A stretch of 64,000 bases of DNA. Source: Lachnospiraceae bacterium AC2031. Its GTDB lineage: Bacteria; Bacillota; Clostridia; Lachnospirales; Lachnospiraceae. This document shows, one piece after another, positions 1 through 64,000 of this stretch. The notes below the pieces were generated by a model, which worked only from the letters and a program-made list of their open reading frames with translations, did no database searches and was not told the origin of the DNA. The position numbers and the translations under genes are program-made. Numbering within the stretch: position 1 is the stretch's first letter; every line of letters begins with the position of its first letter. The stretch covers positions 1,302,001 through 1,366,000 of the forward strand of contig JIAB01000001.1 of the NCBI GenBank assembly GCA_000687975.1, read 5' to 3'.

Positions 1-1124
1 TCAGCGATAACCTCAGGAGCCAGTTCCTCAATATTTTTATATAACTGAAGCTCTCGTTCCATATGCTTATCAACTGCGAGCTTCTCTACAAACTTCTTAA
101 ATGCTCTGGCTCTTGGATCAGATATAGCATAGATAGCATGACCCATACCATAGATAAGTCCACGTCTGTCAAACGCCTTCTTATCCACTATTTCAGCCAG
201 GTAATCCTTTAGAGCAACTTTATCATTATAGTCAGGTACATGCTGACGGATATCCTCCATCATCTGCATTACCTTGATGTTAGCGCCGCCATGCTTTGGT
301 CCCTTAAGTGAGGAAAGTGCCGCCGCGATAACTGAATATGTATCTGAACCAGCACTGGATACAACACGAGTTGTGAATGTGGAGTTGTTTCCACCACCAT
401 GCTCCATATGAAGTACAAGTGCTGCATCAAGAACCTGAGCCTCAAGCTCTGTATACTGCTTATCTGGACGAAGCATTCTAAGGAAATTCTCTGCTGTACT
501 GAGCTTTGGATTAGGACGATGGATATACATACTATCATCCTTCTCATAGTGGTTATATGCACAGTATCCATAAACAGCCAGCATTGGAAACTCGCTTATT
601 AAAGCCATGCACTGTCTGAGGACATTTGATATCGAAAGATCTGATACCTCGTAATCATCATAGGAAGCTAGAGTAAGAACCGACTTTGTCATAGAGTTCA
701 TAATATCATGGCTTGGAGCCTTCATTATTACGTCTCTTGTGAAATTAGTTGGAAGATGATTCAGGTTTCCAAGAGCTTCTCTGAAGTCACAGAGCTGATG
801 CTCATTTGGAAGTTCACCAAAGAGGAGAAGATATGCTACTTCTTCGAATCCAAATCTCTTAAATCCGAAATCTTTCACCATATCGATAACATTGTATCCG
901 CGATACCACAGCTCGCCATCACAGAATATTTCCTGACCATCGATAATCTTTGATGATACTACCTTTGATATGTTGGTAACGCCAGTAAGAACACCATGGC
1001 CATTCAGATCTCTAAGTCCACGCTTTACGCCGTACTCATCATAAAGCTTTGGATCAACTACATCAACACCACGACACAGTACTTCGCCGTTCAGCATATA
1101 CTGCAGCATTTCTCTCTCTGTCAT
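1..1124 (-). CDS. gltA: Citrate synthase, C-terminus cut by window edge
   Basis: Condenses acetyl-CoA and oxaloacetate to citrate in the cytoplasm; in an anaerobe this probably feeds glutamate synthesis. The frame reads without a stop from an ATG at 1124 to the window edge (about 374 residues). Visible family motifs are MEHGGGNNSTFTTR, KGPKHGGANIK (active-site His) and GMGHAIYAISDPRA (second active-site His region), in that order. The GGGNN form of the first motif is typical of clostridial citrate synthases. A GGGGGA ribosome site lies just upstream. It starts 30 bases after mnmA, so co-transcription with mnmA is likely. The C-terminal catalytic Asp region is outside the window, so completeness cannot be judged. 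Confidence 0.93.
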   Translation of the reverse strand, partial: MTEREMLQYMLNGEVLCRGVDVVDPKLYDEYGVKRGLRDLNGHGVLTGVTNISKVVSSKIIDGQEIFCDGELWYRGYNVIDMVKDFGFKRFGFEEVAYLLLFGELPNEHQLCDFREALGNLNHLPTNFTRDVIMKAPSHDIMNSMTKSVLTLASYDDYEVSDLSISNVLRQCMALISEFPMLAVYGYCAYNHYEKDDSMYIHRPNPKLSTAENFLRMLRPDKQYTELEAQVLDAALVLHMEHGGGNNSTFTTRVVSSAGSDTYSVIAAALSSLKGPKHGGANIKVMQMMEDIRQHVPDYNDKVALKDYLAEIVDKKAFDRRGLIYGMGHAIYAISDPRARAFKKFVEKLAVDKHMERELQLYKNIEELAPEVIA

Positions 1125-1154
1125 CTTCGTTCCCCCTTCTTAAATACTTATATA

Positions 1155-2303
1155 TCAGCTAACTATTGTACCTCCACCGAGACAGTAATCACCGTCATAG
1201 ATTACCAGGCTCTGACCTGGCGTGACTGCTCTGACCGGTTCATCAAAAAGCATGATTGCCGTGTTATCACTTTTTAACGTGAGAACCCCAGATGTGTCTT
1301 TTGCCCTGTATCTTACTTTAGCAGTGACACGCATCTGTTTTTCATCTGTATCCTTAATTATCTTATCCGCGTCAGGCAAACTAATGAGATTAAAATCTTT
1401 CGCTTTAACCTCCCTTGTGAAAAGATCCTCATTTGCCCCCAGAATAACCTGATTTCTTTCTGGGATGATATCAACTACATACAGTCGATCCGCAGCAGGA
1501 ATACCTAGTCCCCTGCGCTGTCCGATAGTATAGTGATAATATCCCTTATGTGTACCAAGCACGTTGCCGTCCACATCAAGGAACTTTCCATACTTTTCAT
1601 TATATTTTTCCATAGCCTTTTCAAGAGCTTGCTTAACCTGGACCGATGCCTCTCGTTCCATGAATCCTGCATAATCACCATCTGGAACAAAGCAGATATC
1701 CTGACTGTCATGCTTTCTTGCAACGATCAAGCCTTCACGTTCAGCAAGATCACGGGCATCACTCTTTTCAAATCGACCAAGCGGAAAATAAAGTCTTGCC
1801 AGCTGGTCCTGACTTAGAAAATACAGCACATAGGTCTGATCCTTTGTCAGATCCACCGCACGCCTGAGTCGATATCTGAACTGCGTTTCATCATATTCAA
1901 CATTTGCGTAATGCCCAGTTACAACCTTTTCGCACTCTTCTTCGTCAGCCATTTCAAAAAGCTTTCCAAACTTCATATATCGGTTGCAATCAATACACGG
2001 ATTTGGTGTCTCACCTCTTAGATAAGTCTCCACAAAATTATCGATGATCTTCTCACGAAAACCATCCATAAAGTTTACAACGTGAAATGGTATTCCCAGC
2101 GAACTACATACGACGCGGGCATCTTCTATATCATCAGGCGTACAACAAAGATGAGTTCCCGCAGTACAGGAAAGGTCCTGATCATGCAGCATCATCGTTA
2201 CTCCTAAAGGAAAATAGCCCTCTTCCCGCACCAGATATGCGGCAACAGAGCTATCCACGCCTCCGCTCATTGCAACGAGCATTTTCTTCTCATTATCAGC
2301 CAT
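1155..2303 (-). CDS. mnmA: tRNA-specific 2-thiouridylase MnmA
   Basis: Adds sulfur to U34 of Lys, Glu and Gln tRNAs using ATP and a persulfide donor. The 382-residue length is normal. The PP-loop SGGVDSS is at residues 13-19. The two catalytic cysteines are visible as C103 in NPCIDCNRY and C204 in HDSQDICFV. The C-terminal beta-barrel region includes TIGQRRGLGI. The ATG at 2303 has GAGGAA spaced correctly upstream. It lies between the YkgJ-like gene and gltA on the same strand, probably as one transcription unit. Confidence 0.96.
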   Translation of the reverse strand: MADNEKKMLVAMSGGVDSSVAAYLVREEGYFPLGVTMMLHDQDLSCTAGTHLCCTPDDIEDARVVCSSLGIPFHVVNFMDGFREKIIDNFVETYLRGETPNPCIDCNRYMKFGKLFEMADEEECEKVVTGHYANVEYDETQFRYRLRRAVDLTKDQTYVLYFLSQDQLARLYFPLGRFEKSDARDLAEREGLIVARKHDSQDICFVPDGDYAGFMEREASVQVKQALEKAMEKYNEKYGKFLDVDGNVLGTHKGYYHYTIGQRRGLGIPAADRLYVVDIIPERNQVILGANEDLFTREVKAKDFNLISLPDADKIIKDTDEKQMRVTAKVRYRAKDTSGVLTLKSDNTAIMLFDEPVRAVTPGQSLVIYDGDYCLGGGTIVS

Positions 2304-2351
2304 GCTGATTCCTCACATCTTTATAAATAGTACTTCTTAAATTCTTTTTTC

Positions 2352-3164
2352 TTATATGTGGTGTAATTCTTTCAGGCACTGCTTCATGCGTCCGTCAAAC
2401 TGAGAATAGAAATCAGAATCTGTATCATACTTATCCATGAAGAAGATTCGAAGCACAGTCTTCATTATCTCTTTTACCCGATACTCAGACTCTTCATTTA
2501 TTTCTTCTATTTTATCAGTACGATACAGCTCAGCGCCTTTTTCTTCATAAACTTCAGCTTCGCCAGTTGCTGTAGCATGGTCCGTCAGATCCTTTTCTTC
2601 TAGGCCTTCCAGACGTTTTACCTCGAAGCCTGCCATCTCCCGGATTTCACATATCCTCTTCGTTTCATACTTCAGGAATTTATGCCATTTGGAAATGAAG
2701 GCTGAGTTCTTCTCCAGGTCTTCAATTCCCAGCCAGTCACTGATCTTAACTGGTGTTCTTGAAATCTTCAGACATTCATTTACCTGAAGGAAGTATTTAA
2801 AACTATCTCCCTCATAAATTCTTCCAAGAGGGAAAAGTCTGCATATTCCTGGTCTGAACTGGTGGATGGAACATCTGCCATCTTCGAGAAACTTGCATCC
2901 TGATTCCATTTTAAGGTGTGGCAGAACCACATCATCTATCACACTTAGTTCTAAATGGAAACTAACTAATAGTTCGTCGAAGCTTTTACCAGTACCCTTC
3001 GACAGCTGATACATATCGTATGGAGTAAGGACGATAGAGTATCCCATATCTGACTCACAGCAGTGACTACAGCCTTTGCAACCATCGGTTCCAAGAAGAG
3101 CCTTTTCGTCTGCGTCATATAATCTGCCATCTGATATATCTTTTATATCCTCGTATCGAAGCAA
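2352..3164 (-). CDS. YkgJ-family cysteine cluster protein
   Basis: A 270-residue protein of the YkgJ/UPF0153 family, whose cysteine clusters are thought to bind zinc or an iron-sulfur centre; the biochemical role is not established. Visible are C29, C32, C35 and C36 in GCKGCSHCCESDMG, followed by GCKFLEDGRCSIHQFRPGIC and RLFPLG, the usual family signature. The C-terminal 100 residues are charged and less conserved. The start codon is TTG at 3164, chosen because AAGGAG lies six bases upstream. It stands just upstream of mnmA, which may point to a tRNA or sulfur-related context, but that is inference. Confidence 0.88.
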   Translation of the reverse strand: MLRYEDIKDISDGRLYDADEKALLGTDGCKGCSHCCESDMGYSIVLTPYDMYQLSKGTGKSFDELLVSFHLELSVIDDVVLPHLKMESGCKFLEDGRCSIHQFRPGICRLFPLGRIYEGDSFKYFLQVNECLKISRTPVKISDWLGIEDLEKNSAFISKWHKFLKYETKRICEIREMAGFEVKRLEGLEEKDLTDHATATGEAEVYEEKGAELYRTDKIEEINEESEYRVKEIMKTVLRIFFMDKYDTDSDFYSQFDGRMKQCLKELHHI

Positions 3165-3301
3165 TGTGTTCTCCTTGGTTCATGTTTTTTATGACATCTG
3201 CCATTCACGAAAAACGGCCGTCCACAAAATATTTTATAGGAAATGTATAAACTCCGCAACCTTGTTTTTTCGCCTATTTCATGTTACCCTAGTGCGTGGT
3301 T

Positions 3302-3332
3302 GATGTCAAAACTATGGCAAAACTATGACATC
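3302..3332. promoter_or_regulatory. Inverted repeat containing a tandem 10-mer upstream of the lysozyme gene
   Basis: GATGTCA at 3302-3308 and TGACATC at 3326-3332 are perfect inverted repeats. Between and within them CAAAACTATG occurs twice, at 3307-3316 and 3318-3327, with an 11-base period, about one helical turn. It lies 66-96 bases before the lysozyme start, where an operator would be expected. No regulator is identified. Confidence 0.4.
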
Positions 3333-3397
3333 TCCGATTATGATATTTACTATCAAACTAAATGCACTTTCACAAAAGAACAAAGAAAGGAAAGATT

Positions 3398-4918
3398 ATG
3401 AGTTCAAAAAGATTTATTAAACCACTTTTGACAACTCTCATTCTGGCGATGGCATTTGTCCTTACCCCACTAACAGCAAATGCAGCCGATTGGCGTCAGG
3501 AAGGAAATGACTGGTATTACATCTTAGATGATGGTTCCAAGCTTACCAACGGCTGGCACTATGACAGCGCATGGTACTACTTTGGAGCAGATGGAAAGAT
3601 GGTTACCGGTCTTCAGAATATCGGATCACACACTTATTACTTCTGCGAAAAGGACCGTGGTTCCTGGAAGCGTGGACAGATGATGACTGGATGGCAGTTC
3701 ATCAATAACGACTATATGTATTTCGATTCAAATGGTTACTACCATGAGGAATGCAAGGGTGATGAGAATGCCATAAAGGGAATCGATGTATCACAGTACC
3801 AGGGAAACATGGACTGGACTAAGGTTAAGAACCAGGGAATCTCCTTCGCCTTCATAAGAGTTGGTCATGGAGCACATGAGGTTGATCCTTATTTCGTAAA
3901 GAATATCGACAACGCAAACGCAGTTGGAATCAAGGTAGGAGTTTACTTCTACAGTACAGCTCAGTCAGTTGAAGAATCCAGAGCCGATGCTCTCTGGGTT
4001 ATCGATCAGCTGAAGGGACACACAGTAAGCTATCCAGTTGCGATCGACCTTGAGAGTAACAGTCAGGTTGATCTTGGATGGGAAACTATCACTGCCATGG
4101 CAAAGGTTTTCTGTGACGAGGTTAAGGCCGCTGGTTACACACCAATGATCTACTGCAATGAAAACTGGGCTAAGAAATATATCGACTGGCCACAGCTTGA
4201 TGGCGTATACAAGTGGATTGCAAGATACAACGGAACATATAACACAGACTACACACGTGATATATGGCAGGCAGGAAGTACAACATTCCTTGACGGAATC
4301 GAGGTTAACTCAGTTGATATCGACTTTGGATTTACAGATTTCAGTAAGGTCGTAACACCAAGAACAGAACGTATTCCAGCAGCAGCTTCAACTGACGCAT
4401 CAGCTAGTAACGGTGAAAATACAGGTCAATGGATGTCAGGCTCTGGCGGCTGGTGGTACAAGTGGAGCGATGGTTCATACGCAAAGAGCGAATGGCTTGA
4501 GATTGGCGGAGTTAAGTATTACTTCGATGCTTCTGGATATCTCCACAGCGGATGGCTTGGAATTGGCGAAGACTGGTATTATATATCAAGCAACGGTGCA
4601 TATTCCAAGAGATGGATAACATCAGGTGGTAAATGGTATTACCTGAATGAAGATGCTCGAATGGCCAAAGGTGAGTGGCGTGATGGTTACTACCTCAGTT
4701 CAAACGGTGCATGGACATATAAGGCTACAGGAAGCTGGTATCACAACAACACAGGCTGGTGGTTCCAGGATTCACAGGGCTGGTACCCAGTATCACAGTG
4801 GGCTAAGATTGATGGAAAATGGTATTACTTCGGTGCAAACGGCTACATAATGACTGATACAGTAATCGATGGATGTAAGCTTGGTTCCGACGGAGCTTGG
4901 ATACCTGATACACAGTAA
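3398..4918 (+). CDS. Secreted GH25 lysozyme with cell-wall-binding repeats
   Basis: Predicted extracellular muramidase cutting the N-acetylmuramic acid linkage of peptidoglycan. The start at 3398 is preferred over the upstream in-frame ATG at 3362 because AAAGGAAAG precedes it and it opens a clean signal peptide (basic MSSKRFIK, hydrophobic core, cleavage near TANA|ADW). Choline-binding-like repeats with W, G and YY/WYY spacing occupy about residues 30-125. A GH25 domain follows (GIDVSQYQGNMDW, PVAIDLES with the acidic catalytic residues, DIWQAGS). Five to six further WYY-G repeats fill the C-terminal third. Repeats on both sides of the catalytic domain suggest tight wall attachment; it may act in cell separation or turnover, or against competitors. 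Confidence 0.92.
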   Translation: MSSKRFIKPLLTTLILAMAFVLTPLTANAADWRQEGNDWYYILDDGSKLTNGWHYDSAWYYFGADGKMVTGLQNIGSHTYYFCEKDRGSWKRGQMMTGWQFINNDYMYFDSNGYYHEECKGDENAIKGIDVSQYQGNMDWTKVKNQGISFAFIRVGHGAHEVDPYFVKNIDNANAVGIKVGVYFYSTAQSVEESRADALWVIDQLKGHTVSYPVAIDLESNSQVDLGWETITAMAKVFCDEVKAAGYTPMIYCNENWAKKYIDWPQLDGVYKWIARYNGTYNTDYTRDIWQAGSTTFLDGIEVNSVDIDFGFTDFSKVVTPRTERIPAAASTDASASNGENTGQWMSGSGGWWYKWSDGSYAKSEWLEIGGVKYYFDASGYLHSGWLGIGEDWYYISSNGAYSKRWITSGGKWYYLNEDARMAKGEWRDGYYLSSNGAWTYKATGSWYHNNTGWWFQDSQGWYPVSQWAKIDGKWYYFGANGYIMTDTVIDGCKLGSDGAWIPDTQ

Positions 4919-4920
4919 AT

Positions 4921-4958
4921 AAAAAAGTATCACGGGATAAAACCCGTGATACTTTTTT
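4921..4958. terminator. Bidirectional rho-independent terminator
   Basis: AAAAAAGTATCACGGG and CCCGTGATACTTTTTT form a perfect 16-base hairpin with an ATAAAA loop. It sits between the converging ends of the lysozyme and AICAR transformylase genes and has A-tract and T-tract flanks that serve both strands. Confidence 0.93.
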
Positions 4959-4974
4959 ATTGCTTTACTTTTGA

Positions 4975-6153
4975 TTAGTGATGGAAAAGTCTGATTCCTG
5001 TGAAGCTCATTACGATTCCATACTTATTACATGTCTCGATAACATTATCATCTCTGATAGAACCACCTGGCTGAGCAATATACTCAACACCACTTCTGTG
5101 TGCTCTCTCTACATTATCGCCAAATGGGAAGAATGCATCTGAACCAAGTGAAACACCAGTGTTCTTCTTAAGCCATTCCTTACGCTCTTCTCTTGTGAAT
5201 ACTGCAGGCTGCTCTGTGAAGTACTTCTGCCACTCGCCATCACCGATAACATCCTCATAATCATCGCTGATATAAACATCGATTGTGTTATCTCTATCTG
5301 GACGTCTGATATCATCTCTAAATGGAAGATTCTGAACCTGTGGTGACTGACGAAGGAACCACTTATCTGCCTTCTCACCAGCAAGTCTTGTACAATGAAT
5401 TCTTGACTGCTGTCCTGCACCGATACCGATTGCAGCACCATTCTTTACATAGCAAACTGAGTTTGACTGTGTGTACTTAAGTGTGATCATAGCAATAGCA
5501 AGATCGATCTTTGCTGACTCAGGAAGCTCCTTTGCCTCTGTAACGATATTTCCGAAGAAATCATCATCGATAACAAGCTCATTTCTTCCCTGCTCAAATG
5601 TTACGCCATATACATCCTTTGTCTCAAGTGGAGCTGGTGTATAGTCTGGATCTATCTGGATCACACAGTAGTTACCCTTCTTCTTAGCCTTGAGAAGCTC
5701 AAGTGCCTCATCTGTATATCCAGGAGCAACGATACCATCAGAAACCTCTCTCTTAACAAGCTTAGCTGTATCAACATCGCATACATCTGAAAGAGATATA
5801 AAATCACCAAATGATGACATACGGTCAGCACCTCTTGCTCTTGCATAAGCACATGCAAGTGGGCTAAGCTCGCCCATATCATCTACCCAGTAAATCTTCT
5901 TCTCAATATCTGTAAGTGGAAGACCAACTGCAGCACCAGCAGGTGATACATGCTTAAATGATGTAGCAGCTGGAAGACCTGTAGCCTTCTTAAGCTCCTT
6001 AACAAGCTGATAGCCGTTGAATGCATCAAGAAGATTGATATATCCTGGCTTACCATTAAGAACTGTAAATGGAAGATCACTTCCGTCCTTCATGAAAACA
6101 CGTGAAGGCTTCTGATTTGGGTTACATCCATACTTTAACTCTAATTCGTTCAT
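4975..6153 (-). CDS. AICAR transformylase, stand-alone (no IMP cyclohydrolase domain)
   Basis: Transfers a formyl group from 10-formyl-THF to AICAR (ZMP), giving FAICAR, the penultimate step of IMP synthesis. The 392-residue protein matches only the C-terminal transformylase half of bifunctional PurH (usually about 510-530 residues). The catalytic Lys-His pair is visible at K67-H68 in SFKHVSPAGAAVG, and RIHCTRLAGEKADKW and the closing PGGSIRDDNVIE are family motifs. The missing cyclohydrolase step is supplied by the PurO-type gene directly upstream. The start at 6153 follows AAAGGAGA. A structured repeat separates it from purO. Confidence 0.93.
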   Translation of the reverse strand: MNELELKYGCNPNQKPSRVFMKDGSDLPFTVLNGKPGYINLLDAFNGYQLVKELKKATGLPAATSFKHVSPAGAAVGLPLTDIEKKIYWVDDMGELSPLACAYARARGADRMSSFGDFISLSDVCDVDTAKLVKREVSDGIVAPGYTDEALELLKAKKKGNYCVIQIDPDYTPAPLETKDVYGVTFEQGRNELVIDDDFFGNIVTEAKELPESAKIDLAIAMITLKYTQSNSVCYVKNGAAIGIGAGQQSRIHCTRLAGEKADKWFLRQSPQVQNLPFRDDIRRPDRDNTIDVYISDDYEDVIGDGEWQKYFTEQPAVFTREERKEWLKKNTGVSLGSDAFFPFGDNVERAHRSGVEYIAQPGGSIRDDNVIETCNKYGIVMSFTGIRLFHH

Positions 6154-6174
6154 TTCATTTCTCCTTTGTTATAC

Positions 6175-6336
6175 GCCTCGGATTCAAATATATTTTCTTC
6201 GACATCGCTTCCGCTCAGTGCGGGCTACCCCTAGCGGCCGCTTCGCTCACTAAGCTCTCACTTCGTACTACGTACTCGTGAATCGCTAAGTGCCGAGACC
6301 CGCAATGGTCTCATAAAATATATTTGAATCCGAGGC
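6175..6336. repeat. Structured intergenic repeat, copy A
   Basis: A 162-base element bounded by a perfect 22-base inverted repeat (6175-6196 and 6315-6336, arms beginning GCCTCGGATTC). The core at 6199-6312 contains CGACATCGCTTCCGCTCAG, CTACCCCTAGCGG, CACTAAGCTCTCAC and AATCGCTAAGTGCCGAG, ending in a GAGACC/GGTCTC hairpin. The core recurs at 43102-43242 in the same orientation and, more diverged, inverted at 43323-43460, but the outer arms are different in each copy. It lies within the purO-to-transformylase operon. No open frame or transposase is present. Confidence 0.85.
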
Positions 6337-6387
6337 TGGTTTAATTACTAAATACACATAATTGATGTAATAAACATATATTATGAA

Positions 6388-7101
6388 TTACTTGTTCTTG
6401 TTGACGATTCTTGTATCTACCTTGCCTGTTTCTACATCGATGAAACGTGTGAAGAGTGATACTTTGTTGTCTTCATTAAGGGCGTTCCATACGATATCTG
6501 TAAACTCATCAAGATTATCTGTTCCGATCTCAACGATTGTTGGCTCACCCTCATAGCTTGGAAGTGGATTTCCATCACCCATATATGTGTGAATGAAGTG
6601 TCCCTCACCAGCCTTTGGATTATCATAGCTAAATGTGAATCTAAGGCACTGATCTGGATCGCCGTTGTTTGACTTAAGGATTGACATCTCATATGTATAT
6701 CCCATATCTATATGAAGCACACCAGATATTCTAGGTGTATAGTTTGGAGCATCTGGCTCAAACTCACGGTTACGAAGACTCTCTTCAAATGTGTCGCCCT
6801 GCTCCATGTTATCGAAGATAGTATCTGTCTGATCTCCATTTGTCACGATAGTATCTGTACCGCGAACTCTTACTGGAGCGTAAATGATAAGACTAGGATC
6901 TTCCATCTTTGAAGGATCAAAAGCCTCTGTTCTGATTCCATCTCCCTCAGTTACGAATACTCTGTTACGGCTGTTCTCTGAACGACCCATAATAAAGTAA
7001 GCGATAGCTGCCTTCTTTCCATCAGGTGTAAGACCAATAACGATACCACGACCTGGATAGCTTGTTGCACCAACTTCTGCTGCTAAGTTAACACTCTTCA
7101 T
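6388..7101 (-). CDS. purO: IMP cyclohydrolase, archaeal PurO type
   Basis: Closes FAICAR to IMP, the last step of purine synthesis. The 237-residue protein does not resemble the N-terminal half of PurH; it fits the PurO family first known from methanogens (PGRGIVIGLTPDGKKA, YFIMGRSENSRNRVF, GNPLPSYEGEP). The start at 7101 is chosen over an upstream in-frame ATG at 7155 because AGGAGG is eight bases upstream, and because the longer frame runs through the terminator of the upstream riboswitch. It is the first gene after that switch and is followed by the AICAR transformylase. Confidence 0.88.
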   Translation of the reverse strand: MKSVNLAAEVGATSYPGRGIVIGLTPDGKKAAIAYFIMGRSENSRNRVFVTEGDGIRTEAFDPSKMEDPSLIIYAPVRVRGTDTIVTNGDQTDTIFDNMEQGDTFEESLRNREFEPDAPNYTPRISGVLHIDMGYTYEMSILKSNNGDPDQCLRFTFSYDNPKAGEGHFIHTYMGDGNPLPSYEGEPTIVEIGTDNLDEFTDIVWNALNEDNKVSLFTRFIDVETGKVDTRIVNKNK

Positions 7102-7135
7102 TTCCGTTCCTCCTAAATAAATAAAAATGTAAAAA

Positions 7136-7164
7136 GCCGCCTGGGCTCTTCTCACCCAGACGGC
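7136..7164 (-). terminator. Riboswitch-controlled terminator before purO
   Basis: On the minus strand GCCGTCTGGG and CCCAGGCGGC form a 10-base-pair stem (one G-U pair) with a TGAGAAGAG loop, directly followed by TTTTT. Its 5' arm is also the conserved 3' segment of the ZTP aptamer. Ligand binding would therefore compete with termination, making an ON switch. Confidence 0.88.
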
Positions 7165-7252
7165 CGGCTAATCACCACAAACGAACTAAATATTCCTAGT
7201 TCGAGTCTGCGCTCCCTGTGGTAAACTCCACTCAAATCCGTCAGTCACGCAG
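7148..7252 (-). promoter_or_regulatory. ZTP/ZMP (pfl) riboswitch aptamer
   Basis: Read on the minus strand, CTGCGTGACTGACGG begins a domain in which CTGCG pairs with CGCAG. It is followed by the pfl-family core ACCACAGGGAGCG, a linker with a CGAAC/GTTCG hairpin, and the 3' signature GCCGGCCGTCTGGG. These blocks are in the order and spacing of known ZTP riboswitches. ZMP (AICAR) is the substrate of the transformylase encoded downstream, so sensing it here makes metabolic sense. The variant 3' signature (GTCTGGGTG where CCTGGGCA is common) lowers certainty slightly. Confidence 0.85.
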
Positions 7253-7259
7253 TAAATAC

Positions 7260-7288
7260 ACTATACCTTTCTGCCCCTTCAAAGTCAA
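7260..7288 (-). promoter_or_regulatory. Sigma-A promoter of the purO operon
   Basis: Minus-strand TTGACT (7283-7288) and TATAGT (7260-7265) are separated by exactly 17 bases. Transcription would start just before the ZTP aptamer. This is the clearest consensus promoter in the window. Confidence 0.85.
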
Positions 7289-7415
7289 CCGTTAATTTAT
7301 ACAAAAATCCACTATTTCTGCGGCTTCCCAAGTTATGTCAACACACAAAGTAATCCCCCTTTTGAACATAAAATCATGGCGTATTTAACTGAGATGCATT
7401 ATAATACCTAAAGTG

Positions 7416-7433
7416 GTTGCTGATCTCAGCAAC
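7416..7433. promoter_or_regulatory. Palindrome in the cyclophilin leader
   Basis: GTTGCTGA and TCAGCAAC form a perfect 8-base inverted repeat around TC, 29 bases before the cyclophilin start and just after a TATAAT-like box near 7400. It could be an operator or an mRNA hairpin; nothing decides between them. Confidence 0.4.
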
Positions 7434-7461
7434 GTATAAAGTAGAAAGTGAGGGGCTAATA

Positions 7462-7986
7462 ATGGCAAATCCAATCGTAACAATAACAATGGAGGATGGC
7501 GGCGTAATAAAGGCTGAGCTTTATCCAGACATCGCTCCAAATACAGTAAACAATTTTATATCACTGGTAAAGAAGGGCTTCTATGATGGTCTTATCTTCC
7601 ACAGAGTTATCCCAGGCTTCATGATCCAGGGTGGCGATCCAGACGGAAGAGGAACAGGCGGACCTGGTTACTCAATCAAAGGTGAGTTCGCATCAAATGG
7701 ATTCGCAAATGATCTAAAGCACACTGTAGGTGTTCTCTCTATGGCTCGTTCAATGATGCCTGACAGCGCAGGTTCTCAGTTCTTTATCATGCATGCTGAT
7801 TCTCCACATCTTGATGGTGACTATGCAGCATTTGGTAAGGTTATCGAAGGACAGGATGTTGTAGATAGAATCGCTACTACAAAGACTGGCTGGGCTGATA
7901 AGCCTGTAACACCACAGGTTATGAAGACAGTTACTGTAGATACACTCGGAACTGAATTCCCAGAACCAGAAACATTAGACAGATAA
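7462..7986 (+). CDS. Cyclophilin-type peptidyl-prolyl isomerase
   Basis: Catalyses cis-trans isomerisation of proline peptide bonds, here in the cytoplasm since no signal peptide is seen. The start at 7462 is chosen because GTGAGGGG precedes it; the in-frame upstream ATG at 7417 lies in the leader palindrome. The 174-residue protein has the full small cyclophilin domain: FHRVIPGFMIQGG with the catalytic Arg, SMARSMMPDSAGSQFF and the HLDGDYAAFGKV loop. It is monocistronic, with its own terminator. Confidence 0.95.
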   Translation: MANPIVTITMEDGGVIKAELYPDIAPNTVNNFISLVKKGFYDGLIFHRVIPGFMIQGGDPDGRGTGGPGYSIKGEFASNGFANDLKHTVGVLSMARSMMPDSAGSQFFIMHADSPHLDGDYAAFGKVIEGQDVVDRIATTKTGWADKPVTPQVMKTVTVDTLGTEFPEPETLDR

Positions 7987-7992
7987 TAAAGA

Positions 7993-8030
7993 AGTGGATG
8001 TTTGAGTCACCTCAAACATCCACTATTTTT
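7993..8030. terminator. Rho-independent terminator, convergent genes
   Basis: AGTGGATGTTTGAG and CTCAAACATCCACT form a 14-base-pair hairpin with a TCAC loop, followed by ATTTTT. It ends the cyclophilin gene and overlaps the 3' end of the facing EAL gene. Confidence 0.92.
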
Positions 8031-9834
8031 ATGCACTATATTTCCTATCACCTCGAAGAAGAGTTTCAAACTCATCAAGAGACTTAGGTCTATCGAAAAG
8101 ATATCCCTGTACCATATCACATTTGGCTCCCTTAAGGAACTTAGCCGCCTCTTTTGTCTCAACTCCTTCAGCAAGAATCTTTACATCAAGTTCATCCACC
8201 ATGTTGATCAGATTCTTTATAACAACCTTTTCACTGCTGGCAATCTTTTCATCTTCAGACTGAATACCCCTGATAAAGGACTGATCCATCTTTATACCGT
8301 CCACCATCAGATCCTTAAGTAGACTGAGGGACGAAACGCCTGATCCAAAATCATCAATTGAAACAAAGATTCCTCTTTCCCTCATAGTTGAAAGAAACTT
8401 TCTAAGCTTTTCAGGTTCTTCATAGCAAGCTGATTCCTTAAGTTCAACCTCAATATACTTTGGATCTATTCCATATCTATCAATGGTCATAATCAGCTTT
8501 TTCGCAAAATCATCATCTTTGATATGAAGCTTAGAGAAATTGGTAGAAACCTTTACCGGCTCCACACCAGCATCGATCCATGATCTGATATTTCGGCATA
8601 CCCTCTCAAAAACATACATATCCAGTTCGCATATGCTTCCATCATCCTCAAGTGCAGGAATAAAGGTCATCGGTGATACAAGCTTGCCATCCTGATTCCA
8701 TCTCACAAGAGCTTCTCCACCGCAAAGTGTTCCATCAACGAAACTAACCTTTGGCTGATAGTAAACAACAAACTCTCTATTATCCAGAGCCTCTCGGAAC
8801 TTGAATGTAGACTTCTTCGCATTGAGTTCGTTATCAAGAAACTCCTCAGAAAACCAGACAACATCTGAATTCCCCTCTATTCTTGTTTGACGCAGAGCTG
8901 AATTAGCCTTTGTGACTCCAACTCCCACATCTTCACCTGGCTGCAGCTTATAAAGTCCGACTCTGAAGTTTATCTCAATCTTAGTTGGCTTTAAAACTTT
9001 GCCCTCTTTCACCTCTTCTGTACGAGGGCTAAAAGTACTCATTGTTGCATTTCCTGGTCCTAAAGGTACATCATCCGGTCTTCTGTTAAATCCAGTGTTT
9101 ACTCCACCAGCAACTTCAAATGTCATCGGATTCAGAAAGTCTAAGAAGATATCAACTCTTTCATTTCTAACAAGGGCCGCAAAATTATCAGCACCAAGTC
9201 TTGCAATCTGTTCCTCAGGAATAAGGAATCCGAAGATCTTATCAACCAGTCCACGAAGGACCATGTTACCTCTATCTATACCATATTCTCCATTCAGGAA
9301 CTTAAAGTCCTTGATATTAAAGAATGCCAAGGTATAGTCAGTGAGAATGCCCTTCTGCAACATACCCATACCAGTTCTTATAATACCATTTATATTGAGG
9401 GCACCTGTCATACTTTCAGTAAATGCTGCATTATTCAGGATATTACTCATCCTTGCTCTTTCTAAAATAGAAAAAAAGTTGGCACACAGAAACTGAAGGT
9501 CGTCCTTTTCTTCATCATCCCACTTGTGACCTCTGACCGGATATGCATTCATAACCATCTTGGTTCCACCACCAGTGTGGAATTCAACAGAATGCAGATC
9601 TGGATCATAGCCCGCTCTAGCCTGATAAAGAACATCCTGACCATTATAGCCAACTCTTTCAACAGGATTCGACTTAGTCGAAATAACCGACTCAAGTCTT
9701 CCAATATTTAATTCTTCTGCGATGAGTCCCATAGACTCCTTCGCCTTATTTATAACATCTTTAATGGAATTATCTCCATTACCGATTGCCTTAATAAACG
9801 CCTTGTAATTCTTGCTATATAAAGTAGTCCCCAT
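8029..9834 (-). CDS. Cytoplasmic degenerate-GGDEF/EAL protein, c-di-GMP phosphodiesterase
   Basis: Predicted to hydrolyse cyclic di-GMP. The 601-residue protein has an N-terminal sensor-like region (about 1-150), a GGDEF-like domain (about 155-265) whose signature reads RLGADNF instead of RxGGDEF, so it should not synthesise c-di-GMP, and a complete EAL domain (about 345-595). The EAL residues needed for catalysis are visible: GGEALVRW, NFSKLHI, ELKESACYE, IDDFGSGVSS, VDGIKMDQSF and ILAEGVET. No membrane segment is seen. The start follows AAGG. The input signal is unknown. Confidence 0.92.
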   Translation of the reverse strand: MGTTLYSKNYKAFIKAIGNGDNSIKDVINKAKESMGLIAEELNIGRLESVISTKSNPVERVGYNGQDVLYQARAGYDPDLHSVEFHTGGGTKMVMNAYPVRGHKWDDEEKDDLQFLCANFFSILERARMSNILNNAAFTESMTGALNINGIIRTGMGMLQKGILTDYTLAFFNIKDFKFLNGEYGIDRGNMVLRGLVDKIFGFLIPEEQIARLGADNFAALVRNERVDIFLDFLNPMTFEVAGGVNTGFNRRPDDVPLGPGNATMSTFSPRTEEVKEGKVLKPTKIEINFRVGLYKLQPGEDVGVGVTKANSALRQTRIEGNSDVVWFSEEFLDNELNAKKSTFKFREALDNREFVVYYQPKVSFVDGTLCGGEALVRWNQDGKLVSPMTFIPALEDDGSICELDMYVFERVCRNIRSWIDAGVEPVKVSTNFSKLHIKDDDFAKKLIMTIDRYGIDPKYIEVELKESACYEEPEKLRKFLSTMRERGIFVSIDDFGSGVSSLSLLKDLMVDGIKMDQSFIRGIQSEDEKIASSEKVVIKNLINMVDELDVKILAEGVETKEAAKFLKGAKCDMVQGYLFDRPKSLDEFETLLRGDRKYSA

Positions 9835-9922
9835 ACCTTATCTCCGTTTACAAAAAATACCCCAAAACATATCTCATCCAACGACAGTTCTCCTCAGTCG
9901 TGGACTTAAATTATAACATAAT

Positions 9923-11110
9923 TTATTCTTCCTTACTAACTTTTTTATTCTCTGAATAAAGAAGTTTAAGAACTATAGGTGTAAGAATTGAGCTGACAAT
10001 GATAAGTAGAATGACTGAAGTAAAATATTTACTGTCCAGCATTCCAACCTCAAGTCCCTTCTTAGATACGATCAGAGCAACCTCACCTCTGGTCATCATT
10101 CCAACACCAATCCTTATCGCGTCTCTTCCTTTGTATCCACATATTCTTGAAGCAAGACCACAGCCGATAATCTTCGAGAAAAGACCAACTAAAACAAATC
10201 CTATAGAGAACAGCAGAATTGTCACATCCAGTGATTTCATATCAGTCTGAAGACCTATACTTACAAAGAAGATAGGACCAAAGATCATATATGAATTCAC
10301 ATCCATCTTTCTATCTATATACTTTGAATCATCCAAATTACTAAGGATTATACCAGCAACAAATGCTCCAGTAATATCTGCAACTCCAAAGTATTTTTCA
10401 GCTATAAAGGAAAGCGCAAGTGCAAGCGCAAGACCTATGATCGGGATTCGCTGCGTATGAGGGTAACGGGTGTCGAGCCATTTCATTACCTTATACAAAA
10501 TGATACCAACAATAAAAGAAAGCACGAAGAAGCCAACTGTTCTAAGCAGTACATCTGTTATCTTACTGCTAGGATCACGAAAGCTTATTACAAGTGTCAG
10601 CACCAGAATACCGATAACATCATCGATGATTGCAGCACTAAGTATAGTAGTTCCTACTTCTTCAGTAAGCTTGCCCAACTCTTTAAGAGCCTGAACGGTA
10701 ATGCTTACAGAAGTGGCAGTTAGTATTGTTCCGATAAAAAGTGCGTGGAAAAATTCATCACTTCCCACCGGCTTAAAACCGTAGAAGCAGAAAAACAAAA
10801 GAGTTCCACAAATAAGCGGAATAAATACTCCTGCACAAGCAATGAGCGTTGCCTTAACTCCTGTCTTCTTAAGCTGACCAAGATTCGTCTCAAGACCTGC
10901 ACTGAACATAAGCAGGATAACACCAATCTCTGCCATACCCGACAGGAAATCACTAGGCTGTACCCAGTTAAGCAGACTTGGTCCAAGAAGAAGTCCGGCA
11001 ATGATCTCACCAACAACCTGAGGTGCTTTAAACTTCCTTGCAACAAGTCCAAAAAGCTTTGCAGTAATAATAACTATCGCTACATTTTTTAATATTTCCA
11101 GTTTATCCAT
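9923..11110 (-). CDS. CPA2-family cation:proton antiporter
   Basis: A 395-residue integral membrane protein with about 11-12 hydrophobic segments, matching Kef/GerN-type Na+ or K+/H+ antiporters (GEIIAGLLLGPSLL, AALSFIAEKYFGVADITGAFVAGI-type region containing the acidic GAFVAG helix, GMMTRGEVALIV). No C-terminal RCK/TrkA-N regulatory domain is present, so it is the short transport-only form. The start at 11110 has GAGG upstream. A hairpin leader lies upstream. The ion carried cannot be told from sequence. Confidence 0.88.
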   Translation of the reverse strand: MDKLEILKNVAIVIITAKLFGLVARKFKAPQVVGEIIAGLLLGPSLLNWVQPSDFLSGMAEIGVILLMFSAGLETNLGQLKKTGVKATLIACAGVFIPLICGTLLFFCFYGFKPVGSDEFFHALFIGTILTATSVSITVQALKELGKLTEEVGTTILSAAIIDDVIGILVLTLVISFRDPSSKITDVLLRTVGFFVLSFIVGIILYKVMKWLDTRYPHTQRIPIIGLALALALSFIAEKYFGVADITGAFVAGIILSNLDDSKYIDRKMDVNSYMIFGPIFFVSIGLQTDMKSLDVTILLFSIGFVLVGLFSKIIGCGLASRICGYKGRDAIRIGVGMMTRGEVALIVSKKGLEVGMLDSKYFTSVILLIIVSSILTPIVLKLLYSENKKVSKEE

Positions 11111-11142
11111 ATCACGCCTCGTCCGATATTATATTCCCCCGA

Positions 11143-11170
11143 GTCGCCTAAACCTCCCCAGAAGCGACTG
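11143..11170 (-). promoter_or_regulatory. Leader hairpin upstream of the antiporter
   Basis: Minus-strand AGTCGC and GCGACT close a stem around a purine-rich segment containing GGGGAGG. A TAGAAT -10-like box lies just upstream, so the hairpin would sit at the 5' end of the antiporter mRNA. It may be a small ion-responsive leader, but no known riboswitch class was recognised. Confidence 0.35.
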
Positions 11171-11215
11171 AATCACATTCTAGCACAACCCTTTGCAGAA
11201 TTAAAGACTTAAAAA

Positions 11216-11238
11216 AAGGAGGCTGCTAAAGCCTCCTT
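11216..11238 (-). terminator. Terminator of the lar-LUD operon
   Basis: AAGGAGGC and GCCTCCTT form an 8-base-pair stem with a short loop, followed on the minus strand by a run of seven T. It lies just after the LUD gene stop. Confidence 0.88.
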
Positions 11239-11242
11239 AACC

Positions 11243-11875
11243 TTAAAATCCTAAATCGTCATTTACCAGAATTACACTGATTCTTCCCGGATGTCTGGAG
11301 AATCTTGTAATAAGGAACTGACAACAAATGGTATCTGGAGACTTACAGTCAAAACAAGCACCTGTCTTGGCGCAAGGAGTATCTAAGCCAAACCTCTGCG
11401 CATTGATCGGAGCGGCTACATTTCGCGCCCTCTTCATGGCGCTATCAATATCTGCTCCGCATATCTTATTCATACCCACAATAAAGAGCACATGCTTTGG
11501 TCCCTGAGCGATGGCAGAAACTCTGTTAGAGTTTCCATCAATATTTACAATAACGCCATCGTTTGTCATAGCATTTGCGCTGGCAAGGAAATAGTCTGCG
11601 TCATAAGCCATCAGCATTGCCGCACGCTTATCCTCATAATTATCTCTATCGATGAAGTTATAGTTACCCTCAATAAGTGCATCTACAAGACCAATCTCAC
11701 GAGCGCTCATAGCTCCGCCCATAGTAACACTACTACCCTCAGGTATAAGCTCCAGTGCCTTAGCAAGAGCCTCCTCCTTTGTAGCAGCATAGTAACCAGT
11801 CATATTTCTGGACTCCAGTCCCTTTATAACCTTCTGAGCCAGAAGCTCATTTCTCTTCACAATATTCTCATTCAT
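11243..11875 (-). CDS. LUD-domain protein (lactate-utilisation family)
   Basis: A 210-residue member of the LUD (LutB/LutC-related) domain family, often tied to lactate oxidation, though many single-domain members lack an assigned activity. Visible features are TMGGAMSAREIG near residue 60, ANAMTNDGVIVNIDGNSNRV, the GMNKICGADIDSAMKRAR region and a C-terminal Cys cluster in CAKTGACFDCKSPDTICC that may bind a metal. The start at 11875 has AAAGGAGT upstream. It follows larC by 20 bases and ends the lar operon, which fits a lactate link because LarA uses the nickel-pincer cofactor. That link is inference; no larA is in the window. Confidence 0.88.
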   Translation of the reverse strand: MNENIVKRNELLAQKVIKGLESRNMTGYYAATKEEALAKALELIPEGSSVTMGGAMSAREIGLVDALIEGNYNFIDRDNYEDKRAAMLMAYDADYFLASANAMTNDGVIVNIDGNSNRVSAIAQGPKHVLFIVGMNKICGADIDSAMKRARNVAAPINAQRFGLDTPCAKTGACFDCKSPDTICCQFLITRFSRHPGRISVILVNDDLGF

Positions 11876-11895
11876 AATAAACTCCTTTCTTTGAC

Positions 11896-12762
11896 TCATT
11901 TTATTATCATCGCACGTACGACGCCTGGAATTTCATGTTCACGTTTTCCCGCTCCCAGTCCAACCTTCTCTACGGTCATAACTTCCGGCAGTTCCGTCGA
12001 TGTCATTACTGCCGCTACAAATGCCGCTCCCGTAGGAGTAACATATTCGCCCTTCCTTTCTGTAATAGATAACGGCAACGCATACTGGGTGCATATATTT
12101 ATTACTGCAGGAACAGGCACTGGAATAATACCGTGCTGACATCTTACATGGCCATGGCCTTCACATATCCTTTTCACTATAACATCTTCGATTCCTAAGT
12201 TATCGAAGCATACAGCAGCCGATACTATATCTACAATAGAATCAATAGCGCCAACCTCATGGAAATGAACTTCGCTTATTTCCTTCTTATGCGCCTTTGC
12301 CTCTGCTTCAGCAAGAATCTGAAATACCTTTTTTGAAAGATTTCTTGCTGCATCAGTCATTTCAAGTCCATCAATGATCTTATATATATCATCAAGATTT
12401 CTTGCATCATGATGGTGATGATGTTCGTGGTGATGGTGATGCTCTTCATGGTGGTCATGGTCATGATGGTGTCCCTCATGGTGATGTCCATGGTCATGAT
12501 GGTGATCTTCACTTTCTTTATGTCCATAGAGATAATCCATATCATGATCATGATTTTCATGTTCTGCATCCAGCACTACATCGAAGTCACAGCAGTCGAT
12601 TCCACTTTTCATCACCCTGCTGATCTTTATCTCGAAGCTGCTGTCCTTGATACCTGAGAGAACATTCCTGAGCACCTCTTCATCTGCCCCAAGATCCAGT
12701 AGTGATGCAACGATCATATCACCACTAATTCCTGTTTCACATTCTAAATATAATGATTTCAT
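11896..12762 (-). CDS. larC: Nickel-pincer cofactor protein LarC, N-terminal (LarC1) portion only, His-rich
   Basis: LarC inserts nickel into the pyridinium dithiocarboxylate mononucleotide to finish the cofactor of lactate racemase and relatives. This 288-residue protein has the N-terminal LarC motifs (ECETGISGDMIVASLLDLG, VHFHEVGAIDSIVDIV, PVPVPA, TPTGAAF) and a very His-rich insert at about residues 68-118 that should bind nickel. It stops after EIPGVVRAMIIK, where full-length LarC continues for about 140 more residues (the CTP-binding LarC2 part). Only 20 bases separate the stop from the LUD gene, so no frameshifted LarC2 fits here. Either LarC2 is elsewhere or this lineage does without it. 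Confidence 0.9.
   Translation of the reverse strand: MKSLYLECETGISGDMIVASLLDLGADEEVLRNVLSGIKDSSFEIKISRVMKSGIDCCDFDVVLDAEHENHDHDMDYLYGHKESEDHHHDHGHHHEGHHHDHDHHEEHHHHHEHHHHHDARNLDDIYKIIDGLEMTDAARNLSKKVFQILAEAEAKAHKKEISEVHFHEVGAIDSIVDIVSAAVCFDNLGIEDVIVKRICEGHGHVRCQHGIIPVPVPAVINICTQYALPLSITERKGEYVTPTGAAFVAAVMTSTELPEVMTVEKVGLGAGKREHEIPGVVRAMIIK
12395..12570. repeat. Degenerate CAT/GATG tandem repeat coding for the His-rich LarC insert
   Basis: A run of short ATG/GTG/CAT-type units (GATGGTGATG, GGTGATGATG and similar) encodes stretches of five His residues separated by Asp/Glu. It is coding microsatellite DNA likely to vary in length between strains, not an independent element. Confidence 0.75.
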
Positions 12763-12802
12763 ACATCCCCCATTTTAAATATAAAAAATCCACCTTTTCG
12801 CC

Positions 12803-13567
12803 TCATTCCAGGGCTCCCTCCACGGATTTAGTTGCAAGTCTATTAATCTGAGTAGCTATATATCCTGCACCGTAACCATTATCAATATTTACTACTGAGA
12901 TTCCATTTGCACAGGAATTGATCATTGTAAGTAAGGCAGACAGACCTTCAAAGCTTGCTCCATATCCAACTGATGTAGGAACCGCGATAACAGGATTCGA
13001 AACAAGACCTCCGATAACACTGGCAAGTGCTCCTTCCATACCTGCAACAGCTATGATGCAATTTGCTTTCTGCAAAACCTCTGTCTTCGAAAGAAGTCTG
13101 TGTATTCCACTTACTCCCACATCGTATACTCGTTCAACATTTGTACCAAAGTATTCCGCTGTCTGCGCAGCCTCTTCTGCCACCGGAATATCTGCGGTTC
13201 CAGCACAGCAAACCGCAACGCATCCAGTTCTTCCCACGTCGTTCCTATATACCTTTAGGATTCTGGAAACAGGATCATACTCAGCATCGGGAATCCTTTC
13301 CTTCACAAGCTCGTACTGTTCCTTTGCAGCTCTTGTACCAAAGGCCCTGCCATCAGCTTCCAACAGTTTTTCAAATATCGAAACAATATATTCATCAGGC
13401 TTCCCAGCACAATACACAACCTCAGGAAAACCTGTACGTTTTTCCCTATTTGTATCAAGCTTGGCGTACCCAAGATCCTTATATGTCTCTAAATGAAAAA
13501 GCTTCTCTGCTTCTTCAACAGAGAGCTCTCCACTCTTTACTTTCTCAAGTATTTCCTTTGTCTGCAT
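12803..13567 (-). CDS. larB: Nickel-pincer cofactor biosynthesis protein LarB
   Basis: LarB carboxylates and hydrolyses nicotinic acid adenine dinucleotide to P2CMN, the first step of nickel-pincer cofactor synthesis. The protein (254 residues from 13567) is of normal length. The C-terminal AIR-carboxylase-like domain is clear (AGTADIPVAEEAAQTAE, VAGMEGALASVIGGLV, PTSVGYGASFEGLSAL, NIDNGYGAGY), as is the helical N-terminal domain (EILEKVKSGELSVEEAE). An ATG at 13582 is an alternative start; 13567 is preferred because the homologous N-terminus begins there and GAGGT lies upstream. It overlaps the end of larE, showing tight translational coupling. Confidence 0.93.
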   Translation of the reverse strand: MQTKEILEKVKSGELSVEEAEKLFHLETYKDLGYAKLDTNREKRTGFPEVVYCAGKPDEYIVSIFEKLLEADGRAFGTRAAKEQYELVKERIPDAEYDPVSRILKVYRNDVGRTGCVAVCCAGTADIPVAEEAAQTAEYFGTNVERVYDVGVSGIHRLLSKTEVLQKANCIIAVAGMEGALASVIGGLVSNPVIAVPTSVGYGASFEGLSALLTMINSCANGISVVNIDNGYGAGYIATQINRLATKSVEGALE

Positions 13568-14405
13568 GTGATAGTACCTCATTCATACTTCCTGTGCGGT
13601 AACCGATCATATCCATAGTTATATAGGCAAATCCAATATCTTTCAGTTTGCTATAAACAGCCTCTCTATTATCTAAAAGCAGTCCAAAATCCGTAGGACT
13701 AACTTCTATCCTAGCTAAATTACCTCCGTGAACTCTTATTCTGACCTGACTGATCCCAAGAGACTTTATATAGTCTTCTCCCTTATCTATCATTCGAAGT
13801 TTCTCAGCTGTGATCATTTCTCCATATGGAATCCTTGAGCTAAGACACGCCGCCGAAGGAATATCCCAGGTTGGAAGTCCAAGTTCTTTTGATAACTCTC
13901 GAATCTCTTTTTTCGTAAGCCCTGCATCTTTTAAAGGACTCACGATGCCCAGTTCTTTTAGCGCCCTCATACCCGGTCGATAGTCACCGTCATCATCCAC
14001 ATTAGAACCATCCACTAAGGTGAAACTTCCGCGCCTCTTTATCTCTTCCAGCATCTTACCGAAGAGAACCTTCTTACAAATGTAACATCTGTCAGGAGGA
14101 TTATCGACGAAGCCTGGTATCTCCAACTCATTAACGCATACCGTAATAAGCTGAATACCTTCCTTCTCACAAAAAGCTTTAGTTTCATCCCGGTCCTTTT
14201 CAGGCATAGAATTAATCTGGACTGTCACCGCAAGCAGTTTCCCATCAGTACCCAAAGCCTCCTTCGCCGCCCTTAGGAGAAATGTGGAATCCACACCACC
14301 TGAAAAGGCTACAGCTACAGCACCTAACCCCTGCAGGTTACTAAGCAATATATCGTACTTCGAACGTCTCGAGGATTTCGCTATCTTATTCTGTAGTCTT
14401 CCCAT
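13545..14405 (-). CDS. larE: ATP-dependent sacrificial sulfur transferase LarE
   Basis: LarE adds the two thiocarboxylate sulfurs of the nickel-pincer cofactor. The 286-residue protein carries the PP-loop FSGGVDSTF at residues 34-42 and C187 in SAACLSSRIPYG, the position of the sacrificial cysteine in single-Cys LarE. A further pair, C107 and C110 in DRCYICKK, lies in the usual mid-region. In the single-Cys type the cysteine is converted to dehydroalanine with each sulfur given. It is the first lar gene, 18 bases after rlmD, and overlaps larB. Confidence 0.92.
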   Translation of the reverse strand: MGRLQNKIAKSSRRSKYDILLSNLQGLGAVAVAFSGGVDSTFLLRAAKEALGTDGKLLAVTVQINSMPEKDRDETKAFCEKEGIQLITVCVNELEIPGFVDNPPDRCYICKKVLFGKMLEEIKRRGSFTLVDGSNVDDDGDYRPGMRALKELGIVSPLKDAGLTKKEIRELSKELGLPTWDIPSAACLSSRIPYGEMITAEKLRMIDKGEDYIKSLGISQVRIRVHGGNLARIEVSPTDFGLLLDNREAVYSKLKDIGFAYITMDMIGYRTGSMNEVLSHADKGNT

Positions 14406-14422
14406 AATACATCTTTCCAGGG

Positions 14423-15922
14423 TTAACCCTTTGTTAGTAAAGCCACCGTCTCACAATGCATTGTGCGACTAAACTGATCATATACAGCAAACTTCTCAAG
14501 TTTAAAGCCGTTAGCCAAGAGATACTTCAGATCTCGAGCCAGTGTAGCCGGATCACAGGATACATAAACCATTCGTTTCGGCGACATGGTAACTATAGTC
14601 TCGAGCAATTTCTCATCACAGCCTTTGCGTGGCGGATCTACCACCACCACATCTACTCCCTTATGGAGTTTCGAACTGTTAGAATCATACTCACCTATAC
14701 GATTCTCCATCCAGACTGGGACAACCTCCTCAGCCTTTCCTACAAAGAACTCAACGTTGGTGATATCATTTATCTCCGCATTTATTTTGGCATCTTCAAT
14801 AGCCTGAGCTACAATCTCAACACCGTAAACCTTCTTCGCATTCTGCGCCAGGAAAAGGGAAATGGTACCTATACCCGAATACATGTCCCAAACGATCTCT
14901 TCGCCTGAAAGATCCGCATACTCCAGCGCCTTACTGTATAGTTTCTCAGTCTGCTTAGGATTAACCTGATAGAAAGACTGAGCCGAGATCTGGAACTTTA
15001 CATCTCCTATGTAATCTACAATGTGATCCCGACCATTGATAAGAACAGTCTTATCACCCAGGATACGATTAGTCCGCTCCTTGTTTATATTCATAACAAC
15101 TGACTTCAGCTTTACGTTATTTCCGCCAGCTCTATATTTATCAATCTCTTTTGACAGCTGTGCCACCAGCTTATCAAGCTCTGGAACATTCTTTGTATTT
15201 ACAACAATGCATACCATAAGCTCGCCAGTTGCATAGCCCACTCTCGTAAGTACATGACGAAGTATACCCTCACCAGTCTCTTCGTTATACACGCTGATCT
15301 TACATTTATCAGCCCACTTTGTAACTGCAGAAATGACTGCCTTATTCACGCCATGTCCAATCTTGCAGCTGGTAATTGGAATAAGACTATGAGTCCTTCC
15401 CGCATAGAATCCTAGAACCGTATTAGTCTGACAGCTGAAAGCACCCTTCGAAGTATCGTTTCTGACTCCGACAGGAAATTGCATCTTATTACGATAATGA
15501 TATGGACTCTTCATTCCATACACATCTTCGAAATACTTCTCCGGTTCCTCAATCCCACCAATCCTTGAGAAGCAGTTCAGTACTCTGTTCTTCTTTATCT
15601 CAAGCTCCTTCTCATAGCTTATATGCTGCAGAGTACATCCACCGCATTGCTTTGCTATCGGACAGAAGGGCTCCACACGAAAAGACGAGGGGGTGATGAT
15701 CCTCTCAAGTCTTCCAAAACAGAGATTCTTCTTCACCTTGACTATACGAACCTCGGCCTCATCTCCAGGCGCTGTATCCTTTACGAATACAGCCATTCCG
15801 TCGATATGGCCGATGCCTAGTCCCTCGTCTGACATATCTTCAATATTTACAGTATAGATCTTATTCTTCTCTATATTTACTTTTTTATAATCTTTATAAA
15901 ATCCGTCTGTTACAACGCCCAT
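14423..15922 (-). CDS. rlmD: 23S rRNA (uracil-5-)-methyltransferase, RlmD/TrmA family
   Basis: S-adenosylmethionine-dependent uracil C5 methyltransferase of rRNA or tRNA. The 499-residue protein has an N-terminal TRAM domain (about 20-80), an iron-sulfur cluster motif CPIAKQCGGCTLQH, a SAM-binding MYSGIGTISLFLAQ, VVVDPPRKGCDE and the catalytic YVSCDPATLARDL. Which uracil is modified (RlmCD-like U747/U1939) cannot be told. It is upstream of, and probably co-transcribed with, larE although the functions are unrelated. Confidence 0.92.
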   Translation of the reverse strand: MGVVTDGFYKDYKKVNIEKNKIYTVNIEDMSDEGLGIGHIDGMAVFVKDTAPGDEAEVRIVKVKKNLCFGRLERIITPSSFRVEPFCPIAKQCGGCTLQHISYEKELEIKKNRVLNCFSRIGGIEEPEKYFEDVYGMKSPYHYRNKMQFPVGVRNDTSKGAFSCQTNTVLGFYAGRTHSLIPITSCKIGHGVNKAVISAVTKWADKCKISVYNEETGEGILRHVLTRVGYATGELMVCIVVNTKNVPELDKLVAQLSKEIDKYRAGGNNVKLKSVVMNINKERTNRILGDKTVLINGRDHIVDYIGDVKFQISAQSFYQVNPKQTEKLYSKALEYADLSGEEIVWDMYSGIGTISLFLAQNAKKVYGVEIVAQAIEDAKINAEINDITNVEFFVGKAEEVVPVWMENRIGEYDSNSSKLHKGVDVVVVDPPRKGCDEKLLETIVTMSPKRMVYVSCDPATLARDLKYLLANGFKLEKFAVYDQFSRTMHCETVALLTKG

Positions 15923-16005
15923 AATATGCCCCGTTATTAATAAAAAAAGACACCATTTTATTCAAAATGCTGCGCACTTCGCAACAAGGTAATTGTAACA
16001 TAAAT

Positions 16006-16064
16006 AAAGCGAAATGTGGATGCCTCTTTTAATTAATCTAAAAGAAACATCCACATTTCGCTTT
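16006..16064 (-). terminator. Terminator of the carD-like gene
   Basis: AAAGCGAAATGTGGATG at 16006-16022 and its exact complement at 16048-16064 form a 17-base-pair stem with an AT-rich 25-base loop. The stop codon of the CarD-like gene touches its 5' arm, and an AT-rich stretch follows on the minus strand. It separates this gene from rlmD. Confidence 0.85.
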
Positions 16065-16567
16065 TAAAAGTCTGCAACCTTGTTTTGTAAATAAACCTTT
16101 ACCCCGTCCTTATCCATATCCAGTGATATAGCAAGCTCTCCATAGAGGCTTTCCTCTGCGATATGGTAATACTTTGCATCTGAAGCAGTGACCTTTTTGC
16201 CCTCAGCTATTCTCTCATCCATTCTTGCACGAATGGTCTTCATAAGTTCTACCAAAATTTTAGGATCACACGTGAGAACTGCTGCCTTATACTCTAAGTC
16301 TCTCTTCTTCTCTTCGATAATTTCAAGCTCGTCAAGTTCTGACATTTCATCTATGAAATCTTCTGCCTCATCCTTCGACATAACTCTTCTCATTACAACT
16401 CTTTCGTTGTCAACAGGGGTAAATATCTCGCTGTCTCTGATATAACACGGAACCATCGTGTAATACAGCTTATCCTTCGATACTCCGGGCATCTTCATTG
16501 GCCCTACATTTGTAATTCTGCAGACTCCATTACTTCCGTAGATAATGTAATCGCCTACGTCAAACAT
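16064..16567 (-). CDS. CarD/CdnL/TRCF-type transcriptional regulator
   Basis: Proteins of this family bind the RNA polymerase beta subunit and stabilise open promoters, particularly at rRNA genes. The 167-residue length is typical. The N-terminal Tudor-like RNAP-interaction domain is visible (FDVGDYIIYGSNGVCRI, YYTMVPCYI), followed by a helical DNA-binding region (DPKILVELMKTI, AEESLYGELAISL). The ATG at 16567 is preferred over a GTG three codons earlier because AGGGAG is spaced well for it. The mRNA leader begins with a strong hairpin. Confidence 0.9.
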   Translation of the reverse strand: MFDVGDYIIYGSNGVCRITNVGPMKMPGVSKDKLYYTMVPCYIRDSEIFTPVDNERVVMRRVMSKDEAEDFIDEMSELDELEIIEEKKRDLEYKAAVLTCDPKILVELMKTIRARMDERIAEGKKVTASDAKYYHIAEESLYGELAISLDMDKDGVKVYLQNKVADF

Positions 16568-16646
16568 CACAAACACTCCCTACTTCTAAATTATCCAAAT
16601 CTTATCCTAGTCATCTGTTACAATCGAAACCCTTAGAGATTTCAAA

Positions 16647-16695
16647 GGACGTTTTTCGAGTGGGCAAAGGTCCTCGAAAAGCGTCCTCTATTATA
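16647..16695 (-). promoter_or_regulatory. carD promoter -10 and 5'-terminal hairpin
   Basis: A minus-strand TATAAT box (16690-16695) is followed within a few bases by GGACGCTTTTCGAG (16673-16686) pairing with CTCGAAAAACGTCC (16647-16660), one G-U pair, 12-base loop. The stem would form at the very 5' end of the mRNA and has no T-run after it, so it looks like an mRNA stabiliser or control hairpin, not a terminator. Confidence 0.55.
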
Positions 16696-16801
16696 GTAAC
16701 ACAGTAATTTAGTTAAGGTAAGGAGCAAAATAAATTTCGTGAAAATTGACTTATTTTACTCCCAGTTTGTTAGTCATTTTGTCAAATAAGAGTATTGACT
16801 A

Positions 16802-18955
16802 TTAGTCACATTCATCTACAAGCTTGTAATTAGTTGTATCATAAGATTTAATTCCAGAACCTGAAGTTACAACATAGAGATAATCACCAATTACAATACC
16901 TCTTGTATCATCCATTGTTGTATAATCATAATAATCGTTATCTTCACCAAGTTTCTCATCCATAAGAATCTGGAATCCATTCTTTTCGTCATAATCGCAG
17001 ATCATGTAGAACATACCTTCCTTATCAGGATCCACATTATCTATGATCATATCATACTCATCTTCGTACTCTTCCTTGAACCAGTCTTCCTCAAGGTAGT
17101 AATATCCTTCAGCATATGTTGAGAATCCAAATGTACCATCCTCATCGTTAAACATAAGCGCTCTTCTGTCATTAAGCACTGATGCTTCCTGATAATCGTA
17201 AAGAACCTTTGTATCTTCTTCAACGATATCATATGGATCAGTTATATCAAACATTGTAAGCTTGATACAGTTAATCCAACCTGTACTATCTGTATCATAT
17301 CCAATTCCCAAAAGCTTGTTATCTCCATATGGATGTAAGTAAGCCGAGAAACCAGGAATCTTCAGATAATCTGTAATCTCTGGATTTTCAGGATCTGAAA
17401 GATCAACAGCAAACAATGGATCTGTATTTCTAAATGTAACAAAGTATGCTGTATCGCCCATGAATCTTGCTGAACGGATTGTCTCTCCCTCTGCAAGCTT
17501 CTTAATAACACTGACCTTATTAAGATCATCATCATATACATATAACGCATTGTACTGAGCATAGTTTGCATCGCGATAAGTTGTAACAAGTCTTAAGTTG
17601 CCATTGTACTCATCAATGCTGTAATCATCATTTAGATATCCTGGGAAGTTACCCTTTGCTTCATACTCAAGTTCACCATCTTTATAAGAAATCTTGATAA
17701 CTTCTGTATCATCTCCATAAGAGAAGCTTGTCCAATTATATGTATGATCTGTAAGGAAGATATTGTCAGTACTTACATACATTGTGTCGCTACCAGCAAG
17801 GATAGCCATCTTATCGATATATTCACCCTTTTCAATATCCATGGATGTGATAACTTCAAAGCATGATGAGAACACATCTTTCTGTACATAAAGGTCATCA
17901 TTTTCAATATATTCGCCATCTACATCAGGAATATATGTATCATAATCCTTCTTCCTCAGCTTATCCAGATCAAAGCATTTCTTTGAGAAGGTGTAAAGAA
18001 CTCCATCAACCATTCTTGAGCTGTCATACGAACCGCTCTGCTCGTATGTATCAACAAGTTCAGGTTCACCCTTGTCAGTGATATCATATATTGCTACATA
18101 AGTCTTGGCACCAGCGTAACTATTATTATAGTAACCATAATAACTATAGTAGCCATAGTAATTTTCCATATTTGTTCCAAGGAGGATCAGCTTATCGCCA
18201 ACAATATACATCTCTTTAAAGTAGTATTCATCCTCAAGAACGTTTACTTTACCTTCCTTGGATATTTCTCCATCCTTTACACTGTAGAAGTTAAGATGCT
18301 CTGTATGAGAATCATATTCATAGATATACTTTCCATCTGTCTTTATGATATCCGCTTCAGCAACACCCTCAGTTCTTACATTTGTATCAGTAAAGCTTTC
18401 TGACGCTTCGCTTGCACCAGTTGCAGCAGCATTTGCGCCTGTTGTGGCACCAACAGTTGCATCAGCAGGCATTTCATCTACAGCATCTTCCTCAACCGCA
18501 TAATCAATATCATCATATTCTTTTTCCTGATCATCCAGATATTTCTTATAATCCTTAAAATAATTATAAGCAAGTTCGTAATTATCAGTGTCCCCACTCT
18601 TACCAAAAAGACTGGTACCTCCATTACGATCTTTATCTGTCATCTGACTGGACTGAGTCACTGTACTAGAATCAATATATTTAGGCTTACTAAGTCCTAC
18701 TCCTAGTCCTATACCTGCAGCAAGAATAACACCTGCAGCAAGAGCTATAGGAATAATATACTTTGCTTTTCCTCCCGACCGTTTCACCTTAATGTCATCC
18801 ATAGGGATGTCCTCGCTACGACTTCTGGAATACTTCTCAGCAACTGTCATTGATGCAAGTCTTGCCTCTATGTTCTCTGGTCTAAGAGAGTCAGGAATTT
18901 GTTCAACGCTTGATTTAAGCTGTTGTTCCAGTATTTTATCATTTGTATCTGACAT
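16802..18955 (-). CDS. Membrane-anchored beta-propeller protein
   Basis: A 717-residue protein with a cytoplasmic N-terminus (about 65 residues), one transmembrane segment (about 66-90: KYIIPIALAAGVILAAG), an acidic Ser/Ala-rich linker and a large extracellular region matching the Firmicutes beta-propeller family (VRTEGVAEADIIKTDGKYIY, GTNMENYYGYYSYYGY, NVDPDKEGMFYM). It starts 16 bases after an ECF sigma factor gene, in the position usually held by an anti-sigma factor. The short cytoplasmic tail could bind that sigma factor, but no zinc anti-sigma motif is seen. Ligand unknown. Confidence 0.82.
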   Translation of the reverse strand: MSDTNDKILEQQLKSSVEQIPDSLRPENIEARLASMTVAEKYSRSRSEDIPMDDIKVKRSGGKAKYIIPIALAAGVILAAGIGLGVGLSKPKYIDSSTVTQSSQMTDKDRNGGTSLFGKSGDTDNYELAYNYFKDYKKYLDDQEKEYDDIDYAVEEDAVDEMPADATVGATTGANAAATGASEASESFTDTNVRTEGVAEADIIKTDGKYIYEYDSHTEHLNFYSVKDGEISKEGKVNVLEDEYYFKEMYIVGDKLILLGTNMENYYGYYSYYGYYNNSYAGAKTYVAIYDITDKGEPELVDTYEQSGSYDSSRMVDGVLYTFSKKCFDLDKLRKKDYDTYIPDVDGEYIENDDLYVQKDVFSSCFEVITSMDIEKGEYIDKMAILAGSDTMYVSTDNIFLTDHTYNWTSFSYGDDTEVIKISYKDGELEYEAKGNFPGYLNDDYSIDEYNGNLRLVTTYRDANYAQYNALYVYDDDLNKVSVIKKLAEGETIRSARFMGDTAYFVTFRNTDPLFAVDLSDPENPEITDYLKIPGFSAYLHPYGDNKLLGIGYDTDSTGWINCIKLTMFDITDPYDIVEEDTKVLYDYQEASVLNDRRALMFNDEDGTFGFSTYAEGYYYLEEDWFKEEYEDEYDMIIDNVDPDKEGMFYMICDYDEKNGFQILMDEKLGEDNDYYDYTTMDDTRGIVIGDYLYVVTSGSGIKSYDTTNYKLVDECD

Positions 18956-18971
18956 AACCTAACCTCCTTAA

Positions 18972-19535
18972 TTATTCTTGGGCGAGCCCCGTACCACCTA
19001 GGCATTCTCGCATCTTTGCCAACGCCCTGGAATATTTGGATCTCACAGTGTTTCGATTTAGATTCATGATTCCCGCAACCTCACCACTATCATATTCCCC
19101 GTAGATAGTGAGTGTTACGATCTCCTTCTCCTCTTCTGATAAGACGGAAAATGCTTTCTGGACCAATGTCTGATTTTCAACCTGTTCCATGCTGTTATCT
19201 CTTGATGATAGCATTTCGGCCATATCATCAATTGATTTCTCAGCCTCAGTTTCTCGTCTCTTCACATACTCACGAATCTTTCGATTACATTTGTTTGAAA
19301 GAATGCGGAAAATCCACGCTCGGAATTTTCTTTCGTCATAAAGCTTCGATATACCCGCATAAGCATCCAGAACAGTATCGCTGACCACATTTTCAGCGTC
19401 GTCAGGATTGCCTAGTGTATATAGCGCTGTCCTATAAAGGTCCTGGTATATGGCATTATAAAGCTCGGCGAAACTATGCGAATCGCCTAGTTTTGCCTGG
19501 CGGGCCAAAACCACCATCCTTTCATTATCGATCAT
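18972..19535 (-). CDS. ECF-type RNA polymerase sigma factor
   Basis: A 187-residue extracytoplasmic-function sigma factor. Region 2 is visible at about residues 20-90 (FAELYNAIYQDLYRTAL, NPDDAENVVSDTVLDAY, KFRAWIFRILSNKC) and region 4 at about 125-180 (FSVLSEEEKEIVTLTIYG, GEVAGIMNLNRNTVRSK as the helix-turn-helix). AAAAGGAG precedes the start. It forms an operon with the membrane propeller protein downstream, which is likely to control its activity. Confidence 0.93.
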   Translation of the reverse strand: MIDNERMVVLARQAKLGDSHSFAELYNAIYQDLYRTALYTLGNPDDAENVVSDTVLDAYAGISKLYDERKFRAWIFRILSNKCNRKIREYVKRRETEAEKSIDDMAEMLSSRDNSMEQVENQTLVQKAFSVLSEEEKEIVTLTIYGEYDSGEVAGIMNLNRNTVRSKYSRALAKMRECLGGTGLAQE

Positions 19536-19680
19536 ACTTCTTCTCCTTTTGATATCACTAGGAACAGCTGTATATCTATATAGTGCAGCATTGTTCCACT
19601 ACTGTTGCATTTAAATAAGAAAAAACTCTATTCCACATTCTACCATGTGATAATAGGACGTAACAAGTAACAAATTAAAA

Positions 19681-19708
19681 GTGGCATTCTGCCTAAGCAG
19701 AATGCCAC
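19681..19708 (-). terminator. Terminator of the PadR-DUF1700-DUF4097 operon
   Basis: GTGGCATTCTGC and GCAGAATGCCAC make a perfect 12-base-pair stem. On the minus strand it is followed by TTTTAATTTG. It lies after the DUF4097 gene. Confidence 0.9.
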
Positions 19709-19755
19709 GATATGTGGGGGAAGGTTATATGCAACCAATTAATTAATAACATTTT

Positions 19756-20658
19756 TTAGAAATCGATATCTACATCACCAGCATCAACATCGATCTTAAT
19801 CTTCTTATCCTTACCTTCGTTTGAGTTATATTTTGTTCCTTCCTTCTCGCCGTCAACACTTATTTCACCAGCATCAACCGATACTCTGAATTCATAGTCA
19901 GCCTTCTCACCGATAAGTTTAAGCTCTACATCGCCATAGTCTCCATCGATTTCAATATTATCCAGCTTTGTACTATCAACATCAAGATCACCTGCATCCA
20001 TATCGAGTTTTATATCACCCACTTCAGTACCAGTAATACTTACATCACCGTAATCGGTATTGATCACTGCCTTTTCAGCTTTGACATTATCAAATGTTAC
20101 ACTTCCAGCGTTGGTTTCTATGTCAAGATTATTGAATGAACTATCCTTGATTTCTACTTCGCCATAATCCACACCAAGCGAAAGATCTTTCATATTCAAA
20201 TCGTTCAGAATTACGCTTCCTGAATCAGTATTAATCTTTCCATTACTTAACTCAGCATTTTCAGGAATAGTTATCTTGATATATGGATTTTGATCATCTG
20301 CGAAAATATCAAAATTAAATGTATTCTTTTCAATCTTTGTTGTTATAACAAGCTTACCATTTTCTACATTAATGCTAGTATTCTCACGCTTATAAAGCTT
20401 ATACTCTACATTATATGAATCGCCTTTAACTATAGTAACTTTTGCAGCATCAGCATCTATATCAAACTCGTTAAATGCATCCAACTGATCATTACTAGAT
20501 ACAAGCTCCGTCTCTACAGATGATGATATCTTATGGTTCTTATAATCAATGTAATACGCCATAGAACCGCCATTTGCTATACCAACTGCAATAAATATTC
20601 CACCGAGAATAAAAAGTATAACGCATGTGATAAGTACGATCTTTAAGCCTTTTTTCAT
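19756..20658 (-). CDS. DUF4097-type beta-strand repeat membrane protein
   Basis: A 300-residue protein with one N-terminal transmembrane segment (about residues 5-29) and an extracellular right-handed beta-helix-like region. Short repeats of the form (V/I)(N/D)xDxGD(V/L) recur through the second half (GSVILNDLNM, GEVEIKDSSF, GDVSITGTEV, GDLDVDSTKL, GDVELKLIGE, GDVDIDF). This matches the DUF4097 family, generally linked to envelope stress modules. Its ATG overlaps the stop of the DUF1700 gene by one base (TAATG). The biochemical role is unknown. Confidence 0.88.
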   Translation of the reverse strand: MKKGLKIVLITCVILFILGGIFIAVGIANGGSMAYYIDYKNHKISSSVETELVSSNDQLDAFNEFDIDADAAKVTIVKGDSYNVEYKLYKRENTSINVENGKLVITTKIEKNTFNFDIFADDQNPYIKITIPENAELSNGKINTDSGSVILNDLNMKDLSLGVDYGEVEIKDSSFNNLDIETNAGSVTFDNVKAEKAVINTDYGDVSITGTEVGDIKLDMDAGDLDVDSTKLDNIEIDGDYGDVELKLIGEKADYEFRVSVDAGEISVDGEKEGTKYNSNEGKDKKIKIDVDAGDVDIDF

Positions 20659-21335
20659 TATACTTCACCTCCCTGCTGGTATAATTCTTCTTCTGATGTA
20701 GCCCCTGGCATATCTGTTCTAACACTTGCTACGTTCTCTGTTTTCTTTACATTTGAAGTTTTTCTTTTATTAGAAATACCTCTAAATATCTTAATGATGA
20801 GCTTCACAACAAGCTCTCCAATCTTGAAGAATGCTATACACATCAAAGTTCCAAGAGCTATAGCAACACAAGCACATCCCAGTAAAATCATAGCTTCTGA
20901 TCCTGTCTCCGCCCAGAATATTGCAGGGATCGCACAGAATCCTGCAAAGACAACGCCAACTGACGAAGCTATAAGTGCAATAAGAATTGCGACAGTAACT
21001 ACCAGAAAAACAAAAATAAGGATTACTGCAGTAAGAGCAAGAGGAAACGCTACCGGAGCAGCAAATATACCGAGAATAACATACCAGATAGCCTTAGTAT
21101 TATTCTTAACACCGCCCTCTTTCTCAACCTTTTCAAACTGCTTCTCAGAACACTCGCTAAGAATCTTCTCAGCTACATCATTTACATTTCCAACAAGTGG
21201 TGTGACATCCGATAAATCATCGACTTCTGCATCCTGAAAGAATTCAACATAGTAATTCATTGCATCATCATAATCTGCTTTAGGCAGTCCTCTCAGTTTT
21301 CTTGAGAGTTCACTAATAAATGTATTCTTATTCAT
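20658..21335 (-). CDS. DUF1700-family membrane protein
   Basis: A 225-residue protein with a helical N-terminal domain (FISELSRKLRGLPKADYDDAMNYY is the family signature region) and about three to four transmembrane segments from residue 85 onward. DUF1700 proteins accompany PadR regulators and DUF4097 proteins in Firmicutes. The start at 21335 is chosen for its AAAGGAGG site; the ATG overlaps the PadR stop by eight bases. Proposed role: membrane sensor or effector of the module, by association only. Confidence 0.87.
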   Translation of the reverse strand: MNKNTFISELSRKLRGLPKADYDDAMNYYVEFFQDAEVDDLSDVTPLVGNVNDVAEKILSECSEKQFEKVEKEGGVKNNTKAIWYVILGIFAAPVAFPLALTAVILIFVFLVVTVAILIALIASSVGVVFAGFCAIPAIFWAETGSEAMILLGCACVAIALGTLMCIAFFKIGELVVKLIIKIFRGISNKRKTSNVKKTENVASVRTDMPGATSEEELYQQGGEV

Positions 21336-21720
21336 TACCCTGTTCCTCCTTTCCATCTGCTTCTTTCACTTCTGCTTTAACTTCGTCGCCCGATTGATTT
21401 TCTGTTGGTATCTGTTCCTCTAGAAGAAGTCGGTCAATGTTTGCCTTATACTTCTCCCATTCATCCTTGTAGAACTCAAGTCTACGTCTTCCATAATCTG
21501 TAATGGCATAATATCTTCTATTTCTACCCTGATATGGGGCGTCATAAGTCACCAGGCATTCATCCTTTTGAAGTCTTCGAAGAACCGGGTAAAGCGTTGA
21601 CTCTGAAATATCTACTAATTCTCTAACTTTTTGCGTCAGAGTATAACCATATGCGTCTTCTTTCTCAACGATACCTAAAACGCAGGCATCAAGAAGTGGC
21701 GCTGTAAGCTGATACGTCAT
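21328..21720 (-). CDS. PadR-family transcriptional regulator
   Basis: A 130-residue winged-helix repressor. The PadR signature is clear: LLDACVLGIVEKEDAYGYTL, then DISESTLYPVLRRLQKDECL and GRNRRYYAITDYGRRRL. The C-terminal 35 residues are acidic and low-complexity. It is the first gene of a three-gene operon and probably represses it through the palindrome over the operon's -10 box. Confidence 0.92.
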   Translation of the reverse strand: MTYQLTAPLLDACVLGIVEKEDAYGYTLTQKVRELVDISESTLYPVLRRLQKDECLVTYDAPYQGRNRRYYAITDYGRRRLEFYKDEWEKYKANIDRLLLEEQIPTENQSGDEVKAEVKEADGKEEQGNE

Positions 21721-21794
21721 ATTTTCTCCTTTCCAATAGTTTTTGTAGGGACTGTTTTAATACTATTTTATTTTGTATATTATTTCGCCATCTA

Positions 21795-21836
21795 TATTAT
21801 ATGACGTATAATATTATAACTTCATATAATTGTCAA
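21795..21836 (-). promoter_or_regulatory. Promoter with overlapping palindrome (PadR operon)
   Basis: Minus-strand TTGACA (21831-21836) and TATTAT (21808-21813) are 17 bases apart. The palindrome TATTATA-TGACG-TATAATA (21795-21813) overlaps the -10 box and the start site. This is the expected place for an autorepressor site. It does not show the ATGT-N8-ACAT pattern of some PadR sites. Confidence 0.65.
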
Positions 21837-21886
21837 TACCTAGTTTTAAATTTTTTTCAGAAAAATCAAGGGATATAAAGCAAAAA

Positions 21887-21914
21887 GATACCACCCATTA
21901 AATTGGGTGGTATC
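21887..21914 (-). terminator. Terminator of the Gly/Pro-rich membrane protein gene
   Basis: GATACCACCCA and TGGGTGGTATC form a perfect 11-base-pair stem followed by TTTTTG on the minus strand. Confidence 0.92.
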
Positions 21915-21924
21915 TATATAGTAA

Positions 21925-23079
21925 TTAATCAAGGGCTGATACATGATTTGTAATGATCAGCTTAGCTTTTCCGCCAGAATTTGATCCGGCAGAAAAATAT
22001 CCCATATAATTTCCTTTAAATACAAAGAACTGCACAAGACTTATGCTGACGGTCTGTCCACCTGTTGAATAATCACAATCAATCACATATCCATTGCAGG
22101 TTTTACCAGCAATCGTCATAGTATCTTTATTAATACTCTTTACTGAATAACCAATTCCCTCAAGTTCTTTTACATATTCATCCTTGTAGGTTTCCATCAG
22201 AGAAGAAATATCTGTTCCAGTTTCTTTTATATTATAAGGAGTCTGATAAACAGTGAAATCCAGTATCTCAATGTTCATCTCATTCTTAGCATACAGTTCA
22301 GAAACCGTTTGCTTTGCATCCAGAGCCCTCTTTTCAGAATCTGCATCTCCAGAAAAACCATCTGTATCCCAACCGCTTCCACTGAAGTCTGCTTTAAAAC
22401 CAAAATACTCATTCGTGAAAACACCCTCTGAAAGAGTTCCTGGAATGTATTCAGATTTTCCAAATATCTTCTTAAACTGTGAACCAAAGAATATAGCAAC
22501 AATGAGTACTATAGGAATAATGATAAATAAAGGATTAAGTCCCTTCTTTCTCATTATAGGTTCCTGAGGTCCGCGGTACACTGATCCGCCCATTCCTCCT
22601 GGCTGACCTGGCATTCCTGGCTGTCCGCCATAGCCACCTTGACCACCCATTCCTGGCTGGCCACCATAGCCACCCTGACCATTCATTCCGCTTGGCTGAC
22701 CTGGTCTATATGGACTTCCTGCTGCTCCTGGTTGACCCATGCCGCCTGGCTGACCCGGTCTATATGGGCTTCCCATAGCTCCTGGTTGTCCCATGCCACC
22801 TGGCTGTCCCTGCATTCCTGGCTGTCCATTCATCCCCTGGTTCATCCCTGACATCGAGGATGCACCAAACGGTGTAGTGTTAGATGCTGGTGAATCATAT
22901 GGCGACTGCGAAGGAGAATCATATGGACCGTTAGCACCAAAGTTAACTGGTCTCTCTTTCACTGAAGCATCACCATAGTAGTCATTTCCTCCGTTAAATC
23001 CACCTGGATTCATTCCAGATCCATTTCCAGAGGTTACCACATTATCATTAATTGGTTCATCGCTTTTCTTTAATTGCAT
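21925..23079 (-). CDS. Membrane protein with Gly/Pro/Gln/Met-rich cytoplasmic region
   Basis: A 384-residue protein with no recognised family. The first 170 residues are low-complexity repeats of GQPGGMGQPG, PYRPGQPG and GGYGGQPG types. One transmembrane segment follows (about 178-200, PLFIIIPIVLIVAIFFG), then a soluble domain of about 185 residues beginning IPGTLSEGVFTNEYFGFKAD and ending in SGGKAKLIITN. That domain resembles small secreted lipoprotein-like domains in Lachnospiraceae, with no assigned function. The topology suggests the repeats are inside and the domain outside. Confidence 0.8.
   Translation of the reverse strand: MQLKKSDEPINDNVVTSGNGSGMNPGGFNGGNDYYGDASVKERPVNFGANGPYDSPSQSPYDSPASNTTPFGASSMSGMNQGMNGQPGMQGQPGGMGQPGAMGSPYRPGQPGGMGQPGAAGSPYRPGQPSGMNGQGGYGGQPGMGGQGGYGGQPGMPGQPGGMGGSVYRGPQEPIMRKKGLNPLFIIIPIVLIVAIFFGSQFKKIFGKSEYIPGTLSEGVFTNEYFGFKADFSGSGWDTDGFSGDADSEKRALDAKQTVSELYAKNEMNIEILDFTVYQTPYNIKETGTDISSLMETYKDEYVKELEGIGYSVKSINKDTMTIAGKTCNGYVIDCDYSTGGQTVSISLVQFFVFKGNYMGYFSAGSNSGGKAKLIITNHVSALD
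22590..22850. repeat. Coding tandem repeat (GGCTGACC-type units)
   Basis: Imperfect units built on CCTGGCTGACC/CCTGGTTGACC, with two near-identical longer blocks containing GGTCTATATGG and CTTCCTGCTGCTCC or CTTCCCATAGCTCC. They encode the Gly-Gln-Pro-Met repeats of the gene above and are prone to length change. Confidence 0.75.
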
Positions 23080-23097
23080 AAATATATCCTTTATATA

Positions 23098-24690
23098 TTA
23101 CTTACGAACAAGGAGTGACTGACCTGTCATCTCAGCTGGCTGCTCCATACCCATAACCTCAAGAAGTGTAGGTACGATATCGCAGAGCTTTCCACCCTCT
23201 TTAAGTGTATAGTTCTCATCATAGTTGTAAAGGATGAATGGAACAGGATTTGTTGTATGAGCTGTATGTGGCTCACCTGTCTCATAGTTCTTCATCTGCT
23301 CAGCATTTCCGTGATCAGCACAGATGAAAAGAACGCCATCAGCTTCCTTTACTGCTTCTACCGCATCACCAACACATTTATCTACTGCCTCAACAGCTGC
23401 GATTGCAGCATCAAGAACTCCTGTATGACCAACCATATCTGGGTTAGCAAAGTTAATGATGATAACATCATACTTATCTGACTTGATTGCCTCAACAAGC
23501 TTCTCTCCAACTTCTGGAGCGCTCATCTCAGGCTGAAGGTCGTATGTTGCAACGGCTGGTGAATTAACAAGGATTCTATCCTCATCCTTGTTAGGTTCCT
23601 CAATACCACCATTGAAGAAGAATGTTACGTGAGCATACTTCTCTGTCTCAGCAAGTCTAAGCTGCTTAAGACCCTTATTAGCAAGATACTCGCCAAATGT
23701 ATTTGTAATCTCCTGCTTCTTGAATGCAACAAACTTGTTAGGGATTGTCTCATCATAATCCTTGAAGCAAACATATGTGATTGGCATGTAGCCATTAGCT
23801 CTCTTGAGAGATTTGATGCACTTAGAATCTGATGCATCTCCATCCTGAGCAGCAATATCTTCATCTGTAAAACAGAATGCCTTAGTGATCTCACGAGCTC
23901 TGTCTGGACGGAAGTTAAAGAAGATAACTGAATCTCCTTCCTTTACTACTGAAAGTGGAGCGCCTGCTTCATCTGTGATAACTGTAGGAAGTACAAACTC
24001 ATCTGTAACTCCATCATCATAAGACTTCTGCATAGCCTCAACTGGATCAGTTGCCTTAACACCCTCACCAAGTACAAGTGAGTCATAAGCCTTCTGTACA
24101 CGATCCCAGTTGTTATCTCTATCCATTGCATAGTAACGTCCGCTCATAGAAGCTACCTTACCAACACCGATTTCCTTAGTCTTATCAACTAACTCCTGAA
24201 GATAATCCTTACCTGATGCAGGTGGTGTATCTCTTCCATCGAAGAATGGATGGATGTAAACATTCTCAAGACCTTCCTTCTTGCACATCTCAAGTATTGC
24301 ATAAAGGTGTGTATTGTGGCTGTGAACACCACCGTCTGAAAGAAGACCCCAGAGATGAAGATCACTGTTCTTCTCCTTGCAGTTATTGATTGCACGAAGA
24401 AGTTCTTCATTCTTGAAGAAATCTCCATCCTGAATAAACTTTGTAATAAGTGTAAGATCCTGATAGATAATACGGCCAGAACCGATATTCATGTGACCAA
24501 CCTCAGAGTTACCCATCTGACCATCTGGAAGACCTACAGCCATTCCTGAAGCGAAGCCTCTCTGGTATGGGCATTCAGCCTTTAACTTATCCATTACAGG
24601 TGTTTTTGCTAAAGCGACAGCATTTGAATCCTGGATGTCTGACTCTCCGTATCCATCCAGTATCATAAGAACAACTGGTTTCTTACTCAT
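23098..24690 (-). CDS. gpmI: 2,3-bisphosphoglycerate-independent phosphoglycerate mutase
   Basis: Interconverts 3- and 2-phosphoglycerate in glycolysis using two manganese ions and a phosphoserine intermediate. The 530-residue length is normal or slightly long. The catalytic Ser is S62 in MGNSEVGHMNIGSGR; metal ligands are visible in LDGYG (D12), FFDGRDTPP, NFANPDMVGHTG and CADHGNAEQM. AAGGAG lies upstream of the start. It is monocistronic. Confidence 0.97.
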   Translation of the reverse strand: MSKKPVVLMILDGYGESDIQDSNAVALAKTPVMDKLKAECPYQRGFASGMAVGLPDGQMGNSEVGHMNIGSGRIIYQDLTLITKFIQDGDFFKNEELLRAINNCKEKNSDLHLWGLLSDGGVHSHNTHLYAILEMCKKEGLENVYIHPFFDGRDTPPASGKDYLQELVDKTKEIGVGKVASMSGRYYAMDRDNNWDRVQKAYDSLVLGEGVKATDPVEAMQKSYDDGVTDEFVLPTVITDEAGAPLSVVKEGDSVIFFNFRPDRAREITKAFCFTDEDIAAQDGDASDSKCIKSLKRANGYMPITYVCFKDYDETIPNKFVAFKKQEITNTFGEYLANKGLKQLRLAETEKYAHVTFFFNGGIEEPNKDEDRILVNSPAVATYDLQPEMSAPEVGEKLVEAIKSDKYDVIIINFANPDMVGHTGVLDAAIAAVEAVDKCVGDAVEAVKEADGVLFICADHGNAEQMKNYETGEPHTAHTTNPVPFILYNYDENYTLKEGGKLCDIVPTLLEVMGMEQPAEMTGQSLLVRK

Positions 24691-24798
24691 AATTTTTCTC
24701 CTTATTATATATAGTTATATGTATCTAATTAAAGTCCAATTGGTACTATAATTGATTTTTCGGGTTAACGCAAGCCTTTTGTATGTCTATACTTGGCT

Positions 24799-24981
24799 CT
24801 ATCCCCTCACAAATTGGTTTTTTTCCGGGTCATAACTGTATCCAACTGACGATAGTTTTTGTGTGATCTCACCCTCATCCACTCCATAGCTCTTTACGAG
24901 TTCCGTGAGGGAACTGTAATTATCACGTAGCTGAGTATTAAGAAAACTCATCAGCATTATTGGATCCTTAGGAATATTCAT
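24799..24981 (-). CDS. DUF4250 domain protein
   Basis: A 60-residue protein matching the small DUF4250 family of Clostridia throughout: MNIPKDPIMLMSFLNTQLRD at the start and a YSYDPEKNQF motif at the end. AAGGAG is spaced correctly upstream. It is probably an all-helical cytoplasmic protein; no function is known. Confidence 0.88.
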   Translation of the reverse strand: MNIPKDPIMLMSFLNTQLRDNYSSLTELVKSYGVDEGEITQKLSSVGYSYDPEKNQFVRG

Positions 24982-25118
24982 GTCTTTTCTCCTTAAAAAA
25001 TTAAACCTATGATATATTGAAATGATTTCTTTTAATGTTATAATTAACGCTATCTGCCTAAGTATATAGCAGAAACTTGAGATACATCAGACTAGAATTA
25101 TACATCAATGGAGTTCAA

Positions 25119-26513
25119 ATGTTAACAAATGTAAGAAGAAAATATTTGGGAGATACGGCCTTCTATAAAATGCTGCTGGGAGTAGCATTTCCTATTATGG
25201 TGCAAAATGGAATGTCAAATTTTGTCAATCTCCTGGATAATATCATGGTCGGCCAGCTGGGTACCGAGCAGATGTCAGGCGTCGCTATAGTAAACCAGCT
25301 TATTTTCATATTCTACCTTTTTATATTTGGCGGAGTTTCAGGTGTAGGTATTTTCACTGCTCAGTACTACGGCAATAACGACATTGAAGGTATTAAGCAT
25401 ACCTTTAGATATAAGTTGTGGCTTGGTTTTATTATCACCGTCTCTATCATTTTATTACTATTAAAATGGGGACCTACTATTATAGGTTTATATCTGACCA
25501 ATTCCGAAGATGGTGAAAACCTGGAGGCCACACTTAACTACGGTATTGGCTACCTAAGCATAATTCTTTTTATGCTTCCTTTAGTATATATCACTCAGGT
25601 ATATTGCAGCACTCTTCGAGAATGTGGAGAAACAAAGGTTCCAATGATTGCAGGTGTTTCTGCAGTGCTCTCCAATCTGGTTCTGGATTACCTACTTATC
25701 TTTGGAAAGTTCGGACTTCCAGCTTTAGGCGTAAAGGGTGCAGCGCTTGCAACCTGTATTGCAAGATTGATCGAGCTTTCTATAGTTCTTATATGGTGTA
25801 ACATGCATAAGAACACCCACACCTACCTTAAAGGACTATATACAACTATAAAGATCCCATCTAAGCTGGTCGGCAAATACTTTATTACCGGAATTCCACT
25901 TCTTCTTAATGAGGGACTATGGTCAGTAGGTATAGCAATGCTGAATCAGGCTTACTCAGTACGAGGACTCAATGTCGTAGCTGGTATGAACATAGCTACA
26001 ACAATTAACAATCTCTTCAATATATTCTTTGTTGCTATGGGAGATGCGGTTGCAATAATCATCGGTCAGCATCTCGGTGCTGGTGACATGAAAAAAGCAA
26101 AGGAAGATGATACTAAGATCATCGCCTTTGCTGTAATGAGCACTATATGTATCGGTGCGATAATGTTCTGTCTGTCAGGAGTGTTCCCTAAATTTTACAC
26201 CGGAGTAAATGATATGGCACGCCTTGTGGCAATGCATTTCATTATGGTACAGGCTATCGCAATGCCAAAAGATGCATTTCTTCATACATCGTACTTCACG
26301 ATCAGAGCCGGAGGAAAAACGATCATCACTTTCCTCTTTGACAGTGTCTTTATTTTATTAGTCAGTGTACCGCTGGCAAATGCATTGGTACACTTTACAA
26401 ATCTTGGACCAGCTACCATATTCGCTATGGTTCATGCAGCTGATCTGCTCAAATGTACCCTCGGTTTCATACTTGTAAAGAAGGGTGTATGGATGAGAAA
26501 TATCGTCGCTTAG
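25119..26513 (+). CDS. MATE-family efflux transporter
   Basis: Multidrug and toxin extrusion transporter, probably driven by Na+ or H+. The 464-residue protein has twelve hydrophobic segments in two similar halves. Family motifs include VAFPIMVQNGMSNFVNLLDN near the start and GDAVAIIIGQHLGAGD in the second half. The ATG at 25119 is preferred to an upstream ATG at 25077 because GGAG lies six bases before it and it matches the family N-terminus. Its stop lies one base from the stop of the converging YhaN-like gene. The substrate is unknown. Confidence 0.93.
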   Translation: MLTNVRRKYLGDTAFYKMLLGVAFPIMVQNGMSNFVNLLDNIMVGQLGTEQMSGVAIVNQLIFIFYLFIFGGVSGVGIFTAQYYGNNDIEGIKHTFRYKLWLGFIITVSIILLLLKWGPTIIGLYLTNSEDGENLEATLNYGIGYLSIILFMLPLVYITQVYCSTLRECGETKVPMIAGVSAVLSNLVLDYLLIFGKFGLPALGVKGAALATCIARLIELSIVLIWCNMHKNTHTYLKGLYTTIKIPSKLVGKYFITGIPLLLNEGLWSVGIAMLNQAYSVRGLNVVAGMNIATTINNLFNIFFVAMGDAVAIIIGQHLGAGDMKKAKEDDTKIIAFAVMSTICIGAIMFCLSGVFPKFYTGVNDMARLVAMHFIMVQAIAMPKDAFLHTSYFTIRAGGKTIITFLFDSVFILLVSVPLANALVHFTNLGPATIFAMVHAADLLKCTLGFILVKKGVWMRNIVA

Positions 26514-26514
26514 A

Positions 26515-28590
26515 TTAATAGGAGTGGCAGGTGAGATATATCACCTGGTACTCCTTACTTATTTCATCCAGGAATTTTTTTGCACCCGCAAGGTTAGTAT
26601 CATCCAGATTAACAAAGGAATCATCCATGATCACACATGGCTTCTCTCCTTCATACATTGCGTCTAAGAGAGCCATACGCGCCGCAAGACCTATCATATC
26701 TCCGTAGCCGTCGCTCTGAGTTTCCACATCATGATACGCCCCCTCTTCCCTACGGGATATGGAAAGACTCGCATCAATCTCAAAGTCATCCTTTTCGCCT
26801 GTCATCATTTCATAATACTTTTCAAATGACATCTTAAGTGGAGCCATATACGCAGATACAAAGTTATCCTTTGCCGCCGCAAGATACTTATCTGTTTTCT
26901 TCACTATTTCATATCTAGCAGCAAGCTCTAGCTGCTGTTCTTTAAGACTCGCCAGCTGCTCTTTTTTGTCATTAAGAATATCAATTCTTTCTAAGGTATC
27001 CTGCTGTTCCTGTTCAAGTCTTGCTATGATGCCTCTTGATGCGCTCATCTCACTGGAGATTCCATCGAGGACAGTGGAGATATCCCCACTTCCCAGTTCA
27101 GGGTGTGACGCAAGATACTTTTCCCAATTAGCTTTCTTTTCAGCTAGCTCAGCCTGAATACCTTCAGTCTGCTTATCATAGATTTCGATACTATCCTTTG
27201 CTTCTTTATACTCTCTGGCCTTCGCCTTCAGATCATAAAGATAGTTTTCTGCATCCACTCTTGAATAGGAAGCTCCAAATCTTGCAAAGAACTCCTTCAG
27301 AATCTTCTCGTAGGACTTTATAGTATCATTATTAGCCTTAATATTCTGCTTATATCTTTCAATCTTAGCTTTATCATTTACACTGGTCTGGGATGCTCCA
27401 GTGCCACCAGTATAGACCACTTTTTCAGAAAGAGCCTTGTACAAGGTAATGATTCCTTCAACTACAAACACAGTTCCTGCTGCCACCGCCGGAACAAGAA
27501 ATGGCTTCTTAAGAATCGCCACTAATACTGCAATAACTATACCCACTACAATGAAGATCACACCAAGCCCGATTCTCTGCTTCCTCTTCTCCACAAGGTC
27601 CGCTCTGGCAGCCTGCACCTTCTCGTCTGTATCAGATGCAGCGATTTCATTTTCCTGTAAAGTTTCAATCAGTGTCTCCAGAGTATCATTCTTCTGGATC
27701 AGATTCTGAACCTCATTATATGTTGCAATATTATCCTCAAACTCTTTTTCCTCAGGAATTCCTGCTTCAAAAACCTTGGCAAGTCGTTCAAGCTTTGAGT
27801 TATCAACCTTCGGAAGAGTATTCATACTTTTCTCAAGGCTGTCCAGTTCTGACTTAAGATTTCTAGCCTCACCGAACTCCTTATCCTTCTGTTCAAGACT
27901 GGTAAGCTTTTGCTGTTCATTTCCTATATTAGTTCTGATATCACTAAGACGTTTTTCTAGATCCTCAGTCGTAGCAATATCACGTTCAAGCTCACTTATG
28001 GAACTCTTCATCCTGCTAAGATCACCAGTTGATCTGGTAGGTGACTTACTGTTGAGATAGTCCTTCAGGACAGCCTTAGCTTTATCATAATTCTCCAGAT
28101 CACCCTGCTGAGAAAGAGAACCAACCTTGGCATTGATCACACTATTGGAACCCTGATAGCGAGTATCGCTATGGCCAATGAACGCAGTTCTGACAAATGA
28201 TTCACGATTCACTCCAAAGAGTTCCTCGCCTACCTTCTCAGAATAGTCAGTAGATTCAAGCCTTGTGGTAGCATCCAGCAGTTTAAACTCTGCTTCATTA
28301 TCTTTCTTACCAAAGTTACGTACAATGATATACTTCTTGCCTTTCGTCTCAAATGTAAGCTCGCCACCAAAATATCCGCTATTCCAAGGGAGAAACTTCT
28401 TTCTGTCATTCTCCTCATACTTTTTCTTATTTGTTCCTTCAAGGCCATAGAACATAGCAAGAATAAAACCACTGAGAGTAGTCTTACCCCAGCCATTTTT
28501 CTCTGAGATCTTGTGAACCCCAGAATTAAAATCTATATCTATATTGGAGAGCTTTCCAAAATTTTCTATATGACAGCTAATTAGTTTCAT
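26515..28590 (-). CDS. SMC-like ATPase with membrane hairpin (YhaN/SbcC-like)
   Basis: A 691-residue AAA/ABC-type ATPase, partner of the nuclease encoded just upstream. The Walker A is KNGWGKTTLSG at residues 31-41; the C-terminal nucleotide-binding half has SDGYGDMIGLAARMALLDA (signature-like) and PCVIMDDSFVNLDD (Walker B). Long coiled coils lie between. Where SbcC/Rad50 carries a CxxC zinc hook, this protein has two hydrophobic segments (about 341-360 and 364-385) and no CxxC, as in B. subtilis YhaN. Its ATG overlaps the nuclease stop. Probable role: membrane-tethered DNA-end processing. Confidence 0.85.
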   Translation of the reverse strand: MKLISCHIENFGKLSNIDIDFNSGVHKISEKNGWGKTTLSGFILAMFYGLEGTNKKKYEENDRKKFLPWNSGYFGGELTFETKGKKYIIVRNFGKKDNEAEFKLLDATTRLESTDYSEKVGEELFGVNRESFVRTAFIGHSDTRYQGSNSVINAKVGSLSQQGDLENYDKAKAVLKDYLNSKSPTRSTGDLSRMKSSISELERDIATTEDLEKRLSDIRTNIGNEQQKLTSLEQKDKEFGEARNLKSELDSLEKSMNTLPKVDNSKLERLAKVFEAGIPEEKEFEDNIATYNEVQNLIQKNDTLETLIETLQENEIAASDTDEKVQAARADLVEKRKQRIGLGVIFIVVGIVIAVLVAILKKPFLVPAVAAGTVFVVEGIITLYKALSEKVVYTGGTGASQTSVNDKAKIERYKQNIKANNDTIKSYEKILKEFFARFGASYSRVDAENYLYDLKAKAREYKEAKDSIEIYDKQTEGIQAELAEKKANWEKYLASHPELGSGDISTVLDGISSEMSASRGIIARLEQEQQDTLERIDILNDKKEQLASLKEQQLELAARYEIVKKTDKYLAAAKDNFVSAYMAPLKMSFEKYYEMMTGEKDDFEIDASLSISRREEGAYHDVETQSDGYGDMIGLAARMALLDAMYEGEKPCVIMDDSFVNLDDTNLAGAKKFLDEISKEYQVIYLTCHSY

Positions 28591-29735
28591 GAAAGAGCCC
28601 CCTCTCCTGCAAGTAATTGCACACCTGTTCTAATGATTTCCCCTGCTTCATCTGAAGTAAGCTTTCCGGCCTCTTCTTCAGCTCTGATCATTCTGACAAA
28701 TTCTCCCTTAAGAGTTTTATCATAGGCAAACGAATCATAATCAATAACTGGTTTTGTCTTATCCCTTACAGTGATATAGTAAAAATCCTTTTCCAGCATC
28801 TTCTCTATGTACTCAGGATCAAACTCCGCATCCAAAGAGACGCCACCTGCGAGAACCGCCTTGACCATATCCTTTTCCAGCACATTTTCATTTGAAGCTG
28901 TCTCCCTGATCCTGCTTATTACATCATCTGAGGTAATAGCATCTGAAACATCAAGATCAAGCTCCTGCATAATTCTTTCGGCAAATGGAATAAACTCCAC
29001 TTCTACTTTCGGAGCACGGGAACCTGTTTCATCCCCAGCAGTAATTGTAAGCATGTTAAAACCACGAGGGCCGCACTCATCAAAGCCCCTGCCCTCAAGA
29101 CATCCAGGATAAGAATAAGTTCCCCTTGAATCCAGCTGCTGTATCTTTGGCTCATGAACATGCCCCAGCGCCATATAATCTATGCCACGATTACGGTAGT
29201 CACGAAGCGGAATAACCTCCGCATCCTTATCAGCCACATTCTCAATCTCCTGACCATGAAGTGTCACTATATTAAACTTACTCTGATCAAGCACCAGACT
29301 ATCAACAAGGTGACGATTATTCTCAGCAGTCATCTCAGCACCCGTGATCACAACCTCTACTCCATTTTCCTCCAATGTGTAACTTGTCCAGTCATCTTCA
29401 AAAAGCTTAAGGTTTTCCGGAATAGCTCCCTGCTTTTTTATTACATCCTGAATAAATCCAGTGGCATCATGATTTCCCCTGAGATAGTAAAATGTAATCT
29501 CTGGATTTGACGTAACTGCCGCAAGAACTGAATTCCTGGCGGTAGCTGAAACCGATGGAACATCAAAAAGATCCCCCGCAATTATTATTGCGCGGACTCC
29601 CTCCTTTGCAGCATAGTCAACCATATTATTAAAGGTAACAAGGAGTTCGTTTCTTCTCTCCTTTGCCCTTGTCTTATCCAGATGCCTGGTCATCTTAGAA
29701 TCAAGATGAATATCAGCTGTATGTAAAATCTTCAT
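28587..29735 (-). CDS. Metallophosphoesterase, SbcD/YhaO-like nuclease subunit
   Basis: A 382-residue calcineurin-like phosphoesterase, predicted DNA exonuclease subunit. All metal-ligand motifs are visible in order: HTADIHLDS, IIAGDLFDV, LRGNHD, VTLHGQE and ALGHVHEP. The C-terminal part is the capping and ATPase-binding region. Translation of the SMC-like ATPase starts within its stop codon, so the two proteins are made together and should form a complex like SbcCD/Mre11-Rad50. Confidence 0.92.
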   Translation of the reverse strand: MKILHTADIHLDSKMTRHLDKTRAKERRNELLVTFNNMVDYAAKEGVRAIIIAGDLFDVPSVSATARNSVLAAVTSNPEITFYYLRGNHDATGFIQDVIKKQGAIPENLKLFEDDWTSYTLEENGVEVVITGAEMTAENNRHLVDSLVLDQSKFNIVTLHGQEIENVADKDAEVIPLRDYRNRGIDYMALGHVHEPKIQQLDSRGTYSYPGCLEGRGFDECGPRGFNMLTITAGDETGSRAPKVEVEFIPFAERIMQELDLDVSDAITSDDVISRIRETASNENVLEKDMVKAVLAGGVSLDAEFDPEYIEKMLEKDFYYITVRDKTKPVIDYDSFAYDKTLKGEFVRMIRAEEEAGKLTSDEAGEIIRTGVQLLAGEGALS

Positions 29736-29850
29736 ATCATTTATCCTTTCGTCGTTCTTTATATTCTAACATCGAAAGAACCACTCTTCAATCTACCTTT
29801 AGTTTACCTCTGCCTATAACTCCTGTTTTATTAAGGCTTTTAACGAAAAT

Positions 29851-29961
29851 GGGGTGACCCGAGAACGGTCACCCCACGGCTTAGCTTACTCCAAAGCTAA
29901 CCACTTATTCATGAGTCTGACTTATATAAGAAAGGAAAAAAGCGAGAGGAGCTTTTCTCCT
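29851..29961 (-). terminator. Multi-hairpin region and terminators after the membrane EAL gene
   Basis: Three stems lie in series on the minus strand: AGGAG-AAAAG-CTCCT (29947-29961) followed by CTCGCTTTTTT; GGTTAGCTTT pairing with AAGCTAAGCC (29878-29902); and GGGGTGACC pairing with GGTCACCCC (29851-29875) followed by ATTTTCG. The first and third look like terminators. The stretch between could be a short RNA, but no promoter was found. Confidence 0.65.
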
Positions 29962-29973
29962 GAGTCAGCCACA

Positions 29974-31866
29974 TCATGAAGCATTTTTTGTTTCAATAAA
30001 CTTGATAAAATCATTTTTAGAAAGAGGCTTTGAGTAGTAGTAGCCCTGGATATAATCAATACCAAGCTGCTTTATACCCTCAACCTGCTCTTCAGTTTCA
30101 ACTCCCTCTGCAACTATCTTTAGTCCCAGATCCTTGATCATTCCAACTGTCGCTCTCATGACTATCTCAGCTCTTTTGTTGGTGAAATATTCCTGTACCA
30201 TACTTCTGTCAAACTTAACTATATTTACTGGCATATCAACAATGTAGTTAAGATTTGATTCACCTGTACCAAAGTCATCCAATGAGAAACCACATCCCAT
30301 ATTCATAAGACGTTGCATGTTATCCAGCAATATATGTCTCTGATTAAGAGTAGAGCTTTCGGTTATCTCGAGGTTAATCTCCTTAGGATGTACCTCCTCT
30401 AACCTCATTATCTCATCATATGTACTGGAAAGTGTTGGATTCTCACACTGTGCAACCGAAAGGTTAACCTCAACGTAGTCAACACCCTTCATCTTAAGAT
30501 TATTCTCTTTGATACATTTACAGGTCTTACTAAAGACTCTCTCACCTATTGCCTCAATAAGGCCAGATTCCTCAGCAACCGGTATAAACCTGCCAGGCAT
30601 TATGAGCTTTCCGTCATTTCCTCTGATTCTCGCAAGTGCTTCAGCTGATACAAACTTGCCAGTCTCTATGGAGTAGATAGGCTGATAGAATACTTCAACC
30701 CTGTCAGTCTGGAGAGCATCCCTGATCTCAATTACCATTTCCCTGAATTCCTTGATGTCCTGACCAGCAGTCTCATCCAGGATTCTCATATCCTCGCCCT
30801 TCTCAAACTTAAAGCGATTTCTTTCGTATACTTCGATAAACTCCTCAGCGTTTGATACTATATGGCCATCTGGAACAAGGAGGAACTTCGTATTAAGTAC
30901 ACTGTCTTCGCCCCATTTGCTTTTGAAGCGCTCTCTTATCACATCCAGGTTCACAGCACTCTCGATTCCATTCATGTCCTGCTGTCCCTTATCATATACA
31001 AGTGCGAAATCGTTATCGCTCAGCCTGAACAGCTTTGCGAGTCCGAAGGAATTAAGGTACTCGGATATCTCTACGATAATCCTTTTCTGTTCCTCATCAC
31101 TTCTTTTGATATCCACATCATTACATATGATAATTGTGGAGAAGTTCCTGAACTTCTCATATTCCTGTCTCAGATACATAGCAAAGGTGTCAAATGAAAA
31201 GCACCCAGCCACTCTGTCGAGATAAACCTCAGGATTCTCCAGCTCCGAATAAAGAATGAAGAGTCCCAGTGCCGAACCGAAACCTACCAGTCTCGCATAT
31301 GGTGCAAGCAGCTGAACTAATGCCGCTGCAATCTCTATAGACATCCAAGATCTGATAGCCTTACGTCTATGCATATTCATAAGCTTGCCATACATAAATG
31401 TTGTGATCAGCGTCGACAAGATGAATATAAAGGAGAAGATATAAGTAATAACAACTGAAGGACCATATGTATATGTTGTCCTGTCCTTGTTGTAATAGTA
31501 AATTGGAGTTAGTAATATCAGTACTGAACCTACAATACCCATAGTGAGAACTGCAGTCTTAAATGTTGAATTTTCTCTCAAATGGAAAACTGTATTATAG
31601 GTATAAGCAAATGCGAAATACGTTGATGTCACAAGAGAAACAAGATACAGCTTGCAAACTGCTTCAACAACAAAAGCCGGTAAAGCATATGCATATTCAA
31701 CTGCAACGATGGAGGAAATATCAAGAAAAACACAAGCGGTAAAGATCACAAGACACTGTCTGAATATCTTCTCGCTTTTAAGTCCAACACATTCATGTCT
31801 GGAAATAAAGAATATTAGGATAAGATCAAATACAAATCCACATAATTGAACTTCTATGTTTAACAT
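29974..31866 (-). CDS. Membrane EAL-domain c-di-GMP phosphodiesterase
   Basis: A 630-residue protein with about six to seven N-terminal transmembrane segments (residues 1-215), a poorly conserved GGDEF-like region (about 225-345) without a recognisable GGDEF motif, and a complete EAL domain (about 375-625). Catalytic motifs are present: SAEALARI, VNLSVAQ, LEITESS, SLDDFGTGESNL, VKFDRSMV, VAEGVET and IQGYYYSKPL. It should hydrolyse c-di-GMP in response to a signal at the membrane. The ATG at 31866 has a purine-rich GGAGG site. Confidence 0.92.
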   Translation of the reverse strand: MLNIEVQLCGFVFDLILIFFISRHECVGLKSEKIFRQCLVIFTACVFLDISSIVAVEYAYALPAFVVEAVCKLYLVSLVTSTYFAFAYTYNTVFHLRENSTFKTAVLTMGIVGSVLILLTPIYYYNKDRTTYTYGPSVVITYIFSFIFILSTLITTFMYGKLMNMHRRKAIRSWMSIEIAAALVQLLAPYARLVGFGSALGLFILYSELENPEVYLDRVAGCFSFDTFAMYLRQEYEKFRNFSTIIICNDVDIKRSDEEQKRIIVEISEYLNSFGLAKLFRLSDNDFALVYDKGQQDMNGIESAVNLDVIRERFKSKWGEDSVLNTKFLLVPDGHIVSNAEEFIEVYERNRFKFEKGEDMRILDETAGQDIKEFREMVIEIRDALQTDRVEVFYQPIYSIETGKFVSAEALARIRGNDGKLIMPGRFIPVAEESGLIEAIGERVFSKTCKCIKENNLKMKGVDYVEVNLSVAQCENPTLSSTYDEIMRLEEVHPKEINLEITESSTLNQRHILLDNMQRLMNMGCGFSLDDFGTGESNLNYIVDMPVNIVKFDRSMVQEYFTNKRAEIVMRATVGMIKDLGLKIVAEGVETEEQVEGIKQLGIDYIQGYYYSKPLSKNDFIKFIETKNAS

Positions 31867-32116
31867 TCACTCCACCTCCCTTCTCCTATGCTAAAGGGAT
31901 CATCAACTAGGCAATCAGCTAATAAGATGATATACTTAAGTGCGAAGTGACCTAGCATAATTACCAATATAATTTTAACATATCCAGTGTGCATATGCAT
32001 CAGCCCAACAATAGAACTTTCCTTAGGACTTTTGTGCACCTTGCACAACTTAATTTGTGCAAAAGTTATGTTCACATAAGGTTATAACACTTAAATCGAT
32101 ATAAAATGGTATATAT

Positions 32117-33508
32117 ATGGAAGAAAAAAGAGAAAAAAACAAAAAATATATAGCCATCGATCTCAAGTCCTTCTACGCCTCTGTCGAATGCTTCGAGCGT
32201 GGACTGGATCCTCTTACCACAAACCTGGTTGTGGCTGACGAATCCAGAACCGACAAGACTATCTGTCTGGCAGTTTCCCCTTCCCTTAAAGCGTATGGCA
32301 TTTCCGGAAGAGCGCGACTTTTCGAAGCAAAGAAGGTATTAAATGACTACGAGAAACGCACAGGCAAACATATTGATTTCATCATTGCCCCTCCAAGAAT
32401 GGCCAAATATATTAAATATTCAACTGACATCTATAAAATATACCTTCGATATATTTCAGCCGAAGATATCCATGTATACAGTATCGACGAGGTATTCATG
32501 GATGTGACCAGTTATTTATCTATTTATAAGAAGACAGCTCACGAACTGGCCATCACTATAATAAAGTCCGTACTGGAAGAAACAGGTATCACCGCAACAG
32601 TAGGAATTGGAACAAATATGTATCTGGCCAAGATAGCCATGGATATAGTTGCCAAGCACATGCCCGCAGATGAAGATGGAGTTCGTATTGCCGAGCTGGA
32701 CGAGATGTCCTATCGCAGACTACTCTGGGGCCATAAGCCGCTTACTGACTTCTGGCGTATCGGACCTGGAACAGCAAGGCGTCTGGCAAAGATGAAGATT
32801 TATACCATGGGACAGTTAGCCAGAGAAAGTCTATATAACGAAGAATACATATATAAGATATTTGGAATCGACGCAGAGATACTTATAGATCATGCCTGGG
32901 GAATAGAACCAACACTTATTTCTGATATTAAGGGATATAAGCCAACTACCAATTCTCTATCCTCAGGACAGGTCCTACAGGAACCATATCCAACTGACAA
33001 GGCTCGTATTATCGTATCTGAAATGACAGACCTTCTGGTTCTGGACATGGTATCCAAGAAGGTTCTCTCAGATTCCTTCACTCTGACCATCGGCTATGAC
33101 CGAGAATCAGTAGATAGCGGCACCTATGAAGGAGACGTAGTGATCGACTATTATGGAAGAATGGTACCTGTTCCGTCTCATGGAACCGCAAACTTTGGAG
33201 AACATACCAGTTCAACCCAAAAGATCATGGCAGGAATGCTGGAGCTTTTTGATCGGATAGTCATGCCTGGCGTTACCGTCAGACGAATAACCATATGTGC
33301 CAACAACCTGAAAAACGAATCCGAAAACTACCAGCAAATGGATCTGTTCACAGATTATTCCGAAGCTGAGCAGGAGAAGAAACTCCAACAGGCACTCCTG
33401 GAAATCCAGGGTAAATATGGAAAAAATGCCGTACTGAAAGGAACCAACTATCTGGAAGGAGCCACAACCCGTGAGCGAAACTCCCAGATTGGTGGCCATA
33501 AATCCTAA
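32117..33508 (+). CDS. Y-family (DinB/UmuC-type) DNA polymerase
   Basis: Error-prone translesion polymerase of 463 residues. The metal-binding carboxylates are in IDLKSFYASVEC and YSIDEVFMDVT; TVGIGTNMYLAKIAMD and WRIGPGTARRLAKM mark the palm and HhH regions. It is closer to the UvrX/YqjW-type proteins of Firmicutes and mobile elements than to housekeeping DNA polymerase IV. The ribosome site is weak. A 59-residue gene of a conserved partner type follows 71 bases downstream. Confidence 0.9.
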   Translation: MEEKREKNKKYIAIDLKSFYASVECFERGLDPLTTNLVVADESRTDKTICLAVSPSLKAYGISGRARLFEAKKVLNDYEKRTGKHIDFIIAPPRMAKYIKYSTDIYKIYLRYISAEDIHVYSIDEVFMDVTSYLSIYKKTAHELAITIIKSVLEETGITATVGIGTNMYLAKIAMDIVAKHMPADEDGVRIAELDEMSYRRLLWGHKPLTDFWRIGPGTARRLAKMKIYTMGQLARESLYNEEYIYKIFGIDAEILIDHAWGIEPTLISDIKGYKPTTNSLSSGQVLQEPYPTDKARIIVSEMTDLLVLDMVSKKVLSDSFTLTIGYDRESVDSGTYEGDVVIDYYGRMVPVPSHGTANFGEHTSSTQKIMAGMLELFDRIVMPGVTVRRITICANNLKNESENYQQMDLFTDYSEAEQEKKLQQALLEIQGKYGKNAVLKGTNYLEGATTRERNSQIGGHKS

Positions 33509-33579
33509 CCTACGGTCAACTTGTTTGACCTTGTGGAGCGAAGCATTAAACTAGAAGATCATCTCTAAAGAGGTAAGAT

Positions 33580-33759
33580 ATGAACATAGATTATACAGAA
33601 GAATATAAAGATATAATAAATAAAGAACGTCCCCAGCATAATGGGGACGAGTTTGAAGCCCGTCATCCACACATGAGTCAGGAAAACAGGGCAAAAATAT
33701 TCGCCCCATTCGCAGCCCTTAAAGGCTACGAAGAGGCGATTGATAATGCATCATCTTAG
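33580..33759 (+). CDS. Small conserved protein accompanying the Y-family polymerase
   Basis: A 59-residue frame starting MNIDYTEEYKDIINKE and containing HPHMSQENRAKIFAPFAALK followed by GYEEAI. The RAxxFxPFAALxGYxEAI motif is one I associate with short genes beside UmuC/DinB-like polymerases in Clostridia, comparable in position to YolD, but I cannot name the family. AGAGGT is spaced correctly upstream. The frame overlaps the end of the facing DUF4190 gene by four bases. A role in recruiting or restraining the polymerase is inference. Confidence 0.8.
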   Translation: MNIDYTEEYKDIINKERPQHNGDEFEARHPHMSQENRAKIFAPFAALKGYEEAIDNASS

Positions 33760-34613
33760 CTGTTTGCTATTCCAAATGCGATAAGAGCAATATATCCTAC
33801 AACAAAGAGAATATTAAGAACAAGTCCAATAATTCCACATATCCAACCTGCCTTAGCCTTACCCGAATCATTTCCCGCATTTATTGCCTGCTTACTAAGA
33901 ACCATTCCAATAGGGGCAAGTATCAATCCAAGACAACAGAATACGAGTGAACATATAGAAAGGATAAGACCTGCTGTAGCTTTACCATCCTCTGGCTGCA
34001 TAGTTGGCATAGTAGCATTATATCCTGTTCCACCATATGAGGAATTGACATATGTGTTACCACCATACGCATTTGTATTGCCGCCATAATTATTTGATGG
34101 TGCGCTTGTTCTAATAGCTGGTCCACCATAGTTATTACTGTTAGTCGAAGAATAGTAGCTGTTTGGTTCACCAGAAGCAGCTGGGCCATATGGATTCTGC
34201 GCACCTGCTGAAGGCTGACCATATGAACTCTGAGTACCATTTGTTGGCTGACCGTATGGACTCTGGGTACCATTTGTTGGCTGGCCATATGGGTCCTGGG
34301 TTCCAGTAGTTGGCTGACTATATGGATCCTGTGAACTTGACTCTCCGTACGGATCCTTTATTCCAACTGTTGGCTGACTATATGAATCCTGCGAACTAGC
34401 AGACCCACCAAAACTATCTGTTGCAACCGGTTCTGGTGTAACTGGTTCAGATACAACTGGTTCTGGTGTAGCTGGTTCAGATACAGCTGGTTCCGGAGCT
34501 ACTGGCTCAGTAAATGAAGGCTCACTCACTGTTGGCTCACTTCCAGCTGGGTCTCCAGCGTATGGATTAAATGCAGGATCACTTGAATATGGATTCATGT
34601 TATTATCGTCCAT
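33756..34613 (-). CDS. DUF4190-type membrane protein with Pro/Gln-rich N-terminus
   Basis: A 285-residue protein. Residues 1-200 are low-complexity: a Pro-Glu-Pro-Val-Ser region (EPATPEPVVSEPVTPEP) followed by DPYGQPTNGTQ-type repeats and Asn/Tyr/Gly-rich sequence. The last 75 residues match DUF4190: GKATAGLILSICSLVFCCLG, APIGMVLSKQAIN, GKAKAGWICGIIGLVLNI, with two to three transmembrane segments. Function unknown. It shares its layout (disordered N-terminus, membrane end) with the Gly/Pro-rich protein at 21.9-23.1 kb. Confidence 0.83.
   Translation of the reverse strand: MDDNNMNPYSSDPAFNPYAGDPAGSEPTVSEPSFTEPVAPEPAVSEPATPEPVVSEPVTPEPVATDSFGGSASSQDSYSQPTVGIKDPYGESSSQDPYSQPTTGTQDPYGQPTNGTQSPYGQPTNGTQSSYGQPSAGAQNPYGPAASGEPNSYYSSTNSNNYGGPAIRTSAPSNNYGGNTNAYGGNTYVNSSYGGTGYNATMPTMQPEDGKATAGLILSICSLVFCCLGLILAPIGMVLSKQAINAGNDSGKAKAGWICGIIGLVLNILFVVGYIALIAFGIANS
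34180..34400. repeat. Coding tandem repeat (GGCTGACCATATGG-type units)
   Basis: Units of about 30-36 bases built on TTGGCTGACCATATGG with CTCTGGGTACC or ATCCTGTGAAC spacers, repeated about six times. They encode the PYGQPTNGTQ-type repeats of the DUF4190 protein. Confidence 0.75.
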
Positions 34614-34626
34614 TATTTACCTCCGA

Positions 34627-35346
34627 TTATTTTTCTTCTTTTGCTTCCTTAGAAGACTCTAAAAACTTATAAACAAATGCTGCAAGGGCTCCACCAATAA
34701 GAGGTGCAACTATAAATACCCATACAACACTTATAGGATCAGAATTACCTTCGATAGCTGCTATAATAGCAGGTCCAAGACTTCTTGCAGGATTAACACT
34801 TGTTCCTGTAAGACCGATACCAATAATATGTATTCCCACAAGAGTAAGTCCGATAATAAGTCCGCCAAATGAACCGTGGGACTGATTCTTTGATGTAACA
34901 CCAAGAATCAAAATAACGAAAAGGAATGTCAGTACTATCTCAACCAGCATACCTGCTCCGATACTGTCATTAACACCGCCAAGACCATTTGTTCCAAGTC
35001 CGCCAGTCTTATCCTCTACTCCGCCCATCTCAAAGATACCAGCCAGAAGACCAGATCCAGCAAGAGCACCGAGACACTGAGCAACTACATATCCGCAGAA
35101 ATCAGCTGGTGTCATACCACCACTGATCAAAACGCCCAGCGAAACAGCAGGATTAACATGTCCACCTGAGATATTGCCTACACCATAAGCAAGAGCTATG
35201 ATAGCAAGTCCAAATGCAAATGCTGTAAGAATATATCCACAGCCATTTGCTGCATCGCATCCAACCAGCATTGCAGTTCCGCAGCCAATGAATACAAGCG
35301 TAAATGTACCTATAAACTCAGCAATATACTTCTTCATACTTTCCAT
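34627..35346 (-). CDS. Aquaporin / MIP-family channel
   Basis: A 239-residue channel with six transmembrane segments and both NPA boxes (GGHVNPAVSLG and GTSVNPARSLGPA). The Arg after the second NPA is present. The selectivity could be water (AqpZ-like) or small solutes; loop lengths favour AqpZ. The start at 35346 is supported by GGAGAAGG; an ATG three codons later is possible. It is probably transcribed with the DUF4190 gene, 13 bases away. Confidence 0.93.
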   Translation of the reverse strand: MESMKKYIAEFIGTFTLVFIGCGTAMLVGCDAANGCGYILTAFAFGLAIIALAYGVGNISGGHVNPAVSLGVLISGGMTPADFCGYVVAQCLGALAGSGLLAGIFEMGGVEDKTGGLGTNGLGGVNDSIGAGMLVEIVLTFLFVILILGVTSKNQSHGSFGGLIIGLTLVGIHIIGIGLTGTSVNPARSLGPAIIAAIEGNSDPISVVWVFIVAPLIGGALAAFVYKFLESSKEAKEEK

Positions 35347-35445
35347 ATACCTTCTCCCTTCTTATTTAAATAAAAACCTGATATATGTTTCTATCTAAAT
35401 GCACCTAATGACATCTTATATCGGAAAAATATTCCAAAGAACGCC

Positions 35446-35883
35446 TTATACCGGAATGATATTCCGAAGAATGCCATATAGTACAAAAAGACCAAGCCAG
35501 ATAAAAACAATCACCTGATTAATTTTATTAACTGGTTTCTTTGCCTCGTTGATATAGATGAAGTAGATCACCTCACCAACAACAAAGGGAAATGTAATAA
35601 ACATGAATCTATTATATCGAAAAGCCCTGGCAAAATCCAGCCTGGAAGCAGAAACTATCATTCTTGTAGTTCCGCAGGCAGGGCAATCTAGACCTGTGAT
35701 CTCATGGACATAACATTTAAGTCCAAGATCAGTAAATCTGACAACAAAGTAATAGACTACACCGACTAAGCCTAAGATAACAATGTCACGAATCGTTCTT
35801 TGTACTATAGCCTTAGGTGACAAATCTATGCCGTAACGCTTTTCCAACTCTTCTTTAGTTTCAGAACCAGTTAATTTAGACAT
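35446..35883 (-). CDS. DUF2752 membrane protein
   Basis: A 145-residue protein with three to four transmembrane segments. The DUF2752 signature is present: GLDCPACGTTRMIVSASRLD followed by FRYNRFMF. Function unknown. It lies four bases after atpC and is probably the last gene of the ATP synthase operon, though it is not a known subunit. Confidence 0.87.
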   Translation of the reverse strand: MSKLTGSETKEELEKRYGIDLSPKAIVQRTIRDIVILGLVGVVYYFVVRFTDLGLKCYVHEITGLDCPACGTTRMIVSASRLDFARAFRYNRFMFITFPFVVGEVIYFIYINEAKKPVNKINQVIVFIWLGLFVLYGILRNIIPV

Positions 35884-35887
35884 AGAA

Positions 35888-36301
35888 TTATCCCATATGA
35901 TCGCCGTCTTTAATCTTCATACGAGAGATAGCACGTTTAAGACTTGCCTCAGCAAGAGTATATTCTCTTACACTCTTCTTCTGCAACATAGCCTCACGCG
36001 CAGCAGCTTCCTTCTGTCTTACTCTCTCTGCATCTATCTCATATGGCCACTCAGCAGCATCTACAAGAATAAGCACTTCGCCATCCTCGATACGCATCAT
36101 ACCATCTGATACAGAAGCCTCCTGCCAGTTTCCTTCCTCGTCCATAAACTTAAGAAGACCAGGAATCACAGCAACCATGAGGTTCTGATGATGTGCAAGC
36201 ACTCCATACTGTCCATCAATAGTCGGAACAACCAGCGACTGCATAGTGCCAGAATAGAAGGTACTATCCGCTTCTATAATTTTTGCATTAAATAAATCCA
36301 T
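35888..36301 (-). CDS. atpC: F1Fo ATP synthase subunit epsilon
   Basis: Central-stalk subunit that regulates rotation. The 137-residue protein has the N-terminal beta-sandwich (FYSGTMQSLVVPTIDGQYGVLA, GVMRIEDGEVLILVDAAEWP-type region) and a C-terminal helical hairpin (RQKEAAAREAM, LAEASLKRAISRM). It is the last conserved subunit in the operon. Confidence 0.95.
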   Translation of the reverse strand: MDLFNAKIIEADSTFYSGTMQSLVVPTIDGQYGVLAHHQNLMVAVIPGLLKFMDEEGNWQEASVSDGMMRIEDGEVLILVDAAEWPYEIDAERVRQKEAAAREAMLQKKSVREYTLAEASLKRAISRMKIKDGDHMG

Positions 36302-36338
36302 TTATCTTCCTCAAAAAATGATATGTAAGTACGAGAGA

Positions 36339-37754
<1,416 letters not shown>

Positions 37755-37785
37755 TCAAACTTCATTTATAATCAATAATCTATAC

Positions 37786-38685
37786 TTACTCTTCCGCCTT
37801 ACGCTTCTTCCTCTGAGCCTTCGCACCTGCCGCAACCTCAGTAATCTCCTGAGTGATAGCAGCCTGACGAACTCTGTTATACTGAACCTTCAGATCAGCA
37901 AGAAGCGCCTCAGCATTCTTGTTTGCTGAATCCATAGCAGTCATACGCGCATTCTGTTCTGCAGAAAAACTATCTACAAGTGCGCCGTATATACATCCTG
38001 AAACATATCCAGGTATAACACGGTTGATTACCTCGTTAACATTTGGATAGAACTCGTAGTGAACATCCTTCTCGTTTCTTTCCTCCTGCTTAGTCCAGAA
38101 TTCCTTTCTGTCAAATGGGAGCAGGCGCATCATTTTAACAACTGTTGAAAACTCACTCTCCATATCACTGTAGATAACACGGATTTCATCTATCTGATGA
38201 TTATCATACTGCTCAAGCAGTATGGAACTGATCTCACGTGCTCTTGAAAATGAAGGATTCTGCGCCGTATATAAGAAGGACTTTTCCAACTCATAATGTC
38301 TACGTGTAAAGTACCTACGTCCATACTCACCAACAACATAGAGCTTAGTCTTCTTATGCTTAGCCATCTCTTCTTCTGCCAGCTTTATAACATTCTGGTT
38401 ATAAGCACCAGCAAGACCCTTATCAGCAGTAATTATCAAGTACGCATAAGTCTCCGCAGGCTTTCTACCTGTCTTTGGATAGAAGTAACGGCTGGTGATA
38501 TCTATCTCCGTCTGGAAGATACGACGAATCTCATGTTCCTGAAGCTCAAAGTAAGGTCTGGTTCTATCCAGTTCTTCCTTTGCCTTACGCATCTTCGTAG
38601 AAGAGATTAGGTACATCGCATTTGTAATCTTCTGCGTATTCTGTACGCTGCCTATTCTATTTTTAATCTCTTTTGTATTAGCCAT
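37786..38685 (-). CDS. atpG: F1Fo ATP synthase subunit gamma
   Basis: Rotor shaft linking F1 and Fo; 299 residues. The N-terminal helix (ANTKEIKNRIGSVQNTQKIT) and C-terminal helix (NARMTAMDSANKNAEALLAD, TQEITEVAAGA) are conserved. It lies between atpA and atpD as usual. The C-terminal KAQRKKRKAEE tail is more basic than in most homologues. Confidence 0.96.
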   Translation of the reverse strand: MANTKEIKNRIGSVQNTQKITNAMYLISSTKMRKAKEELDRTRPYFELQEHEIRRIFQTEIDITSRYFYPKTGRKPAETYAYLIITADKGLAGAYNQNVIKLAEEEMAKHKKTKLYVVGEYGRRYFTRRHYELEKSFLYTAQNPSFSRAREISSILLEQYDNHQIDEIRVIYSDMESEFSTVVKMMRLLPFDRKEFWTKQEERNEKDVHYEFYPNVNEVINRVIPGYVSGCIYGALVDSFSAEQNARMTAMDSANKNAEALLADLKVQYNRVRQAAITQEITEVAAGAKAQRKKRKAEE

Positions 38686-38715
38686 TTTTACTCATATGTG
38701 GCATATGCCACTAAT

Positions 38716-40470
38716 TTATTCAGGTTTATATGATTCACGGAACTTAGTCGCTGCATCTATGATTATCTGCTTATCGTCATCCGAAAGCTGACCTGTTGAA
38801 TCAATAGACTTGCAAAGCGCATCCTCTTCCTCATGGAAATATGCGAGCAGTTCATTTCTGAAATGACCTATATCATCTATCGGAAGACCAACCATAACCT
38901 TAGCTGAAGCTGCCACAAGCATAATAACCTGCTCATGAAGCTTAAATGGGTTATTCTGAGGCTGTCTCAGCAGATACATAAGTCCCTGTCCATAAGCAAG
39001 CTGTCTCTTAGTTGCATCATCAAGGTCACTAGAGAACTGTGTGAATATCTCCATCTCACGATACTGTGCAAGATCAAGACGAAGTGTACCCGCAGCCTTC
39101 TTCATAGCCTTAGTCTGTGCCGCTCCACCAACACGGGATACAGACAGACCAACGTTAACGGCAGGTCTCTGACCCGAGAAGAAGAGATCACTCTCAAGGA
39201 ATATCTGTCCATCTGTGATGGAAATGATATTTGTAGGAATATAAGCTGATACATCTCCAGCCTGTGTCTCAACTATAGGAAGAGCTGTAATACTACCACC
39301 TCCAAGCTCATCCGAAAGACGTGCAGATCTCTCCAGCAGTCTTGAATGCAGATAGAATACATCTCCTGGATAAGCCTCACGACCTGGAGACCTTTCAAGA
39401 AGAAGTGACAAAGCTCTATAAGCTATAGCGTGCTTTGACAGATCATCATACACTATAAGTACATCTTTACCCTTCCACATAAAGTATTCAGCAAGAGATG
39501 TTCCAGAATATGGAGCAATATACTGAATAGGTGCTGGTTCAGATGCATTTGCGGCTACAACTATAGTATAGTCAAGTGCACCCTTCTTCTTAAGAGTACC
39601 TACAAGCTGTGCCACACTACTTGCCTTCTGTCCGATGGCAACATATATACAGATAACATCATTATCTTTCTGATTAAGTATAGTATCCAGCGCTATCGCT
39701 GTCTTACCTGTCTGTCTATCTCCGATAATAAGCTCACGCTGTCCCTTACCGATAGGGAACATAGAGTCGATAGACAAAATACCAGTATTCATAGGAGAAT
39801 CAACTGATTGTCTCTCTACGATACCAGGCGCAGCTGTCTCAACTGCTCTATAATCGTCAGCATCGATAGGACCTTCACCATCTATTGGATTACCAAGTGG
39901 ATCAACAACTCTTCCAAGGAAGCCATCACCAACTGGTATACCAGCAGTCTTGCCAGTTCTCATAACCCTGCTGCCTTCAGTAACATCAGTATCATCACCG
40001 AAGAGGATTACACCAATATCCGATGGTCTAAGTTCCTGAACCATTCCCTTAACGCCTGACTCGAATACAACAATCTCGCCATACATTACAGACTTAAGTC
40101 CATCAACAAATACGATTCCGTCACCAACAGTCTCAACGTGACCTTCTTCCTCAGCGATAACCTGAGGCTGCCACTCTGAGATACTGCTCTTCATAAGAGA
40201 AATGAGCTCTGAACCAGAAGAAACCTTTTCTTCCTTAAGTTCACGAAGCATTCCCTCTAACTGATGAAGTCGACCTTCATTTGTCCAGTCATAGACCTCC
40301 TCGCCAACTACAAGCTTGAACCCAGAACTTAGATTCTTATCCTCTATCCACTCAAATGGAATATCTTCGCCGTACTTCTTTACGATAAAATCGGTGAATC
40401 TTTTCTTCTGAGTGGCATCAGGTTCTGCAGGAGCATAGAGCAGGGCCTTAACAATCTTTTCTTCCGCCAC
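38716..40470 (-). CDS. atpA: F1Fo ATP synthase subunit alpha with an N-terminal delta-like domain
   Basis: Non-catalytic F1 subunit; 584 residues against about 502 in most bacteria. From about residue 85 it is ordinary alpha (ELISLMKSSISEW, Walker A GDRQTGKTAIALD, SGTSLAEYFMWKGKDVL, GGGSITALPIVETQAGD). Residues 1-80 are extra and resemble the C-terminal domain of the delta subunit: AEPDATQKKRFTDFIVKKYG, then EDKNLSSGFKLVVGEEVYD and EGRLHQLEGMLREL, following the DxxLxGGfxxxVGxxxyDxSxxxxLxxL pattern of AtpH. No atpH lies between atpF and atpA. The start is GTG at 40470, with AAAGGAG inside the end of atpF. The fused domain could take over contact with subunit b. Confidence 0.93.
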   Translation of the reverse strand: MAEEKIVKALLYAPAEPDATQKKRFTDFIVKKYGEDIPFEWIEDKNLSSGFKLVVGEEVYDWTNEGRLHQLEGMLRELKEEKVSSGSELISLMKSSISEWQPQVIAEEEGHVETVGDGIVFVDGLKSVMYGEIVVFESGVKGMVQELRPSDIGVILFGDDTDVTEGSRVMRTGKTAGIPVGDGFLGRVVDPLGNPIDGEGPIDADDYRAVETAAPGIVERQSVDSPMNTGILSIDSMFPIGKGQRELIIGDRQTGKTAIALDTILNQKDNDVICIYVAIGQKASSVAQLVGTLKKKGALDYTIVVAANASEPAPIQYIAPYSGTSLAEYFMWKGKDVLIVYDDLSKHAIAYRALSLLLERSPGREAYPGDVFYLHSRLLERSARLSDELGGGSITALPIVETQAGDVSAYIPTNIISITDGQIFLESDLFFSGQRPAVNVGLSVSRVGGAAQTKAMKKAAGTLRLDLAQYREMEIFTQFSSDLDDATKRQLAYGQGLMYLLRQPQNNPFKLHEQVIMLVAASAKVMVGLPIDDIGHFRNELLAYFHEEEDALCKSIDSTGQLSDDDKQIIIDAATKFRESYKPE

Positions 40471-40953
40471 TTAACTATCGCTCCTTTCAGCATTATCAAG
40501 AAACATGTCATATGCTTCACTAGTATTACCAGCAAGAACAACCTTACGAGTTGCATCCTCAACCATAGCTGTAATATCCTTCTTAGCTGATTCTACGATT
40601 GCATTCCTCTGATTCTCAGCATCCTTCTTAGCATCTTCTATAATCTTAGATGCAGTTTCTTTTGCTTCAGCCTCTGCATTTGATCTCATAGTAGCGATAT
40701 CCATAGATGCCTTCTTCTTCTGCTGTGAAATCTCTGAGTCAACATTTTTCAGTTTCTCTTCATATTCGGCATTCTTCTGTTCAGCCTCAGATAAAATCTT
40801 CTGAGCTGTTTCATCCATTTCTTTATAATGCTCTTCTCTCTGCTGCATTATCTTCTTCACAGGAGCATATATAATAACGTACAGACCTCCAAAAAGAATA
40901 ACCACATTGAACATGTGCAGTAAAATCTGTGTTAGATCAATTCCTAATGGCAT
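40471..40953 (-). CDS. atpF: F1Fo ATP synthase subunit b
   Basis: Peripheral stator stalk; 160 residues. One N-terminal transmembrane segment (about 12-28: HMFNVVILFGGLYVIIYAP) precedes a long charged coiled coil (REEHYKEMDETAQKILSEAE onward). The length is that of an ordinary b subunit, so the absent delta subunit is not fused here. The start at 40953 is chosen over a TTG five codons upstream because GAGAGGT fits it. It ends directly at the atpA start. Confidence 0.94.
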   Translation of the reverse strand: MPLGIDLTQILLHMFNVVILFGGLYVIIYAPVKKIMQQREEHYKEMDETAQKILSEAEQKNAEYEEKLKNVDSEISQQKKKASMDIATMRSNAEAEAKETASKIIEDAKKDAENQRNAIVESAKKDITAMVEDATRKVVLAGNTSEAYDMFLDNAERSDS

Positions 40954-41040
40954 TTTCTTACCTCTCAAATATATTAAACTTACTTAACAATCTATATACT
41001 TTCTTCTTAACCTAAATATGTTAATTCCAGTTTTGTTTTG

Positions 41041-41412
41041 TTATAGGACGAATATGACAAGGATCGATACAACGAGTGCGTAAAGAACAGCTGTCTCTAT
41101 AAATACGATACCAAGAATCATAGTAGTTCTGATCTTACCCTCTGCCTCAGGCTGACGAGCAATTCCTTCAGCTGACTTACCAACGCAAAGACCCATACCT
41201 AAAGCACCAAGTCCAGCTGCAATACCAATTGAGATAGCTGCTGCAATAGCCTTACCAGCTGTTGCATTATCTCCACCCTCTTCTGCTTCAGCCTCAACCT
41301 CTGCTTCTGTCTCTGCTGCATAAGATACTGTAGCAGGTGCTGTTGCTGAGAAAAGTGCAAATGCTGCAAAGAATAACACAACTGTTAAAAGTGATTTCTT
41401 TAATAGTTTCAT
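41041..41412 (-). CDS. atpE: F1Fo ATP synthase subunit c with signal-peptide-like extension
   Basis: Membrane rotor-ring subunit. At 123 residues it is about 45 longer than usual. Residues 1-32 look like a cleavable signal peptide (MKLLKKSLLTVVLFF core, cleavage near SYA|AE), followed by an acidic stretch (AETEAEVEAEAEEGGD). The normal hairpin is residues 50-123, with loop ARQPEAEGK and ion-binding E106 in FIETAVLY. The helix-1 position that is Gln in Na+-type rings (Ilyobacter Q32) is M73 here, which favours protons; this is inference. Removal of the extension would give a standard 75-90-residue c subunit. Confidence 0.94.
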   Translation of the reverse strand: MKLLKKSLLTVVLFFAAFALFSATAPATVSYAAETEAEVEAEAEEGGDNATAGKAIAAAISIGIAAGLGALGMGLCVGKSAEGIARQPEAEGKIRTTMILGIVFIETAVLYALVVSILVIFVL

Positions 41413-41464
41413 ATCATTACCTCTTTCTACTTTTATTATTCAGTATAATTTATCTATTCAAACT

Positions 41465-42349
41465 CTATGCCTCTACGGCAACTTCAGTTTTCTTCTCTTT
41501 CTTTTTCTTAGGCTTCTTCTCGTGAACCTCTGATACCTCACCATAGTAAATCGATGTTAGCATCGTAAGTACGTATGCCTGTACTACAGCATGTATCAGT
41601 GTAAATAGAACACCTACAAAAACTGGAAGCACAAAGCTGAGCATCATGGTGTAATATACAAGTTCCGTTACAAGTGCTCCAGAAAGGAGTGCACAGAAAA
41701 GTCGGAAGCTCATAGATATTGGAAGTGAGAACTCCTTTAATGTAAGCACAACTCCCTTTACCTTATTCTTTCTGATACCACCAGACATAATGAATCCATA
41801 TGAGAACACACCCATTGCTATCGCTCCGTTGATATCACAAAGTGGAGCAGGCAGCGCCATAGGGTGTCCATTAGTAGTCATCCACTGGATACCAAAAAGC
41901 TCAAATATAGTTCCTAAGAATATATATGATCCTGCAGCAAATGTATATGCTCCAAGAGCCTTATTCAAATGTGGACTGTTCGTTTTGGCCAGATTATCAA
42001 AATATCCTACCCACATCTCAATAACCATCTGGAACTTACCAGGTACAGTCTTGAAACGAGGAATAGCGAATATTCTTATCATCAAAGCAATAAAAAGTAA
42101 TAATGCTGAGACAATATAACCTGCTACAAGTGAAGGGTTAACTGTAAGTCCGAAGAAGTTCATCTTGTTCTCTTCGTGAATAACAGCATCTCGCATTACA
42201 GTCTTAATCGACTCGTGAGTTCCGCCTCCCTTGTTAGTGACAAAAATGCTGACCAGGAGCAGTACCAGAACTATAGCCATCACTACGAGAAATCTGGTTC
42301 TTTTTCCTTTGTCCAAATCCTTTTTCTCCTTTCTACTAATTGGCGCCAT
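41465..42349 (-). CDS. atpB: F1Fo ATP synthase subunit a
   Basis: Membrane stator subunit forming the ion half-channels. The essential Arg lies in SMSFRLFCALLSG; PNLNKAL-type and GYFDNLAKTNSPHLN loops and about six transmembrane segments are visible. The protein has a basic N-terminal tail and an unusual Lys/Glu-rich C-terminal tail (EKKPKKKKEKKTE). The ATG at 42349 is preferred to a GTG six codons upstream, but both have weak ribosome sites. It is the first gene of the operon; no atpI is seen. Confidence 0.93.
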   Translation of the reverse strand: MAPISRKEKKDLDKGKRTRFLVVMAIVLVLLLVSIFVTNKGGGTHESIKTVMRDAVIHEENKMNFFGLTVNPSLVAGYIVSALLLFIALMIRIFAIPRFKTVPGKFQMVIEMWVGYFDNLAKTNSPHLNKALGAYTFAAGSYIFLGTIFELFGIQWMTTNGHPMALPAPLCDINGAIAMGVFSYGFIMSGGIRKNKVKGVVLTLKEFSLPISMSFRLFCALLSGALVTELVYYTMMLSFVLPVFVGVLFTLIHAVVQAYVLTMLTSIYYGEVSEVHEKKPKKKKEKKTEVAVEA

Positions 42350-42402
42350 AAAAAAACACCAAATCACATTATATAACTATTCTGTCTTTCATACAAGAAA
42401 AA

Positions 42403-42429
42403 AGAAAGTGTCAAAAAAAGACACTTTCT
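42403..42429. terminator. Rho-independent terminator between rhomboid gene and atp operon
   Basis: AGAAAGTGTC and GACACTTTCT form a perfect 10-base-pair stem with a loop of seven A (plus strand), followed by TTTTTCTTG on the minus strand. It ends the rhomboid gene shortly before atpB. Confidence 0.9.
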
Positions 42430-42454
42430 CTCTTAAATAGTGATATATACCATT

Positions 42455-43030
42455 TTATTTTTCATGTCGTGAATTGATCAGAGCTCCTATAAGTGCTCCA
42501 CAGAGACCACCAATTATATGAGTCAGCTGTGATACATTATCATGGGAAGTAACCATAGTCCAAAGCTCGCTTCCAAGATAGATGACCATAACTAGGATCA
42601 TAGTGATTGGAATCTCACCACGTCTCAGATCTGAAGCAGACACAAGTATGATCATCATGAATACTATACCACTTGCTCCAAGAAGTGCGGTACTGAAGAA
42701 AATAACATTCACAAGACCAGACACGACAGCAACAATACAGAAAGCTTCTATAAGTATAGCGTGTCCATACTTCTCCTCAAGGACAGGTCCCAGAAGCAGG
42801 AATAGAGTCATATTACCTGCAAAATGTGTTAGCGACGCATGGCCCAAAACATGGCCGAAAAGTCTCACGAACCAAAAGAAACTCAGGGGACTCCTATACA
42901 CCTCAAAACATAGCGCGGTGCTCTTCCCGCCAGTTATCCAGCCGATCACAAGCACGATAAATGAAATCAGTGCAAACGTCAGTGTTACAGGCGCATTATA
43001 CGTAAACGCCAGTTTCCTCTCCTTAGCCAT
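42455..43030 (-). CDS. Rhomboid-family intramembrane serine protease
   Basis: A 191-residue protein with six transmembrane segments. The catalytic Ser is in the LLGASGIVFM motif and the catalytic His is in LTHIIGGLCGALIG; the HFAGNMTLFLLLGPVLEEKYG loop is also conserved. It should cleave within transmembrane segments of partner proteins; substrates are unknown. A 476-base gap with two structured repeats separates it from lon. Confidence 0.92.
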   Translation of the reverse strand: MAKERKLAFTYNAPVTLTFALISFIVLVIGWITGGKSTALCFEVYRSPLSFFWFVRLFGHVLGHASLTHFAGNMTLFLLLGPVLEEKYGHAILIEAFCIVAVVSGLVNVIFFSTALLGASGIVFMMIILVSASDLRRGEIPITMILVMVIYLGSELWTMVTSHDNVSQLTHIIGGLCGALIGALINSRHEK

Positions 43031-43070
43031 ACCTTTCTACCTCTTTTGTAATCTATATTTTCTCCGCTCC

Positions 43071-43278
43071 AAGCAGGGTAAACGAGTTCGACCATGCACT
43101 CTCTCGACATCGCTTCCGCTCAGTGCGGGCTACCCCTAGCGGACCGCTCTGCTAAGCTTCGCTAAGCATTCGCTCGCTAAGTTCTCAGCCGCCTCCTATG
43201 TCGGCGTCTGAATCACTAAGCGCCGAGACCCGCAATGGTCTCGTGAGTGCATGTCGACCCTCGTTTTAAACCTGCTTG
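43071..43278. repeat. Structured intergenic repeat, copy B
   Basis: The same core as copy A (43102-43242): the 38 bases from 43105 are identical to 6200-6237, and 43211-43242 match 6281-6312 at 30 of 32 positions. The outer arms are unrelated to those of copy A, yet pair with each other: 43071-43101 against 43242-43278 (shared pieces AAGCAGG, ACGAG, CGAC, ATGCACTC). The middle is longer, with repeated GCTAAG/CGCTAAG. Same plus-strand orientation as copy A. Confidence 0.82.
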
Positions 43279-43289
43279 CTCGCGAGCAA
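43274..43289. repeat. Perfect 16-base palindrome between repeat copies
   Basis: CTTGCTCGCGAGCAAG reads the same on both strands. It lies at the junction of copies B and C. It could form a hairpin or be a protein-binding site. Confidence 0.5.
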
Positions 43290-43305
43290 GTCTGCAACAA
43301 AGAGC

Positions 43306-43478
43306 CTTGCAAACTCACATTCGAGACCATAAGCGGTCTCGGTGCTTAGCGATTCACAAGTGCTTTGCACGCAGTGAGAGCTTAGCAAGCCGAAGCTTGT
43401 TTTCGAAGAAACCAAGCCGGCGTCCGCTAGGGCACCGCGCCTGTGCGCGAGCAGTGTCGAGAATGTGAGTCTTGCAAG
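43306..43478. repeat. Structured intergenic repeat, copy C (inverted)
   Basis: Core in the opposite orientation to A and B: GAGACC-ATAAGC-GGTCTC (43323-43340), GTGCTTAGCGATTCAC, GCAGTGAGAGCTTAG and, near the end, GTCCGCTAGGG and GCAGTGTCGAG. It is more diverged than A and B. Its outer arms are again private: 43306-43322 pairs with 43461-43478 (CTTGCAA...ACTCACATTC with one base inserted). Confidence 0.72.
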
Positions 43479-43491
43479 CTCGTTGCAAGAC
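43469..43491 (-). terminator. Hairpin after lon
   Basis: GTCTTGCAA and TTGCAAGAC form a perfect 9-base-pair stem around a 5-base loop, 16 bases after the lon stop. It shares its left arm with the right arm of repeat copy C. There is no strong T-run, so termination is uncertain. Confidence 0.45.
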
Positions 43492-43506
43492 TTGCGGTGG
43501 GTTTGT

Positions 43507-45774
43507 TTAGAAGACTTGCGACAGCACTTCTTTGACGGACTTGACAGGAACGATGTTCAACTCTTTCTTCACTTCGTCGGCCACGTCTTCAAGGTCCTCT
43601 ACGTTCTTCTCTGGAATGAAGACTGTCTTCACACCAGCGCGAACTGCAGCCATCAGTTTTTCTGGAAGTCCACCGATTGGCATGACATTTCCCCTGAGGG
43701 ATATCTCGCCTGTCATGGCAATCTTAGGGTTTACTGCTCTATCTGTGTAGAGCGATGTAAGTGCAGTGATGATGGTGATACCTGCTGATGGTCCGTCCTT
43801 AGGAACTGCACCTTCTGGAACATGGATGTGAAGGTCGTAGTTCTTCATGTTTCGGGTTTCAACTGGATACATATCTTTAACTAGGCTGATTGCGATTTCT
43901 ACAGACTCTTTCATGACATCGCCCAGCTGGCCTGTGATGGTTACTTTACCAGAACCATGAACGGTCTTGGTCTCGATGAAGAGTATCTCGCCGCCTGCCA
44001 TAGTCCAGGCAAGTCCAGTAACAACTCCAGGTATAGACTTCTTATCGATGATGTCGTGATTAATTCCACGATGACCGATGAATTCTCTAAGGTTGTCTGG
44101 CTTTACGGATAGCTTCTCGTTGTTACCCTTTACCAGCTGAACTGCGCCGTATCTCATTACGGTTTCTATCTGCTTCTTAAGACCACGAACTCCTGACTCC
44201 ATAGTATAGTCAGAAATGATCTTACGAACTGCAGCATCTGTTACAGTCATATTCTTACGCTTGATTCCTGTCGCCTTCATAGCTTTAGGAATAAGATGCT
44301 TCTTTGCAATCTGGAACTTCTCTGTTGCTGTATAGCCTGGGAACTCAATGATCTCCATACGGTTAAGCAGTGGCTCAGGGATAGTATCTGTTGAGTTGGC
44401 AGTACATACAAAGAGTACGTTAGAAAGATCGTATGGTACGTTCATGTAGTGATCTGTGAAGCTGAAGTTCTGCTCTGGATCCAGCACTTCAAGAAGTGCA
44501 GATGATGGATCTCCACCATAGTCGCGAACCAGTTTATCCACCTCATCCAGAACCATAACAGGATTTGATGCGCCACTGCGCTTCATTCCTTCCATAATAC
44601 GTCCTGGCATAGCTCCAATATAAGTTCTTCTATGTCCACGAATTTCTGCCTCATCTCTCACACCACCAAGAGAAATACGAACATACTTTCTTCCAAGAGC
44701 ATCAGCAATGCTCTGACCAATACTTGTTTTACCAGTACCTGGTGCACCTACAAAAAGTAGAATGGAACCAGACTGTTTTTTGTTAAGTGCCATTACAGCC
44801 AGCTGCTGTATGATACGTTCCTTCACCTTCTTAAGACCGTAGTGATCTCTATCCAGAACCTTCTCTGCCTTCTCAAGATCTATAGGAACATATTCTTCAT
44901 TTTTCCAGGAAAGGCTTGTTACAAAATCCAGATAGTCATAAAGCATTCCATACTCATGGCCATCCTGTCCTTCCTGTTTCATACGATTGAGTACCTTACG
45001 AGCTTCCTTCTCCGCTGTCTCATTCATTCCTGATTCAGAGATTTCTTTTTCGAATCTTCTGACATCGGAAATGTTTTCTGGATGCATATCATCCAGCTCG
45101 CGCTGAAGGATCTCAATCTGCTTCTTTATAGCATCCTCACGGTAGAGGCTTTCATTTCTCGCCTGCTGCTCCAGCTCTGCACCTTCTGCAACATCTGCAA
45201 GCTCCATGAAGCCATATGACAGATGCTCGATGAGTTTGAATCTTTCTGACTCACTATCCACCTCAACCAACTCATACTTTTCTTCCCAGGTTACACTGTA
45301 GTAGCCTGTCATAGAGCATGCCAGCTCGTTGATATTCTTCCACTGAAGAATGAAGCCTCTTGCCCAGAGACCCCACTGATAATTCTGTACGAACTTGAGG
45401 AACTTAGACTTAAGCTTTTCAAAACGCTCCTTCTTATCTTCCTCATTCATATCTGCTATCTCAGCTCTAGGTTCAACCTCAGCATCAATAGTGCCATCTT
45501 TGTCGCGAGTCATATCCAGTATGCTTACACGCTCGATGGTTCTTACTTTGACATTCCCCTCTGAGTCGATTGATTCAATACGTGCAGAAACACCTATTGG
45601 ATATATATCCTCCAAGGTTGTTTCTGTAATATCAATGTCCTCACGTAGCATAGCAAATGCCATGATGTCACCAACATTAAATTCTTCAAGATCCCAGCCA
45701 TCTATAACTTCTTTTTTAAAATAAAATGTTACCTCTGGCAAAAGAATTGTGTCGTATATAGGTATAGTTAACAT
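43507..45774 (-). CDS. lon: ATP-dependent protease Lon
   Basis: Cytoplasmic AAA+ serine protease degrading misfolded and regulatory proteins. The 755-residue protein has an N-terminal substrate-binding domain (about 1-200), coiled coil, AAA module (Walker A GAPGTGKTSIGQS, Walker B region NPVMVLDEVDKL) and protease domain with the catalytic Ser in PKDGPSAGITI and catalytic Lys in GGLPEKLMAAVR. AAGGAGA lies before the start. The N-terminal domain is somewhat diverged (PIYDTILLPEVTFYFKK) but complete. Confidence 0.96.
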   Translation of the reverse strand: MLTIPIYDTILLPEVTFYFKKEVIDGWDLEEFNVGDIMAFAMLREDIDITETTLEDIYPIGVSARIESIDSEGNVKVRTIERVSILDMTRDKDGTIDAEVEPRAEIADMNEEDKKERFEKLKSKFLKFVQNYQWGLWARGFILQWKNINELACSMTGYYSVTWEEKYELVEVDSESERFKLIEHLSYGFMELADVAEGAELEQQARNESLYREDAIKKQIEILQRELDDMHPENISDVRRFEKEISESGMNETAEKEARKVLNRMKQEGQDGHEYGMLYDYLDFVTSLSWKNEEYVPIDLEKAEKVLDRDHYGLKKVKERIIQQLAVMALNKKQSGSILLFVGAPGTGKTSIGQSIADALGRKYVRISLGGVRDEAEIRGHRRTYIGAMPGRIMEGMKRSGASNPVMVLDEVDKLVRDYGGDPSSALLEVLDPEQNFSFTDHYMNVPYDLSNVLFVCTANSTDTIPEPLLNRMEIIEFPGYTATEKFQIAKKHLIPKAMKATGIKRKNMTVTDAAVRKIISDYTMESGVRGLKKQIETVMRYGAVQLVKGNNEKLSVKPDNLREFIGHRGINHDIIDKKSIPGVVTGLAWTMAGGEILFIETKTVHGSGKVTITGQLGDVMKESVEIAISLVKDMYPVETRNMKNYDLHIHVPEGAVPKDGPSAGITIITALTSLYTDRAVNPKIAMTGEISLRGNVMPIGGLPEKLMAAVRAGVKTVFIPEKNVEDLEDVADEVKKELNIVPVKSVKEVLSQVF

Positions 45775-45913
45775 TCTATATTCTCCTTAAAATAATATGA
45801 TTTATTTCTATTTGGTAGTATATCATAATTCTTGCAAGAAATCACTTTTTGCTGTATTATTATTAGGTGTGAGAGAATGATTTTGAGAAACCTATTGCGA
45901 GGCGTTTTTAACT

Positions 45914-47203
45914 TTGAAGATAGAATTAAATGAAATATTATACGCCGTTTCTCAGGGACTTGATTCAGTCGAGATTGAGCTTCGTGATAACGAGAATAAT
46001 CACTGTAATGGCAAGCATCTTACTGAGGGTCACTGCAAACGACTCGCTGCATTATCTATTATGCTAGGCAAGGCACTCGGACTTAGCTCCGATGAACTTA
46101 TTGACCTGGCTGCTTTTTCTATTCTCCACGACAATGCCCTGACACAGGTTAATCAGGAAGAGATTGAGTATAAAAAGTACAACAATGGTCAGGGATATAC
46201 TGAAAGAGACTTCAATATAAGACGTTGCATTCTTGGTGAGAGCAACACAAGATTCATGCCATTTAGAACCAACAATCGCGACGTTATTCTTTTACATCAC
46301 GAGAATGCTGATGGTTCAGGCCCACAGGGAAGAACCTATGACAGAACTCCTATCAAAGCTCAGATCATCCATCTTGCTGACACCATAGATTACAACTTCG
46401 ATCTGAAAACTCCAACAAGGGAAACACATGGTGCGATCATATACTTTGTAAAGTCCAATGCAGGAACTATATTCTCACGTGAGATCAGTGATACTTTCTG
46501 CAAGTTCTTTAAGATGAAGCATCTTGTTAATCTGTCACTGACAAATGTTGATACATTCCTTCGAAAGGCAACAAAGCATTTTAATGATGAGTATTCTCAG
46601 CAGGAGGTTTTCAACCTTGCTACTCTGATTGCTCAGATCATAGACTTCAAGTCACATTATACTTGCAAGCATTCTTCTGGTGTTGCCGTAAACTGTAGAG
46701 TTATGGCTAAGAACTACGATTTCCCACCTGAAAAGATTACTAAGTATTATCTGGCAGGTGCACTTCATGACGTTGGAAAGCTTATGATTTCTAACAGTCT
46801 TCTGCAGAAACCAGACAGACTTAACGATGACGAGTTTAACAGAATGAAGAAGCACGCCTTCTATACACATCAGATTTTGGAAAATATAAAGAATAAAGAT
46901 ATGATCGATATCATGAAATGGGCTTCCAACCATCACGAGAAATTAAATGGTACTGGATATCCTCTTGGTCTTACAGGAGACCAGCTCTCCATGGAAGAGA
47001 GACTTATGACCTGTTGTGATATCTATCAGGCGCTCACAGAGGAGCGTGCATATAAGAAAGGATTCCCTCATGAAGAGGCAATTCGTATCATGCGTGAAAT
47101 GGGTATGAATGGAGAGATTGATCTCCAGATTGTACAGACAATGGACGGAGTTTTCTCAACTCAGAACCTGGATAAGAGTATACCAACCTCAATTCTTACC
47201 TAG
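45914..47203 (+). CDS. HD-GYP protein with duplicated HD domain, likely c-di-GMP phosphodiesterase
   Basis: A 429-residue protein with two HD-type domains. The N-terminal copy (about 35-140) is degenerate (AFSILHDNAL, LLHHENADGSGPQG). The C-terminal copy (about 240-420) has HSSGVAVNCRVMA, ALHDVGKLMIS and NHHEKLNGTGYPLGL, the HD-GYP signature. It should hydrolyse c-di-GMP or a related cyclic dinucleotide. The start is TTG at 45914, with GAGG 10-11 bases upstream. This start is uncertain because no in-frame ATG is near. Confidence 0.88.
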   Translation: MKIELNEILYAVSQGLDSVEIELRDNENNHCNGKHLTEGHCKRLAALSIMLGKALGLSSDELIDLAAFSILHDNALTQVNQEEIEYKKYNNGQGYTERDFNIRRCILGESNTRFMPFRTNNRDVILLHHENADGSGPQGRTYDRTPIKAQIIHLADTIDYNFDLKTPTRETHGAIIYFVKSNAGTIFSREISDTFCKFFKMKHLVNLSLTNVDTFLRKATKHFNDEYSQQEVFNLATLIAQIIDFKSHYTCKHSSGVAVNCRVMAKNYDFPPEKITKYYLAGALHDVGKLMISNSLLQKPDRLNDDEFNRMKKHAFYTHQILENIKNKDMIDIMKWASNHHEKLNGTGYPLGLTGDQLSMEERLMTCCDIYQALTEERAYKKGFPHEEAIRIMREMGMNGEIDLQIVQTMDGVFSTQNLDKSIPTSILT

Positions 47204-47354
47204 CCTAAACAGGCCGATAATTGTTTGAGGAAATACGGATTCCAAAAGTTCACAATTCCTTCACATATTATACTAATTGTCTTCATAAATACTTGTTATA
47301 TTGTAATTGTTCCAAACGAAGGATTCTATACCTTCCCCCACATTTTTTCATACT

Positions 47355-47380
47355 AGAGAGCCGTCGCCAAGCGGCTCTCT
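47355..47380 (+). terminator. Rho-independent terminator, plus strand
   Basis: AGAGAGCCG and CGGCTCTCT form a 9-base-pair stem with a TCGCCAAG loop, followed by TTTAG. It may end the HD-GYP transcript or a separate short RNA. A smaller hairpin (GAAGG/CCTTC around 47320) lies just before it. Confidence 0.75.
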
Positions 47381-47425
47381 TTTAGTGTAAGGACTTTTTA
47401 TACTTAACGCGTTATAAACAAAAAC

Positions 47426-47457
47426 AAGATGCATGCCATTTTTCTGACATGCATCTT
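47426..47457. terminator. Terminator of the large secreted-protein gene
   Basis: AAGATGCATG and CATGCATCTT form a perfect 10-base-pair stem; ATTTTT and TTGTTTTTG flank it on the two strands, so it can work in both directions. Confidence 0.88.
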
Positions 47458-47465
47458 ATTTTTAA

Positions 47466-50183
47466 TTATTTATAGAATGTATAGAACTCGTTACTATGTT
47501 CGTTTACTTTTAGCTGGAACAAATATCTTTGCTGTCTTACCTCTGTATCAGCTATTGGATCATAGAATCTTATGAAATCATCATTGTAACTTACAACCAG
47601 TACAAATCTATCTTCATATCTGGCCGCAAATGGGAATCCATCACTTAGATAACCAATCGCCGTATCCATCTTAACACCTGACAGGTTGACGCCTCTTGCA
47701 TCTTTACCATATTCCAGGAAGCTTCCCTCCCAGGAATTAAGGGTTCTGACTTCATCATAATCCGCATCTATACCAGCAGCCAGGAGACACATATAGTTGC
47801 AGGCCGCAAGTGTATCTTCAGGCTGGTCAACAGCCTTATACTCAAAGGTTCCAGCAACAGTAAGATACGGTCTCATCTGTTTCTCGCGGTACAGTGTTGC
47901 ACCGTAAGAATCAACTACATAACCACCGTCTTCATATACCTGCTGAACGGCCTTTCCAACACTGGTTGATACTCCAGAAATTCCTGATGGAGAATAAATA
48001 TAGATTCCATCCATATCTGAACCTATCTCTCTTCCATCGATCACCGTATCTGAAGAACCACCAATGATCTTGGTGAAGAACTCTTCGTTACTGAGACTCA
48101 CATAAATGTTCTCTGGTAACTTCAGACACACCTCTTCATTTTCGACTTCATTTTCCACTATCTTTACTTTGATACCGCTCTGATCTTCCTCTGGCTTATA
48201 TGATAGATAATCATCATCTGCAGCAGTTACTTCACCGGTATCTGCATTCTTTGAAACTCTTCCAAGATATATAACGCTGTCATCGAAACGTATATCAGAG
48301 ATAAGAAGGCCTTCCTTCTCATACTGTTTAACAACGACTCCATTTGAATGCACAATATAGAGCTTATCAAAGAGGTAGACAGGAGTTCCATCCACATCCT
48401 TGGTTGCATTGTCCGGACTGGCCACGCCGTACATTATATCGTCGCCCACAAATCCAAGCAGAGCCATAACGTGATCAGACTCTCTCTTCTCAATACTCTT
48501 GCCTGTCTTAAAGTCCATGATCGTCACCGCAGTTACGTTGGTAGTATCTGGAGAATTTGGATAGGCAACAACCGTTCCATCTTCTGATACCATGATCTGA
48601 CTTGTTGGAATACCCGATACGATTTCCTCCATCTGACCAGAGAATATATCTGCGTCAATGAGTCGATTTCCAAGCAGTGTATAAAAATGTCTGTCACTTC
48701 TTCGATAGTAACAGAAACGTCCCACCGAAAGTCTTAGCGCATCCAGACTGAGGCTGGAACTGATGAAGGAAATCTCGCGGAGACTGGCACTTTCAATGTC
48801 ATACTCGTAAAGTGCGACTCCATTTTCGCCCTCCCTAGGACCTTCATTTATTCTGCCGAATACAGCAAAGTCCAGAAGTCCATCTTCCAGACTGAGAAGT
48901 CTTATCTCATAGCCTTCCTGAGGATTTCGTTCCTTCTCTGCCTCTTCAGTAGAGGAGCCATAGGCATTTGAATAAGTTCTTGTTTCATTGTTATAGATCC
49001 ACACACTGTTATCTGCAACAAAGGAAACCACCTTGGAGTTTTCGCTTGCTACAAACTGTGGAGTTCTATTTGCAGTAATACCAAGACTTATGCTGTTGGT
49101 GACTGAATCAAATCCAGCCTCGTTAAAGTCCTGATTTACATATCTTCTATAGTCATATACATCGATGGCAGCTTCACCGTTGTTGTATTCCAGAGTCATA
49201 TATTCGGATACAGCATAGGTTTTTATTATCTCTCCATCCTCTGATATAGCCTTATACTTGAGCTCGATTACAGAGCCGTCAGTAGAGATTTCTCTTACTT
49301 TTGGAACTGGCTCACTGATTCTTTCAATCTTCATACCATTATAGGTAACGTCCTCATAGGAAGAATTCAGTGTAACAAATCCAGGATTTCCATCCGATGT
49401 AATATCTGATGCAGATGAAGCACTGTACTGAGAACTCATAGCATCTGCACTACCGAAAACCGAAGCTATATCTGCAACATGAACACCCTGCATAGCATCT
49501 GTACTTGTTGCAACAGCGTATTCATCTTCCTGTTCCTGCAGCTCATTCTTGATATTTGCCACAGTTCCAGAAACGTTAAATGTAGTCACCGCATCAGTTG
49601 TTGTGGCAGTCTGATTGGAAGATGCATTTCCAGCATAAGCCGCATCACTAAAGCTTATGGCATATGCTATAAACTCAGAAAGCTTCTGAGTCTCAAGACG
49701 AACAACTCTTGTATAGTATTTTATAAACTTCTTGTCCTTCTCTACATCGATAACAAAGCTGTACTCAACGCCTTCAGTCATATCCATTCTAAGTTCTGCT
49801 GAGTAGTGGTTCATGTCACCACTTTTATCAACAAATCTGAAATCACCATCCTCAACCAGATTGCTACCATCAAAAGAACGGAGTTCATATCGAATATCAG
49901 CTCCTGTATCAATTCCATTTGGAAGCAGTATATCTACTGTCTTGGAAGAATCTACAGGAAATATTGAGTCTCTGTAGAGACTGGTATTTAAAGATATGGT
50001 GTATCCCTGCATACTGTTGATCTTCATTCCATCGTACAGAATATACGCCTTACCCATAGTAGGATTATATCCCTCCACAGGTCTGGTTCCATGATTTCTG
50101 TTTCTTATGTAGTTAAAGGATAGAGCCGCCCCTATAAATATAATTATAAATAGGAGCGACCCAAATATCGTACGTTTAATCAT
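47466..50183 (-). CDS. Large membrane-anchored extracellular protein with degenerate C39-like C-terminus
   Basis: A 905-residue protein I cannot assign to a named family. An N-terminal transmembrane anchor (residues 6-24) is followed by an extracellular region with Ala/Thr/Ser-rich low-complexity stretches (residues about 185-260) and a central region of WD/propeller-like strands (GRINEGPREGENGVALYEYD, VVAYPNSPDTTNVTAVTIMD). The last 130 residues look like a C39-type double-glycine peptidase fold: AACNYMCLLAAG, LSDGFPFAARYEDRFVLVVS and YNDDFIRFYDP. The usual catalytic His before VVVxGY is replaced by Phe (DRFVLVVSY), so it is probably not an active peptidase. Confidence 0.8.
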   Translation of the reverse strand: MIKRTIFGSLLFIIIFIGAALSFNYIRNRNHGTRPVEGYNPTMGKAYILYDGMKINSMQGYTISLNTSLYRDSIFPVDSSKTVDILLPNGIDTGADIRYELRSFDGSNLVEDGDFRFVDKSGDMNHYSAELRMDMTEGVEYSFVIDVEKDKKFIKYYTRVVRLETQKLSEFIAYAISFSDAAYAGNASSNQTATTTDAVTTFNVSGTVANIKNELQEQEDEYAVATSTDAMQGVHVADIASVFGSADAMSSQYSASSASDITSDGNPGFVTLNSSYEDVTYNGMKIERISEPVPKVREISTDGSVIELKYKAISEDGEIIKTYAVSEYMTLEYNNGEAAIDVYDYRRYVNQDFNEAGFDSVTNSISLGITANRTPQFVASENSKVVSFVADNSVWIYNNETRTYSNAYGSSTEEAEKERNPQEGYEIRLLSLEDGLLDFAVFGRINEGPREGENGVALYEYDIESASLREISFISSSLSLDALRLSVGRFCYYRRSDRHFYTLLGNRLIDADIFSGQMEEIVSGIPTSQIMVSEDGTVVAYPNSPDTTNVTAVTIMDFKTGKSIEKRESDHVMALLGFVGDDIMYGVASPDNATKDVDGTPVYLFDKLYIVHSNGVVVKQYEKEGLLISDIRFDDSVIYLGRVSKNADTGEVTAADDDYLSYKPEEDQSGIKVKIVENEVENEEVCLKLPENIYVSLSNEEFFTKIIGGSSDTVIDGREIGSDMDGIYIYSPSGISGVSTSVGKAVQQVYEDGGYVVDSYGATLYREKQMRPYLTVAGTFEYKAVDQPEDTLAACNYMCLLAAGIDADYDEVRTLNSWEGSFLEYGKDARGVNLSGVKMDTAIGYLSDGFPFAARYEDRFVLVVSYNDDFIRFYDPIADTEVRQQRYLFQLKVNEHSNEFYTFYK

Positions 50184-50227
50184 TTAATTAATTATCCTTC
50201 ATGAGTTCAGGATGTCGTATTTACAGA

Positions 50228-51304
50228 TTAATCTCCGAAAGATATACCAAGTGTCTTAGCTTCCTGAATAAGCTGATTATCAGGTTCAACATATTTAAGC
50301 TTACCTGCTGACTCCTCCATAGGAATAGCTGTTACTTCGTTGTTCTTAAATACAACCAGCTTTCCGAAATCCTTTTCTTTAAAGAGCTCAGCTGCCTTAG
50401 CACCAAAGCGGCTTGAAAGAACTCTGTCATATGCATCTGGATTTCCACCTCTCTGAGTATGTCCAGGAACTGCTACTCTTACCTCTGCAGCAGGATACTT
50501 CTGCTGAATGTCATGAGCAACTTCATATGCAATAGAAGGATAATGCTTTTCAGCAAGCTTTGCCTTTCTTTCCTTCTTTGGAAGCTTTGCAATCTCCTTA
50601 GAGATAGCACCCTCGGCTACAACGATGATAGCAAACTTCTTGCCCATCTTCTTTCTCTTCTCGATAGTCTTATAAACCTTCTTCATATCATAAGGTATTT
50701 CAGGCAACAAAATGACATCAGCACCACCAGCTACACCGGCATAAAGTGTGATCCATCCAACCTTATGACCCATGGTCTCAATAACGAAAACTCTGTTGTG
50801 AGATTCTGCTGTTGTGTAGATACAGTCGATAGCATTTGTTGCTACATCGATAGCACTCTGGAAACCAAAGGTTACATCTGTTCCCCAGATGTCGTTATCG
50901 ATAGTCTTAGGAAGACCGATAACATTTAGCCCTTCCTGATAAAGTCTGTTAGCTGTCTTCTGTGAGCCATTACCACCAAGAACAAAGAGACCATCCAGTT
51001 CAAGCTTCTTATAAGTCTTGATCATTGCTGGAACCTTCTCAACTCCATCATCTGTTGGAGTATCAAGATATTTAAATGGAACTCTGGATGTACCAAGAAC
51101 AGTACCACCCTTTGCAAGGAGTCCAGAGAATTCCATAGGCTCCATCTTCTTATAATTTCCATAGATGAGACCCTTATAGCCCTCAAGGAAACCGTAAATC
51201 TCAACATCACCAAAAAGATTTTCAAGGCCTTTTACAACGCCTCGCATTGTCGGGTTAAGCGCCTGACAATCACCACCACTAGTAAGAATACCTATCCTCT
51301 TCAT
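50228..51304 (-). CDS. 6-phosphofructokinase, atypical phosphodonor signature
   Basis: Phosphorylates fructose 6-phosphate. The 358-residue protein has ILTSGGDCQALNPTMRG at the start, GGNGSQKTANR at 110-120 and LPKTIDNDIWGTD at 131-143. D136 matches the catalytic base. E. coli PfkA has GGDGS and PGTIDND; here the Mg2+-binding Asp is Asn (N112), the following Gly (ATP-type) is kept (G113), and the Gly typical of ATP enzymes is Lys (K133), as in PPi-dependent enzymes. Donor preference is therefore unclear. AAGGAGGGG precedes the start. Confidence 0.93.
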   Translation of the reverse strand: MKRIGILTSGGDCQALNPTMRGVVKGLENLFGDVEIYGFLEGYKGLIYGNYKKMEPMEFSGLLAKGGTVLGTSRVPFKYLDTPTDDGVEKVPAMIKTYKKLELDGLFVLGGNGSQKTANRLYQEGLNVIGLPKTIDNDIWGTDVTFGFQSAIDVATNAIDCIYTTAESHNRVFVIETMGHKVGWITLYAGVAGGADVILLPEIPYDMKKVYKTIEKRKKMGKKFAIIVVAEGAISKEIAKLPKKERKAKLAEKHYPSIAYEVAHDIQQKYPAAEVRVAVPGHTQRGGNPDAYDRVLSSRFGAKAAELFKEKDFGKLVVFKNNEVTAIPMEESAGKLKYVEPDNQLIQEAKTLGISFGD

Positions 51305-51334
51305 TTATAACCCCTCCTTATTATGTATAAATGA

Positions 51335-51931
51335 TTACATTTCCGTTCTACCTTCGAGTGCACGCATCAGCGTTACCTCGTCGGTTACTTCCAGGTCGCC
51401 ACCCACCGGAACGCCACTGGCGATTCGGGATACCTTGACGCCTGCTGGCTTGACCAGCTTAGAGATATACATTGCTGTAGCTTCGCCCTCCACACTGGAG
51501 TTTGTCGCAATAATAAGCTCATCCACATCATCTCTGAGTCGGACCATAAGCTCTTTAAGTTTTATCTCCTGAGGTCCTATACCCTGACTTGGATTTATCA
51601 CACCATGGAGAACATGGTATACACCCTCGTACTTACCAGTTCTTTCATATGCTGCCATATCTCTGGAAGACTCAACCACCATAATGGTCTTATGATCCCT
51701 GCCCGCTGCCGAGCATACAGGACACTTTTCCTTATCAGTGATGGTATAGCATTCCTTACAATATTTGATATTGCGCTTTGCATTTACTATTGCATCTGAG
51801 AGGGCTGTAGCTCTCTCCTCCGGCATACCAATAATATAAAATGCTATCCTCTGAGCACTTCTCGAACCGATACCAGGCAGGTGACTAAGTTCCTCTATCA
51901 GTCGGTTAACCTCACCGCCGTATAAATCCAT
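51335..51931 (-). CDS. recR: Recombination protein RecR
   Basis: Works with RecO/RecF in loading RecA at gaps. The 198-residue protein has the helix-hairpin-helix LSHLPGIGSRSAQRIAFYI, the zinc finger CKECYTITDKEKCPVC and a Toprim domain (IMVVESSRDMAAYERTG). The ATG overlaps the ebfC stop. It ends the dnaX-ebfC-recR operon, a standard arrangement. Confidence 0.97.
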   Translation of the reverse strand: MDLYGGEVNRLIEELSHLPGIGSRSAQRIAFYIIGMPEERATALSDAIVNAKRNIKYCKECYTITDKEKCPVCSAAGRDHKTIMVVESSRDMAAYERTGKYEGVYHVLHGVINPSQGIGPQEIKLKELMVRLRDDVDELIIATNSSVEGEATAMYISKLVKPAGVKVSRIASGVPVGGDLEVTDEVTLMRALEGRTEM

Positions 51932-52284
51932 TAGAAGAGACCTCCTAAGCCTCCGCCCATGCCACCTGTAATCTTGCCAAGCTGTTCCTTCTCATCATCA
52001 GCCTGCATTCTGATAGCCTCATTTACGGCTGCCATGATTACGTCCTGAAGCATTTCTACATCATCTGGATCTACTGCCTCTGGATCGATTGTGAGCTCTG
52101 TAATCTCCTTCTGACCATTAATCTTTACCTTAACAACTCCACCACCTGCTGAAGCCTCATACTCCTTAGCCTCAAGCTCAGCCTGAGTCTCCTCCATCTG
52201 CTTCTGCATTCTCTGAGCCTGCTTCATCAGGTTGTTCATATTTCCTGGCATCATTCCTCCAGGATATCCACCTCTTTTAGCCAT
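51931..52284 (-). CDS. YbaB/EbfC-family nucleoid-associated protein
   Basis: Small DNA-binding protein of 117 residues. A Gly/Met-rich start ([18 protein letters not shown]) leads into the conserved core [54 protein letters not shown]. The start at 52284 is chosen for its GAGGAAGA site. It overlaps the end of dnaX by eight bases. Confidence 0.95.
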
Positions 52285-54064
52285 TTCTATCTTCCTCACT
52301 TTCTATAACATCTACAAGTAATCCCTTTTCCAAGAATAGATTAAGAGAATCCTTTTTTCTTTTATCTTCGCTGGACGCAGTATCGTCATCCTGCGATCTG
52401 ATACTTATTTCTTTTCCAACTATTTTGGATATATCTTTACCAAGCTGCTCTAAGTTCTCAGCATTCTTTGCATAGTATTTCAGGTGTCCTTTTTCCTTAG
52501 GCGTCTTTCTGATCTTTATGATCAGTTCAGCCTTTCCCTCCTGTCCATACTCAGTTGATGGAACAACCTGGTAATAGTTGAGCAAATCCTGTTTTATCGG
52601 ACTAAGCTGCGATACTATCTCATTCCACCTGTCTAAAAACAGCTCATCCAGTTCCTTTGCAGTAGCTGGTGGGTACTTTTCTTTTATCTTTTCTCTGTAC
52701 TCCTGCCTTTTTCCTTCGATGTCCTCTACCTGGACACGTTTCATGCTGGCAGTTTCCATAGCAATAGCCTTGATCTGCTCATACTTTTCAGCCACCTTCT
52801 TATCAAGCTCGCTTCGCAGTCTGGCATCTACAAGAGCATCTATCTCTGCACTGCTGACACTGCTGAGAGTTCCCGACTGGACAGGGGCTCCAGCACCAGG
52901 TGCTGTGCCTCCAGCAAAGGCTGCCTTCTCCAGCTTATCAAGTCTACTGGCCAGAGATTCATAATCACCCTTTGCCTCAGGATACATAAGCTTTATAAGA
53001 GTTGTCTCCAGAGTAACTCTCTTTACTGTAGATTTTCTAATATCTGCCGAGAGATACTGCAGAGTCGTAAGATACGATGCAAGGGTTTCTACCGGATAAT
53101 CCTTACCAAGTTCAATAAGCCTGTCTGCATTTTCACTGGTGAGATCCAGTTCATCTCTTAGGTTTGGAGAAAGCTTCAGGAAAAGCATATTTCTTACGAA
53201 CCAAGCCAGATCATCAGTAAACTTCGTCAGATCCTTTCCGCTCCAGATGCTTTCATTTATTATATCCAGAACTTCGTCAGCCCTCTGATTCATCATAGCT
53301 TCAAAGAGTCTGATATATATATCAATCGATACCGCTCCAACCGTAGCCAGAACCATATCTCGGCTAAGTTCCTTACCCATATTGGCAGAGAGACATTCAT
53401 CAAGGATAGATAAAGCATCTCTCATGGAACCATCCGCAAGTCTTGCTATATAGAGCAGTGCGTCACGCTCAGCCTTTTCTCCCTCCCTGGAAACTATGTC
53501 TGCCATTCTGTCAGCTATAGTCTCTATAGGAATTCGATGGAAATCAAATACCTGACATCTGGACTTAATCGTTATTGGAAGCTTCTCATCATCAGTAGTA
53601 GCCAGAATAAAGATAACGTATTCTGGTGGTTCCTCCATAGTCTTCAGGAGTGCATTGAAAGCTCCGTTAGAAAGCTGATGAGCCTCATCGATAATGTAGA
53701 CCAGGTACTTTCCATTTGCCGGTGCATACTGAACGGTTTCATTAATCTGTCGCATATAATCAACGCCGCTATGTGTTGCAGCATCAATCTCTATAACATT
53801 TAAAGAACTACCATCTGCTATAGCCTTGCAGCTGTCACATTCTCCACAAGGACCTGCCTCCGTAGGATGCTCACAGTTCACGACTTTTGCCATAAGCTTC
53901 GCAATGGTAGTTTTACCTGTACCTCTTGTACCACGCAGCAGATAAGCATGTCCAACTCTGTTATTTGCTATCTGATTCTTTAAAGTTGTAACAACGTGTT
54001 CCTGTCCCTTTACTTCATTAAAGCTGTCAGGGCGGAACTTTCTATATAAAGCAAGATATGACAT
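52277..54064 (-). CDS. dnaX: DNA polymerase III subunit gamma/tau
   Basis: Clamp-loader ATPase of 595 residues. The Walker A is [17 protein letters not shown]; zinc ligands are in [16 protein letters not shown]; Walker B is [18 protein letters not shown]; sensor 1 is [20 protein letters not shown]. Domains I-III (to about 370) are followed by a tau-like C-terminal part. An A-AAA-AAG heptamer in frame lies only about 27 codons from the end, too late to make a classical gamma form. Confidence 0.96.
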
Positions 54065-54264
54065 GGTTTGTTTTATCCTAAAATTTCCTAGTTTATGCTT
54101 AGACCGCGCATAGAATTATTATACAAGATACACATACATTTCACAAGTTAAACTAGCGTTTTTACTGGCGTTTCTATAGCCGCAGTGTTATAATATCATT
54201 CGGTTAAAAGTATTATACTTTGCCGTGTAACAAGAGACTAAACTTACGAAAGCGAGATAGTTTT

Positions 54265-55068
54265 ATGGCAAATCTTTCATCGGAACAGGAAGAACTCCTG
54301 AAAGAAATCAAGTCAACCTTTAATGGTGATACTGAAGAGAGCAAGGCAGAAGCTGTAGAGCCTGCTGCTGAAGAAGCTCCATCTGATAACAATGACGAAA
54401 ATGTCAGTAAGAACGAATCAGATAATACTGAACCAGATTATGATGAACCAGATTATTCAGATTTAGAAGAAGATGAATCACTGGATTCTATATCTGATGG
54501 CACAACAGATGTTCTTAAAGAAAAGCCAAAGAAACCATCTGCAGATTATCATGAAGATTGGGGCACTACAGTAAAACCTGCAAGCAAGTCCATGCCAAAG
54601 TATGGTCCAGGATTTAAATATGTGCCTATCATTTCAGCAGTCACAGTAATTGCCATAGTGCTTGGTCATATCGGACCTTTTGTTGGAGGAGTCATCACCA
54701 ACAAAACATTTAGATATATATACATCGGATTTGGCGTTGCCATTCTGGCATGGGGAATCAGTCTCATACTCAACGCCATAAATGAATGCGCTATCCTGAT
54801 CAATGCGCAGATGGGTAAGCTTGTTACAACAGGTGTTTACAGCAAAACTCGTAATCCAATGTACACAGGCGTAACATTTATCTGTACAGGCGCACTTTTT
54901 ATATCAGGAAATGCTTTCGTATTCTTCCTTCCAGTATTGTTCTGGCTATTCATGTCATACCTTATGACAAATACCGAAGAAGAGCTTCTGGAAAAAACCT
55001 TCGGACAGGATTATCTGGATTATAAAAATGAAACTAACCGCTTCCTGCCATTTAAGAAGCATTCATAA
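54265..55068 (+). CDS. Isoprenylcysteine/phospholipid methyltransferase-like membrane protein
   Basis: A 267-residue protein of the ICMT/PEMT-like superfamily. The first 120 residues are acidic and probably disordered (EEAPSDNNDENVSKNESDN). Four to five transmembrane segments follow, and the C-terminal methyltransferase core reads LVTTGVYSKTRNPMYTGV and EEELLEKTFGQDYLDYKNE with the RNPMY and E-E SAM-binding motifs. The start at 54265 is chosen over 54220 by its GAGAT site. The substrate is unknown. The 3' end overlaps the facing esterase gene by 17 bases. Confidence 0.85.
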   Translation: MANLSSEQEELLKEIKSTFNGDTEESKAEAVEPAAEEAPSDNNDENVSKNESDNTEPDYDEPDYSDLEEDESLDSISDGTTDVLKEKPKKPSADYHEDWGTTVKPASKSMPKYGPGFKYVPIISAVTVIAIVLGHIGPFVGGVITNKTFRYIYIGFGVAILAWGISLILNAINECAILINAQMGKLVTTGVYSKTRNPMYTGVTFICTGALFISGNAFVFFLPVLFWLFMSYLMTNTEEELLEKTFGQDYLDYKNETNRFLPFKKHS

Positions 55069-56035
55069 ATTCAAGAATTAACTGATTGATATTTATTCCC
55101 GTTACTCCTTCATCTGGCCAGGAGTGACGACCATCTTTAATAGAGAGATTCCAAAGGCTTTTACCGGTATCTACGTTTTCGAACTTAGATAGGGTGGAAG
55201 CCTTTCCTATTTCTTCAGACCCTGACCCAGTCATACCATTTGCCGCAACATAATAATCAAGAACATCCTCTATAGCAGGGTTAATTGAGGAATCAGCGCT
55301 GCCATCAGCATTCTTAGGCACCACATCATCCTTTTCACCAGTAACCTGAAATACGCCGATACTAAGGCTGTCAGGACGGGTCTCCCATATACTTTCAGGC
55401 ATCATTCCTGCAACACTGACCACAGCAGCAAATGTGTCATCTGCCTCCAGTGCGAGTCGATGAGTCATAAATGCACCATTACTAAAACCAACTGCATAGG
55501 TCTTTAACGCATCTGTCTTATACTCTTCCTGAATATAATGCACTAAGGCCTTTAGAAAGGCTGTATCTCTGTTTTCTGAATCACCAAGACCTGAGTTCCA
55601 GCCTGTAGCTCCTGTGGCGTCATTTGAGCTTTTAGCCCCTGTTACATAGACCACAGTATACCCTTCCTCACAGGCATCCTTTTCAAAACCGCAGGCAAGC
55701 CGAAAGCTCTCTGCATTCTGGCCATAGCCATGAAGCATTATAACCAACGGAGAACCTTCCACAACTTCCGGAGTATCCACAATAAACTCATGTTCCAGAC
55801 CATCAAAGGTACAGGTGAAACAGCCTTGTTTCGTCTCAGTAACATCACCTATCTCTGTGTCCCCAGAATCCGTAACTGAAGCAGTCTCTTCAATTGTTTC
55901 CTCAGTTATTTCTTCAGTAGTTTCAATAGTCTCAGTCACATCCGAAGCTGCCTCGCCACTTCCACATCCTGTAAAAGCAAAAGTGAGGATAGCGACAGTA
56001 CCTCGAATTAAAATATTTTTTTTTATTCTTTTCAT
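55052..56035 (-). CDS. Lipoprotein esterase of the LpqC / PHB-depolymerase-like family
   Basis: A 327-residue alpha/beta hydrolase exported as a lipoprotein: the lipobox is LTFAFTGC in the first 27 residues. A Thr/Glu-rich linker follows (ETIETTEEITEETIEE). The catalytic domain has VIMLHGYGQN (oxyanion region), AVGFSNGAFMTHRLA (nucleophile Ser in GFSNG) and a late DGRHSWPDEG His. Homologues act as feruloyl or acetyl-xylan esterases, which would fit a plant-fibre degrader, but the substrate is inference. AGAGGTGAG precedes the start at 56035. Confidence 0.88.
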   Translation of the reverse strand: MKRIKKNILIRGTVAILTFAFTGCGSGEAASDVTETIETTEEITEETIEETASVTDSGDTEIGDVTETKQGCFTCTFDGLEHEFIVDTPEVVEGSPLVIMLHGYGQNAESFRLACGFEKDACEEGYTVVYVTGAKSSNDATGATGWNSGLGDSENRDTAFLKALVHYIQEEYKTDALKTYAVGFSNGAFMTHRLALEADDTFAAVVSVAGMMPESIWETRPDSLSIGVFQVTGEKDDVVPKNADGSADSSINPAIEDVLDYYVAANGMTGSGSEEIGKASTLSKFENVDTGKSLWNLSIKDGRHSWPDEGVTGININQLILEFMNAS

Positions 56036-56118
56036 AAGCTCACCTCTTTTTATCAAAAAGGGTTAAAGGTCTAAAAAGGGCCCGCCCCTCTGGGCGAGCC
56101 CCGTCACATCTTGTTTAA

Positions 56119-57594
56119 TTAGTATGGGCTGTACATCAGATCTTCGATGTCGCGATTTCCATACTCATACATTTTCTGAAGAACGTAATTCTTTACATCA
56201 TCAGGTGCATTAATAACGATGATACTAACAAAGTTATTAACATAGCCACACCACTTCTCGTAAGCTTCCTGCTTATCTGAAGCACTTGGCTCCTTTGTTG
56301 CCTTTTCCTTATCGAAACCAAGGTTGTCGTCTGAACGAAGGATTTCCTTCATACCCAGGGATTTAAATGTTATTCCGTAGGCAATTCTCTGAAGTTCCTC
56401 TGTTCTAACAAATCCACAGTCATACATTTCTGTAATAAGATCAAGGATGATCTCATCAGCAGAATTGAAGTAGTGGCTCTTGAAGTAAAGATCTTCCTTA
56501 CGTGTAAGGCCTTCAACATCCTGCTGGTTATACCAGTAATAATTTGCTCCAGGAGCACTTGATACCTGTTCGATAGGAGTTGCAGGACGAACCTCTTTCT
56601 TTTTCTTTTTCTTCTTTTTCTCAGGTGTTGCAAGAACATCTGTAGGACCATCTGTATACGATGTATCCTCTACTGGCGCAGCAACTGGTGCTACTGGTGT
56701 TGGAGCTACCGGAGTCTCCATAACAGGTGTTGGAGCTACCGGTGTAGGTGCAGCTGGCTGCTGATTCATCATCAGATTAGGATCTGGACCAGCAACTACT
56801 GGCTGTGCAGGAGCAACTCCTGCCATCACTGACTCTGGTGTAGGATTAGGAATAACTGGTTCCTTCTTCTCCTCATTGTCAGGTCTATCTACAAATGCAC
56901 TGTCGAATGAAGCATTATAGTCAGGTGACTCAGCTCTCATCTTAGCCATCTCATTCAGGCTGTCTTCCTGTTCCTGAACGGCGTCTCTTTCATTTTTCAG
57001 TGCTTCTCTTATCTTCTCTGTATCAAGTTCTGCTGTATTACCATCAACAGATTCATCAACATCCTTACCTACAAGATTCTCTGGAACGATATCTTCATCA
57101 TTCTCAGATTCCTCTTCTACTGCTGGAGCAGAATCCTTTGCTTTAATATCAGCAAATCTAGATGAAAGTCTATTCTTCTTTGGTGCGTTCGTATCTGAAG
57201 TCTGACCCTGAACAGCATTTGCTATTTCTTCAACCTTAGCAGCTGCGCTTGCTCTTGCAGCATCATCTTCTGCTTCATCAACAGATTCAAGCTCGCGGGC
57301 GATTCTTTCAGCCTCAACCTTCGCTTTGGTCTCCTCCACCGATTCTACAGCCTCACGAACACGACGCGACATCTCATCATCTTCTTCGTCATCGTCATCG
57401 TAGTCATCCTCGTCATCTTCCTCAGGAAGTGCTCTGACTGGTTTCTTCTCTTCCTCATACTTTCCACTAGAAGCTAAAACCTTGATCGTAATAATAATGA
57501 GTACAAGCAAGAATATCAAAAGAAGTGCTGCAAAACCAAGGATAAAAAGCGTAGATGTATCCATCGTCTTCAAGCTTTCTATAATATCACTCAT
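56119..57594 (-). CDS. Membrane-anchored acidic protein with a conserved C-terminal domain, family unknown
   Basis: A 491-residue protein. One transmembrane segment near the N-terminus (about 13-37, STLFILGFAALLLIFLLVLI) is followed by about 300 low-complexity residues: acidic EEDDEDDYDDDDEEDDE, coiled segments, Pro-Ala-Val-rich PVAPTPVMETPVAPTPV and a KKKKKKKEVRP cluster. The last 150 residues (from NYYWYNQQDVEGLTRKEDLY) form a compact helical domain ending RDIEDLMYSP. The layout suggests an intracellular domain tethered to the membrane by a long flexible linker. I do not recognise the family. Confidence 0.82.
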   Translation of the reverse strand: MSDIIESLKTMDTSTLFILGFAALLLIFLLVLIIITIKVLASSGKYEEEKKPVRALPEEDDEDDYDDDDEEDDEMSRRVREAVESVEETKAKVEAERIARELESVDEAEDDAARASAAAKVEEIANAVQGQTSDTNAPKKNRLSSRFADIKAKDSAPAVEEESENDEDIVPENLVGKDVDESVDGNTAELDTEKIREALKNERDAVQEQEDSLNEMAKMRAESPDYNASFDSAFVDRPDNEEKKEPVIPNPTPESVMAGVAPAQPVVAGPDPNLMMNQQPAAPTPVAPTPVMETPVAPTPVAPVAAPVEDTSYTDGPTDVLATPEKKKKKKKKEVRPATPIEQVSSAPGANYYWYNQQDVEGLTRKEDLYFKSHYFNSADEIILDLITEMYDCGFVRTEELQRIAYGITFKSLGMKEILRSDDNLGFDKEKATKEPSASDKQEAYEKWCGYVNNFVSIIVINAPDDVKNYVLQKMYEYGNRDIEDLMYSPY

Positions 57595-57726
57595 GGAGTA
57601 AACCCCTTTCTAATCTCGATTATAACTATTCACCAGTGCCTCTCTAAGGCCAGTTAATAAACTAATCCGCACGAGAAAACACCGCATAATAGTATAACAT
57701 AGAGCCCCTCAAAAAACAATCACGCT

Positions 57727-59187
57727 TTATGATAACTTCTCTATAGCAGCATCGATACGAGCCAGGGATTCTTCCTTTCCAAGGATAGACATAAGCTCTG
57801 TTGCACCACCTGGAGTAGCCGCCTTTCCTGACATTGCTGTACGGAGTGGCCACATGATAAATCCAGTCTTATATTCCTTCTCGGCACCAAAAGCCTTAAG
57901 AAGCTCAAACAGACTGTCGTTATCAAATGCTGTTGCCTCTGCGAGTACTGGGCGAACCTCCTTCAGGAGCTGCAGACTGTTTTCTGCGTTAGTTTTCATT
58001 TTCTTGTGTGTATACATCTCGATATCATAATCAGGAACTGCCTCAAAGAAGTCTATCTGATCCTTAATATCTGTAAATACCTCAATACGTGACTGAACCA
58101 TAGATGCAATATGCTTAAGATCAAGAGGCTTTGAGATAACCTCCTTAAGGATTGGCTCAGCCTTCTCATAGAACTTATCTGGATCCATCTTCTTGATATA
58201 CTCGCCATTCATCCATTTCAGCTTTGTCATATCAAGAACAGCCGGAGACTTAGAAATCTTATGATAATCAAACTCCTTAACAAGCTCTTCAAGAGAGAAG
58301 ATCTCATTGTTACCCTCTGGGCTCCAGCCCAGAAGTGATACGAAATTAACGATTGTCTCTGTCAGGAAGCCCTGCTCAAGAAGATCCTCGAAAGAAGAAT
58401 GTCCGCTTCTCTTAGAAAGCTTAGCATGATTTTCATCTGTTATAAGTGGGCAGTGAATGTAAACTGGAACCTCCCAGCCAAATGCCTCGTAAAGTCTGTT
58501 GTACTTTGGAGCAGATGACAGATACTCGTTACCACGAACAACATGTGTGATACCCATAAGGTGATCATCTACAACGTTAGCGAAGTTGTATGTTGGGAAA
58601 CCATCTGACTTGATCAGGATCATATCATCAAGCTCAGCATTTGGAACTGTGATAGTTCCGTAGAGCTCATCCTCAAACTTTGTCTCACCCTCTGTTGGAT
58701 TGTTCTGTCTGATGACAAATGGAACTCCAGCATCAAGCTTTGCCTGCACCTCTTCCTTACTCAGTCCCAGACAGTGCTTGTCATAGTGGAATACAGTCTT
58801 CTTCTCGCCATCAACTTCAATCTCTGTATGAAGATTTGCAAGACGCTCCTCGTCGCAGAAACAGTAATATGCTTCACCTTTCTCAACAAGCTTCTTTGCA
58901 TATTCCATATAAACTCCCTGAGCCATTCTCTCAGACTGAATATATGGACCTACACCGCCGTCCTTATCAGGACCTTCATCCCAGAGAAGACCTGTTTCTG
59001 TCAGCGTTCTATATATGATATCTACAGCACCTTCAACCTCACGGTTCTGGTCTGTATCTTCAATTCTGAGTATAAAGTCACCACCTTCATGCTTTGTGAT
59101 GAGGTATGCATAAAGTGCAGTTCTCAGGTTACCAACATGCATTCTTCCAGTTGGACTTGGGGCAAATCTTGTTCTAATCTTACTCAT
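57727..59187 (-). CDS. gltX: Glutamyl-tRNA synthetase
   Basis: Charges tRNA-Glu (and possibly tRNA-Gln). The 486-residue class I synthetase has the HIGH-type motif in [18 protein letters not shown] and the KMSKS-type motif in [16 protein letters not shown]. The start at 59187 is chosen for the GAGAGGAAAAAG site; a longer frame to 59235 crosses a hairpin. No GatCAB genes are in the window, so the Gln pathway cannot be judged. Confidence 0.96.
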
Positions 59188-59208
59188 TTCTTTTTCCTCT
59201 CTTATTTG

Positions 59209-59235
59209 GTGCAATGGGGACGGACCCCGCTGCAC
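59209..59235. promoter_or_regulatory. Hairpin between yihY and gltX
   Basis: GTGCA-ATGGGGACGGACCCCGC-TGCAC contains a GGGG/CCCC inner stem and a GTGCA/TGCAC outer stem. It stands between the yihY stop and the gltX ribosome site. No T-run follows on the coding strand, so it is an intercistronic hairpin, not a terminator there; TTTTT follows on the plus strand. Confidence 0.5.
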
Positions 59236-59238
59236 TTT

Positions 59239-60189
59239 TTATTCTTCTTTAGTGTCGAGGATTGCTTCCATTTCCTCTTTTGTAAATTCTCCAAGTTCTG
59301 GGTCTTCTATCTCGTCGTCATCCCAGACCTCGGTTGCATCCTTATGATATTTGCTGAGCTCGTACTCCTTCTCACGGTCGCGACATGTCTGTAAATACTC
59401 ATTGATCTGAGCTCCTATAAATACGAAGTAGATAACAAAGTACATCCAGAACATCAGCATGATGACTGTGGTAAGAGAACCATAAAGGTAGCTCTTCGAT
59501 GCGTAAATATCAATATATAATGAGAATATCTTCGTAACTGTGACCCAGGCAAAGGCAGCGAACAGCGCTCCAGGAACCTGATTCTTGAAACGAAGCTTCT
59601 TCGTAGGAACGATTGTATACATCAGCTCGAACATTACAAAGAGAAGGACAAATGTAGCCACTCCTCTTAGACTGATCACAAGCCAGGCTTCACTTGCGTA
59701 CTGCGGAAACTGGCTAAGCACATACTTGGCAATCTGTGTACCAAACATGTTCAGTATCGACAGCGCCACGATCAGAATGACCAGGGCTATAGTATAAACA
59801 GAACTGATGCTTCGAATGATAAAGTAGTTTCTCTGCTCTCTTGAGCGGTAGACCTCATTTAGCCCGTATCTTACAGCCATGAGACCTTTGGCAGCTGACC
59901 ATACAGCTATCAGGAAGGATACTATGGTAAGGGAACCACTTGAATGCTGATACATCTCCATAACCGTGTCACCGATATAGCTTTCAAATCGGTTTGGCAG
60001 TACGTAATAAATGATATCCAGCACCTGATCCTCCGAAAGATACAGGAACTTCGGAAGGGATATAATGAGGTTGATTATAGGAAAAAAGGACAGAAAAATA
60101 AAGAATGCAGACTGAGCAGCAAATGCGCCCATGTGCTCATCCTTCGTACTCTTAGCAAATCTTGTAATATCCCTTATCCTATCTTTCAT
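59239..60189 (-). CDS. YihY/BrkB-family membrane protein
   Basis: A 316-residue protein with six transmembrane segments. Family motifs include GAFAAQSAFFIFLSFFPIIN near the N-terminus, WSAAKGLMAVRYGLNEVYR, and GALFAAFAWVTVTKIFSLYI. The last 45 residues are a charged cytoplasmic tail. Once called ribonuclease BN by mistake, the family has no firm function; an envelope or transport role is likely. Confidence 0.92.
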   Translation of the reverse strand: MKDRIRDITRFAKSTKDEHMGAFAAQSAFFIFLSFFPIINLIISLPKFLYLSEDQVLDIIYYVLPNRFESYIGDTVMEMYQHSSGSLTIVSFLIAVWSAAKGLMAVRYGLNEVYRSREQRNYFIIRSISSVYTIALVILIVALSILNMFGTQIAKYVLSQFPQYASEAWLVISLRGVATFVLLFVMFELMYTIVPTKKLRFKNQVPGALFAAFAWVTVTKIFSLYIDIYASKSYLYGSLTTVIMLMFWMYFVIYFVFIGAQINEYLQTCRDREKEYELSKYHKDATEVWDDDEIEDPELGEFTKEEMEAILDTKEE

Positions 60190-60203
60190 AATCCCATAAG
60201 AAA

Positions 60204-60229
60204 AGGCTTAACGTTGTTTCGCTAAGCCT
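60204..60229 (-). terminator. Terminator after the 6S-like RNA
   Basis: AGGCTTA and TAAGCCT form a 7-base-pair stem, followed on the minus strand by TTTTCTTATG. It lies just before the yihY start and would end the upstream RNA. Confidence 0.75.
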
Positions 60230-60247
60230 GAGTTATCGTACCGGTCA

Positions 60248-60420
60248 TTAAACATCCAAGATGCCGGCTCCTACTTTTTGACTCCTAGCCGAAGCCAGGT
60301 GGGTATTCGCAATGTGGCTTCTGAAGTCCACTCCATGGAGGCATGTCATCTACCACATGATTAGAATTCCCTATAAAAAAGTGTAGGTTCAAAAACTGTA
60401 GGAGTTATCGTGCATCCCAG
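60248..60420 (-). ncRNA. ssrS: Structured RNA, probably 6S RNA
   Basis: No gene lies in 60190-60525. On the minus strand a rod-like fold is visible: GATGC/GCATC, CTCCTAC/GTAGGAG, TTTTTGA/TCAAAAA close the base. Next comes an asymmetric open region with a small CTGGC-TTCG-GCTAG hairpin on the 3' side. GGGAATTC/GAATACCC and ATGTGG/CCACAT form the apical arm. A long closing stem, a central bubble with a 3'-side hairpin and a long apical stem are the 6S RNA plan, and the size (about 170-215 bases) fits. No primary-sequence match was tested, so another structured RNA is possible. A direct repeat GAGTTATCGT occurs at 60230-60239 and 60402-60411. Confidence 0.5.
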
Positions 60421-60525
60421 ATATTTAATATTAATTCCAAATCATAAGTCTTATGATGTCTTTATTATATTATTTCAGCTTATATAATGCAACTGTTTTT
60501 ATATAGCCGAACACCTTCTAAGCAT

Positions 60526-61701
60526 TTACTCTTCAGTACTATCATCTGCCGGTTTTTCTGGCAGCGGAATAGCTCCCTGACTTGAATATCCTGTCTCTGC
60601 ACTGATAGTAGCACTAATGCTTTGAACATCTGCAGTTGGTGTATAACCCTCTGTTCCGAAAAGGAACTGCTGCATGGTGATAACATTTTCATTTAGATCT
60701 ACAGGTGCTATACATGAACCCTTAGTTCCAGATGAGTAATACTCCCAACTAAGTGGGAATCCTGTACTCTCAACTAATTCGTATGACATTACACCCTTTG
60801 CCAGATCATAGACCTGATCTTCAGTGATCGAAGTACCAATATATGGGAATACTTCATCGATAATAGAATTAAGCGTTGAAAGGTCAGAATGCTTCGCCTT
60901 ATCGATCATAGCCTGAATGACCTCACGCTGACGCTCAGTTCTTGTTATGTCTCCCTGATCTGTGCTTCGGATACGGGAGTAGGCAGTTGCCTGAGCTCCG
61001 TTCAGGGTAACATAGCCTGTTTCGTAAACACCGTCGGAGTTAATACCATTTACCTGTATCTGTTCTGCAAGAACACCGTTAAGTGTATCCAGCTCATTCT
61101 CTTCAATGTGAACTGTTACTCCGCCCAGCGCATCGATAGCACGGGTAAGACCTTCCCAGTTTACAACAACATATTCTGATATATTAAGATCCAGATTCTG
61201 GTTCAATGTCTGAAGAGCAAGCTGCGGACCGCCATAAGCATAAGCCGCATTTACCTTTGTAGTAACAGTTGAACCATCGTTCTTTGTAATCTGAAGAAGT
61301 GTATCTCTATAAACAGAAAGGAGCTTTATCTCCTTAGTGTCATTATTAATGCTGGCAATGATTATCGCATCACTTCGGCTGCCTTTTTCAAGGTTGTTGT
61401 CACGGGCATCAATACCAAAGAGGGCTATATTTGTGTAACCCTGCATCTCTTCGTTGGCACCCTCATTAATATCCAGTTCTTCAACAGACAGATCATTTAC
61501 ATGATCGAACTTTGTATATTTCTGATGCAGATAAACCCTGAGGATTCCATAGCCAAGGAGAATGATCACGATCAGCTCAACTAAGAGAGCAACTCCCCAC
61601 TTAGCATTTGAGCTCCAGCGTTTTCTCTTCTTTCTTCTAGAGCGTCTTTCCTCAATCTTGTCGGCAAGATCATCATCATTTTCATCAAAATCTTTGCTCA
61701 T
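60526..61701 (-). CDS. LCP-family (LytR-CpsA-Psr) glycopolymer transferase
   Basis: Attaches teichoic acid-like or capsular polymers to peptidoglycan from undecaprenyl carriers. The 391-residue protein has a short basic cytoplasmic tail, one transmembrane segment (about 34-56, WGVALLVELIVIILLGYG) and an extracellular LCP domain (ALFGIDARDNNLEKGSRSDA, LLSVYRDTLLQI, AYSRIRSTDQGDITRTERQR). The Asp and Arg residues of the active site are present. The start at 61701 has AAAGGAAG; a longer frame would overlap the GT2 gene. Its neighbours are sugar-transfer genes, so it probably anchors the polymer they make. Confidence 0.94.
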   Translation of the reverse strand: MSKDFDENDDDLADKIEERRSRRKKRKRWSSNAKWGVALLVELIVIILLGYGILRVYLHQKYTKFDHVNDLSVEELDINEGANEEMQGYTNIALFGIDARDNNLEKGSRSDAIIIASINNDTKEIKLLSVYRDTLLQITKNDGSTVTTKVNAAYAYGGPQLALQTLNQNLDLNISEYVVVNWEGLTRAIDALGGVTVHIEENELDTLNGVLAEQIQVNGINSDGVYETGYVTLNGAQATAYSRIRSTDQGDITRTERQREVIQAMIDKAKHSDLSTLNSIIDEVFPYIGTSITEDQVYDLAKGVMSYELVESTGFPLSWEYYSSGTKGSCIAPVDLNENVITMQQFLFGTEGYTPTADVQSISATISAETGYSSQGAIPLPEKPADDSTEE

Positions 61702-61711
61702 ACTCTTCCTT

Positions 61712-62470
61712 TCATAATCCAAGCTTTGAGACATACATTTTAATTCTGAGGGTATCGCGTACCATAGCAAATATGCTTCTCAGTTTTATCTTTGATTTAT
61801 TATCCTTGTTTCTTGAGAAATTAACCACTACAGGCATTTCTTCTATTCTGTAATTATGCATCTTTTCTGCAATCGCAAGCATCTCTATATCAAAAGAATA
61901 GCCCTTGCAACGGCAATACTTGGCAATTTCCTGGGCAAGATCCGTTCTGAACAGCTTGATTCCCGTCTGGGTATCTCTTAGCCTTAGTCCAAAGATAGCT
62001 TTAAGGAACAAATAGTATCCCGTGCTCATGATCTTACGAAGAGGAGGATACTCAACCTGAGAATCCGGATGCATCTTCGAACCAATAACAATACCTATTG
62101 GCTTCTCATCATCCTTAGCAGGCTCATCCAGTTTTCCTTCAATCTTCTTAAGAAAGTTTTCAAGAAGATATGGAGGCAGCTCCAGATCCGCATCAAGAAA
62201 TGCTGTGTATTCCGACTTTGCTGACATCATACCACGTCTTACCGCATAGCCCTTTCCCTTATTCTGCTTATAGGAAATCAGACCAACGCGATTATCTGTG
62301 GCCATAGCACGTCTTATCTCCGATTCCGTCTCATCAGTACTGCCATCATTTACAACCAGCAGTCTGAAGGAATCCGAGAACTTCTCAACCTGTGTAAGTG
62401 TCTCTATTATATTTCTGTAAATTCGTGTTCCTTCGTTGTAGCAAGGCATCACGATAGTTAGTTTCAACAT
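61712..62470 (-). CDS. Family 2 glycosyltransferase (dolichol-phosphate-sugar synthase type)
   Basis: A 252-residue GT-A enzyme. TIVMPCYNEGTRIYRNI and LLVVNDGSTDET mark the nucleotide-sugar site, AFLDADLELPP is the metal-binding DxD-type motif, and GYYLFLKAIFGLRLRDTQTG is typical of the DPM1/GtrB-like group that loads a sugar on a polyprenyl phosphate. There is no C-terminal membrane pair. The start at 62470 is set by the family N-terminus; a start nine codons upstream is possible. Confidence 0.9.
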   Translation of the reverse strand: MLKLTIVMPCYNEGTRIYRNIIETLTQVEKFSDSFRLLVVNDGSTDETESEIRRAMATDNRVGLISYKQNKGKGYAVRRGMMSAKSEYTAFLDADLELPPYLLENFLKKIEGKLDEPAKDDEKPIGIVIGSKMHPDSQVEYPPLRKIMSTGYYLFLKAIFGLRLRDTQTGIKLFRTDLAQEIAKYCRCKGYSFDIEMLAIAEKMHNYRIEEMPVVVNFSRNKDNKSKIKLRSIFAMVRDTLRIKMYVSKLGL

Positions 62471-62518
62471 GCTACTAAGTCCTTCACTATGTGCCAAGGG
62501 AACTTAAGAATTGACACA

Positions 62519-63184
62519 TTATCTAGAAAAAATTTCGCTAAGTATTTTACCAAGTGTAAGGTATAGAAGTCTCATATCAAGCAGTAATGAAAAATGCTTG
62601 ATATAATACATATCGTATCTGAGCTTCTTATCTGTCTCTATCTCGTAGTCACCATATACCTGAGCAAAGCCAGTAAGTCCAGCCTTTACCTGAAGTCTCT
62701 TATCAAAACCAGGCAGTTCCTTCTTGATCTCTTTGATCAGTTCTGGACGCTCTGGACGTGGTCCTACTAAAGACATATCGCCTTTGATAACATTTATCAA
62801 CTGAGGAAGCTCGTCTAAATGAGTATCTCTAAGTCTTCTTCCAAATGGAGTCACGCGATCATCATCTTCTGAAGAGAGCATTGCTCCATGTTCCTCAGAG
62901 TTTATTATCATGGATCTGAATTTATAGATCCAGAAAAGCTTTCCGCCCTTTGTAACGCGGCGCTGCTTATATATGATCGGACCTCCATCCTGAAGCTTCA
63001 CAACTATAGATATGAAAAGCATCAGCGGACTAAAGACAGCAAGCATACAAAGCGACAGAACTACATCCGACAAACGCTTAATTTCTACTTCTAACCCATA
63101 CATGGCACTTCGTCTGATAACTTCTCTGTTTTCAGCACTATGCCTAGTGTTTATTGTTTTTATACTTTGTAATTCCTGACTCAT
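62519..63184 (-). CDS. Sugar transferase (undecaprenyl-phosphate phosphosugar transferase)
   Basis: Initiates a surface polysaccharide by moving a phosphosugar onto undecaprenyl phosphate. It has one N-terminal membrane segment (KRLSDVVLSLCMLAVFSPLML) and the PglC/WcaJ-type catalytic region: IYKFRSMIINSEE, RRLRDTHLDELPQLINVI and MSLVGPRPERPE. The Asp-Glu catalytic dyad is in HLDELPQL. The start is uncertain; 63184 is chosen because an upstream ATG at 63199 abuts the AAGGAG site. It lies between rfbB and the GT2 gene. Confidence 0.92.
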   Translation of the reverse strand: MSQELQSIKTINTRHSAENREVIRRSAMYGLEVEIKRLSDVVLSLCMLAVFSPLMLFISIVVKLQDGGPIIYKQRRVTKGGKLFWIYKFRSMIINSEEHGAMLSSEDDDRVTPFGRRLRDTHLDELPQLINVIKGDMSLVGPRPERPELIKEIKKELPGFDKRLQVKAGLTGFAQVYGDYEIETDKKLRYDMYYIKHFSLLLDMRLLYLTLGKILSEIFSR

Positions 63185-63267
63185 CCTTAGTGGATTCATC
63201 TCCTTATAATAATATTGTCGTAGCCCCCTACACAAATATTATATAAGTCTTTTGCTAATTACCCCTA

Positions 63268-64000
63268 TTAGCGATTTGCGTACATACCTTCGTAATATTT
63301 CTGATAGTCACCACTTGTGACGTTCTTCATCCAGTCTTCATTCTCCAGATACCATTTGATTGTAAGACGGATACCGTCCTTGAACATAGTCTCTGGATAC
63401 CAGCCGATCTCAGCCTTGATCTTGTCAGGTGCGATAGCATAACGGCGGTCATGACCCTTACGGTCTGTTACATATGTAATAAGATCCTTAGACACATTTG
63501 CCTTACGTGGATCTGAATCAGGAAGAAGCTCCTGAAGTGTCTCAATAATGATCTCAATGATCTCGATGTTCTGCTTCTCGTTGTGACCACCGATGTTATA
63601 TCTCTCACCGAAACGGCCCTTCTCTGTAGCCATATCGATACCCTTTGCATGATCCATAACATAGAGCCAGTCACGAACGTTCTTACCATCGCCGTATACA
63701 GGAAGGTTCTTTCCTGCAAGTGCATTATTGATGATAAGTGGGATCAGCTTCTCTGGGAACTGATATGGGCCATAGTTATTTGAGCAGTTTGTAATAATAG
63801 CAGGGAAATGGTATGTATCAACATACGCCTTTACAAGCAGGTCTGATGATGCCTTACTTGATGAATATGGGCTATGAGGATCGATAGGTGTTGTCTCATA
63901 GAAGTAAGCATTTGGATCATCTGGAAGTGAACCATATACCTCATCTGTAGATACATGAAGGAATCTCTTATCCTCCTTGAATGAACCATCTTCATTCTCC
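63268..64000 (-). CDS. rfbB: dTDP-glucose 4,6-dehydratase, N-terminus cut by window edge
   Basis: Second step of dTDP-rhamnose synthesis. The frame is open to the window edge, with about 243 residues visible. The catalytic HVSTDEVYGSL and YSSSKASSDLL (Tyr-x3-Lys) motifs are present, followed by NCSNNYGPYQFPEKLIPL, the NTD-sugar-binding region GKNVRDWLYVMDH, and RKGHDRRYAI. The NAD-binding N-terminus is outside the window. It points to a rhamnose-containing polymer made with the downstream transferases. Confidence 0.95.
   Translation of the reverse strand, partial: ENEDGSFKEDKRFLHVSTDEVYGSLPDDPNAYFYETTPIDPHSPYSSSKASSDLLVKAYVDTYHFPAIITNCSNNYGPYQFPEKLIPLIINNALAGKNLPVYGDGKNVRDWLYVMDHAKGIDMATEKGRFGERYNIGGHNEKQNIEIIEIIIETLQELLPDSDPRKANVSKDLITYVTDRKGHDRRYAIAPDKIKAEIGWYPETMFKDGIRLTIKWYLENEDWMKNVTSGDYQKYYEGMYANR

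Follow-up and report, generated by a model that had tools for sequence, protein, structure and literature searches.

The ATP synthase operon in the 64,000-nucleotide stretch of DNA analysed here (which we refer to as the window) encodes the C-terminal domain of subunit delta fused to the N-terminus of subunit alpha in one open frame, and this architecture is a member of an already described kind, deltaDeltaN-alpha. The form was engineered by Ueno et al. 2025 (PMC12229609; PDB 9jc1), who took the delta of Bacillus PS3 without its N-terminal domain and fused the rest to alpha, and their Discussion names natural examples (Acidaminococcus fermentans, UniProt G4Q3K6, A0A1I2C5T3), so the initial annotation of this DNA, which knew of no description of a delta-alpha fusion, was wrong on this point. 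We consider it probable that the window encodes a natural deltaDeltaN-alpha ATP synthase that can carry up to three b2 stalks, with a raised H+ per ATP, and can work at low proton-motive force.

A single operon for an F-type ATP synthase lies in the window. It is read from the minus strand in the order a-c-b-alpha-gamma-beta-epsilon and has the following features:

41465..42367, minus strand: subunit a (atpB), 300 aa (Pfam ATP-synt_A, E 8e-16)
41041..41412, minus strand: subunit c (atpE), 123 aa, extended at the N-terminus by a long, acidic, signal-like stretch (Pfam ATP-synt_C covers residues 56-118)
40471..40968, minus strand: subunit b (atpF), 165 aa, retaining YDMFLDNAER at its C-terminus (Pfam ATP-synt_B, E 1.3e-14)
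40481..40487, minus strand: Shine-Dalgarno-like AAAGGAG, 10 nt upstream of the GTG that starts the fused alpha
38716..40470, minus strand: fused deltaCTD-alpha gene, 584 aa, GTG start (open-reading frames, Pfam/NCBIfam, Foldseek)
40237..40470, minus strand: delta (OSCP) C-terminal domain, alpha residues 1-78 (Pfam, PDB matches, fold, dN/dS)
40147..40236, minus strand: linker and alpha N-terminal helix, residues 79-108 (predicted helix 86-98; spaced much like the engineered linker of 9jc1)
38716..40146, minus strand: alpha core, residues 109-584 and stop (TIGR00962 matches residues 87-581 with 746 bits)
37786..38685, minus strand: subunit gamma (atpG), 299 aa (Pfam ATP-synt, E 4e-89)
36339..37742, minus strand: subunit beta (atpD), 467 aa (Pfam)
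35888..36301, minus strand: subunit epsilon (atpC), 137 aa (Pfam)

These coordinates agree with the initial annotation, which had read the order as atpB-E-F-A-G-D-C with the place of atpH empty and atpF meeting atpA without a gap: no open-reading frame lies between b and alpha, and the b stop TAA (40471-40473) adjoins the alpha GTG (40470), with both genes in the same frame. A single a gene and a single b gene are present. The AAAGGAG ahead of the fused GTG is identical in all six relatives compared (L145-L148, L150, L155), and in the C-terminal motif of subunit b the residues Y, D and F are invariant in 12 of 12 aligned rows (alignment A5). Subunit a of the window also has an extra N-terminal hydrophobic stretch.

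The extension before the alpha core comprises ca. 88 residues. Positions 98-169 of the 172 in the Pfam OSCP model correspond to alpha residues 2-72, with a score of 22.3 bits, equal to the curated cut-off, for the whole protein and 27.2 bits (E 5e-6) for residues 1-92 alone. None of the NCBIfam delta models reached its cut-off with residues 1-92 (NF004403, 22.3 of 148 bits; TIGR01145, 18.8 of 57.5), as is expected of half a domain pair. A profile of the delta C-terminal domain of relatives (A2) matches PDB delta chains, the best being the engineered fusion 9jc1_I (E 3.3e-8), and when the whole protein was compared with the PDB this chain gave the only match (residues 6-573) to begin before residue 76 among the best 60 of 68 rows. 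An AlphaFold2 model of the b C-terminus with the delta domain (12 rows) gave block pLDDT values of 70-86 for the delta part, with the elements E82-86, H92-106, E112-116, E125-128, E131-134 and H137-154; its overall pTM was 0.39, and we therefore make no claim about docking. Foldseek returned six matches at E <= 0.001 for the delta-domain model, the best 28 rows were all chains of F-type ATP synthase entries, and several of the matched chains are delta, b-delta or OSCP by their PDB names. The full 584-aa model (mean pLDDT 76.9, pTM 0.71; below 50 at residues 1-4, 249-254 and 404-448) had as its top three matches chains I, K and J of 9jc1, with TM-scores by query of 0.77-0.81 over 570-577 columns at 49-51% identity.

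The delta-like stretch is under purifying selection. Across the window gene and 11 close relatives (66 pairs), median dN/dS was 0.123 for residues 1-78 (51 usable pairs), 0.113 for residues 79-108 (33 pairs) and 0.053 for the alpha core (all 66), values that are rough as dS is near saturation. Together with the profile matches to PDB delta chains and the fold, this selection makes the OSCP match more than chance, and the Pfam, profile and fold results bear out the initial reading of the extra alpha N-terminus as the C-terminal end of delta; in profiles, residues 1-85 resemble the delta C-terminal domain, a likeness on which that reading had been made to depend. A pseudogene or mis-assigned start was ruled out by the dN/dS values and the Shine-Dalgarno-like site.

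The genome that contains the window is assembled as one contig of 3.19 Mb (99.77% complete), and PF00213 (OSCP) passes its cut-off there solely at the fused-alpha locus; a second PF00213 match (E 0.117) was rejected as a delta, as it sits in an unrelated low-complexity protein. A profile of the fusion junction (A1) found the fused locus and one weak match (E 0.195). A third profile, A6, represents the delta N-terminal domain and was built from fusions that retain the full length of delta; it gave no match at E <= 1 in this genome, whilst in the same 12-genome search it matched the two genomes that carry full-length fusions, at 4.7e-38 in G082 (which contributed a row to A6) and at 3.3e-19 in G050 (which did not); in the remaining ten no match was better than 0.05. 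On the OSCP, A1 and A6 searches we rejected a separate delta gene, and likewise a delta N-terminal domain by itself, at another place in the genome, and the genome-wide search that the initial annotation had called for upheld its statement that atpH is missing.

Fusions of this sort are widespread. The window's family was surveyed in 200 genomes, and 81 loci belonging to the same alpha clade as the window, together with nine canonical outgroup loci, were typed by the length of the part preceding the alpha core. This gave 48 loci with a separate delta (nine of them the outgroup), 12 full-length delta-alpha fusions of 669-677 aa, 29 truncated deltaCTD-alpha fusions of 576-628 aa and one b-deltaCTD-alpha fusion; the initial annotation had proposed such a survey of the family. 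The full-length fusions retain a recognisable delta N-terminal domain. At least 42 of the 200 genomes carry a fusion among the matches listed, with other alpha clades covered by the nine outgroup loci only. In 30 of these 42 a further match to the OSCP family reaches E 1.1e-23 or lower (best OSCP match per genome; G075 has the value 1.1e-23 itself) and probably belongs to a second, canonical enzyme. The remaining 12 genomes lack a second OSCP match (G000, the window genome; G154, G142, G082, G130, G043, G062, G068, G137, G050, G109 and G079; completeness 87% for G154 and 81% for G137), and in some surveyed genomes the fusion is the sole F-type enzyme found.

The fusion is not confined to the window's family. 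A search of 391 genomes of the class with profile A1 found at least 36 with a stop-free match running from profile position 25 or earlier into alpha, among matches listed down to ca. 8e-14. Four of these (G000, G022, G153, G180) were already in the set and 20 more loci were inspected; in all 20 the alpha frame includes a delta-like domain, and at no locus does a separate delta lie between b and alpha, with L132 being a full-length fusion and L119 having its alpha frame cut off on a 5.5-kb contig. Across the phylum (348 genomes, matches listed down to ca. 6.5e-16) there were at least 16 such matches, plus one at a contig end in G965, where no alpha was obtained from the partial contig (L237). 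Twelve of the 16 lie outside the window's class (L225-L236), and each is a truncated fusion preceded by b; the alpha cores of L227 and L228 are identical, and L234 was typed by hand because its first-start frame reaches into b by 100 nt. Named genomes were scanned as well; of 133 loci 80 were kept, and the 79 typed by length added 36 full-length, 25 truncated and 18 separate forms, one of the last (L161) a partial frame. Metagenome assemblies account for many of these named relatives. Uncultured Lachnospiraceae bacterium RUG10561 is 99% identical to the window over residues 1-150; the truncated form also occurs in Lachnospiraceae bacterium NE2001 and LC2019, whose records are not marked as metagenome assemblies, and the full-length form in Oribacterium sinus DSM 17245 and Eubacterium coprostanoligenes ATCC 51222.

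Several other features of these operons were seen during the survey. Subunit c reaches 106 aa or more in 42 of 83 loci with truncated fusions, in none of 50 with full-length fusions and in three of 64 with a separate delta (first-start frames, so some lengths may be overcalled), and in several relatives with a long c, subunit a is 266-298 aa (also first-start frames). The fused alpha at L124:2826-4742 opens with three near-exact copies of a stretch of 20-odd residues (MNEMSDNEFRSRVASATNG). In two operons gamma and beta lie in one open frame (L126:4897-7257, 786 aa; L128:4915-7299, 794 aa), each with an in-frame ATG and a purine-rich stretch at the expected beta start; as a covalent gamma-beta chain would lock the rotor onto the stator, translation from an internal start or cleavage of the chain is expected there.

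Trees built from the alpha core without the extension suggest that the truncated form arose repeatedly. In a quick LG tree of 172 rows the truncated forms need 14 changes, at least nine of them forced by the starred branches, and in a more careful 66-row tree (C20) 13 changes, at least seven forced. The 66-row tree contains full-length and truncated sister pairs (L020/L016, support 97/97; L164/L166, 99/93; L176/L170, 97/92) and places the full-length fusion of E. coprostanoligenes (L207) as sister to the truncated L208 and L216 (100/99). Forcing 11 truncated rows into one clade apart from 14 other rows lowers the log-likelihood by 367 units (p-AU 7e-84; LG model, with the 25 rows picked after the tree was seen), and a single clade of truncated forms was rejected for the rows tested. 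A quick 59-row tree of the phylum (C20, SH-aLRT only) forces seven changes, setting apart the clade from outside the class (L225-L236, support 91), L134, L136, L137 with L138 (95), the window's group, and L133, which is sister to the separate-delta L254 (97). As regain of a lost domain is implausible, we read these patterns as repeated losses after fusion, and the sister pairs and the AU test argue that the delta N-terminal domain was probably lost repeatedly from full-length delta-alpha fusions, which fits the initial suggestion that a fusion removes the need for this domain.

The number of fusions is harder to count, as the tree backbone is weak and the count for the window's group differs between the two larger trees. 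In the 172-row tree 60 of the 66 truncated and 43 of the 47 full-length fusions fall in one clade (98); the 66-row tree, unlike this one, nests separate-delta rows among fused rows. A full-length fusion (L163) nested among separate-delta rows (100/84, 66-row tree) suggests that the fusion itself probably happened more than once. One locus (L178) has a separate delta among full-length fusions, a possible re-split of a fusion or a sequence error.

Among 78 truncated-type loci (a few duplicates, first-start frames) alpha begins exactly at the b stop in 14 and overlaps it by 4 nt in another 14, these being the commonest spacings; as speculation, such abutment would make the synthesis of alpha depend on that of b, an advantage if the enzyme requires surplus b. 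In the window and its close relatives b, delta and alpha are parted by a single in-frame TAA followed by GTG, and read-through of this stop would yield a b-delta-alpha chain, an arrangement that exists as one open frame at L041. We regard this as extremely improbable: a start with a Shine-Dalgarno-like site follows directly after the TAA, and b and alpha share a frame in only 22 of the 78 loci, the commonest spacings among the 78 being 0 and -4, which rejects read-through as a general mechanism. An internal start could instead make some alpha without the delta domain, such that one of three alphas carries it; Met93 lies near the canonical alpha start, and the gamma-beta frames of L126 and L128 hint at the use of internal starts in operons of this kind, but the conserved Shine-Dalgarno-like site ahead of the fused GTG speaks against this and we think it very unlikely.

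The triple fusion at L041:2449-4785 (G068, contig C33) joins b, deltaCTD and alpha in a 778-aa frame with a Glu/Lys-rich linker, and the operon around it encodes a, c, gamma, beta and epsilon with no separate b or delta. It is a single sequence, from the one genome of its genus available, and a sequencing error at a stop codon is possible; among the matches listed for 397 genomes of the family there was no second stop-free b-delta-alpha frame, and a 764-aa frame in G292 that was considered as one proved to be a full-length delta-alpha fusion. If true, the L041 protein would hard-wire three b chains to three alphas.

What the fusion may mean for the enzyme follows from the engineered PS3 protein, whose behaviour is described in PMC12229609. 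There, the delta N-terminal domain is placed on the threefold axis, where it allows the enzyme no more than one stalk; once this domain is removed and every alpha bears a delta C-terminal domain, as many as three b2 stalks bind, each with an a subunit, and H+/ATP was 5.8 compared with 3.0. Cryo-EM showed few three-stalk particles, for which the authors blame dissociation. We infer the stalk number and H+/ATP of the window enzyme by analogy, as its parts and their order are those of the engineered protein, with near-equal spacing to 9jc1, and the b motif is kept. Delta is here replaced by its C-terminal, b-gripping domain on alpha; with the stalk-limiting N-terminal domain gone and each of three alphas bringing its own docking domain (the three b-binding domains per F1 that the initial annotation had deduced from alpha being present three times), F1 could bind up to three b2 stalks. 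Each stalk would bring an a subunit, and the resulting rise in H+ per ATP would permit function at low proton-motive force.

Alternatively, the enzyme may bind one b2 and one a, with two of the three delta domains empty and the fusion serving only to tie delta and save a gene. The window operon does have one a gene and one b gene, and full-length delta-alpha fusions, which should be single-stalk by the logic of PMC12229609, are common (36 of 79 typed loci); as they keep the N-terminal domain, fusion alone need not mean many stalks. Against this, engineered fusion with N-terminal deletion let more stalks bind (subunits a and b up 2.2- and 1.8-fold; PMC12229609), and repeated N-terminal loss fits a change of stalk number better than thrift, although a domain left without a task could also have decayed, which would look alike. 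We judge the single-stalk arrangement unlikely, if the most serious of the alternatives, and prefer the multi-stalk enzyme. Two genomic observations leave a low proton-motive force role in the window's host in doubt. Besides the window alpha and beta, PF00006 matches a second pair of frames (608 and 465 aa) which, judged from frame length, looks like an A/V-type ATPase, as well as a 543-aa frame taken as Rho, also from its length, and one sub-cut-off match; RnfC, sought in this genome as a clue to low proton-motive force, gave no match.

More broadly, multi-stalk synthases may recur within one phylum, having evolved repeatedly by fusion of delta to alpha and later deletion of the dispensable N-terminal domain in related lineages, with H+/ATP raised each time and full-length intermediates still living, for example in O. 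sinus and E. coprostanoligenes; we offer this tentatively, at somewhat short of even chances. The authors of PMC12229609 suspected natural multi-stalk cases; for natural fusions the accessible text reports neither stoichiometry nor a structure nor activity. The survey yields many candidates for natural multi-stalk enzymes, with intermediates, sister pairs and named hosts, such that the question of whether nature builds multi-stalk ATP synthases becomes directly testable, and matched full-length and truncated pairs let the role of the delta N-terminal domain be asked.

In the open-licence literature of PubMed Central, as far as its accessible text goes, we found no other paper announcing a natural delta-alpha fusion: the GTDB-wide ProAD (PMC11738941) mentions b-delta as the sole delta fusions, PMC5709465 describes a delta/b fusion, and the accessible parts of PMC5706428 and PMC6131620 mention no delta-alpha fusion. 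The spread of fusions across family, class and phylum, the full-length fusions with repeated N-terminal loss, and the b-deltaCTD-alpha chain look new. N-ATPase (TIGR03321 b, TIGR03324 alpha) likewise lacks a separate delta, which according to PMC11738941 is absent or joined to another subunit, but there it is fused with b and the gene order is beta-epsilon-X-X-a-c-b-alpha-gamma; this different order and the scores of the window alpha (610.7 bits against the TIGR03324 cut-off of 750.5, 746.3 against 484.45 for TIGR00962) rejected an N-ATPase. The b-delta fusion of mycobacteria and Gordonia (PMC5709465) resembles the window in joining delta to a partner subunit, and a mycobacterial-type b-delta chain (PDB 7jg5_d) is a fold match of the window delta domain, but delta sits on b there and on alpha here; the 165-aa window b has ATP-synt_B as its best Pfam match and no OSCP among the best 25 of 37 families, so a fusion of the mycobacterial type was rejected. 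The deltaDeltaN-alpha of A. fermentans has the same architecture by its description in PMC12229609, in a different organism. The engineered deltaDeltaN-alpha of PS3 differs from the window enzyme in that the latter is natural, belongs to a Lachnospiraceae-type genome and is known here from genes and predicted structure; in both, the delta C-terminal domain sits on the alpha N-terminus via a short linker, the delta N-terminal domain and a separate delta are absent, and the chains, of 580 aa in PS3 and 584 aa in the window, align over residues 6-573.
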